Positions 1 through 36,355 of a DNA stretch of 36,355 bases are shown here, in pieces; the stretch's first letter is position 1; each line of letters begins with the position of its first letter. The DNA is from an uncultured Pelagibacteraceae bacterium (GTDB lineage Bacteria; Pseudomonadota; Alphaproteobacteria; Pelagibacterales; Pelagibacteraceae), in assembly GCA_902590625.1 (NCBI GenBank), contig CACIXL010000009.1:1-36355 (forward strand), given 5' to 3'. The position numbers and the translations under genes are program-made. The notes under the pieces are model-generated. The model worked only from the letters and a program-made list of their open reading frames with translations. It had not been told where the DNA came from and ran no database searches.

Positions 1-116
1 ATTTTAAAAACGTAGAACATGTTCATTTCTTTGGATACTATATTGGCAATTATCCATTACTTAGTAAAAAAAAGATTTTACAAATAATTAAAATTTTAAA
101 TAATATTTCATTATAA
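1..116 (+). CDS. C-terminal end of a DegT/DnrJ/EryC1/StrS-type aminotransferase (5' truncated by window edge)
   Basis: An open frame enters from the left edge (first full codon at base 3) and ends at TAA 114-116, giving 37 residues. The segment reads VEHVHFFGYYIGNYPLL and is followed by a short helix. A glycine-containing 'G-x-Y-I-G-N-x-P' stretch close to the C-terminus is typical of PLP-dependent sugar aminotransferases and dehydratases of the DegT/StrS group used in O-antigen and capsule sugar synthesis. The next gene starts one base after the stop, so the two are probably co-transcribed. Only the tail is visible, so the assignment rests on one motif and on the surface-sugar context. Confidence 0.5.
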   Translation, partial: FKNVEHVHFFGYYIGNYPLLSKKKILQIIKILNNISL

Positions 117-117
117 T

Positions 118-1677
118 ATGATATCAGATTATAAGTTAGATTGTTTATTTTTAGTTACTAAGAGTTCTTCAAAAACTTATCAAAAATTATCAATAACTTA
201 CTCTGCTATTGAACCTCCAACATGGGCTTTACTGTTAGCGCAGTCTACAAGAGATATAGGATTTAATGTAAATATATTAGATGCAAATGCTGAAGATTTA
301 AATGAAAAAGAAATTTTAGAGAGAATAGAAAAACAAAAACCAAAACTAATTTGCCTAGTAGTCTATGGTCAAAATGTAAATGCTGGAACAACAAATATGA
401 GTGGCGCTACTCATGTTTCAGAATATTTAAAAAAAAAAATTGATATACCAATCTCCATAGTTGGCTCACATGTACAAGCACTTCCAATAGAAACACTTAA
501 AAAAGAAAAAAGTATTGATTTTGTATTCACAAATGAGGGCGTTTATGCATTGAGAAACGCTTTACTGCTCAATAATTACTCAATTGAAAATCTCTCTAAA
601 CTTAAGGGAATAGCATATAGAAATAAAAATAAAATTATAATGAATGAGCCTGAGAAAGTAGTGCCTAATGATAAAATGGATACAGATCTTCCCGGTTATG
701 CTTGGGATTTGTTGCCTTACAAATCTAAACCATTAGATTTATATAGAGCACCAATGTGGCATGCTGAATATGATTTTAAAAAAAGAACTCCTTACGCTAG
801 TTTGCAAACAAGTCTTGGATGTCAGTTTGGGTGTAATTTTTGTATGATTAATATTCTAAATAGAAATGACAATGACGAAATAGGTGTTGCTTCCAACTAT
901 AGTGGAATGAGATTTTGGTCTACTGAATTTATAATTAAAGAATTCGATAAGCTAATAGATATGGGTGTAAAGACTATAAGAATAGTAGATGAAATGTTTT
1001 TATTAAATCCAAAGTATTATATTCCTTTATGTGAGAAATTAGCTGATAGAAATAAAGACGATAGCTTAAGAATTTGGAGTTATAGCAGAATAGATACAGT
1101 TAAGAGACCAGAGGTATTACAATTAGTCAGGAAAGCAGGAATAAAATGGTTGGCACTTGGAATTGAAAGTGGAGATAAATCAGTAAGACTAGAGGTCGAT
1201 AAAGGTAAATTTGAGGATGTAGATGTGCGTAAAGTTATTCAAAAAGTACATGAAGCTGATATTAATGTTATGGCCAATTACATATTTGGTTTACCTGGAG
1301 ACACAAAGGAAACAATTCAAAAAACTATGGAACTTAGCCTTGAGCTATGTACAGCTGGATGGAATACTTATGCTGCGATGGCTTTACCAGGCAGTCTTTT
1401 ATATAAAAAGGCTTTAAATGATGGCATAAAACTTCCTGATAGTTACGAGGGTTATTCATTTCACAGTTATGAAACTTTGCCATTACCTACGGAAAAATTA
1501 TCGGCTGAAGAAGTAATCTCATTAAGAGATGACGCATTTAATAAATACCATAATTATAAACCTTTTTTAAATTTAATAGAAAAAAAATTTGGAAAAATTG
1601 CTGCAGATAATATTGTTAAAATGTCTAAAATAAAACTTAAAAGAAAAATTAAAGGTGATACAAAACCGAATGTTTAA
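118..1677 (+). CDS. B12-binding-domain radical SAM protein
   Basis: A 519-residue protein with a two-part layout. The N-terminal ~150 residues resemble a cobalamin-binding Rossmann domain (KLICLVVYG near 77-84, SIVGSHVQALP near 113-123, DFVFTNEG near 134-141). A radical SAM core follows with the iron-sulfur motif C235-x3-C239-x2-C242. Later parts fit the TIM barrel: IRIVDEMF, then LGIESGD and YIFGLPGDT, which occur widely in B12-radical SAM enzymes. Such enzymes catalyse methylations or ring rearrangements, and the substrate cannot be read from sequence. The gene lies between a sugar aminotransferase tail and an RmlC-like epimerase, so a role in modifying a nucleotide sugar or surface glycan is a reasonable inference. 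Its 3' end overlaps the next start by 8 bases. Confidence 0.85.
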   Translation: MISDYKLDCLFLVTKSSSKTYQKLSITYSAIEPPTWALLLAQSTRDIGFNVNILDANAEDLNEKEILERIEKQKPKLICLVVYGQNVNAGTTNMSGATHVSEYLKKKIDIPISIVGSHVQALPIETLKKEKSIDFVFTNEGVYALRNALLLNNYSIENLSKLKGIAYRNKNKIIMNEPEKVVPNDKMDTDLPGYAWDLLPYKSKPLDLYRAPMWHAEYDFKKRTPYASLQTSLGCQFGCNFCMINILNRNDNDEIGVASNYSGMRFWSTEFIIKEFDKLIDMGVKTIRIVDEMFLLNPKYYIPLCEKLADRNKDDSLRIWSYSRIDTVKRPEVLQLVRKAGIKWLALGIESGDKSVRLEVDKGKFEDVDVRKVIQKVHEADINVMANYIFGLPGDTKETIQKTMELSLELCTAGWNTYAAMALPGSLLYKKALNDGIKLPDSYEGYSFHSYETLPLPTEKLSAEEVISLRDDAFNKYHNYKPFLNLIEKKFGKIAADNIVKMSKIKLKRKIKGDTKPNV

Positions 1678-2167
1678 AGATATAAAAATTATAACTCAAA
1701 AAAATTTTAAAGATAAAAGAGGTCTGCTTTGGACAACTTGGAAAAAGGGATTATTTACTAATATTAATTTTAATCATGATAAATTTTCTTTGTCAAAAAA
1801 AAATACTCTTAGAGGCTTTCATTGTGATTTTAAATCATGGAAATTAATTACTTGTGTTTATGGTAAATTTTTAATTGTTGTAGTAGATATGAGAAAAAAT
1901 TCAAAAAATTTTTTAAAACACAAAAATTGGATTATTGATCATAAAAAACCAAAACTCATACTAATACCCCCTTATTATGCAAATGCACATCTCTGCCTTT
2001 CTAAAATTTGTATATTTCATTACAAATGGAGCTATAAAGGAAAATATATTGACGCCACAAAACAAAACAGCTATCGGTGGAATGATCCAAAAATAAATTT
2101 TAAGTGGCCAATTAAAAACCCGATATTAAGTAAAAGAGACAAAGAGGCAAAAAAAATAATTTTATGA
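1670..2167 (+). CDS. RmlC-like dTDP-4-dehydrorhamnose 3,5-epimerase family protein
   Basis: A 165-residue cupin-type sugar epimerase or isomerase. Family landmarks occur in order: DKRG near 14-17, LRGFHCD with the conserved histidine, the K-L-I-T-x-V-x-G-K strand, VVDMRKNS, an IPPYYANAH segment, then YRWNDPKINFKWP and LSKRDKEA, which match the 'W-N-D-P ... W-P ... LS-x-kD' tail of RmlC proteins. The catalytic-site tyrosine region (FHYKWSYKGKY) diverges from true RmlC, so it may be a relative acting on another NDP-4-keto sugar. I chose the ATG at 1670 because it brings the family N-terminus into register; an in-frame start at 1655 would add five residues without homology. It overlaps the upstream gene by 8 bases and the downstream gene by 4 (ATGA). 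Confidence 0.75.
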   Translation: MFKDIKIITQKNFKDKRGLLWTTWKKGLFTNINFNHDKFSLSKKNTLRGFHCDFKSWKLITCVYGKFLIVVVDMRKNSKNFLKHKNWIIDHKKPKLILIPPYYANAHLCLSKICIFHYKWSYKGKYIDATKQNSYRWNDPKINFKWPIKNPILSKRDKEAKKIIL

Positions 2168-3102
2168 GTAAAATTTTAATTACAGGTGGAGCAGGATACA
2201 TTGGATCAATGTTATGTACTAAACTTTTAAGTTTAGGACATCAAGTAACAGTAGTTGATCTTCTTAAATACGACAAAGGTTCGCTTAATCACTTATACTT
2301 TAATAGAAATTTTAAGTTAATCGTTGATGATGCTAGAAAGAAAAATTTGATAAAAAATCTTGTAAATAAAAATGATTACATAATACCATTAGCAGCGTTA
2401 GTAGGTGCGCCATTGTGTGAAAAATTTAAAAAGGATGCAATTAGTACAAATTTAGGAACAATTCAAACTTTGTGTGAAGTCATTACAAAAAAGAACAAAG
2501 TAATTTATCTTACAACAAACTCCGGGTATGGAATAGGTGAAAAAGGAAAATACTGTGATGAAAATAGCCCACTAAATCCTATATCACTTTATGGAAGAAC
2601 AAAGTGTGATGGAGAAGATTTAGTTAGAAATAAAATAAAAAATCACGTTTGTTTTAGACTAGCGACAGTGTTTGGACACAGTTACAGAATGAGAAGTGAT
2701 TTATTAGTAAACAATTTTGTTCATACAACTGTTAAAAAAAAAAGACTTACATTATTTGAACCACATTTTAGAAGAAACTTTATCCATGTAAGAGATGTTG
2801 TGAATGCAATTGAATTTACAATAAAAAATTTCAATAGATTAAAAAATAACGTATATAATTTAGGTTTATCTTCCGCAAATATAAGTAAAATTATGCTAGC
2901 AAGGAAAATACAGAAACATTTTAAAAAATTGAGAATAAAAATTGTGAAGAATAGAAAAGATCCAGATAAAAGAGATTACTTCGTAAGCAATAAAAAAATT
3001 GAAAAAAAAGGATTTAAAGCCACTATTTCTTTAGACGATGGAATTATAGAATTAATACAAATATTCTCTAATGACAAAAACAGAATAATTAATAATTATT
3101 AA
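2164..3102 (+). CDS. NAD-dependent epimerase/dehydratase (extended SDR), NDP-sugar
   Basis: A 312-residue extended short-chain dehydrogenase. The nucleotide-binding motif GGAGYIG is at residues 8-14, and the catalytic Y143-x3-K147 pair is in SLYGRTK. The TTNSGYG stretch supplies the upstream Ser/Thr of the active site. RRNFIHVRDVVNAI late in the protein is the usual substrate-domain signature of UDP-glucose 4-epimerase and dTDP-glucose 4,6-dehydratase relatives. The exact nucleotide sugar cannot be named. The start overlaps the RmlC-like gene as ATGA (2164-2167), so translational coupling is likely. The 3' end overlaps the convergent gene on the minus strand by 14 bases. Confidence 0.8.
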   Translation: MSKILITGGAGYIGSMLCTKLLSLGHQVTVVDLLKYDKGSLNHLYFNRNFKLIVDDARKKNLIKNLVNKNDYIIPLAALVGAPLCEKFKKDAISTNLGTIQTLCEVITKKNKVIYLTTNSGYGIGEKGKYCDENSPLNPISLYGRTKCDGEDLVRNKIKNHVCFRLATVFGHSYRMRSDLLVNNFVHTTVKKKRLTLFEPHFRRNFIHVRDVVNAIEFTIKNFNRLKNNVYNLGLSSANISKIMLARKIQKHFKKLRIKIVKNRKDPDKRDYFVSNKKIEKKGFKATISLDDGIIELIQIFSNDKNRIINNY

Positions 3103-3113
3103 ATAATTTTTTT
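3084..3113. terminator. Possible all-AT hairpin terminator at convergent gene ends
   Basis: AATAATT (3084-3090) and AATTATT (3094-3100) form a perfect 7-bp inverted repeat with a 3-base loop, followed on the plus strand by a T7 run (3107-3113). Read on the minus strand, the hairpin is followed by CTGTTTTT. It sits exactly where two convergent genes overlap, so it could end transcription in both directions. The stem has no G-C pair, so it is weak and may be chance in DNA this AT-rich. Confidence 0.2.
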
Positions 3114-4276
3114 ATTAAAGCACTAAAATCATTTTTAGTATAATAAAATTTAATATTACTTTTTTCTGCGCATAATTTATCAGATCTTTTGTCACCAATC
3201 ATAAAACTTTTTTTTTTATCAATAATAAATTTATTTAAAATATTTTTAATCATTTGATTACCTGGCTTTCTTAAACTGCTATTCTTTCTAAATCTTAAAA
3301 TACGTCCTTTAGGATGAAATGGAGAATATTGAACATCATTTATCATTACATTGTAATTCAATAATTTTTTGCTTATATAATTTTGCAATTTAAAAAAATC
3401 TTTTTCTCTAAAAAAACCTTTTGCTATTCCAGCCTGGTTAGTTATTAAAAAAATTAAATAATTTTTTTTGCTAATATATTTCAGACCTTCTATTACTCCT
3501 TTTTTAAACTTGAAGTCTTTTTTATTGTGAACATAACCAAAGTCGTGATTTATTACGCCGTCTCTATCTAGAAAAATAGCTGGTCTTTTAAAGTAACTTT
3601 TTAATTTTTTTTCTGAAATTTTAAAATATTTAGGCGTTCCTATATCTAAAAAAAAATTGTTATATATTTTTCCATTCAAAAGTTTTTTATCTATCAAATC
3701 ATGTAAAAAATCATTTTCCAAGGAAAATTTTTTTTTTGGTAACATGTTTAAAATTTTCTTTTTAAAAAAATAAACCCCACCATTCATTAATTTACCTTTT
3801 TTTTGATTTGAAAGTAAATTGTTTCTTAAACTTAAATAATTTAATTTTAAATTATTAGTATTCTTTTTACTCCTGGTTAAGGCAATACACCCTAAACTTT
3901 TTTTTTCACATAAGTTAATTAAATTATTTATATCTATATCAAAAATTGTATCCCCATTTACTAAAATAAAATCATTAATTTTTTCTTTTTTTAAATTTAA
4001 TAAAGCTCCTCCAGTACCCATTACTTTTTTTTCATTCAAACATTTGACTCTTGTAAGATTAAACATTTTGTTATGAAAGTTTCTAAAAATTATTTTATGT
4101 TTATAACCTGTTAAAATATAAATTTTATTAAATGAAAATTTGCTTAAGGAATTTACTAAATATTGTAAAAAATGAATATTATTAAACTTCACCATTGGTT
4201 TGGGTTTATTACCCAAAAATTCTTTAATTCTCGTGCCTTTACCTCCTGCTAAAATTACTAAATCTTTATTTTTCAT
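3089..4276 (-). CDS. Fused sugar-phosphate nucleotidylyltransferase / GmhB-like HAD phosphatase
   Basis: A 395-residue two-domain protein. Residues 1-225 are a sugar nucleotidylyltransferase: LAGGKGTRI with a KPKPMVKF active-site lysine, MGTGGAL, VNGDTIFDID metal site, NGGVYFF and DIGTPKYF. This resembles HddC/RmlA-type heptose- or mannose-1-phosphate transferases. Residues 232-395 are a HisB-N/GmhB-type HAD phosphatase: nucleophile D237 and acid D239 in FLDRDGVIN, T279-N280, R336-K337, and D362 and D366 in MIGDKRSD. Together they would dephosphorylate a heptose bisphosphate and activate the 1-phosphate with GTP or CTP, the last steps of NDP-D-glycero-heptose synthesis. The zinc-loop cysteines expected between H321 and K337 are absent. 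The ends overlap the convergent upstream gene by 14 bases. Confidence 0.8.
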   Translation of the reverse strand: MKNKDLVILAGGKGTRIKEFLGNKPKPMVKFNNIHFLQYLVNSLSKFSFNKIYILTGYKHKIIFRNFHNKMFNLTRVKCLNEKKVMGTGGALLNLKKEKINDFILVNGDTIFDIDINNLINLCEKKSLGCIALTRSKKNTNNLKLNYLSLRNNLLSNQKKGKLMNGGVYFFKKKILNMLPKKKFSLENDFLHDLIDKKLLNGKIYNNFFLDIGTPKYFKISEKKLKSYFKRPAIFLDRDGVINHDFGYVHNKKDFKFKKGVIEGLKYISKKNYLIFLITNQAGIAKGFFREKDFFKLQNYISKKLLNYNVMINDVQYSPFHPKGRILRFRKNSSLRKPGNQMIKNILNKFIIDKKKSFMIGDKRSDKLCAEKSNIKFYYTKNDFSALIKKLFNNY

Positions 4277-4331
4277 AATTCATAAATTTTTAACATTTTA
4301 ATATAAGTTTAAATAGTTTAATAATTACTTT

Positions 4332-5264
4332 ATGAAACTAATTTCTTTTGTTTTTTCATTTAAAAATGAAGAAAAAAATTTGAATGAACTCATTAAAAGA
4401 GTGGATGACTCTGTTAAAAAACTATCAAATTATGATTATGAGTTAATTTTTGTTAATGATGCTTCAGATGATAATTCTGAAAAAATTCTTGAAGATTTAC
4501 AAAAAAAATTTCCAATTACTATAATAAATATGTCTCGAACATTTGGTGTAGGACCTTGTGTTTTAGCTGGTTTCAAACAAGCAAAAGGAGATTGCGTCAT
4601 TTATATGGACTCTGATTTACAGGACCCTCCCGAAATTTTAGAAAAACTAATCAAAGAGTATGAGAAGGGAGCAGAAATAATTCATACTGTTAGAACTAAA
4701 AGATTAGGTGAGTCAAATTTTAAAATGATTATTACCAAACTAGCTTATAAAATTATAAATTTTTTATCCGATATTAATTTGCCAATTGAGGCTGGGGATT
4801 TCAAACTTATTTCAAAAAAAGCCCTAACTAAAATACTTGAGCAAAGAGAATTTAGACCTTACATACGCGGCTTATCAGTTTGGGTTGGCTTTAAACAATC
4901 TCATGTTGAATATATCAGAGAAGCAAGAAATGAAGGAAGCACGAAGTTTCCCCTGTTATCAGCAGGTCCTGTTACTGAATTCATAAGTGGCGTAACTGCC
5001 TACTCCCTTAAACCATTATACTTTGGAATAATATTAGGCATGTGTTCAATTATATTTTCAATGATATTAATTGGTTACGCTTTGTATATGAAATTTACTA
5101 ATATATCTGTGCCGGGAACTGCAGGAATAATTATCACAATATCTTTTTTTTCTGGAATTATTCTTTTGACACTTGGAATAACGGGTATTTATATCGCAAG
5201 AATATTTGAAGAAGTTAGAGGAAGAGATAGATATGTAATCAAAGATATAAAGCGTAAATCATAA
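4332..5264 (+). CDS. Family 2 glycosyltransferase with C-terminal membrane anchor (DPM1/GtrB-like)
   Basis: A 310-residue protein. The N-terminal GT-A domain shows FSFKNEEKNL, IFVNDASDDNS and the metal/nucleotide motif D93-S-D95 in YMDSDLQDPP. RTFGVGPCVLAGFKQAKGD between them is the acceptor-loop region seen in polyprenyl-phosphate glycosyltransferases. Two hydrophobic segments near residues 229-251 and 264-288 would place the C-terminus in the inner membrane. This layout matches GtrB/ArnC/DPM1 proteins, which move glucose, mannose or an aminosugar from a nucleotide donor to undecaprenyl phosphate. It is divergent from the heptose-type fusion gene (55-base gap) and its last 6 bases overlap the next minus-strand gene. 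Confidence 0.85.
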   Translation: MKLISFVFSFKNEEKNLNELIKRVDDSVKKLSNYDYELIFVNDASDDNSEKILEDLQKKFPITIINMSRTFGVGPCVLAGFKQAKGDCVIYMDSDLQDPPEILEKLIKEYEKGAEIIHTVRTKRLGESNFKMIITKLAYKIINFLSDINLPIEAGDFKLISKKALTKILEQREFRPYIRGLSVWVGFKQSHVEYIREARNEGSTKFPLLSAGPVTEFISGVTAYSLKPLYFGIILGMCSIIFSMILIGYALYMKFTNISVPGTAGIIITISFFSGIILLTLGITGIYIARIFEEVRGRDRYVIKDIKRKS

Positions 5265-6806
5265 TTGATATAATTTATATTTTGTATCTTCTTTACTAAT
5301 ATCAAGTTTTAAGTTCCAGAATTCAGGAACTAAAATATAATTAGTGTTAAACTCTTTTTTTATAATTAACCATTGATCTTTTGATCGATTTTCGAAAACA
5401 TTTTTTATGTACTCATCACTCAAAGAAGGATTATTCTTCTCAGGCGGTAAATTATTTTTAATATCGTAAACTTTTTCCAATATATTAAAGAATTTATCAG
5501 ATAAATATGGATGATAAGGAATAAAATCTAAAGACTCTGTATGTAGCAAAATAGGTTTTTTTGTTTTTTTGAAAACATATGGTATTAAGCTAGATGTTAC
5601 AATCAAATTAGTTTTATTAATTTCATTTTTAATAAAATAAATTACTTCTGAGTCTTTTTTTATTTTTAAATTGCTTACTAAATTATCTTTTATTAAAAAA
5701 AATTTATTATAATTTTGAACAAGTATTAAAATTAATATTATCGATATAAAAGAAACAATTTTATCTTTAAAATAATCTTTTGTTAAAAATATTAATAAGC
5801 CTATAAATACCGGCCAACCTAAAAAAGTATGCAGCATTATAAACCTTGATGGCATAATTATTTTTAAAAAGTCAGGAAAGATTAGAGGAATAAACTTATA
5901 TAAAAAGTAAAGAGCCAATGAGCATATTAAGCTAATAAAAATAATCAATAGATGAGGAGAGTAGCTTGAGGATTTGAACTTTCTATTTAAACCAAGAGCA
6001 CACAATATGCCAAGAAATAAAGTTTTAAGAATATACTCATAATGAATAAATTTGGAAATATTACGATGACCATCCCAATTTTTTAAATAATCTAGAAATA
6101 AATTATTATCATATGGTATTTTTTCAATAGAATTAAAGTAAAATAGCAAAAAACTAACACTTGTAAAAAAAAATCCTATTAAGACCCCTCTAAAGATATC
6201 TTTCTTGTAAATAATAAAGATTTTGAGATAGTAAAAACAAAAAGAAACAATCAATAAAGTCCAAACTCCCACAACTGGATGTATAGAAACCAATAACACA
6301 GCAAGTAAAGAAGAAATAAAAATATTTTTATTTGCAACCAGTCCCAAAATAAATGTAAAAGTTGCTAAGCTTAACATTCCATAAGTATGTTCTGAAAAAA
6401 TTAGAGATGGATAATCAGTATCACCAAAATTTTTTCCTAAAATTATTGAGGTAAATGCAATTAAAAGTGAAAGATTTTTTTCCTTAGTTAAGGAAAAAAA
6501 AAATAAGAAAACACCAAACGAAAAAAATAATGTGGTTATAATCATCAAAATTTTGGACGATGCTTCAACGCTAAAGCCTATTTTTAACAATAAAGAGGAA
6601 AATTGATGTATAGAGGTCCAAGAATTAAAATAATAGTACATCATAGGAGAATTAAAATCAGGATATTTAATTACTCCAGAGAGCACTAATCCACCATCAA
6701 TTCCATATTGTAAAAAAGGATAAGATAAACCTATGAACAATGATACTATACTTAAAATAAAAATTTGATAATAACTATTCTTAAAATTAATGGTGTCTTT
6801 TTTCAT
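5259..6806 (-). CDS. Polytopic inner-membrane protein, possible GT-C-type glycosyltransferase
   Basis: A 515-residue protein that I do not recognise with confidence. Residues 12 to ~375 contain about ten or more hydrophobic segments separated by short lysine-rich loops. The last ~140 residues are soluble and end in an YKLYQL tail. Features include YGIDGGLVLSG near residue 33, a SEHTYGM loop and an SIHPVVGVW segment. A many-helix membrane core with a C-terminal soluble domain, sitting beside polyprenyl-phosphate glycosyltransferase and NDP-sugar genes, would suit a lipid-linked-sugar-dependent (GT-C) transferase, but I see no diagnostic catalytic motif. It lies 12 bases downstream of the rmlA-like gene and is probably the last gene of that minus-strand operon. 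Confidence 0.55.
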   Translation of the reverse strand: MKKDTINFKNSYYQIFILSIVSLFIGLSYPFLQYGIDGGLVLSGVIKYPDFNSPMMYYYFNSWTSIHQFSSLLLKIGFSVEASSKILMIITTLFFSFGVFLFFFSLTKEKNLSLLIAFTSIILGKNFGDTDYPSLIFSEHTYGMLSLATFTFILGLVANKNIFISSLLAVLLVSIHPVVGVWTLLIVSFCFYYLKIFIIYKKDIFRGVLIGFFFTSVSFLLFYFNSIEKIPYDNNLFLDYLKNWDGHRNISKFIHYEYILKTLFLGILCALGLNRKFKSSSYSPHLLIIFISLICSLALYFLYKFIPLIFPDFLKIIMPSRFIMLHTFLGWPVFIGLLIFLTKDYFKDKIVSFISIILILILVQNYNKFFLIKDNLVSNLKIKKDSEVIYFIKNEINKTNLIVTSSLIPYVFKKTKKPILLHTESLDFIPYHPYLSDKFFNILEKVYDIKNNLPPEKNNPSLSDEYIKNVFENRSKDQWLIIKKEFNTNYILVPEFWNLKLDISKEDTKYKLYQL

Positions 6807-6818
6807 TTTATAAAAAAT

Positions 6819-7682
6819 TTATAAAAGACTTTTTAGATATCTTGAATATTCACAATTACCATAAAAAGATATTGCTTTTTTAATCTTATTTTTAATAATC
6901 CACTTTTTCATCAGTGAAATTTCTTCTAAACAAGCTATTTTAAATCCTTGTCTTTTTTCAATTGAAGACACAAAAATTGATGTTTGATTAAAGTCATCTA
7001 TCGTTCCAGCATCTAACCAAGCCGCTCCTCTACCTAAAAATTCAACTTTAAGAGAATTTGTTTTTTTGTATTTTTTTAATAAATCAATTATTTCTAATTC
7101 ATTTCTTTTAGATTTTTTCAGATTTAATGACTTTTTAACCACTGAATTATCAAAAAAGTATAACCCAGTGATTGCCAAGTTAGATTTGGTTTTTTTTGGT
7201 TTTTCAACAAGATTAATTATTTTATTATTTTTTAAAGTTACTACACCAAATTTATTTGGATTTTTAACAGGATGCACAAGTATAGAAGCACCTTTTTTAA
7301 AATTAACAATTTTTTTAAGTTTATCTGATAAGCTCTGACCATAAAAAAAATTGTCACCTAATATTAAAGCAACATTATCTTTACCTATAAAATTTTTTCC
7401 AATTTTAAATGCATCCGGTAAACCTCGAGGCTTATCTTGCTCTGCATAGTTTATTTTAATGCCTAAATTTTCTCCATTAGGTAAAATTTTTTTAAATTGA
7501 TTTACAGAACCTTTATTTACTATAATTAATATATCTTTTATTCCTGCTAACATTAAGATTGATAGTGGATAATAAATTAGAGGTTTATCATAAATTGGCA
7601 AAAGCTGTTTGTTCACAGATTTAGTTATAGGACTCATTCTTGTACCAAGACCACCTGATAAAATAATTCCTTTTTTTATCAT
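6819..7682 (-). CDS. rmlA: Glucose-1-phosphate thymidylyltransferase
   Basis: A 287-residue protein close to the usual RmlA/RfbA length (~290). The N-terminus has the nucleotide-binding loop GGLGTRMSPIT (residues 10-20) followed by KQLLPIYDKPLIYYPLS, which is nearly diagnostic. Further matches are LMLAGIKDILII, QDKPRGLPDAFKIG, the metal site ILGDNFFYG, LVEKPKK, TGLYFFD and LGRGAAWLDAGT. It makes dTDP-glucose from dTTP and glucose-1-phosphate. Its start overlaps the rmlB stop as ATGA (7679-7682), so rmlB-rmlA are translationally coupled. Confidence 0.93.
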   Translation of the reverse strand: MIKKGIILSGGLGTRMSPITKSVNKQLLPIYDKPLIYYPLSILMLAGIKDILIIVNKGSVNQFKKILPNGENLGIKINYAEQDKPRGLPDAFKIGKNFIGKDNVALILGDNFFYGQSLSDKLKKIVNFKKGASILVHPVKNPNKFGVVTLKNNKIINLVEKPKKTKSNLAITGLYFFDNSVVKKSLNLKKSKRNELEIIDLLKKYKKTNSLKVEFLGRGAAWLDAGTIDDFNQTSIFVSSIEKRQGFKIACLEEISLMKKWIIKNKIKKAISFYGNCEYSRYLKSLL

Positions 7683-8692
7683 TTTCTTAATCCTAAGCGA
7701 TTTTTAAATTTTTTATTTTTAATCATTTTGTAAAAATCTTTGTTATTTTTATACCAATTTAATGTTTTCAATATTCCATTTTTAATATTTATACTGTTTG
7801 ACCACTTTAGTTTAGTTCTGATTTTATTGCTATTGAGAGCGTATCTTAAATCATGTCCCGGCCTATCTTGAATAAATTTAATTTTTGTTTTTTTATCAAA
7901 AATATTTATTTCTTTACTAATCAAAATTATTCTCTTTACTAAATCAATATTTCTCATATTCAAATTAGAGCCAATATTGTAGGATTCTCCTATTTTTCCT
8001 TTTAAATAAATTTTATGTAAAGCTTTACAGTGATCTTTAACATAAATCCACTCTCTGGAATTAATACCTTTTCCGTAAACAGGAATTTTTTTCTTATTTA
8101 AAATACTAAAAATTATTTTTGGTATAAATTTTTCTAAATTTTGTCTTGGACCATAATTGTTGCAACAATGAGTGATAATAGCTTTTAATTTATAAGTATT
8201 TATATAAGAATTTATTAAGTGATCTGATGCAGCCTTTGTAGCGGCATATGGATTTAAAGGTTCATATGGTGAATTTTCTTTAGTCCTTAAATTTTTTTTA
8301 ACATTACCAAAAACTTCATCAGTAGAAACATGAACTAATTTGATATTTTTATATTTAAGGAGAGTTTCTAACAAAGCATGAACTCCTTTAATATTTGATT
8401 GGATGAAATCATCTGATCTATCAATTGATCTATCAACGTGCGTTTCAGCTGCTAAATTAAATATACAATTTGGTTTATATCTTTTTATAATTTGATCTAG
8501 TTTTTTTTTATCAGAAATATCTAATTTTATAAATTTATATAATTTATTTTTTTTAAATTCTTGAACATTATAAAAATTTGACGCGTAAGATACTTTATCA
8601 ACATTGATAACAAAGTAACCAAGTTCCAATAAGTACTTTATTAAATTACTTCCTATAAAACCTAAACCACCAGTAACAATAAATTTTTTCAT
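7679..8692 (-). CDS. rmlB: dTDP-glucose 4,6-dehydratase
   Basis: A 337-residue extended SDR. NAD binding uses TGGLGFIGSN (7-16). The active site has the dehydratase-specific T124-D125-E126 in STDEVFG, plus Y149 and K153 in NPYAATKAASDH. NLAAETHVDRSI, CCNNYGPRQ, GINSREWIYVKDH and DRPGHDLRYA are hallmark segments of RmlB. It converts dTDP-glucose to dTDP-4-keto-6-deoxyglucose. It lies between the aminotransferase (adjacent, no gap) and rmlA (4-base overlap). No rmlD-like reductase was recognised in the window, so the keto sugar probably goes to the neighbouring aminotransferase rather than to rhamnose. Confidence 0.94.
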   Translation of the reverse strand: MKKFIVTGGLGFIGSNLIKYLLELGYFVINVDKVSYASNFYNVQEFKKNKLYKFIKLDISDKKKLDQIIKRYKPNCIFNLAAETHVDRSIDRSDDFIQSNIKGVHALLETLLKYKNIKLVHVSTDEVFGNVKKNLRTKENSPYEPLNPYAATKAASDHLINSYINTYKLKAIITHCCNNYGPRQNLEKFIPKIIFSILNKKKIPVYGKGINSREWIYVKDHCKALHKIYLKGKIGESYNIGSNLNMRNIDLVKRIILISKEINIFDKKTKIKFIQDRPGHDLRYALNSNKIRTKLKWSNSINIKNGILKTLNWYKNNKDFYKMIKNKKFKNRLGLRK

Positions 8693-9835
8693 TTAAACAA
8701 TCTTATTAATAAGATCAGCTATATATTTTGCTTTTTGAGTAGAAACTTTATGATGCACAGGAATAGCCAAGTATTTATTTTCTGCGTAATCCATATTGGG
8801 ATATTTTTTTCCTTTTACAAAATTTTTAAAAACAGAATATTTATCATTTCTAAAATGTACTTGATTACTTTCTATTTTCTTTTCTCTTAATTTTTTTTGT
8901 ATTAAATCTTTTTTTCTGGAAATAATAGTAAATAACCAAGCTGCGTGTGTTCTCTTACCATCATCTTTATGTACACATTTTATATTTTTATTTTTATTTA
9001 ATTTTTCTAAATAAATATTAAAAATATCTTTTCTGTGTTTAAGCACTTTATTAAAATCTTTTAATCCTTCTAAACCAACGGATGCACCTAAATCAGTCAT
9101 TTGATATTTATACCCAATTTCAAAAATATCATTTTCCCAAGTAGCATTCTGCTTTTTTTCTCTATCTATGCCAAACCATCTAATTCTTTTAGCTTTTTGC
9201 ATGAGTTTCTTATTTTTAATGCAAAGCATACCCCCATCAGCAGTTGTAATATGTTTTATTGCTTGAAAACTAAACATTGTAAAATCACTAATGCTACCGA
9301 CAGGTTGTTTGTTGAAAGTTGCACCCAATGCATGAGCCGCATCTTCAATTAATGGAATTTTATACTTTTTCGATAATTTTTGTAATTCATCAAGATCACA
9401 TGGAAGACCTCCGTAATGCATGCATATTATCGCTTTAGTTTTTTTAGAAATTAGTTTTTTAACACTCTGAACACTTATGTTCATTGTGTCAGGATCAATG
9501 TCTGCAAATTTAATTTTTACACCCATATACAAAAATGGAATATTAGTTGCTGTACAAGTAAATAAAGGTGCAATTACTTCGTCACCTTTTTTTAATCCTG
9601 CTAAAATGTAAGAAAGATGAAGAGCGTCAGTGCCTGATCCAGTTGCAAGACACTGATTTTTTTTTCCAAACATTGACTTAAATTTTTTTTCAAATTTATC
9701 AACTAATGGACCTTGACCGATCCATCTTCCAGAAAGGACTTTTTTCACATTTTTAAAAGAATTTTTAGATATGTAAGGGTGAAATAAAACTGTACCCTCA
9801 GTCAATTTCATTAATGGAATTTCTTTAAAAGACAT
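8693..9835 (-). CDS. DegT/DnrJ/EryC1/StrS sugar aminotransferase
   Basis: A 380-residue PLP-dependent aminotransferase. ATGSGTDALHLS (64-75) is the phosphate-binding loop. EDAAHALGA with D165 pairs with the cofactor nitrogen. K194 in FSFQAIKHITTADGGML is the Schiff-base lysine. GDEVIAPLFTCTATNIP and DIDPDTMNI are standard for the family. By position first in a minus-strand unit with rmlB and rmlA, it probably aminates dTDP-4-keto-6-deoxyglucose to a 4-amino-4,6-dideoxy sugar (VioA/DesI-type chemistry). That substrate is inferred from context. The ATG at 9835 was kept; a second methionine (residue 9) is possible. Confidence 0.88.
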   Translation of the reverse strand: MSFKEIPLMKLTEGTVLFHPYISKNSFKNVKKVLSGRWIGQGPLVDKFEKKFKSMFGKKNQCLATGSGTDALHLSYILAGLKKGDEVIAPLFTCTATNIPFLYMGVKIKFADIDPDTMNISVQSVKKLISKKTKAIICMHYGGLPCDLDELQKLSKKYKIPLIEDAAHALGATFNKQPVGSISDFTMFSFQAIKHITTADGGMLCIKNKKLMQKAKRIRWFGIDREKKQNATWENDIFEIGYKYQMTDLGASVGLEGLKDFNKVLKHRKDIFNIYLEKLNKNKNIKCVHKDDGKRTHAAWLFTIISRKKDLIQKKLREKKIESNQVHFRNDKYSVFKNFVKGKKYPNMDYAENKYLAIPVHHKVSTQKAKYIADLINKIV

Positions 9836-9922
9836 AAAAATTTTGTATCATAGCGATAATTTAAACACAAATGTATACTAAATATTTAGTTTATAGATTA
9901 ATTAAGTTAAAATAATCATTAA
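9836..9922. promoter_or_regulatory. Divergent intergenic region with a perfect 14-bp palindrome
   Basis: This 87-base spacer separates the divergent aminotransferase unit (minus) and the glycosyltransferase (plus), so it should contain both promoters. ACTAAATATTTAGT at 9877-9890 is a perfect palindrome, and TATACT just overlapping its left side (9874-9879) could be a -10 element for the plus strand. No convincing -35 was found. The palindrome could be an operator, but perfect AT-only-core dyads of this size can occur by chance here. Confidence 0.3.
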
Positions 9923-10799
9923 ATGAGTCTAAATAAAGATTTAACAATAGTTTTTGTTTCGTTTTTCTCAAAAAATATTATTGAAAAACCTATAAGTCAA
10001 ATTCCTAGCAATATTCCAATAATAGTAGTTGAAAATTCTAAAGATATTCAATTAAAAAATACTTTAGAAAAAAAGTACAAAAATGTTTCTGTTATCATCC
10101 CTGATTTGAATACAGGTAATGGAGGAGGAGCGAACATCGGCCTAAAACAAGCTAATTCAAAATATGTTTTATATCTAGATGTAGATGTAGAGCTTAATAA
10201 AACAACACTAGATACTTTGTACTTTTATGCAAATAAACTTAAAAATTTTTCTATTTTAGGCCCTAGTATCGAAGGTTTAAATTATAAAAATAAGGATTAT
10301 GAAAATCAAAGTGAATATGAAAAAGTTCATAGTATGAATTTTATAACTGGATGCGCTTTATTTTTTAATATGAAAGCCCTTAAAGAGATTGGTTTTTTTG
10401 ACGAAAAAATATTTTTATATTATGAAGAGAATGATCTTTATTTAAGGAGCTTTAAAAAAAATTATAAAATATATCTAATTGAAGAAGCTAAACTTAAACA
10501 TCAAGGTAATCGATCTACAGATTTAATTGAAAAAAAATTCAATCGAAATAAACCGCAATTGGCATTTAATGTGGTCCACATTTTATTTTCATAAAAAACA
10601 TCATGGAATTTTTGAAGCTTATAAAAAAACCATATTTAAGTTTTTTTCAGCGTTATTCAAATATTTGATTTTTCTTATTTTGCAAAAAAAAGTTAAAAAA
10701 AATATTTATTTTGCACGGATGAGTGGAATTTTTAATGCTGCAATTGGAAAAAAATCTTGGTTTAGAACTAACTTAAATCACTCTATTGAAAACAAATAA
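9923..10799 (+). CDS. Family 2 glycosyltransferase (rhamnosyltransferase-like), frameshifted at an A8 run
   Basis: Two overlapping frames make one GT2 protein. The first (9923-10594) holds the catalytic half: VVENSKD, NTGNGGGANIGLKQA, the D86-V-D88 metal motif, ITGCALFF, IGFFDEKIFLYYEENDLYLR and KLKHQGNRS. The family continues with an 'R-x-W-H-x-x-W-S-x-F-Y-F-x-x-K-H-x-G' segment. That is found in the +1 frame as NRNWHLMWSTFYFHKKHHG, which runs open to TAA at 10799. The +1 frame has a stop at 10524-10526 and the zero frame stops at 10592-10594, so the shift lies between them, most simply in A8 at 10530-10537. With seven As the gene encodes 291 residues. It may be a sequencing error, a real inactivation or slippage. 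Confidence 0.75.
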
Positions 10800-10819
10800 T
10801 AAAGAATATAACTAAACAT

Positions 10820-11695
10820 ATGCCAAAAAAAATTATTGTTACAGGAGGTGCTGGTTTTGTAGGAACTAATTTAATCAAATTTTTAATTAAGAAAACAAAA
10901 TATGATATTATAAGTTTAGATGATTATTCATCTGGCTCAAAAAAAAATCACATAAAAAATAAAAGAATAAAATATATTAACGGAAAAACAGTTTCAATTG
11001 ATAAGATAATAAAAAAACCTAGTGAAATAAATTCTATTTTTCATTTTGGAGAATTTGCCAGAATATATCAAAGCTTTCTTAAAATGAACGAGTGTTTAAA
11101 CTCTAATACTGTAGGTTCAAATGCAGTATTCAATTTTTGTTTAAAAAACAAAATTAAATTAATTTATTCAGCTACATCTGCATCATTGGGTAATAAGGGA
11201 GACGACAAAAATCTTTCACCATATGCATTTTCAAAAGCAAAAAACTTAGAATTGCTAGAAAATTTAAAAAAATGGTTCGGATTTAAATATGAAGTTATTT
11301 ATTTTTATAATGTTTACGGGCCACATCAAATTTGCAAAGGTACAATGTCCACTGTAATTGGTATTTTTGAAGATCACTACAAAAAGAAAAAAGCTTTGCC
11401 AGTAGTAAAACCAGGAAAACAAACAAGAAGATTTACCCATATAGATGATACAGTAAAGATATGCTATCTGGCTTGGAAAAAAAATCTTTGTAGACATTAC
11501 AGCATATCTAGTAAAAAATCATATTCAATACTGGAAGTAGCAAAGATGTTTAATACAAAAATTGTATATTTACCTAAGAGATTGGGTGAAAGGTATGCAT
11601 CAGCTTTAACAAATAAAAATTTATCTAATAATATTTTTAGATATTATGGAAAAATCAAATTATCTGATTACATCAAAGATTTTATTAATCAATAA
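10820..11695 (+). CDS. NAD-dependent epimerase (UDP-glucose 4-epimerase-like SDR)
   Basis: A 291-residue extended SDR. GGAGFVG (9-15) binds NAD, YSATSASLG supplies the active-site Ser/Thr strand, and Y135/K139 in SPYAFSKAKN are the catalytic pair. FYNVYGPHQ and TRRFTHIDDTVKICYLA are the substrate-domain signatures of GalE/UDP-glucuronate epimerase relatives. The protein is slightly short for the family (usually 310-330) but keeps both ends. The substrate cannot be fixed from sequence. It is the last gene of the surface-sugar block, and its stop abuts the convergent apt stop with no gap. Confidence 0.8.
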   Translation: MPKKIIVTGGAGFVGTNLIKFLIKKTKYDIISLDDYSSGSKKNHIKNKRIKYINGKTVSIDKIIKKPSEINSIFHFGEFARIYQSFLKMNECLNSNTVGSNAVFNFCLKNKIKLIYSATSASLGNKGDDKNLSPYAFSKAKNLELLENLKKWFGFKYEVIYFYNVYGPHQICKGTMSTVIGIFEDHYKKKKALPVVKPGKQTRRFTHIDDTVKICYLAWKKNLCRHYSISSKKSYSILEVAKMFNTKIVYLPKRLGERYASALTNKNLSNNIFRYYGKIKLSDYIKDFINQ

Positions 11696-12223
11696 TCAAT
11701 GACCAGGAAACTCAATCAAACTATGAGTTTTATAACCTTTGTCATTTAAAAGTTTATTCCCGGGTAGATCAAATAAATTTATTACGAATATAAATCCAGA
11801 GACTATTCCTTCAGAAATTTCTACCAGTTTCGCTGCTGCCTCAGCTGTCCCACCGGTTGCAATTAAATCATCTATAATTAGAATTTTTTCTCCTTTTGAA
11901 ATAGAGTCTTTGTGCACCTCAATAGTTGCTTTTCCATATTCTAATTCAAACTCAACTGAATGAGACTCAGCAGGTAATTTATTTTTTTTTCTTAATAGAA
12001 TAAATGGTTTTTGCAGCATATAAGAAAGAGTAGCAGCAAAAACAAAACCTCTAGACTCTATAGCAGCAACTTTATCAAATTCAAAATTTTTCGAACACTC
12101 AATTATTTTGTCATTAGTAAATTTAAAAGCTTCAGCATTTTTGATTAGAGTAGTTATGTCTCTGAATAAAATTCCTTTCTTTGGATAGTCAGGAATAGAT
12201 CTTATGTGTTTTTTTAAGTCCAT
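11696..12223 (-). CDS. apt: Adenine phosphoribosyltransferase
   Basis: A 175-residue type I phosphoribosyltransferase making AMP from adenine and PRPP. The N-terminus (IRSIPDYPKKGILFRDITTL) matches bacterial Apt closely. AAIESRGFVFA is the flexible hood region, RKKNKLPAESHSVEFELEYG follows, and ILIIDDLIATGGTA is the PRPP-binding loop. I chose ATG at 12223; a TTG four codons upstream (12235) is in frame but adds only MKLN. The gene diverges from mtnP, the enzyme that releases adenine from MTA, which suits a shared purine-salvage job. Its stop directly abuts the end of the surface-polysaccharide block. Confidence 0.93.
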   Translation of the reverse strand: MDLKKHIRSIPDYPKKGILFRDITTLIKNAEAFKFTNDKIIECSKNFEFDKVAAIESRGFVFAATLSYMLQKPFILLRKKNKLPAESHSVEFELEYGKATIEVHKDSISKGEKILIIDDLIATGGTAEAAAKLVEISEGIVSGFIFVINLFDLPGNKLLNDKGYKTHSLIEFPGH

Positions 12224-12263
12224 ATTTAGCTTCAAGTTTTAACAAAAAAGCATTATTAATTAA

Positions 12264-13142
12264 ATGATGAAAAAAAGAAAGCTTGGGATAATTGGTGGTA
12301 GCGGTCTTTATAAAATGGAAGGTTTTGAAAAAACTAACTGGAAAAAAATAAAAACACCATGGGGGCTACCATCTGATGAAATATTAATTGCAAAATTGGG
12401 AGAGGAAGAGATATGTTTTATTCCCAGGCATTCAAGAGGGCATAAAATTAATCCCACAAATATAAATTTTAGAGCGAATATTGATGCAATGAAACAATTA
12501 GGCGTTACAGACTTAATTTCTGTTTCGGCTGTGGGGTCATTAAAAGAAAATTTAGAACCAGGAAAATTTGTTATAGTTGATCAATTTATAGATAGAACAT
12601 TTTCTAGAGTTAAAACTTTTTTTAATGATGAAATAGTTGCTCACGTATCAATGGCAAAACCAATCAGTCCAGGACTTGCAGATTGTTGCGAAGCAGCTCT
12701 AAAAAAATTAAACATTCAAAGTCAAAGGGGTGGAACTTATGTAGTAATGGAAGGACCTCAGTTTTCTACTTTAGCAGAGTCAAATCTTTACAGGAAATGG
12801 GATGCCGATGTAATTGGGATGACTAACATGCCAGAGGCTAAATTAGCTAGAGAGGCAGAAATAAGATATTGCACAGTTGCTATGGTAACAGATTATGATT
12901 GTTGGCATCCAGAACATGAAGAGGTTGATGTAAATATGGTTATACAAACTTTAATGAAGAATGCTGCAAATGCACAAAATATGATCAAAGAAATAATCAA
13001 AACTTTTAAAGATTATTCAGTCGAAAAAGATCCTGCAAACGAGTGTTTAGATGTTGCTATTATTACTGATCCAAAATCAAGAACTAGAAAAACAATCAAA
13101 AAACTTAATAATATAGCGGGAAGAGTTCTTAATAAAAAATAA
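12264..13142 (+). CDS. mtnP: S-methyl-5'-thioadenosine phosphorylase
   Basis: A 292-residue PNP/MTAP-family phosphorylase, cleaving MTA with phosphate to adenine and 5-methylthioribose-1-phosphate. LGIIGGSGLY starts the fold, FIPRHSRGHKINPTNINFRA carries the phosphate-binding arginine and histidine, and SAVGSL and MEGPQFSTLAESNLYR form the nucleoside site. ADVIGMTNMPEAKLAREAEI is the MTAP-type signature (MTAPs have GMT where inosine-specific PNPs differ), and TDYDCWH lines the base pocket. Two adjacent ATGs (12264, 12267) are possible. It heads a plus-strand operon and overlaps mtnA by one base (TAATG). Confidence 0.94.
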   Translation: MMKKRKLGIIGGSGLYKMEGFEKTNWKKIKTPWGLPSDEILIAKLGEEEICFIPRHSRGHKINPTNINFRANIDAMKQLGVTDLISVSAVGSLKENLEPGKFVIVDQFIDRTFSRVKTFFNDEIVAHVSMAKPISPGLADCCEAALKKLNIQSQRGGTYVVMEGPQFSTLAESNLYRKWDADVIGMTNMPEAKLAREAEIRYCTVAMVTDYDCWHPEHEEVDVNMVIQTLMKNAANAQNMIKEIIKTFKDYSVEKDPANECLDVAIITDPKSRTRKTIKKLNNIAGRVLNKK

Positions 13143-14212
13143 TGAAGATAGAAAATAAATCTTATCGAACTATTTGGTTTGAAAATAATTTAGTTAAAAT
13201 TATTGATCAAACAAAATTACCCCATCAATTCATAATTAAAGATTTAAAAACGGTAAAAGATGCAATTAATGCAATTAAAACTATGGAGGTAAGGGGAGCT
13301 CCTCTTATCGGTGCTACAGCTGCATATGGTTTAGTGTTATCAATAATCGAAAAAAATGATTTATCTTTTTTGAAAAAATCTAGTGAAGATTTGATAGCTT
13401 CAAGACCTACAGCAATTAATTTAAAGTGGGCTGTAGATAGAATGATGAAAAAACTATCTGGTGTTAACGATAAAGATATTCTTAGATTAGCACTTGATGA
13501 AGCAAAAAATATTGTGGAAGAGGATGTTAGTTTCTGCAAAAACATAGGATTAAATGGTTTAAAAATTATTGAGGAAATCTCTCATAAAAAGAAAGATACA
13601 GTTAATATTTTAACCCACTGTAATGCTGGATGGTTAGCAACTATAGATTGGGGCACAGCCACATCACCAATTTATCATGCTTATCAAAAAGGAGTCAAAG
13701 TTCATGTTTGGGTTGATGAAACTAGACCAAGAAACCAAGGTGCAAATTTGACCTCTTATGAATTAAATGAAGAGGGAATTCCAAATACTGTAATTACAGA
13801 TAATGCTGGAGGTATACTAATGCAACGAGGTCAAGTCGATATGTGCATTGTTGGGACTGATAGAACTTTGTCTAATGGTGATGTTTGTAACAAGATAGGA
13901 ACTTACTTAAAAGCATTAGCGGCAAAAGATAACAACGTTCCTTTTTATGTAGCTCTTCCTAGCTCGACCATAGATTGGAATATAAAAGATCATAAACAAA
14001 TACCAATCGAAGAAAGAAACTCTGAAGAGCTGTCTCACGTAGAAGGCATAGATAAAAATAATCAAGTTACAAAAGTAAGAATATACCCAGAGAAAAGTAA
14101 ATCAATGAACTTAGCATTTGATGTTACACCTGCTAAATATGTAACAGGGTTAATCACAGAGAAAGGAACTTGTGAAGCTTCGGAAGAAGGTTTAAAAGGT
14201 CTATTCAAGTGA
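13142..14212 (+). CDS. mtnA: S-methyl-5-thioribose-1-phosphate isomerase
   Basis: A 356-residue protein of the eIF2B-like isomerase family, converting methylthioribose-1-phosphate to methylthioribulose-1-phosphate. Catalytic C160 is in ILTHCNAG and D240 is in IVGTDRTLSNGDVCNKIGT, at the same numbering as I recall for the Bacillus subtilis enzyme. RGAPLIGATAAYG (51-63) and VDETRPRNQGANLTSYEL line the sugar-phosphate site. The paralogous ribose-1,5-bisphosphate isomerases share the fold, but the mtnP neighbour supports MtnA. The stop overlaps the GTG start of the aldolase (GTGA at 14209-14212). Confidence 0.94.
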   Translation: MKIENKSYRTIWFENNLVKIIDQTKLPHQFIIKDLKTVKDAINAIKTMEVRGAPLIGATAAYGLVLSIIEKNDLSFLKKSSEDLIASRPTAINLKWAVDRMMKKLSGVNDKDILRLALDEAKNIVEEDVSFCKNIGLNGLKIIEEISHKKKDTVNILTHCNAGWLATIDWGTATSPIYHAYQKGVKVHVWVDETRPRNQGANLTSYELNEEGIPNTVITDNAGGILMQRGQVDMCIVGTDRTLSNGDVCNKIGTYLKALAAKDNNVPFYVALPSSTIDWNIKDHKQIPIEERNSEELSHVEGIDKNNQVTKVRIYPEKSKSMNLAFDVTPAKYVTGLITEKGTCEASEEGLKGLFK

Positions 14213-14853
14213 GTAAATTAAAAGCGGAAGTAATAAAATATTCTAAAAAACTTAATATTACTAACTTATCAGCTTTAAGATCAGGAAATATTTCAGTAAG
14301 AGCAAAAGAAAAAGGAGTTGATGGGTTTTATATTACTCCCTCTGGAAGAGAATATGGTTCTTTAAAACCTAATGATATTATCTTTGTTTCTCTCCAAGGT
14401 GCTTACGATAAAAAAAAAGGTAAGCCATCTTCAGAGTGGAGGTTTCATCAGGATATATATGTGAATAAAAAAGAGGCCAAAGCAATTGTTCATGCACATT
14501 CTACTTGCGCTACTGCTGTTTCAACTCATCAAAAAAGTATTCCAGCATTTCACTACATGGTTGCAGTAGCGGGTGGAGAAGACATTAAATGCAGTAAATA
14601 TGCAACTTTTGGAACTAAAAATCTTTCCAGAAATATTATCAAAGCTCTAAAAAATAGATCAGCATGTTTAATTGCTAATCACGGACAAGTTGCGTTTGGA
14701 GAAAATTTAAAAAAAACTTTTGAACTTGCTCAAGAGATCGAAAATATTTGCCATCAATATATAAATGCCCTAAGAATTGGAATACCTAAGATTCTTTCAA
14801 AAAATGAAATGAAAATAGTCTTAGGTAAATTTAAAAATTATAAAAAAGGATAG
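14209..14853 (+). CDS. ald2: FucA-type class II aldolase, probable 5-methylthioribulose-1-phosphate aldolase (DHAP shunt)
   Basis: A 214-residue zinc class II aldolase very like L-fuculose-1-phosphate aldolase along its length. Catalytic E76 lies in KPSSEWRFH, zinc ligands are H95 and H97 (VHAHS) and H158 (ANHG), and Y116 is in FHYMVAVAGGEDI followed by YATFGTKNLS. These equal FucA E73, H92, H94, H155 and Y113 with an offset of three. It starts with GTG inside the mtnA stop. Directly after mtnP-mtnA, the likely substrate is 5-methylthioribulose-1-phosphate, split to dihydroxyacetone phosphate and 2-methylthioacetaldehyde as by Ald2 of the known DHAP shunt. The alternative, MtnB dehydratase, shares the superfamily, but no other universal methionine-salvage gene (mtnC, mtnD, mtnW/X) is adjacent. 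Confidence 0.78.
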   Translation: MSKLKAEVIKYSKKLNITNLSALRSGNISVRAKEKGVDGFYITPSGREYGSLKPNDIIFVSLQGAYDKKKGKPSSEWRFHQDIYVNKKEAKAIVHAHSTCATAVSTHQKSIPAFHYMVAVAGGEDIKCSKYATFGTKNLSRNIIKALKNRSACLIANHGQVAFGENLKKTFELAQEIENICHQYINALRIGIPKILSKNEMKIVLGKFKNYKKG

Positions 14854-14859
14854 TTTTTA

Positions 14860-15901
14860 ATGATTAAAGTTGGTGAACACATTACCATCGATTTCTTAGG
14901 TGTAAAAAAAGATTATTCACCCGAATTCTACGAAAAGGTAATTTATAAAATTGCAAAAGCTGCAAAAGTTGAAATATTAAATGTAGCTTCCCATAAATTT
15001 CAGCCCCAAGGTTTTACCCTAGTTGCACTTTTATCAGAAAGTCATTTCAGTTTTCACACTTTTCCAGAAAGAGGCGTAATTAGTTTTGATTTCTTTACTT
15101 GCGGCAAAGTAAATCCAAAAGTTGCTTTAAAAATATTGAGAAATGAAATTGATCATAAAAGAGTAGTTACTAATGCTTTTGATAGAAGTAGTATCGGTCT
15201 GTATGATGATATTTATAGCACTCCAGGTCAGAAAAAGTTTTATGTAGTTAAAGATGTTTTAGAAAAATTTACATCAAAAGTAGGCCAGTTTGTTGAAGTC
15301 ATGGATATCGAAGAGTTTGGTCATGCTTTGTTTATTGATCATGAGATTCAAGTAGCAGAAAAAGATGAAAAAATTTATAGCTCAAATTTTTTTAAATCCA
15401 GTTACGATTTAAGTAAAAAAAATAATAATGTAGCTATTATTGGAGGAGGGGACGGCGGTGTGGCGCGTGCTTGTTTAGAAAATAATTCAAATTATATCGA
15501 TTGGTTCGAGCTTGATCCGGAAATAGTAGACGCTTGTTATCGTCATTTACCCAAAGTTTGCTCTAAAGTAAAAAAAGAGCAACAAAATAAAAACTTTCTG
15601 GGGAGATGCTTTTAAAAGCATAAAAGAAATAGAAGATTCCAAATACGATAAAATTTTTGTTGATTTAAATGATGATCAGTATTGTATAGATCTAGCAAAA
15701 AAAAACATGAGAGGTTTAAAAAGAATTCTTAAAAAGGGTGGAGTAATTACTGCACAAGTTGGAAGCTATGATAAAAAACCAAAACAAGTAGACAACTGGT
15801 GCAAAGTTTTATCAAAAAGCTTCGGAAATGTTAAATTATCAGGTGCTTATATCCCAAGTTTTGACTGTAACTGGAATTTTGCTTCATCTATAATGAAGTA
15901 A
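14860..15901 (+). CDS. speDE: Fused S-adenosylmethionine decarboxylase / spermidine synthase, interrupted by a one-base frameshift
   Basis: Residues 1-~120 are a prokaryotic AdoMet decarboxylase: the self-cleavage site is E60-S61 in LLSESHFSFHTFPE, with H66 and C81 (FFTCG) as the processing and catalytic residues. After YSTPGQKKFYV comes an aminopropyltransferase: AEKDEKIYSS, IIGGGDGGVARACLE (AdoMet site) and FELDPEIVDACYRHLPKV. The zero frame then stops at 15613-15615. The expected continuation, TFWGDAFKSIKE, KYDKIFVDLND and GLKRILKKGGVITAQVG, is in the +1 frame, open to TAA at 15901. The shift must lie between 15572 and 15612, near A7 (15570-15576) or A5 (15589-15593). Removing one A gives a 346-residue protein. 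It makes decarboxylated AdoMet and then spermidine or a related triamine, releasing MTA for the upstream genes. Confidence 0.82.
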
Positions 15902-16698
15902 TGTTTCGAGTTTCTTGTATTCAATTAAAATCAAATAATAATATTCTATATAACTTAAGAAAAACGGAAAAATTTATTTCAAAAGCTGTAAAACAAAAAT
16001 CTGATTTTATATTAACCCCAGAGATATCTTCTTTATTTGCACTTGAAAAAAAAAAGTTATTGAAAATTTGTAAATCAATGAAAGAAGATATTTATCTTAA
16101 TGGCATAAAAAAATTAGCAAAAAAATATAAAAAATGGATTTTAATTGGCTCATTAATTATTAAAGTTTCAAGAAATAGATTAGTTAATAGATCAGTTCTT
16201 GTAGATAAAACCGGAAAGGTAAGAACGTATTACGATAAAATTCATATGTACGATGTTGTACTTAGTAAAAGAGAAAAGTACTTTGAGTCAAAAACATTTA
16301 CCGCTGGAAAAAAGATTAAGTATTCAAATTTACCATGGGGAAAACTTGGTTTGTCAATTTGTTACGATTTAAGATTTCCAAATATGTTCAGAAAACTATC
16401 AAAAATTGGATGTGATTATATCTCTATTCCTTCAGCATTCACAGAAACAACTGGAAAAAGACATTGGCACTCTTTATTAAAAGCAAGAGCAATTGAAAAT
16501 TTCTGTTATATTTTTGCTCCCGCTCAAGGAGGAACTCATTATAATGGTAGAAAAACTTTTGGCCACTCTATGATTATCTCTCCAGATGGAAAAATATTAA
16601 AAGAATTAAAAAAATCAGAAGGTGTAATAACTGTTTCCATAGATCAAAAACTTCCAAAAAAATTAAGATCTATAATTCCTAGCTTAAAATCTGAATAA
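15901..16698 (+). CDS. Nitrilase-superfamily amidase (Nit1/deaminated-glutathione-amidase-like)
   Basis: A 265-residue carbon-nitrogen hydrolase with the catalytic triad E41 (ILTPEISS), K113 (YYDKIHMYDV) and C154 (LSICYDLRFP). The segment PSAFTETTGKRHWHSLLKARAIEN, then APAQGGTHYNGRKTFGHSM, is characteristic of the Nit1/Nit2 branch: deaminated glutathione amidase or omega-amidase. Because the gene overlaps speDE by one base, two other roles deserve thought: N-carbamoylputrescine amidase in polyamine synthesis, or omega-amidase acting on a transamination product in methionine salvage. The sequence looks more like Nit1 than AguB. Its stop abuts the convergent DUF6165-like gene. Confidence 0.8.
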   Translation: MFRVSCIQLKSNNNILYNLRKTEKFISKAVKQKSDFILTPEISSLFALEKKKLLKICKSMKEDIYLNGIKKLAKKYKKWILIGSLIIKVSRNRLVNRSVLVDKTGKVRTYYDKIHMYDVVLSKREKYFESKTFTAGKKIKYSNLPWGKLGLSICYDLRFPNMFRKLSKIGCDYISIPSAFTETTGKRHWHSLLKARAIENFCYIFAPAQGGTHYNGRKTFGHSMIISPDGKILKELKKSEGVITVSIDQKLPKKLRSIIPSLKSE

Positions 16699-17094
16699 TT
16701 ATTCGTATGATTTTACTTCTTTGATGTTTGAACCAAGTGAAGTATTGATTGCTAATTTAATCTTTGCTCTTTCGTCATTATATTTATAAACATTCCTTGC
16801 AAGTTCTATAAATTTTTCTCCAAAATCTTTATTTCTTTCTGCAGCTCTTTTTCCATCTTCGATATCCCACAGCTTAAGATTTATATTCTTCAAATCATTT
16901 ATATGTCTTGAAATACTGCTTTGATCTGGAATAAATTTTTTTACTGTTTCATTTAAAGATGAAAGTTCTTTATTGATATCAACTAATTTTTCTTTGCTAG
17001 ATATTTTAGCTTTTTTGATTTCTAAAATTGTAATTTTATCAAACAATTCTCCCGCCGAAATTTCTGCCAATATTTTGTCTATTTTATTGCTCAT
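16699..17094 (-). CDS. DUF6165-like small protein
   Basis: A 131-residue, charged, helix-rich protein without signal or membrane segments. The N-terminus IDKILAEISAGELFDKITILEIKKAKI fits the 'E-x-S-x-GEL-x-DK-x-TIL-x-K' pattern I associate with Pfam DUF6165. The rest looks like two or three amphipathic helices with possible coiled-coil character (LVDINKELSSLNETVKKF; NVYKYNDERAKIKLAIN). The function is unknown. It diverges from a GT9 heptosyltransferase-type gene across 46 bases, and family members are often found close to such glycosyltransferases, hinting at an envelope-glycan role. Confidence 0.6.
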   Translation of the reverse strand: MSNKIDKILAEISAGELFDKITILEIKKAKISSKEKLVDINKELSSLNETVKKFIPDQSSISRHINDLKNINLKLWDIEDGKRAAERNKDFGEKFIELARNVYKYNDERAKIKLAINTSLGSNIKEVKSYE

Positions 17095-17102
17095 ATTAAT
17101 AT

Positions 17103-17129
17103 TTGACTATATCACGCTTTAAATATACT
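17103..17129 (+). promoter_or_regulatory. Candidate promoter for the GT9 gene
   Basis: TTGACT (17103-17108) matches five of six bases of a -35 element and TATACT (17124-17129) five of six of a -10. The spacer is 15 bases, shorter than the usual 16-18. The start of transcription would fall about 5 bases before the ATG at 17141, giving a near-leaderless message. There is no clear Shine-Dalgarno sequence, which fits. Confidence 0.35.
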
Positions 17130-17140
17130 CGGAATTAATA

Positions 17141-18073
17141 ATGTCAAATATATTAATAATTAAACATGGTTCGCTGGGGGACTTAATTCAAGCGAATGGA
17201 GCAATTAAAGATATAAAAAACTTCTACCCAAATAGAAAAGTTTTCTTACTTACAACTCAACCTTATTCAATTTTTATGTCTGAATGTCCTTATTTAGATG
17301 GTGTGTTAATTGATAAAAGATTACCTAGATGGAATTTATTCTATTTAAATAATTTAAAAAAAACTTTATCAAAATATGATTTTAGTAAAGTTTTTGATTT
17401 GCAAAATTCAGGTCGTACAAAATTTTACAAAAGATTTATAATAAAAAATGTTGAATGGTCATCAACTGAAACAGCTTTAGAACCAGGTCAGCGGAAAAGT
17501 GATTTTGATAAAGATCCCGTCCTAGACAGAATGGAAATACAGCTTAAAAAAAGTGGTATTGAAACTGAATTTACTAAAAATATTGATTTAAGTTGGGCAG
17601 TTGAAAATGCTTCTCATTTAGTTAAAAAATATACAAATAGAGAATATATTCTTTTATTTCCTTTCTGTTCCCCAAAGCTTAAAAATAAAAAATGGCCTTA
17701 CTACAAAGAGCTAATTCAAAAATTAAAACAAGAATTTAAAAATAAGTATTCAGTACTACTTGCTCCAGGCCCCAATGAAATTGAGGAAGCAAATGAATTA
17801 AATGCTAAAGTTGTTTTAGAGAATAACGAATATGTATCATTAAAAACTTTAGTATCTTTAATACACAAAGCAAAACTTATTATCGCAAATGATACAGGCC
17901 CAGCACATATAGCTTCTCATCTAGATAAGAAGGGATTAGTTTTATTCGGAAGTCATACATCAGCAAAAAAAGTGAGTATTGAAAACTTTAATTTTAAAGC
18001 TATCTCAGTGGACAATTTAAAGGATTTAGATGTTAATACTGTTCTAAAGGAAGCTAAAGCTAAATTAGACTAA
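17141..18073 (+). CDS. Family 9 glycosyltransferase (ADP-heptose:LPS heptosyltransferase-like)
   Basis: A 310-residue GT-B fold protein. The N-terminus IIKHGSLGDLIQANGAIKDI is the GT9 acceptor-domain signature (the 'G-x-x-GD' loop). The donor domain has LLFPFCSPKLKNKKWP and LLAPGPNEIEEA, and the C-terminal NDTGPAHIASHLDKKGLVLFG motif is near-universal in heptosyltransferases WaaC, WaaF and WaaQ. It would transfer heptose or a similar sugar from ADP- or GDP-heptose to lipopolysaccharide core at the inner membrane's cytoplasmic face. Which core position is modified cannot be told. The 3' end overlaps the convergent GT4 gene by 14 bases. Confidence 0.85.
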   Translation: MSNILIIKHGSLGDLIQANGAIKDIKNFYPNRKVFLLTTQPYSIFMSECPYLDGVLIDKRLPRWNLFYLNNLKKTLSKYDFSKVFDLQNSGRTKFYKRFIIKNVEWSSTETALEPGQRKSDFDKDPVLDRMEIQLKKSGIETEFTKNIDLSWAVENASHLVKKYTNREYILLFPFCSPKLKNKKWPYYKELIQKLKQEFKNKYSVLLAPGPNEIEEANELNAKVVLENNEYVSLKTLVSLIHKAKLIIANDTGPAHIASHLDKKGLVLFGSHTSAKKVSIENFNFKAISVDNLKDLDVNTVLKEAKAKLD

Positions 18074-19145
18074 TATATTTTTTTACTATTTTTTCCCAAC
18101 TAAAATCTTTTGAAAATTCTAAAGCATTAGCTCCCAGTTCTAAATAGTGATCGTTAGCTAAAGTTTTTAACAAAGTATCGTAAATTGCATTTAAATCATT
18201 TCCATTACATAGATATCCAGTTTGACCACTTTTAATTGCATCTCCCTCACCACCATAAATTCCACCGATTGAGGGTTTTCCGTAAGACGCAGCTTCAATA
18301 TATGTAATACCAAAGCCCTCCACTGATTTTTTATAAATTACAGAAGGCATTACAAAAACATCTGATTGTTCTAGAAAAGCTACCTTTTCTTGTTCTGTAG
18401 ATTTAAAAATTAAATCAACATTTTTTTCTAACCCAAGTTCTTTTCTAAGTTTTAAAAGATTTTTTCTCTCATCGCCATCTCCTATTGAAATATATTTTAA
18501 ACTTGGAAATTTAGGTAAAAGATTTTTTACGGTCATCATAACATTTTGATGGCTTTTCCTGCCATCTAATCTCGAAACAGTAATTAATTTTGGTGATGCA
18601 CTTCCATATATTTTTTTTGCAAATTCTTTAGCTTCTTCATTTATTTGAATAGGATAATTACAGCCAGGGTTAATTACAGTGACATTTTTAACACCTAACT
18701 TCATTGCGAATTCTTTAGTAAATTTTGAATTAGCTATAACGTGGTCTGCCTTAGCTAAGGCAGTTAAAACTCTTTTATTTAATGACGATCCAACTGGATG
18801 GTTAATTTCCTTTGAATGAATTAAGCAAAAAGATTTTGTTTTACTCAATAAATTTTTTTCAATATTTTCAATACTTTTCCAATGATCAAAAAAAGAGGCT
18901 CTTACCTCATTTGATGTTAAGAATTCTTTTACTAGGTTTGCTTTTCTATATTTACGAAAAATTTTAAAACCTGAAACTCTTTCTATATTTAATTTTGAAT
19001 TTTGATCATAATTCTCGTCTCCATCTTGAGTTTCCGCAAAAACTTTTACTGGACCATGATTTAAAAGCGCGTTGGATAAACCTTCCATGAGGTTTTGTAT
19101 TCCACCAAGCTCAGGAGGAAAATTTCTAGTGGAAACCAAAAACAT
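18060..19145 (-). CDS. Family 4 glycosyltransferase
   Basis: A 361-residue GT-B transferase of the GT4/WcaL type. The N-terminus (RNFPPELGGIQNLMEGLSNAL) has the donor/acceptor loop with 'P-x-x-GG-x-x'. VIANSKFTKEFAMKLGV, VINPGCN, and LITVSRLDGRKSHQNVM open the C-terminal donor domain. VFVMPSVIYKKSVEGFGITYIEAASYGKPSI carries the E-x7-E nucleotide-sugar motif. It probably adds a hexose to a surface glycan. The start overlaps the redoxin stop by one base, so they form a minus-strand pair, although no functional link between them is obvious. Confidence 0.86.
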   Translation of the reverse strand: MFLVSTRNFPPELGGIQNLMEGLSNALLNHGPVKVFAETQDGDENYDQNSKLNIERVSGFKIFRKYRKANLVKEFLTSNEVRASFFDHWKSIENIEKNLLSKTKSFCLIHSKEINHPVGSSLNKRVLTALAKADHVIANSKFTKEFAMKLGVKNVTVINPGCNYPIQINEEAKEFAKKIYGSASPKLITVSRLDGRKSHQNVMMTVKNLLPKFPSLKYISIGDGDERKNLLKLRKELGLEKNVDLIFKSTEQEKVAFLEQSDVFVMPSVIYKKSVEGFGITYIEAASYGKPSIGGIYGGEGDAIKSGQTGYLCNGNDLNAIYDTLLKTLANDHYLELGANALEFSKDFSWEKIVKKYISLI

Positions 19146-19702
19146 TAATTAAACCACTTTATGTTACAGCCCATACTTGGAATTTGTTCATCAGGACCTT
19201 TTTGTGTTTGAGCAACCATTTTCATAGCTATTTTTAAATCACTATCACCATTATTTATTGGTTTTAAATCTTTTAACTCTCTGAATCTTCCTCTGTATTG
19301 GAGTTCTAAATTTTTATTGTAACCAAAAAAGTCAGGTGTACATACTGCTCCATACTTTCTCGCAATTTCTTGCGTCTCATCAAATAAATAATTTATGTTA
19401 CCAAAATTATTATTATCAGCAAATTTAATCATATTATCAAAAGAGTCTTCGGGATAATTTTTAGTATCATTTGACATAATAGCTACAGAACTAATTCCAT
19501 CTTTTTTAAGTTCATTACAATCTTTAGCTAAATCTTTGATAATTGCTTTTACGTAGGGACAATGATTGCAGATAAACATTATCAAAGTAGCTTTTTCGCC
19601 TTTAATATCGTTTAAAGTGATTACTTTATTGTTGATTGATTTTAATTTGAAATCCTCAGCTTTTTTTCCAAAATCACAAACCGGGGTTTTAGTTAAGGCC
19701 AT
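19145..19702 (-). CDS. Thioredoxin-fold redoxin (AhpC/TSA-like family protein)
   Basis: A 185-residue cytoplasmic thioredoxin-fold protein without a signal peptide. The active site is C45-N-H-C48 in LIMFICNHCPYVKAI, after FKLKSINNKVITLNDIKGEKATL, which is the usual peroxiredoxin/redoxin N-terminal pattern. YGAVCTPDFFGYNKNLELQYRGR supplies the cis-proline region (CTPDFF). Proteins of this sort are annotated as peroxiredoxin-like or thioredoxin-family proteins. The substrate is unknown. It diverges from the gamma-carbonic anhydrase gene over 41 bases containing a long perfect inverted repeat. Confidence 0.8.
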   Translation of the reverse strand: MALTKTPVCDFGKKAEDFKLKSINNKVITLNDIKGEKATLIMFICNHCPYVKAIIKDLAKDCNELKKDGISSVAIMSNDTKNYPEDSFDNMIKFADNNNFGNINYLFDETQEIARKYGAVCTPDFFGYNKNLELQYRGRFRELKDLKPINNGDSDLKIAMKMVAQTQKGPDEQIPSMGCNIKWFN

Positions 19703-19733
19703 AATGTATTATAAATTATTTAATAATACATTA
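19702..19733. repeat. Perfect 11-bp inverted repeat in a divergent promoter region
   Basis: TAATGTATTAT at 19702-19712 is the exact reverse complement of ATAATACATTA at 19723-19733, with a 10-base spacer. The dyad fills most of the 41-base gap between the divergent redoxin (starts at 19702) and carbonic-anhydrase-like (starts at 19744) genes. It could be an operator read by a dimeric regulator, or overlapping -10 elements for both directions. Its arms also contain TATTAT/ATAATA hexamers close to -10 consensus. Confidence 0.55.
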
Positions 19734-19743
19734 CAGCAATATT

Positions 19744-20247
19744 ATGATTTACGATTTTGAAGGACAAACTCCAAAAATAGATCCAGGCAGTTGGGTTGCA
19801 CCTAACGCTGTTATTATTGGAAGAGTAGAACTAAAAAAGAATTCTAATATTTGGTTTAATACAACTTTAAGAGGAGATCTTGAACCAATTATCATTGGAG
19901 AAAATTCAAACATTCAAGACGGAAGTGTTATTCATACTGATCCAGGTTGTCCAACTATTGTTGGTAATGGAGTAACAGTAGGGCATATGGTTATGCTTCA
20001 TGGCTGTGAGATAGCAGATGATTGCTTGATAGGTATAGGTTCAACAATATTAAACAAAACTAAGATTGGAAAAAATTGTATCATTGGAGCTAATGCACTT
20101 GTCACAGAAAATAAAGTTATACCTGAAAGATCTTTAGTTCTTGGTAGTCCTGGTAAAGTTATTAGACAAGTTACTGATGAAGAAATAGAACACATAAAAG
20201 AAAATGCTAGGGACTATGTTGAAAATTTTAAAAAATATAAAAAATAG
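19744..20247 (+). CDS. Gamma-carbonic anhydrase family protein (left-handed beta-helix hexapeptide)
   Basis: A 167-residue hexapeptide-repeat protein of the YrdA/PaaY/CaiE branch. Imperfect six-residue turns run from about residue 20 to 135, and the C-terminal helix (DEEIEHIKENARDYVENFKKYK) is typical for the trimeric fold. The three zinc histidines are in place: H64 (SVIHTDPG), H81 and H86 (VGHMVMLHGCEI). Many relatives have weak or redox-dependent carbonic anhydrase activity, so true CO2 hydration is not certain. Its 3' end overlaps the next gene by 32 bases or more, depending on that start. Confidence 0.88.
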   Translation: MIYDFEGQTPKIDPGSWVAPNAVIIGRVELKKNSNIWFNTTLRGDLEPIIIGENSNIQDGSVIHTDPGCPTIVGNGVTVGHMVMLHGCEIADDCLIGIGSTILNKTKIGKNCIIGANALVTENKVIPERSLVLGSPGKVIRQVTDEEIEHIKENARDYVENFKKYKK

Positions 20248-21010
20248 TTTATTAATTTTAATTTTACTTACAGGAAATTCTTTTGCAAAAGATATTAGAC
20301 TTCCTAAAGATGTTGGTTCCGGAAATTCTTACAGTAAAAGTCTAGGTTCAGGATTTAAAAAACATGGATATACAATTGTGAACAAAAAAGACGGTCATCC
20401 TGTTAGAGCTGGAGAAAAATCTATTAGATTTGAAGTTAGATTCGGAGATTGTGGTAAAGACAAAGCTCCTGGGACTTGGAATGATTGTGAAGGTTTGAGA
20501 CAAAGGCATGAATTAAGTGGTGATAGATTTAAAGGTAAAGCTTGGTATGCTTATTCAATTTATTTACCAGAAGATTTTGTAAATATTTTTCCAGTAAAAC
20601 TGGCTATGGCTCAATTTCATCAGAAAGGAAGCTGGCCAACTTTGATGTTTCAATTAACAGATGAAGGATATTATGCTGACAGACAGTGGCAATATCAAAC
20701 AGATGAGTTCAGAAAACTATTAGATGTCAAAGATATGATAGGAAAGTGGAATGATATTTTAATTAATATTAATTCAACCTCAAAAGATAAAGGTTTTTAT
20801 AAAGTATGGGTAAATAATGAATTGAAATATGAATTCTCTGGACCAACTACCAAAGGAAATGAAAGTTATTTTAAATTTGGAATTTATCACACGTGGATAA
20901 ATCGATGGGATGAAAATAAACGCGGACCTTTTCCTACTCAAGTAGTTTACTATGATGAAGTTAGAGTTGGCAAATCAAGAGAGGCTGTTACCAAACATTT
21001 AGGGTACTAA
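20216..21010 (+). CDS. Secreted polysaccharide-lyase-fold protein (heparinase-I-like)
   Basis: A 264-residue protein with a clear signal peptide: basic start (MLKILKNIKN), hydrophobic core (SLLILILLTG) and a likely cut after SFA before KDI. The mature part has RFEVRFGDCG, RQRHELSGD, AWYAYSIYLPEDF, LAMAQFHQK, GKWNDILININ and YHTWINRW, followed by YYDEVRVGKS. This order matches the beta-jelly-roll proteins grouped as polysaccharide lyase (Pfam Polysacc_lyase, heparin lyase I type). The substrate is unknown and activity unproven. I chose ATG 20216, which has AGGG just upstream and gives a clean signal peptide; ATG 20204 is the alternative. Either way it overlaps the preceding gene. Its end overlaps the convergent gene by 12 bases. 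Confidence 0.7.
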   Translation: MLKILKNIKNSLLILILLTGNSFAKDIRLPKDVGSGNSYSKSLGSGFKKHGYTIVNKKDGHPVRAGEKSIRFEVRFGDCGKDKAPGTWNDCEGLRQRHELSGDRFKGKAWYAYSIYLPEDFVNIFPVKLAMAQFHQKGSWPTLMFQLTDEGYYADRQWQYQTDEFRKLLDVKDMIGKWNDILININSTSKDKGFYKVWVNNELKYEFSGPTTKGNESYFKFGIYHTWINRWDENKRGPFPTQVVYYDEVRVGKSREAVTKHLGY

Positions 21011-21607
21011 CCAATTCTTTTTATTATTTTCTAAATCAAAAAAAGCTCTACGGTGTCCTTTGGCAGCTAAGTATAACCACTCTATACTTTTAACTTTACA
21101 TCTAATAACACAAAAGTTTTTATAACCAGCTTCACTTTCTTCTTTTGTGTAGTCAAAGTTATCAAATTTATTGTCTAGACCTGATGTTGGTTTATCTGAT
21201 TCAGTTCCTGGTCCATTAGTAACGAGATAACATTTTCTACTTATATGACCTGTTTTATCCCAAGACTCCTTTGTAACATCATCGTTAAAGTGAACGTTAC
21301 ACTCTGTTTTTAATCTTAGCTGAATCTTCTCTTCTTTTCCGTAAAACAAAATTGAACAATTTGGATTTTTTTTAATTTTTTCTATTTTTGATGATCTGAT
21401 GTCACTATGATACTGAACAAAGCTATTTTTTTGATCAGCTTTTCTTAACACGACAACTCTACCATCTAAATCTTTATCATTACCACAAATAAATACAGGT
21501 GTTCTAAATTCAGAAGATCGATCAGTTACAGCATTAGTTAATAGATCCCAAATCTTTTTTTCAATCTCTTTGAAATCTTCATAGTAACTTACAACTTCTC
21601 GTGACAC
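20999..21607 (-). CDS. Pyridoxamine 5'-phosphate oxidase-like flavin-binding protein
   Basis: A 202-residue split-barrel protein. RTPVFICGNDKDLDGRVVVLRKAD and QYHSDIRSSKIEKIKKNPNCSILFYGKEEKIQLRLK follow the PNPOx-like order in which substrate and FMN contacts lie (R-x-V-x-L-R, H-x-D-x-R-S-x-K). The C-terminal IEWLYLAAKGHRRAFFDLE also resembles PNPOx. True PdxH usually ends in a W-x-x-x-R-L-x-P tail; here it ends NWLVP, so it is better called PNPOx-like. The start is GTG at 21607, directly adjacent to the dehydrogenase stop, so the two probably share a transcript. Confidence 0.72.
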   Translation of the reverse strand: MSREVVSYYEDFKEIEKKIWDLLTNAVTDRSSEFRTPVFICGNDKDLDGRVVVLRKADQKNSFVQYHSDIRSSKIEKIKKNPNCSILFYGKEEKIQLRLKTECNVHFNDDVTKESWDKTGHISRKCYLVTNGPGTESDKPTSGLDNKFDNFDYTKEESEAGYKNFCVIRCKVKSIEWLYLAAKGHRRAFFDLENNKKNWLVP

Positions 21608-22477
21608 TTATTTTCTAAATCTTTTGATTAAGCTTGAAGTATCCCATCTTTGGCCACCCATTTTTTGTACTTCAGCATAATATTCATCAATTATTTTTGT
21701 GATAGGTAAGGGTGAATTATTTTTCTTTGCTTCATCCATAGCAATTTTTAAATCTTTCCTCATCCAATCAACAGCAAAACCATAATCAAACTTATCTTCG
21801 ATCATTGTTTTATGTCTATTTTCCATTTGCCAAGATTGTGCAGCGCCTTTTGAAATAACTTCAATTACATCATGCATATTTAAACCTGCGTTCATTCCAA
21901 AATTAATTGCTTCTGACAAACCTTGCACAAGTCCCGCAATACAAATCTGATTAACCATCTTAGTTAATTGACCACTTCCAGACGGTCCAAGTAATTTTAT
22001 TTTCTTACTATAACAATCAATAACTGGTTCAGCTTTTTTAAAAGGAGCTTCATCTCCTCCAACCATTACAGTTAAAATTCCACCTTCAGCTCCAGCTTGT
22101 CCTCCCGAAATAGGAGCATCTAAGAAATCAAAACCTTTTGCTTTCGCTTCTTTATATAACTCTCTAGCAATGTTTGCTGAGGCAGTAGTATTATCTATGT
22201 AGATTGAACCTTTTTTTGCAGTTTTAAACAATCCTTTATCACCTAAAGTAACTTCTCTTAAATCATTATCGTTTCCAACACATGTAAAAATAAAGTCACT
22301 ATCTTTAGCAGCATCCATCGGAGTATCAGCAACATTACCTTTATATTCTTTTGCCCACTTTTCAGCTTTAGCTTTAGTACGATTATAAACGGTTACATTG
22401 TGACCAGCTTTTGATATATAACCAGCCATGGGATAACCCATTACACCAAGACCTATGAAAGAAACTTTACAACTCAT
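21608..22477 (-). CDS. NAD(P)-dependent beta-hydroxyacid dehydrogenase (3-hydroxyisobutyrate dehydrogenase / tartronate semialdehyde reductase family)
   Basis: A 289-residue two-domain protein. FIGLGVMGYPMAGYISKAGH (7-26) is the dinucleotide-binding motif, and YNRTKAKAEKW suggests NADP preference through the arginine after the second strand. DAPISGGQAGAEGGILTVMVGG (120-141) is the substrate-binding signature, and K173 in GSGQLTKMVNQ is the catalytic lysine. Members reduce or oxidise 3-hydroxyisobutyrate, tartronate semialdehyde or succinic semialdehyde, and the substrate cannot be told. Its start codon lies only 2 bases from the divergent MFS gene. Confidence 0.87.
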   Translation of the reverse strand: MSCKVSFIGLGVMGYPMAGYISKAGHNVTVYNRTKAKAEKWAKEYKGNVADTPMDAAKDSDFIFTCVGNDNDLREVTLGDKGLFKTAKKGSIYIDNTTASANIARELYKEAKAKGFDFLDAPISGGQAGAEGGILTVMVGGDEAPFKKAEPVIDCYSKKIKLLGPSGSGQLTKMVNQICIAGLVQGLSEAINFGMNAGLNMHDVIEVISKGAAQSWQMENRHKTMIEDKFDYGFAVDWMRKDLKIAMDEAKKNNSPLPITKIIDEYYAEVQKMGGQRWDTSSLIKRFRK

Positions 22478-22479
22478 TA

Positions 22480-23697
22480 ATGATTAACCTCACGTTAAAT
22501 AAAAAAGTAATTATATTTGGATTTATATTTACATTTTTTTCTAGTTTTGGACAGAGCTTTTTTTTGGGATTGTTTAACGCACCGATAAGAAATGAACTTG
22601 GTATTACTCATGGTCAATTCGGTAGTATCTATGCAAGCGCAACTATTTTTTCAAGTTTACTTCTTATTTGGGTTGGAAAAAAAATAGATGATTATAGAAT
22701 TTTAAATTATTCATTATTTGTAGTTATATTATTATTTGCTTCTTCATTATTTTTTTCATTTATAAATAGTATTTATCTTTTAGCGATTGGAATATTCTTA
22801 ATGAGATTCTCTGGACAAGGTTTAATGAGTCATACTTCCACGACAACCATTTCCAGATTTTTTGAAAGATCTAGAGGAAAGGCTTTAAGTACTATTTGGT
22901 TTGGTTTATCTACTGCAGAATTTATTTTGCCAGTTCTGGTAACTTATTTTTTTCTTATTTATTCGTGGAGAACTGTCTGGCAAGGAATTGCAATACTAAT
23001 AATTCTATTTTTGCCTTTTGTAATTTTAAATACAATTAAGTCGATAAAACTAGATTCAAGAGAGGCAGAACCTAATCCTGGTAATAAAAAACTAAAAATT
23101 AAAAGTTGGAGAAGAAGAGACGTTTTAAAAGATTATAGATTTTATATTGTATCTTTGAACATGCTTGCGATGCCTTGGATCGCGACAGGAGTTTTTGTTT
23201 ATCAATCTTTTATTTCTGACTCAAAAATGTGGGCTATTTACACAATACCTAAAGCTTTTATGGTTTATTCAATAACATCGATAGCAACACTATTTGTTTC
23301 AGGTTTTTTAGTAGATAAATTTACAGGAAGAAAACTTATTATGTATATGAATATACCGTTATTATTTGCCATGATTACTTTATTCTATTTTAACCATGAA
23401 ATATTTGCTTATGTATTCCTTGGATTGATTGGAGTATCTAACGGCTTAGCAAATATACTGGGATCTTCTACTTGGGCGGAAATATATGGAGTAAAATATA
23501 TTGGAAGCATAAAAGCTTTAACAACTGCATTTATGGTTTTTTCAACTGCATTTGGTACAGCAGTATTTGGCTTGTTGATTGATAAAGGATTTACTATAGA
23601 AAATATCGCTTTCGTGGGAGCTACTTACGTCGTTATTTCATTAGCTTTACTAATTTTAATCAGAAAAACAATAGAACCTGTAAGGTTACCAAATTAA
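22480..23697 (+). CDS. MFS transporter
   Basis: A 405-residue protein with about 12 hydrophobic segments. Landmarks are FSSFGQSFFLGLFNAPIRNELGIT after the first helix, the motif-A-like loop WVGKKIDDYR between helices 2 and 3, and its repeat SGFLVDKFTGRK in the second half. STTTISRFFERSRGKALS after helix 4 is typical of the oxalate/formate-antiporter or organic-acid type of MFS. The central loop (residues ~190-215) is basic, as expected for a cytoplasmic loop. The transported compound is unknown; the neighbouring hydroxyacid dehydrogenase makes a small carboxylate plausible. Confidence 0.85.
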   Translation: MINLTLNKKVIIFGFIFTFFSSFGQSFFLGLFNAPIRNELGITHGQFGSIYASATIFSSLLLIWVGKKIDDYRILNYSLFVVILLFASSLFFSFINSIYLLAIGIFLMRFSGQGLMSHTSTTTISRFFERSRGKALSTIWFGLSTAEFILPVLVTYFFLIYSWRTVWQGIAILIILFLPFVILNTIKSIKLDSREAEPNPGNKKLKIKSWRRRDVLKDYRFYIVSLNMLAMPWIATGVFVYQSFISDSKMWAIYTIPKAFMVYSITSIATLFVSGFLVDKFTGRKLIMYMNIPLLFAMITLFYFNHEIFAYVFLGLIGVSNGLANILGSSTWAEIYGVKYIGSIKALTTAFMVFSTAFGTAVFGLLIDKGFTIENIAFVGATYVVISLALLILIRKTIEPVRLPN

Positions 23698-23737
23698 GCT
23701 TGATTTATTAAACCTAATTGAATAAATAACAATCATC

Positions 23738-24238
23738 ATGGCAAGAATTACCGTAGAAGACTGCTTGGAAAAAGTTGATAATCAATATGATTTAGTCCTT
23801 TTAGCTAAAGAGCGAACAGTACAACTAAATGCTGGATCTCCAATGCTTGTTGAAGAGGATAATGACAAGAGAACAATTATTTCATTAAGAGAAATCGGTG
23901 ATGGAAAAATTGACGTTAAAGAAGTTGAAGCAAGCGCTATTAAAAGACTTAGAAAAGAGCCAGACGAAATTGAGCAACAAGAAGAAACAGAAGAAGAGAC
24001 TAATGATGATTTTGAAAATTTATACAAAGGTCAAGTCTCAAAAAGTGGCGTAGCAATTCTGCCATCAAAAAGAACTAGAAGAATTCCAGAGGTAAAAAAA
24101 CCTAGCTTAGCTGATGAAGCATTATCAGAGTTAAAAGCTGAGCAACCTGAGATTAAAGAAGAAAACTTAGATACTGAAGAAGCTCCACTTGAATTAAGTG
24201 AAGAAGCTCCTGTAGAAGAAGAAAATAAATCAGAGTAA
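23738..24238 (+). CDS. rpoZ: DNA-directed RNA polymerase subunit omega, with long acidic C-terminal tail
   Basis: A 166-residue protein. The first ~80 residues are a normal omega subunit: MARITVEDCLEKVDNQYDLVLLAKERT, LNAGSPMLV, DNDKRTIISLREI. The rest is a low-complexity, acidic extension with many Glu residues (EIEQQEETEEETNDDFENLY) and a basic patch, PSKRTRRIPEVKK. E. coli omega is 91 residues and most alphaproteobacterial versions are ~110-140, so this tail is long. Omega helps assemble and stabilise core polymerase and can bind ppGpp. It is 3 bases upstream of dusA, probably co-transcribed. Confidence 0.92.
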   Translation: MARITVEDCLEKVDNQYDLVLLAKERTVQLNAGSPMLVEEDNDKRTIISLREIGDGKIDVKEVEASAIKRLRKEPDEIEQQEETEEETNDDFENLYKGQVSKSGVAILPSKRTRRIPEVKKPSLADEALSELKAEQPEIKEENLDTEEAPLELSEEAPVEEENKSE

Positions 24239-24241
24239 ATC

Positions 24242-25225
24242 ATGAAAAAAACTGTTTCAGTTGCACCAATGATGGACTGCACTGATAAACATGAAATATA
24301 TTTTTTAAGTCTTATCAGTAAAAATATTCATTTATATTCTGAAATGATTGTAGCAAATGCAATCATAAGAGGGGATAGGAATAAATTATTATCTTTCAAA
24401 AAAATTTCTAATCCCGTCACTTTACAAGTGGGAGGTTCAAATCCCGATGAACTTGCAGAAGCTTGTAAAATTTCAGAAGATTATGGATATAAAGAAATTA
24501 ATTTAAACTTAGGTTGCCCTAGTAAAAAAGTACAAAAAAATAAATTTGGCGCTTGTTTAATGCAAGAACCAGATCTTGTAGCAAAATGTATTGAAGCGAT
24601 GTCTAAAGCTACAAATCTACCAGTAACAATAAAAACGAGAATTGGTTACAATGATGTTGAAAATTTTGAATTTTTAAAATCATTTATTCAAACAACTAAA
24701 GATGCCGGCTCAAAAAAGTTTATTATTCATGCAAGAAAAGCTTTGCTTAAAAAATTAAGCCCAAAAGAAAATTTAAATATTCCACCCCTTAAATATGAAT
24801 TTGTTTATCAATTAAAAGAGCATTTTAAAAACGATGAAATAATTATCAATGGTGGAATTAAAACTACAGAAGATATTAAACAACATTTATTAAAAGTAGA
24901 CGGCGCTATGATTGGGAGAGCCATTTATCATTCACCTTATTTTTTAGCTGATATTGAAAGAGATATTTTTAAAAATAAAAATATTCCTTCAAGAAGTGAA
25001 GTCATGGAAAAATTAATTCCATACATTCAAGAAGAAACCTCAAAAGGCGCTCAACTAAATCATATCATGAGACACACTGTTGGATTATTTCACGGACAAA
25101 ACGGTTCTAGAACATGGAAACAATATCTTTCTAAAAATATGTGCATCAGAGATGCTGATCTTCAAAAAGTAAATCATATCATGGACCAGGTTAGAAAAAC
25201 AAATCCTGTATCTTTAGAAAGATAA
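24242..25225 (+). CDS. dusA: tRNA-dihydrouridine(20/20a) synthase
   Basis: A 327-residue FMN-dependent TIM-barrel enzyme. VAPMMDCTDKHEIYFLSLIS near the start is the DusA form of the FMN site, SEMIVANAIIRGD follows, and LNLGCPSKKVQKNKFGACLM carries catalytic C105. TIKTRIGYND, FIIHARKA, ING-GIK and MIGRAIYHSPY match flavin phosphate and tRNA contacts. RHTVGLFHGQNGSRTWKQYLS is typical of DusA, as distinct from DusB and DusC. It reduces U20/U20a in the tRNA D-loop. The stop is 2 bases before the TTG start of the TauE-like gene. Confidence 0.93.
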   Translation: MKKTVSVAPMMDCTDKHEIYFLSLISKNIHLYSEMIVANAIIRGDRNKLLSFKKISNPVTLQVGGSNPDELAEACKISEDYGYKEINLNLGCPSKKVQKNKFGACLMQEPDLVAKCIEAMSKATNLPVTIKTRIGYNDVENFEFLKSFIQTTKDAGSKKFIIHARKALLKKLSPKENLNIPPLKYEFVYQLKEHFKNDEIIINGGIKTTEDIKQHLLKVDGAMIGRAIYHSPYFLADIERDIFKNKNIPSRSEVMEKLIPYIQEETSKGAQLNHIMRHTVGLFHGQNGSRTWKQYLSKNMCIRDADLQKVNHIMDQVRKTNPVSLER

Positions 25226-25227
25226 TT

Positions 25228-26058
25228 TTGGATATTCTTTTTCAACCAGAAACTCTTTATCTAATTATAATAATGGTCATCACAGCTATCCCTGCCGGGT
25301 TTGCTGCAGGTTTATTCGGTATCGGGGGAGGGTTAATCACTGTACCAATACTATTTTATATTTTTGGCGCAGCTGGTATCGAGCCAGAGTTTCTAATGCA
25401 TTTAGCTGTGGGAACTTCATTTGGAATAATTATCCCAACTTCAATTGTATCAGTCTTAACCCATCATCAGCATAATGCAGTCGATTTTAGCGTAGTGAAA
25501 GGTTATGGAGTATTTGTTATTATTGGAGTTATACTTGGTACTATTTTAGCTGCTGGTTTAAAAACAAAACCTTTAATATTATTTTTTACTATTGTTGTTT
25601 ATATTCTCGCTTTTTATTTATTATTTTTAAAAGAAAAAGAGTCAGATCTTTCAATAAAAATGGGTCTACCTGCTAAAATTATTTCCGGGATCATAACAGG
25701 ATTTATTTCAGCTCCTATGGGTATAGGCGGTGCAGTAATGAATGTTCCGATTTTAAAGTTTTTTGGTTATCCAATAAATAAAGCGATAGGAAGTGCAGCT
25801 GCTATAGGTTTTATAATAGCTTTGTTTGGAACGATTGGTTTTCTTTTTTCAGGCAATTATTTGAACGCTAATTTACCTTTAAGTATTGGATTTTTAAATA
25901 TTCCAGCATTTTTAATATTCTTTCCAATCACAGCATTTATGGCAAGGTTAGGAGCAAAAGCTAGCCATAGAATTAATAAGAAAAAGATGACGAAATATTT
26001 TGGATTATTTTTAATAGTTATAGGTTCTAAATTTTTATACGAGTATTTTAATCTTTAA
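25228..26058 (+). CDS. TauE/SafE-family permease
   Basis: A 276-residue inner-membrane protein with about eight helices. It shows the internal duplication of the family: GFAAGLFGIGGGLITVPIL in the first half and GFISAPMGIGGAVMNVPIL in the second. HLAVGTSFGIIIPTSI and GSAAAIGFIIALFG are the paired following helices. Members export or import sulfite, sulfoacetate or other organosulfur anions, and the substrate here is unknown. The start is TTG at 25228, two bases after dusA; a later ATG (25273) would cut the first helix, so TTG is preferred. The 3' end overlaps the convergent gene by 4 bases. Confidence 0.85.
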   Translation: MDILFQPETLYLIIIMVITAIPAGFAAGLFGIGGGLITVPILFYIFGAAGIEPEFLMHLAVGTSFGIIIPTSIVSVLTHHQHNAVDFSVVKGYGVFVIIGVILGTILAAGLKTKPLILFFTIVVYILAFYLLFLKEKESDLSIKMGLPAKIISGIITGFISAPMGIGGAVMNVPILKFFGYPINKAIGSAAAIGFIIALFGTIGFLFSGNYLNANLPLSIGFLNIPAFLIFFPITAFMARLGAKASHRINKKKMTKYFGLFLIVIGSKFLYEYFNL

Positions 26059-27497
26059 ATTTTTTGGTCGTATTCACCAATTTTTCCAGTTTCTTGTAAT
26101 AATTTATCTATAAAATCAAAAATATTTTTCTTTCTTTCGTTTGAAGTGGGGCTTTCAGTAACTACGACAAGAGAAGGTTTATTCGATGAAGCTCTAATTA
26201 AACCCCAAGATCCATCTGTTAAAGAAAACCTTACTCCGTTAACCGTTAAAACTTCTGTGATAGACTGATTATCTATTTGAATATTCTGTTTTTTTAGATC
26301 TTCAACTTTTTTAACCATTTCCTCTACCACTTTATACTTCTCTTCATCTTTGCAGAATGGAGCCATAGTTGGAGATTGATATGTTTTGGGTAACTCATTA
26401 ATGATTTCGCTCATCTTCTTATTGTGATTAGTTAATAAATGACAAACTTGTATCGCTGAATTTATTCCATCATCATATCCGTATCCTAAAGGTTGATTAA
26501 AAAAGAAATGACCGCTTTTTTCAAATCCTGCTAAAGCTTTTTCTAGATTTACTTTTCTTTTAATGTGTGAGTGTCCAGTCTTCCAATAAATTGTCTTACA
26601 GTTATTTCCTAAAAGAACTTTATCTTTAGCATAAAGACCTGTTGATTTTACATCCACAACGAATTTTGAGTTTTGATGTTTAGAGGCTAAGTTTCTAGCA
26701 ATTAGTAATCCTATTTTATCAGAGTATATTTCATCTCCTTTATCATCAATTACCCCACATCTATCACCATCTCCATCAAAACCAAATCCAACATCTGCAT
26801 TGTTTTCTTTTACTGCTTTTCTTATTGCGTGAAGCATTTCAAGATCTTCAGGGTTTGGGTTATATTTTGGAAAAGACCAGTCTAGATTACAATCTAATTC
26901 TATCACTTCGCAACCAATCCCTCTTAAGATTTCAGGTGCAAAAACTCCCGCTGTTCCATTACCACAAGCAACAACGGCTTTAATTTTCTTACTGATCTTA
27001 TTTTTTTTTATTAAATCATTTGCATAGACATTCTTAAAATTATCTATTTTTTTAAGTGAACCTTTCCCTTTAATAAATTTTTTATTTAAGGTGATTTCTT
27101 TTAATTCACTCATTTCTTCAGGAGCATGAGTTAATCCTTTTTTGATACCCATTTTTACTCCAGTCCAACCATTTTCATTATGACTAGCCGTAACCATTGC
27201 TATGGCATCAGAATTTAAATTAAACTGTGCAAAGTAAACAGTAGGAGATAATGATAAACCTATATCTTCAACACTACACCCAGTGGATGCTAAACCATTG
27301 ATTAAAGCCTTTTTTATAGACTCACTGTAGGACCTGTAATCATGACCCACTATCACTCTTGGATTTGTTTTTTTTGTATGGTTTATTATTTGAGAACCCA
27401 GTCCTTTTCCTAAATCAGTGATTCCCTCTAAATCGATGTCTTTTTCATAAAGCCACCTTGCGTCATACTCTCTAAAACCGTTTGGATTAATTTTCAT
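26055..27497 (-). CDS. Phosphomannomutase/phosphoglucomutase (alpha-D-phosphohexomutase)
   Basis: A 480-residue protein of the ManB/AlgC type. The four domains show their landmark loops: NPNGFREYDARW at the N-terminus, phosphoserine S105 in TASHNENGWTGVKMG, the metal loop D241-G-D243-G-D245-R in GFGFDGDGDR, the sugar-binding loop GFEKSGHFFF, and a C-terminal phosphate-binding segment VRFSLTDGSWGLIRASSNKPSL. It interconverts hexose-6-phosphate and hexose-1-phosphate, giving mannose-1-P or glucose-1-P, the precursors for the RmlA and GDP-sugar reactions in the surface island. The substrate split between glucose and mannose is not readable. It diverges from nrdA over a 186-base gap. Confidence 0.9.
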   Translation of the reverse strand: MKINPNGFREYDARWLYEKDIDLEGITDLGKGLGSQIINHTKKTNPRVIVGHDYRSYSESIKKALINGLASTGCSVEDIGLSLSPTVYFAQFNLNSDAIAMVTASHNENGWTGVKMGIKKGLTHAPEEMSELKEITLNKKFIKGKGSLKKIDNFKNVYANDLIKKNKISKKIKAVVACGNGTAGVFAPEILRGIGCEVIELDCNLDWSFPKYNPNPEDLEMLHAIRKAVKENNADVGFGFDGDGDRCGVIDDKGDEIYSDKIGLLIARNLASKHQNSKFVVDVKSTGLYAKDKVLLGNNCKTIYWKTGHSHIKRKVNLEKALAGFEKSGHFFFNQPLGYGYDDGINSAIQVCHLLTNHNKKMSEIINELPKTYQSPTMAPFCKDEEKYKVVEEMVKKVEDLKKQNIQIDNQSITEVLTVNGVRFSLTDGSWGLIRASSNKPSLVVVTESPTSNERKKNIFDFIDKLLQETGKIGEYDQKI

Positions 27498-27560
27498 GAA
27501 CTATAAATACTAGAGAATATAGGCTTTTGTTATTAAATGTTTATTAACAAAACTTTCCAC

Positions 27561-27589
27561 TTGCAAAAATATTTAAATGTTCTTATAAT
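27561..27589 (+). promoter_or_regulatory. Sigma-70-type promoter for nrdAB
   Basis: TTGCAA at 27561-27566 (four of six -35 bases) and a perfect TATAAT at 27584-27589 are separated by 17 bases, the ideal spacing. Transcription would begin near 27596, giving an ~88-base leader before the nrdA ATG at 27684. The two NrdR-like boxes lie just downstream of this start point, well placed to block transcription. Confidence 0.65.
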
Positions 27590-27602
27590 GTTCTATTGAT
27601 TT

Positions 27603-27618
27603 AGATGTTATATAGTAT
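27603..27618 (+). promoter_or_regulatory. NrdR-box-like site 1 (weaker)
   Basis: AGATGTTATATAGTAT matches about 11 of 16 positions of the NrdR-box consensus as I recall it (aCaCwAtATaTwGtgt), including the central ATATaG core. Its start is 31 bases before that of the stronger box. Three helical turns is the spacing reported for paired NrdR boxes, which is the main reason for calling it. Confidence 0.5.
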
Positions 27619-27633
27619 ATTAACTATATTGTA

Positions 27634-27649
27634 ACACAACATATAGTTG
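27634..27649 (+). promoter_or_regulatory. NrdR-box-like site 2 (stronger)
   Basis: ACACAACATATAGTTG matches about 13 of 16 positions of the recalled NrdR-box consensus. It lies in the nrdA leader, ~38 bases downstream of the inferred transcription start and 35 bases before the start codon. NrdR represses ribonucleotide reductase genes when dATP is high. The nrdR gene itself is not in this window. Confidence 0.6.
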
Positions 27650-27683
27650 TTTTGTTAATAAATCGAAGCAAATAAGTAAAAAT

Positions 27684-29633
27684 ATGAATAAAAACGTATC
27701 ATTGGCAATAGAGAAAGCTGTCGGCAGTATAGGCCAGAAGCACCATAATGATCAAAGAAATAATGGTCCTAAAAAACCTGATTTATTCTCTTTATCAGGT
27801 GAAACGGAACTATTTCAAAATGAGAGAGGCATTACGATTAAGATCGACAGATCTAGAGATGCCAATTTAACTGATTTTGGTAAAGCTACTCTTAAAGACA
27901 GATACCTGGGTCAGAACGAGAGTTTTCAAGATTTATTTGCAAGAGTGGCAAGTGTATATGCTGATGATAATTTACATGCGCAAAGAATTTATAACTACAT
28001 AAGTAATTTATGGTTCATGCCTGCAACACCAGTTTTGTCGAATGGTGGAACAGAAAGAGGCTTACCTATTTCATGTTTTCTAAACGAAGCCAATGATAGC
28101 TTAGAAGGAATAACAAATCTTTGGGAGGAAAATGTTTGGCTTGCTGCAAGAGGCGGAGGTATAGGAAGCTATTGGGGCAACTTAAGATCTATCGGTGAAA
28201 AGATTGGTAAGGTTGGAAAAACTTCTGGAATAATCCCATTTATTAAAGTAATGGACTCTTTAACTTTAGCTATCAGCCAAGGTTCTTTAAGAAGAGGTTC
28301 AGCAGCTTGTTATTTACAAATTGATCATCCTGAAATCGAAGAGTTTATTGAAATGAGAAGACCAACCGGTGGAGATGTAAATAGAAGATCACTCAACTTA
28401 CATCATGGCGTATTGGTTACAGATGAATTTATGAGAGCTGTAGAAACAGGAGATCAGTGGGCATTGAGAAGTCCTTATGATGGAACAGTTCAGTCAACTA
28501 TTCCTGCAAGAAATTTATGGATTAGATTATTGACAGCAAGAATTGAAACAGGAGAACCTTATATAGTTTTCATTGATACAGTTAATAGACAAATACCTCA
28601 ACACCATAAACTAGCTGGTTTAAAAGTTAAAACATCTAACCTTTGTAGCGAAATCACTTTACCAACTGGTCAAGACAATGAAGGCAATCAAAGAACAGCC
28701 GTTTGTTGTTTATCATCCTTAAACTTAGATACTTATGATCAGTGGAGTAATGATCCTCAGTTTGTCGAGGATGTGATGAGATTTTTAGACAATGTAATGA
28801 CTGACTTCATTAATAGAGCGCCAGATGAATTTGCCCACGCAAAATATTCTGCAATGAGAGAAAGAAGTGTTGGTCTTGGTGTTATGGGTTTACATTCTTT
28901 CTTCCAACAAAAAAATATTCCTTTTGGTTCTGTGATGAGCAAAGTTTGGAATAAAAAAATATTTAAAAATATTCAGGAGAAAGTTGATGCAGCCTCAGCC
29001 AGCTTGGCAGAAGAAAGAGGAGCTTGTCCGGACGCAGCAGAATATGGAATAAAAGAAAGATTTTCTAATAAAACAGCAATAGCTCCAACAGCATCAATTT
29101 CAATTATCTGTGGTGGTTCATCACCAGGAATTGAACCTATTGCAGCTAATAGTTATACGCATAAGACTTTGTCAGGTTCTTTTAACGTTAGAAATAAATA
29201 TCTTAAGAAACTTCTTCAAAAATATAAAAAAGACACTGATGAAGTTTGGTCTAGTATTACGACTAACCAAGGTTCGGTGTCTCATTTAGAATTTTTAACT
29301 GCTGAGGAAAAAGACACTTTCAAAACAGCATTTGAAATAGATCAAAGATGGGTAGTGGAACTAGGGGCAGATAGAACTCCTCACATTTCACAAGCCCAAT
29401 CAGTAAATATATTTATACCTGCAGATATACATAAGAAAGACTTGCATGATCTTCATTTTCAAGCTTGGAAAAAAGGATTGAAAAGCCTTTATTACTGCAG
29501 ATCTAAATCAATCCAAAGAGCCGAGAATGTAAACAACGCATCACAAACTGATGTAACTAAGAACGTTTATTCTAACGGACAAAAATCAAATAATGAGTCA
29601 AATAACTATGAGGAGTGTTTATCATGTCAGTAG
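27684..29633 (+). CDS. nrdA: Ribonucleoside-diphosphate reductase alpha subunit, class I, without N-terminal ATP-cone
   Basis: A 649-residue catalytic subunit reducing ribonucleoside diphosphates. The active site has redox cysteines C131 (LPISCFLN) and C341 or C342 (TAVCCLSSLNL), thiyl-radical C321 with N319 and E323 (SNLCSEI), the radical-transfer pair Y603-Y604 (SLYYCRS) and the C-terminal shuttle pair C645-L-S-C648. PTASISIICGGSSPGIEP is the usual phosphate loop. E. coli NrdA is ~761 residues with an N-terminal ATP-cone; here the ~70 residues before KDRYLG show no cone motif, so the overall activity site seems missing. It forms an operon with nrdB, overlapping it by 10 bases. Confidence 0.94.
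   Translation: MNKNVSLAIEKAVGSIGQKHHNDQRNNGPKKPDLFSLSGETELFQNERGITIKIDRSRDANLTDFGKATLKDRYLGQNESFQDLFARVASVYADDNLHAQRIYNYISNLWFMPATPVLSNGGTERGLPISCFLNEANDSLEGITNLWEENVWLAARGGGIGSYWGNLRSIGEKIGKVGKTSGIIPFIKVMDSLTLAISQGSLRRGSAACYLQIDHPEIEEFIEMRRPTGGDVNRRSLNLHHGVLVTDEFMRAVETGDQWALRSPYDGTVQSTIPARNLWIRLLTARIETGEPYIVFIDTVNRQIPQHHKLAGLKVKTSNLCSEITLPTGQDNEGNQRTAVCCLSSLNLDTYDQWSNDPQFVEDVMRFLDNVMTDFINRAPDEFAHAKYSAMRERSVGLGVMGLHSFFQQKNIPFGSVMSKVWNKKIFKNIQEKVDAASASLAEERGACPDAAEYGIKERFSNKTAIAPTASISIICGGSSPGIEPIAANSYTHKTLSGSFNVRNKYLKKLLQKYKKDTDEVWSSITTNQGSVSHLEFLTAEEKDTFKTAFEIDQRWVVELGADRTPHISQAQSVNIFIPADIHKKDLHDLHFQAWKKGLKSLYYCRSKSIQRAENVNNASQTDVTKNVYSNGQKSNNESNNYEECLSCQ
29611..29615 (+). promoter_or_regulatory. 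Shine-Dalgarno sequence for nrdB inside nrdA
   Basis: AGGAG at 29611-29615 lies 8 bases before ATG 29624, within the last codons of nrdA. This spacing is optimal and decides the nrdB start in favour of 29624; the in-frame GTG at 29615 would itself be part of the ribosome-binding site. Confidence 0.75.
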
Positions 29634-30631
29634 CAGAAAAAATTAAGCCAGGAATTATCCAGCCAAAAAAGATGGGATTATTAGTAGAAAATCCAGTTTA
29701 TAAACCATTTAGATATCCTTGGTGTTATGATGCTTGGTTAACGCAACAAAGAATTCACTGGCTACCAGAGGAAGTACCACTCGGAGATGATGTTAGAGAC
29801 TGGCAGAAAAATTTATCTGTAGAAGAAAAAAATTTACTAACTCACATTTTTAGATTTTTTACACAAGCAGATGTTGAAGTTAACAACTGTTATCTAAGAC
29901 ATTACACAACTGTGTTTAAACCTACAGAAGTACTAATGATGATGACTGCGTTTGCAGCTATGGAGACAGTTCATATCGCTGCTTACTCTCATTTATTAGA
30001 TACAATCGGAATGCCAGAAACAGAATACTCTGCTTTTATGAAGTATAAAGAAATGAAGGATAAATATGATTATATGCAAGGATTTGATGTTAAATCAAAA
30101 CATAACATCGCAATGACAATGGCTGTATTCTCTGCATTTACAGAAGGACTTCAGTTATTCGCGAGTTTTGCAATACTTCTAAACTTTCCAAGATTTAACA
30201 AAATGAAAGGAATGGGACAAATCGTAACTTGGTCTGTAAGAGATGAAACTCTTCACTGTAACTCAATGATCAGATTATTTAAAGATTTTATCAAAGAAGA
30301 ACCACAAATCTGGAATGATAAATTAAAAAATGAAATTTATGAAGCTTGTAAAACAATTGTTCATCATGAAGATGCATTTATTGATTTAGCTTTTCAAATG
30401 GGTCCTTTAGAAGGATTAACTGCGGACGAAATTAAACAGTACATTAGATTTATTGGAAATAGAAGACTTGAACAATTAGGTCTTGAACCAATTTATGATG
30501 TTAAGAAAAACCCTTTAACTTGGTTAGACAATATGTTGAATGGTGTAGAACATATGAATTTCTTCGAAGGACGAGCAACTGAATATTCTAAAGCTTCAAC
30601 TAAAGGTAGTTGGGGCGAAGTATTTGCTTAA
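29624..30631 (+). CDS. nrdB: Ribonucleoside-diphosphate reductase beta subunit, class I
   Basis: A 335-residue ferritin-like radical-generating subunit. Metal ligands are D83 (TQADVEV), E114 and H117 (METVHIAAYS), E174 (FTEGLQL), and E208 and H211 (RDETLHCN). Y121 lies seven residues after E114, the same offset as tyrosyl-radical Y122 from E115 in E. coli NrdB, so a stable Tyr radical is expected. The C-terminus (residues ~310-335) would dock on NrdA. The stop abuts the convergent znuA stop with no intergenic base. Confidence 0.95.
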   Translation: MSVAEKIKPGIIQPKKMGLLVENPVYKPFRYPWCYDAWLTQQRIHWLPEEVPLGDDVRDWQKNLSVEEKNLLTHIFRFFTQADVEVNNCYLRHYTTVFKPTEVLMMMTAFAAMETVHIAAYSHLLDTIGMPETEYSAFMKYKEMKDKYDYMQGFDVKSKHNIAMTMAVFSAFTEGLQLFASFAILLNFPRFNKMKGMGQIVTWSVRDETLHCNSMIRLFKDFIKEEPQIWNDKLKNEIYEACKTIVHHEDAFIDLAFQMGPLEGLTADEIKQYIRFIGNRRLEQLGLEPIYDVKKNPLTWLDNMLNGVEHMNFFEGRATEYSKASTKGSWGEVFA

Positions 30632-31636
30632 TTAACAACCTTTAAAAGAAGCATACATATTTCTAATTAAATCAAAGTATAAATCTTTTCCAGGATTTAA
30701 AGTTGCACCTAAAGGGTCAATTACACCAGTATTTATTTTCATATCTTTTGCAACAGCTTTTATAATATCTGGATTAAATTGAGGTTCTGAAAAAATACAA
30801 GTTACCTTTTCATGTTCAATTATCTCTCTGATTTCAGCCAATTGTTCGGCTCCTGGTAATACATCTGTATTAACTGTAAAAGCTCCTAAAACATTTACAT
30901 TAAATCTTTTCTCGAAATATTGGTAGGCGTCGTGGAAGACAATAGATTTAAAATCTTTTTTTAATTCAGATTTTACTTTTTTTGTAAGATTATCTAAAGC
31001 TTTGTGAGCCTTCTTTAAATTAGCGTTGTAAGTAGATGCATTACTTGGATCTTTTTCTATTAAATGCTCTGCCATTTCACTTAGAATTGCTTTTGCGTTT
31101 ATTGGATCAAGCCAAATATGTGGATCATGTTCGCCGTGAGCATGCCCGTGATGATCGTCATGTTTATCTTCTTTATGACCGTGTTCTTTATGCTCATCGT
31201 GCTTATGATCGTCATGTTTATCTTCTTTATGACCGTGTTCTTTATGCTCATCGTGTCCATATTCTTCAAATATATTTCTCTCTCTAAATTTTAATTTTTT
31301 TAAACCTTTTGTTTCCATTAATTCTATTTTCTCAGCTTTTTTAGCTATTGATTTTAATGGTTTTTCTAAAAAATTTTCTAAATCTTCACCAACCCAAAAT
31401 ATTAGGTCAGCATTCTGTAACATTTTAGCGTGCGATGGTTTCATAGCAAACCCATGCGGTGAAGCATACCCATCTACTATCAAGTCTGGTTTACCCACTC
31501 CATCCATCAAATAGCTTGCTAATGAATGTATAGGTTTAATTGATGCGACTACTTTAATATCGGCATTTGCTGGTGAAAAAATAGTAAATAAAGTTAATAT
31601 TGATAATATAAATGGTAGTTTTTTAATGTTTTTCAT
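30632..31636 (-). CDS. znuA: Zinc ABC transporter substrate-binding protein with duplicated His-rich loop
   Basis: A 334-residue periplasmic metal-binding protein. The signal peptide is MKNIKKLPFILSILTLFTIF with a likely cut after ANA before DIK. Cluster A-I features include H37 (IKPIHSL), H61 (SPHGFAMKPSHA) and a histidine in VFHDAYQYFE, plus FSEPQFNP late in the protein. Between them, residues ~128-173 form a His/Asp/Glu/Lys-rich loop made of two 18-residue repeats (HDEHKEHGHKEDKHDDHK) and an HHGHAHGEHDPHIW end. His-rich loops are typical of zinc-specific ZnuA and are thought to collect or sense zinc. It diverges from znuC over 72 bases with two Zur-like boxes. Confidence 0.93.
   Translation of the reverse strand: MKNIKKLPFILSILTLFTIFSPANADIKVVASIKPIHSLASYLMDGVGKPDLIVDGYASPHGFAMKPSHAKMLQNADLIFWVGEDLENFLEKPLKSIAKKAEKIELMETKGLKKLKFRERNIFEEYGHDEHKEHGHKEDKHDDHKHDEHKEHGHKEDKHDDHHGHAHGEHDPHIWLDPINAKAILSEMAEHLIEKDPSNASTYNANLKKAHKALDNLTKKVKSELKKDFKSIVFHDAYQYFEKRFNVNVLGAFTVNTDVLPGAEQLAEIREIIEHEKVTCIFSEPQFNPDIIKAVAKDMKINTGVIDPLGATLNPGKDLYFDLIRNMYASFKGC
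31151..31255. repeat. Tandem duplication, 51-bp identical units at a 54-bp period, in znuA
   Basis: Bases 31151-31201 and 31205-31255 are identical over 51 bases, separated by CTT. The 54-base period keeps the reading frame and encodes the two 18-residue His-rich repeats of ZnuA. Perfect identity at the DNA level suggests a recent duplication or continuing slippage, so copy number may vary between strains. Confidence 0.9.
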
Positions 31637-31655
31637 AATGATAGTATTTTAAAAT

Positions 31656-31670
31656 TGTTATAATATAACA
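31656..31670. promoter_or_regulatory. Zur-box-like perfect palindrome 1
   Basis: TGTTATAATATAACA is a perfect 15-base palindrome around one central base and fits the GTTATA-x-TATAAC form of alphaproteobacterial Zur boxes. It contains TATAAT (31659-31664), a perfect -10 element for znuC-znuB-zur, so a bound Zur would block polymerase. It lies 20 bases from the znuA start codon and 39 from znuC. Confidence 0.75.
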
Positions 31671-31673
31671 TTA

Positions 31674-31688
31674 TGTAATAATATAACA
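31674..31688. promoter_or_regulatory. Zur-box-like palindrome 2
   Basis: TGTAATAATATAACA repeats palindrome 1 with one changed base (TGTAATA in place of TGTTATA). The two centres are 18 bases apart. Together they occupy most of the gap between znuA and znuC, so one Zur array probably controls both directions. Confidence 0.65.
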
Positions 31689-31708
31689 TTTATAAGTCAA
31701 GGAATTAA

Positions 31709-32455
31709 ATGACCTCAAATCAAAATATTTTAGTAAAATTAAATCAAGCTGGTTTCCGTTTAAAAGACAAATGGCTAGTCAAAGGCGTATCACTACAAAT
31801 TGAAAGAGGACAAATAGTTACTCTTATTGGGCCAAATGGTTCTGGAAAAAGTACAACCGCTAAAATTGCATTAGGAATTTATAAAAAAATTGATGGAGAG
31901 GTTGAAAAATATACAAATAAAGTTGGTTATGTTCCTCAAAAAATTTCAATCGATTGGACATTGCCACTAAGAGTGAAGGATTTTATGGTATTGACTGAAA
32001 ATCTTAAAGATGAAGATATTAACGAAGCTCTATCATTAACTGGCGTTATACAACTTAAAAATAAAAATTTGGGTGATTTATCAGGCGGTGAATTTCAAAG
32101 AGTGTTGATTGCAAGAGCAATTTCAAAAAAACCAGATCTATTAGTGCTTGATGAACCAGTACAAGGAGTAGATTTCACTGGTGAAATAGCTTTATATAAA
32201 CTCATAAAGAAAATTACTGACGAATTAAATTGTGGAATTTTATTAATTTCACATGACTTACACACTGTAATGAGTGCTACAGACCATGTTGTGTGCTTAA
32301 ATGGTCACGTCTGTTGTTCAGGATCTCCAATGGATGTTGCAAAAAATAATGAATATAAAGCTCTGTTCGGTGAACAAGCTTCTCAAATATTATCAAGGTA
32401 TGAACATAGACATGATCATGTTCACACGAGCAAAGGAGAGATAAAAAAAAATTAA
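31709..32455 (+). CDS. znuC: Zinc ABC transporter ATP-binding protein
   Basis: A 248-residue ABC ATPase. The Walker A motif GPNGSGKST is at residues 41-49, the Q-loop is in GYVPQKISIDW, the signature is LSGGEFQRVLIARA, Walker B is LLVLDEPVQGVD, and the switch histidine is in LLISHDLHTV. The Q-loop form and the C-terminal His-rich tail (YEHRHDHVHTSKG) are typical of ZnuC. AAGGA at 31699-31703 is a good ribosome-binding site. It is immediately followed by znuB with no gap, consistent with one operon znuC-znuB-zur repressed by Zur. Confidence 0.93.
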   Translation: MTSNQNILVKLNQAGFRLKDKWLVKGVSLQIERGQIVTLIGPNGSGKSTTAKIALGIYKKIDGEVEKYTNKVGYVPQKISIDWTLPLRVKDFMVLTENLKDEDINEALSLTGVIQLKNKNLGDLSGGEFQRVLIARAISKKPDLLVLDEPVQGVDFTGEIALYKLIKKITDELNCGILLISHDLHTVMSATDHVVCLNGHVCCSGSPMDVAKNNEYKALFGEQASQILSRYEHRHDHVHTSKGEIKKN

Positions 32456-33259
32456 ATGTTAGATGATTTTTTTATAAGAGCTTTAATAGCTGGACTTGGG
32501 ATTGCAATTGTAACAGGTCCTCTCGGGTGTTTTGTTATATGGAGAAGGCTATCTTATTTCGGTGATACTCTTGCACACTCAGCTTTACTTGGAGTAACCT
32601 TAGCTTATACTTTGGAATTTAATATTGCTTTTTCAGTATTTATTATTTCATCTTTAATTGCATTAATTTTAATTCAACTTCAAAAAAGAACCAATCTACC
32701 AGGAGATGCTTTATTAGGACTCTTAGCTCATTCATCTTTAGCAGTTGGACTTGTCGTTATTGGTTTTTTAACATTCATTAGGTTCGATATAATGGGATTA
32801 TTATTTGGAGACATTCTAGCTGTTACAGTTGATGATATATTAATCATATGGATAGGAGGTCCATTAATTCTTCTAATTCTTAAATTAATTTGGAAACCTT
32901 TGTTTGCATCAACAGTAAATTATGAGTTAGCAGAGGCCGAAGGTTTAAATCCTGATAGAGCTAAAGCTATTTTCACAATTTTAATGGCTGGGATTATTGC
33001 TATTTCAATTAAAATGGTTGGATTATTGTTAATTACAGGTATGTTAATTATACCAGCAGCAATGGCTAGAAATACTTCTTCAAGTCCACAGAGTATGGTT
33101 ATCTATTCAATACTTGGCGGTTTATTATCAGTAGTTTTAGGTTTATTTACTTCATTAGAATTTAATACATCCTCAGGTCCATCAATTATAGCAGCTTCCT
33201 TATTTTTATTCATACTTTCATTATTAAATATCAAGCAATCGATTAAATTGAAAAATTAA
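32456..33259 (+). CDS. znuB: Zinc ABC transporter permease
   Basis: A 267-residue ABC-3 family permease with eight or so hydrophobic segments. GPLGCFVIWRRLSYFGDTLAHSALLGVTLAY near the start is a hallmark of ZnuB/MntB-type permeases. VNYELAEAEGLNPDRAKAIFTILMAG is the cytoplasmic coupling region, and LLLITGMLIIPAAMARN is the following helix. It would pair with ZnuC and take zinc from ZnuA. Start ATG follows the znuC stop directly. Confidence 0.93.
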   Translation: MLDDFFIRALIAGLGIAIVTGPLGCFVIWRRLSYFGDTLAHSALLGVTLAYTLEFNIAFSVFIISSLIALILIQLQKRTNLPGDALLGLLAHSSLAVGLVVIGFLTFIRFDIMGLLFGDILAVTVDDILIIWIGGPLILLILKLIWKPLFASTVNYELAEAEGLNPDRAKAIFTILMAGIIAISIKMVGLLLITGMLIIPAAMARNTSSSPQSMVIYSILGGLLSVVLGLFTSLEFNTSSGPSIIAASLFLFILSLLNIKQSIKLKN

Positions 33260-33274
33260 TGATAAACAAGTAAA

Positions 33275-33676
33275 ATGGACAAAATGTATAAAGAAAATAA
33301 TCTTTCAAAAAATCAACAAATCATTTTTGATTTAATTGATAAATCTTCAGAACCATTAAAAGCATACACAATACTTTTTAGTGTTCAAAAGAAAGGAATT
33401 AAAGCTCCACCTCAAGTTTATCGAGCATTAGATAAATTAGTTGAGACGGGTAAAATTCATAAAATTGAAAGTAAAAATGCTTTTGTTGCATGCAGAAATT
33501 CAAATTGTGAAATTTCAAAAGCTACAGCATTTTCAATTTGTGAAAGTTGTGAAATGGTTGATGAAATTAATGATGATAAACTTACAAAATATTTAACAAA
33601 TTTTAGTGATAAAAAAGGAACTAAGTATAAAAGATTTAATTTAGAATTTTTTGGTTTGTGTAAAAAGTGCAAATAA
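33275..33676 (+). CDS. zur: Fur-family zinc uptake regulator
   Basis: A 133-residue Fur-family repressor. The winged-helix domain covers LSKNQQIIFDLIDKSSEPLKAYTILFSVQKKGIKAPPQVYRALDKLVETGKIHKI. The second part carries two Cys pairs: C-x2-C in CESCEMVDE and C-x2-C near the end (FGLCKKCK), the structural zinc site, with an additional CRNSNCE pair. The DNA-recognition helix is in the PPQVYRALDKL region, as in Zur. The position right behind znuCB and the Zur-like boxes upstream of znuA/znuC support Zur over Fur or PerR and suggest autoregulation. It lacks the HHH motif common in Fur. Confidence 0.9.
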   Translation: MDKMYKENNLSKNQQIIFDLIDKSSEPLKAYTILFSVQKKGIKAPPQVYRALDKLVETGKIHKIESKNAFVACRNSNCEISKATAFSICESCEMVDEINDDKLTKYLTNFSDKKGTKYKRFNLEFFGLCKKCK

Positions 33677-33736
33677 AAAACAAAATAAGCTAATCTCCAA
33701 AAATCATAAGCATATCTTCCATAATTCACTTTTTAG

Positions 33737-33767
33737 TTGAACTACGGTTACATTATCAACCTATACA
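33737..33767 (+). promoter_or_regulatory. Possible promoter of the glycine betaine transporter operon
   Basis: TTGAAC (33737-33742) and TATACA (33762-33767) could be -35 and -10 elements, with a longish 19-base spacer. They lie in the 123-base gap after zur. No riboswitch fold was recognised in this gap. Confidence 0.25.
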
Positions 33768-33789
33768 TGTTACAAAAATTGAGGAAATT

Positions 33790-33795
33790 AGGAGG
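33790..33795 (+). promoter_or_regulatory. Strong Shine-Dalgarno sequence fixing the binding-protein start
   Basis: AGGAGG, a full anti-Shine-Dalgarno match and one of the few strong ones in the window, lies 4 bases before ATG 33800. It fixes the start at 33800, where a normal signal peptide begins. This suggests high expression, as expected for a periplasmic binding protein. Confidence 0.8.
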
Positions 33796-33799
33796 AAAT

Positions 33800-34741
33800 A
33801 TGAAATATCTAAAATATTTAGTATCTATAATAACAGCAATGTCTATTAGTAGTATCGCGTTTGCTAACGAGATCAAGATGGGCAGAGCTGATTGGGACAC
33901 AGGCTACTTTCAAGCTGAAGTCTACAAGCAGGCTTTAGAAAAAATGGGTTATAAAGTGTCAGGCCCTAAAACTATGAAGCCACAAGTGTTCTATGTTGCC
34001 GCTGCAACAGGTGATGTAGATTTATGGGTTAATGGTTGGTTCGGTACTCACGATGGTTACATCTCAGAGTCAAAAGGCAAAGTTAAGCCGGTTGGCAATG
34101 TAATGAAAAAAGGTGGATTACAGGGATACTTAATCGATAAAAAATCAGCTGATAAGTTTAAAATTAAAACAGTCCTAGATATAAAAAAACATGCCAAAAA
34201 TTGGGATTCAAATGGTGATGGGAAAGCAGACATGGTTGCGTGCCCTCCAGGTTGGGGATGCGAAAAAGTTATCCAAAAACATTTCGATGAACTTGGTTTA
34301 GGTGAATTTATAAATCCAGTTAAAGCGGATTACTCAGCGTCTATGGCTGATGTAATTTCAAAATATAAAAATGGTAAGTCAGTGTTGTTTTATACATGGA
34401 CACCTAACTGGACAGTTGGAACATTAAAGCTTGGAAAAGATGTAGTATGGATTGAAGTTCCATACAGTGGATCTAAAGCAGCAAAGGTTCCTAACGCAAC
34501 AAAATCTAAAGTGAATTTAGGTTTTGGGGCTGATGACATTAGACCAGCTGCAAATGTTGATTTCTTAAAAGCAAATCCTAAAGTTGAGAAGATGTTAAAA
34601 AAAGCATCAATTCCTTTAGCTGATATAGCTGCTCAAAACCTTAAAATGAATAAAGGGGAAAAGAGCGAGAAGGCAATTAAGAAGCACGCTAATGAATGGA
34701 TAAAAGCAAATCAAAGTACATTTGATAGCTGGATCAAGTAA
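33800..34741 (+). CDS. proX: Glycine betaine/proline-type ABC transporter substrate-binding protein (OpuAC/ProX family)
   Basis: A 313-residue periplasmic protein. The signal peptide is MKYLKYLVSIITAMSISSIAFA, cut before NEI. The mature start (IKMGRADWDTGYFQAEVYKQALEKMGYKV) is the classic OpuAC pattern, and DVDLWVNGWFGTHDGYI and VLFYTWTPNWTVG supply the tryptophan/aromatic residues that usually box quaternary amines. PPGWGCEKV and NPVKADYSASM separate the two lobes. The ligand could be glycine betaine, proline betaine, choline or DMSP. An upstream in-frame extension to 33737 has no ribosome-binding site and would spoil the signal peptide. The permease follows 19 bases downstream. Confidence 0.85.
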   Translation: MKYLKYLVSIITAMSISSIAFANEIKMGRADWDTGYFQAEVYKQALEKMGYKVSGPKTMKPQVFYVAAATGDVDLWVNGWFGTHDGYISESKGKVKPVGNVMKKGGLQGYLIDKKSADKFKIKTVLDIKKHAKNWDSNGDGKADMVACPPGWGCEKVIQKHFDELGLGEFINPVKADYSASMADVISKYKNGKSVLFYTWTPNWTVGTLKLGKDVVWIEVPYSGSKAAKVPNATKSKVNLGFGADDIRPAANVDFLKANPKVEKMLKKASIPLADIAAQNLKMNKGEKSEKAIKKHANEWIKANQSTFDSWIK

Positions 34742-34760
34742 AGGATTAGGTTAATTTTAA

Positions 34761-35612
34761 ATGAGTTTAAAATTAGCCCCTTCAGATTACGAAATATACA
34801 TTCCATTAGGTGAATGGATTGAAGGAAATATTAAAGAGTGGCTATTCGAACAAAGGCCACTCTTTAAAAAGATTTCAGCACCAATAGACACAGTTCTAAA
34901 CAGTTTAGACTCTCTTTTAAATTTTATACCTTTTCCAATAATACTTTTTATATTTGTATTCTTTGCTTTTAGAACAAATGGATTGAAGTTTGCCGTTTTT
35001 TCTTTTCTTAGTTTAATATTTATAGATCTAGTTGATCTTTGGTCTGAGAGTATGACGACATTAGCTATGATCTTCACTGCAGTATTATTTTGTATGTTAA
35101 TTGGTATACCACTGGGCATTCTTGCTTCTAGAAGTAATACTTTTGAAATTATCTTACGCCCAATACTTGATATAATGCAAACAATACCAAGTTTTGTTTA
35201 TTTAATACCTGTAGTTATGCTTTTTGGAGTTGGTTTAACGCCTGGTGTAGTTGCTACAATTATATTTGCTTTACCACCAATAATCCGATTAACAAATTTA
35301 GGAATAAGGCAAGTTGGTAAAGGATTTAAAGAGGCAGGATCAAGTTTAGGACTTACAAAATTTTTAATACTAATTAAAATTGAAATTCCTTTATCTTTAA
35401 AAACTATAATGGCAGGAGTTAATCAAACGTTGATGCTTGCATTGTCGATGGTAGTTATCGCAGCTCTTATAGGAGCTGGAGGGCTAGGCTTAACTGTATA
35501 TATAGCACTAGGAAGACTTGACGTTGGCTCTGCAGTTATTGGAGGAACAGGAATTGTAATTCTAGCAATTATTTTAGATAGAATTACACAAAAAATAATT
35601 AAATCACACTAA
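34761..35612 (+). CDS. proW: Glycine betaine/proline-type ABC transporter permease (ProW/OpuAB-like)
   Basis: A 283-residue membrane protein. Residues ~45-75 form two N-terminal helices and the rest a BPD-type permease domain. TLAMIFTAVLFCMLIGIPLGILASRS starts it, and DIMQTIPSFVYLIPVVMLFGVGLTPG and FALPPIIRLTNLGIRQV are typical of ProW/OpuAB. The EAA coupling loop is KEAGSSLGLTKFLILIKIEIPLSLKTIMAG. Upstream residues 1-30 include a PLGEWIEGNIKEWLF segment also seen in ProW proteins. No ATPase gene (proV) is adjacent in this window. Its end overlaps the convergent methyltransferase gene by 9 bases. Confidence 0.85.
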   Translation: MSLKLAPSDYEIYIPLGEWIEGNIKEWLFEQRPLFKKISAPIDTVLNSLDSLLNFIPFPIILFIFVFFAFRTNGLKFAVFSFLSLIFIDLVDLWSESMTTLAMIFTAVLFCMLIGIPLGILASRSNTFEIILRPILDIMQTIPSFVYLIPVVMLFGVGLTPGVVATIIFALPPIIRLTNLGIRQVGKGFKEAGSSLGLTKFLILIKIEIPLSLKTIMAGVNQTLMLALSMVVIAALIGAGGLGLTVYIALGRLDVGSAVIGGTGIVILAIILDRITQKIIKSH

Positions 35613-36355
35613 AGACTTTAATTTTTCAATATGTTTTGGAGTAATTTCACAACATCCTCCAATAATATTGGCTCCCTTACTTTTTAATTTTTTACAAATT
35701 TCAAAGAACTTTTTAGGAGTAAGGTCTTTCCTTTTTCCAAGTTGAACCTTAGGATTATTTGAGTCCGGTTTCCAACCTGGCGGTATGTGTTCAAAAGCAT
35801 TAATTTTAAATCCAAATGGAACTTTAAGTTTTTTCGCGTCTTTCATTACTTCATTTAAATCCTCAAACGAAACACAAGAAGCCATAATTCCAATAGGTTT
35901 ATGTTTTTGAACTTTTTTTGCAACATTTATAAATTTTTCACCCGAAGGTAATAATCCTTTGCTCCTAATATGGATACCGACTAAAATTTTTTTCTTAAAT
36001 TTTTTAATTGCACTCAAACCTAATGAACATTCTTTCCAGCTACTCATTACATCTAAATAAAAGAAATCCACATATGGATTGAGATATTTTGCCTGGGATT
36101 TAAAACTTTCTTTAATAAATTTAAGATCTTTTCCAAGATCAGCAAAATAAGTAAAATTTTGAGGTGGTAGACTTCCAGCAATCAAAACTTTTTTCTCAGA
36201 CTTGGCCACGGCTTTTTTAGCCAATTTACCTGCTAGAACGTTCAAATTTTTATATTCTTTTACTAAACCATTTTCGATAAGCCTTCGTTTTCTGCTACCA
36301 AAACTATTCGTTACTATAATTTCTGCTCCGGCTTTAATGAAGTCTAAATGAGTTT
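35604..36355 (-). CDS. Homocysteine S-methyltransferase family protein (5' end beyond window edge)
   Basis: At least 250 residues of a zinc-dependent homocysteine methyltransferase TIM barrel. The frame is open to the right edge, so the N-terminus is missing. Upstream of the TTG at 36245 the same frame reads THLDFIKAGAEIIVTNSFGSRKRRL, a standard early segment of the family, so the TTG is internal. Zinc ligands are the cysteine in GIMASCVS and the paired cysteines in NIIGGCCEITPKHI near the C-terminus. VDFFYLDVMSSW and VGIHIRSKG are intermediate barrel strands. Next to a betaine-type transporter, betaine could be the methyl donor (BHMT-like), but S-methylmethionine or DMSP are possible. The operon lies on the minus strand and its promoter is off the window. 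Confidence 0.82.
   Translation of the reverse strand, partial: THLDFIKAGAEIIVTNSFGSRKRRLIENGLVKEYKNLNVLAGKLAKKAVAKSEKKVLIAGSLPPQNFTYFADLGKDLKFIKESFKSQAKYLNPYVDFFYLDVMSSWKECSLGLSAIKKFKKKILVGIHIRSKGLLPSGEKFINVAKKVQKHKPIGIMASCVSFEDLNEVMKDAKKLKVPFGFKINAFEHIPPGWKPDSNNPKVQLGKRKDLTPKKFFEICKKLKSKGANIIGGCCEITPKHIEKLKSLV

Follow-up and report, generated by a model that had tools for sequence, protein, structure and literature searches.

Predicted LexA and NrdR Control of the nrdAB Promoter in SAR11 Bacteria

Introduction

Bacteria of the SAR11 group rank among Earth's most abundant cells, and they possess few regulators. In a stretch of SAR11 (Pelagibacteraceae) DNA of 36,355 bases, hereafter the window, taken from an assembly of 754,096 bases that is 69.61% complete, the ribonucleotide reductase genes nrdA and nrdB follow a 186-base intergenic stretch (27498–27683) that is common to nrdA and a divergent gene. 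The features of the locus are as follows:

27561–27566, + strand: -35 hexamer TTGCAA of the nrdAB promoter
27579–27593, + strand: LexA/SOS-type operator GTTC-TTATAAT-GTTC, predicted from sequence, overlapping the -10
27584–27589, + strand: -10 hexamer TATAAT, inside the LexA-type box, with a 17-base spacer from the -35
27603–27618, + strand: NrdR box 1 (upstream), AGATGTTATATAGTAT, only the right half conserved
27634–27649, + strand: NrdR box 2 (downstream), ACACAACATATAGTTG, the stronger box, with C4 and G13 present
27684–29633, + strand: nrdA, large subunit of class I ribonucleotide reductase, 649 aa, ATP-cone match absent
29615–30631, + strand: nrdB, small subunit of ribonucleotide reductase, likely true start ATG at 29624

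The 5′ end of nrdB overlaps the 3′ end of nrdA (29615–29633), and the ATG at 29624 is codon 4 of the ORF as called. The product of the divergent gene (26055–27497) resembles, by eye, a phosphomannomutase/phosphoglucomutase, and this gene might also respond to LexA or NrdR bound in the common intergenic stretch. An nrdA match is found in 111 of 127 near-complete family genomes; for the 16 genomes with no match, another reductase or assembly gaps are possible.

The Promoter

An earlier note on this DNA had proposed a TTGCAA-17-TATAAT promoter, and this element is present at 27561–27589, where it agrees with the sigma-70 hexamers at 10 of 12 positions. The 186 intergenic bases contain four sigma-70-like matches, of which this one is the best; shuffled versions of this stretch give a mean of 2.1 sigma-70-like matches scoring at least 9. 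Among the 123 SAR11 upstreams that have the LexA box, 122 carry a TTG 12–22 bases 5′ of it. The start site fitting this -10 would fall at about 27595–27598, and any such start would place both NrdR boxes downstream of it, as had been claimed. The sequence TATTGAT at 27594–27600, right after the second GTTC, is largely kept among relatives and may mark the start site.

The NrdR Box Pair and Its Conservation

The two NrdR boxes were scored against the NrdR consensus ACACWATATATWGTGT. Box 1 matches it at 11 of 16 positions, chiefly in the right half and with T instead of C at position 4, while box 2 matches at 13 of 16; an alternative register of box 1 restoring C4 was sought by eye and not found. 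The box starts (27603 and 27634) are 31 bp apart, which corresponds to a 15-bp spacer and three helical turns. At a summed score of at least 24 and a spacing of 30, 31 or 32, this pair stands alone on both strands of the window, being scored once per strand because the consensus is palindromic; the two NrdR-like boxes 31 bases apart described in the earlier note are thus borne out as the top-scoring such pair.

For conservation, 139 nrdA loci and the window gave 125 distinct upstreams, and 124 remained once L044, whose contig starts within nrdA, had been set aside. In every one of the 124 the GT of box 1 (G13-T14) is followed at a distance of exactly 31 bp by the GT of box 2, and the core of box 2 is likewise present in 124 of 124, with a search pattern that included the variant of relatives L014 and L033, seen beforehand. 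In these two relatives the usual box 2 is replaced by ACACTATATATAGTAT, which matches the consensus at 15 of 16 positions and so argues that NrdR reads box 2. In 103 sequences anchored on box 2, and therefore partly by construction, C4 and G13 of box 2 both have a frequency of 0.98; in the same sequences the right half of box 1 shows T11 at 1.00 and G13, T14 and T16 at 0.98 each. Over all 124 upstreams, box 1 has G13 in every one and C4 in only three; its left half is variable, conservation extends past the box, and the region reads TTGTATA in L167 and is TAGTATA-like in the others. Conservation in relatives, on which the earlier note had staked both boxes, therefore holds for box 2 and for the right half of box 1, while the left half and C4 of box 1 have mostly been lost.

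These features of box 1 allow a different reading, in which box 1 has ceased to function, NrdR acts through box 2 by itself or with little cooperativity, and the conserved TAGTATATTAA is kept for another factor or for the region of the start site. The rarity of C4, the variable left half and the conservation running beyond the box all fit such a loss, as does the altered second zinc knuckle of SAR11 NrdR described below. However, the GT pair is kept in every upstream at 31 bp, the spacing that NrdR pairs have been reported to prefer, and high-affinity NrdR binding is described in the same source as needing two boxes (PMC12051234). We consider the loss of box 1 unlikely, though it deserves attention. 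In S. coelicolor, NrdR binding has been reported to depend strongly on conserved G-C pairs within the boxes (PMC9110341), and SAR11 box 1 mostly lacks the C4 that belongs to such a pair.

NrdR and dATP Sensing

Regulation by NrdR presupposes an nrdR gene, and its absence is excluded by a match to TIGR00244 of 163.8 bits against a cut-off of 124.65 (L001, 1351–1812, outside the window). The gene has glyA upstream, 7 bases away, and ribD downstream (names by eye), and it is found in 86 of 99 family genomes searched, including 40/40 near-complete ones. With the spacing and the gene taken together, NrdR control of nrdAB is well supported as a prediction.

The SAR11 protein departs from other NrdR proteins in its second zinc knuckle. 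Of 31 loci (the genome's own and 30 family loci listed, L333–L362; one unparsed), 25 have CxC there and 5 have CC, whereas CxxC is present in 29 of the 30 NrdR loci that score best among other alphaproteobacteria (one unparsed). The second knuckle is also CxxC in the solved and aligned NrdR structure 9fzf, which is presumably E. coli NrdR. The zinc ribbon of two CxxC pairs by which NrdR is recognised is therefore not found in the parsed SAR11 loci, yet the whole protein scores above the NrdR cut-off.

The only ATP-cone match found in the 69.61%-complete genome is in nrdR, and NrdA has none, so dATP feedback on the SAR11 reductase may rest on transcription, a conclusion that is tentative with an incomplete genome.

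A LexA-Type Operator on the -10

The proposal of NrdR regulation thus stands on its NrdR side, with an nrdR gene and an invariant box spacing, but it overlooked a LexA-type operator lying on the -10, so NrdR by itself would not account for this promoter. LexA of alphaproteobacteria has been described as having the motif GTTC-N7-GTTC (PMC8565304), which is also reported to be the exact consensus in Caulobacter (PMC12907096). This motif is exact in 123 of the 124 distinct SAR11 nrdA upstreams, the lone exception being L070, whose first half is TTTC; at spacings of 3–6 and 8–12, the GTTC repeat occurs in none of the 124. Between the two halves, the seven bases occur in 19 different versions in the relatives, all of which look AT-rich and -10-like by eye, and 79–93 bases separate the end of the box from the ATG, so that the nrdA box looks like two fixed half-sites around a promoter element.

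The window would be expected to hold 0.43 such sites. Genome-wide, GTTC-N7-GTTC is not enriched, with 13 sites in this genome versus 9 for the reversed control and 133 versus 277 in ten complete relatives; similarly, the GTAC variant has 4 sites versus 9 in its reversed control. The case for the LexA box therefore rests on its position and conservation.

Three of the 13 sites in this genome are intergenic, namely those at lexA (GTTCTATAAAAGTTC, directly upstream), at the umuDC operon (GTTCTTGTTTTGTTC, just 5′ of umuD) and at nrdAB; the remaining ten are inside reading frames, one of which is a short, rpsO-like frame at L120. The genome encodes lexA (TIGR00498, 166.7 bits) as well as recA, and lexA is found in 84 of 99 family genomes and in 40/40 near-complete ones. 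The box lies upstream of lexA in 30/30 family loci, the best-scoring of the 84 genomes, and a scan of 27 recA loci shows a GTAC-N7-GTTC form on the reverse strand in 25, with two unparsed. Coordinate comparison in complete genomes places the site at lexA in 10/10 and at nrdA in 8/8 with listed nrdA coordinates. In this genome the GTAC-N7-GTTC variant occurs at recA and as a second site at lexA. This second LexA-like site overlaps the lexA start region (L117/L125/L365), and it is kept as GTWY-N7-GTTC in 28/28 parsed family loci.

The Two Sites in Other Alphaproteobacteria

The comparison outside the family comprised 87 of the 95 strong nrdA matches listed, some of them from the same genus and not all independent; 8 weaker full-length matches and 3 fragments were left out. 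Pairs with C4 and G13 in each of the two boxes are spaced by 31 in 42 of these 87 upstreams and by 32 in 14, and any other spacing from 20 to 44 occurs in at most 7. Since 31 is the dominant spacing in this outside set, the NrdR spacing rule is supported independently of the SAR11 data.

GTTC-N7-GTTC was found in 16 of the 87 outside upstreams (9 forward, 7 reverse), versus 1.75 on average and at most 6 when the 87 upstreams were shuffled; the exact box is absent from the other 71. At each of the other spacings from 3 to 12, in either orientation, the GTTC repeat occurs in 0–3 of the 87, and the reversed controls CTTG and CAAG in 0–6. By the threshold used, 13 of the 16 upstreams with a LexA box also carry the 31-bp NrdR pair. 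Three of the reverse sites (G395, G414 and G531) lie 214–234 bases before the NrdR pair and that of G396 lies after it; with these four off the promoter, operators at promoters number 16 at most.

These data bear on a second alternative, namely that NrdR alone controls nrdAB and that the GTTC repeats are parts of the promoter, such as an extended -10 and a discriminator, to which LexA does not bind. The halves flank the -10, so promoter constraint could preserve them, conservation continues beyond the second GTTC (mostly as TATTGAT), and Vibrio cholerae offers a precedent of a LexA-like sequence that LexA left unbound (PMC5963079). However, it is the two halves that are fixed in SAR11 while the letters between them vary; the same motif with the same spacing stands at lexA and umuD, where the neighbouring sequence is different; and outside the family the seven-base spacing recurs in either orientation, whereas every other spacing is rare. 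Control by NrdR alone is accordingly regarded as distinctly improbable.

Finally, that the NrdR boxes are chance AT-rich palindromes can hardly be credited and was rejected: the genome is AT-rich and single boxes scoring 11 are common (156 in the window), but no equal pair occurs in the window at spacings 30–32, and 30 windows generated by a first-order Markov model, scanned on one strand at spacing 31, contain none reaching a summed score of 24, so the pair exceeds chance. Its sequence and spacing are kept both within the window's own genus and across loci of 12 further genera.

Expression during Phage Infection and Iron Limitation

Published expression data are in keeping with joint control: it has been reported that, when the SAR11 strain HTCC1062 is infected with phage HTVC027P, nrdA rises 3.12- to 8.87-fold and nrdB 2.53- to 5.83-fold, and that host recA, lexA, umuD and umuC rise as well (PMC12753301). 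As described there, no nrd genes were found in the phage, and in the section concerned the authors attribute the rise of nrdAB to phage nucleotide demand, with no link drawn to LexA (PMC12753301). Many other host genes were raised too (PMC12753301), so the co-induction of nrdAB with the SOS genes is weak evidence; the induction of nrdAB could also come from dATP depletion acting via NrdR alone, or from infection in general. In addition, a study of iron limitation describes lexA, recA and mucA together in a late cluster (PMC2864753).

A Model of Dual Repression

The gene pair nrdAB is probably under dual control, with LexA over the -10 and NrdR just downstream; actual binding, the start site and the way in which the repressors combine are the conjectural parts of this model. 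In it, two repressor systems would be stacked on a sigma-70 promoter before nrdAB. LexA bound to GTTC-N7-GTTC over the -10 would exclude RNA polymerase; DNA damage or phage-induced single-stranded DNA would activate RecA, LexA would cleave itself, and the promoter would be freed. NrdR with dATP and ATP would bind the box pair, at about +6 to +53, when dNTPs are plentiful, and would there block initiation or early elongation. Full expression of nrdAB would then need both repressors off, that is, an SOS signal together with low dATP. The earlier note had favoured repression of the roadblock type; with NrdR bound as a tetramer at about +6 to +53, a block of initiation would be just as feasible as one of elongation. 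Dual control itself is more certain than the detailed roles of box 1 and of the changed zinc ribbon in NrdR. The full picture, with a core SOS reductase throughout SAR11, a promoter answering to damage or phage plus low dATP, NrdR as the sole ATP-cone protein found, an asymmetric operator made of a full box 2 and half of box 1, and a rebuilt knuckle (CxC/CC), is put forward tentatively and is, taken as a whole, somewhat doubtful.

If the model is true, a family-wide LexA operator on nrdAB would put dNTP supply into the SAR11 damage response, and the joint rise of host nrdAB with recA, lexA and umuDC under a pelagiphage lacking nrdAB would have a possible reason that needs no phage-encoded factor. 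Because certain other alphaproteobacteria carry this motif in front of nrdA as well, the rule may be broader, in contrast to V. cholerae, where no binding of LexA was seen.

Comparison with Known Systems

Among the publications consulted, none was seen to describe LexA control of nrdAB in Alphaproteobacteria or a SAR11 LexA or NrdR regulon, though earlier descriptions may exist. The predicted, conserved LexA–NrdR promoter would be a variation on known regulation.

On the SOS side, a close precedent concerns V. cholerae, where nrdA has been reported to be induced by mitomycin C and to have a sequence resembling a LexA site, although in that work no binding of LexA to this promoter was observed (PMC5963079). 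SAR11 is similar in having a LexA-like sequence at nrdA and a rise of nrdAB under phage infection (PMC12753301), and differs in that the test of LexA, with its negative outcome, belongs to V. cholerae. The SAR11 arrangement shares with alphaproteobacterial LexA/SOS operators the exact motif, which is also found at lexA and umuDC, and the GTAC variant at recA; unlike them, its predicted target is a ribonucleotide reductase operon.

On the NrdR side, E. coli nrdAB, Listeria nrdAB and S. coelicolor nrdRJ resemble SAR11 nrdAB in having nrdR and two 16-bp boxes with a 15-bp spacer, and for E. coli nrdAB a candidate NrdR box has already been described that lies downstream of its promoter (PMC12176259). 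The SAR11 system differs from these three in that box 1 mostly lacks its left half-palindrome and C4, the second zinc knuckle of NrdR is shortened or shifted, and the -10 is covered by a LexA-type box.
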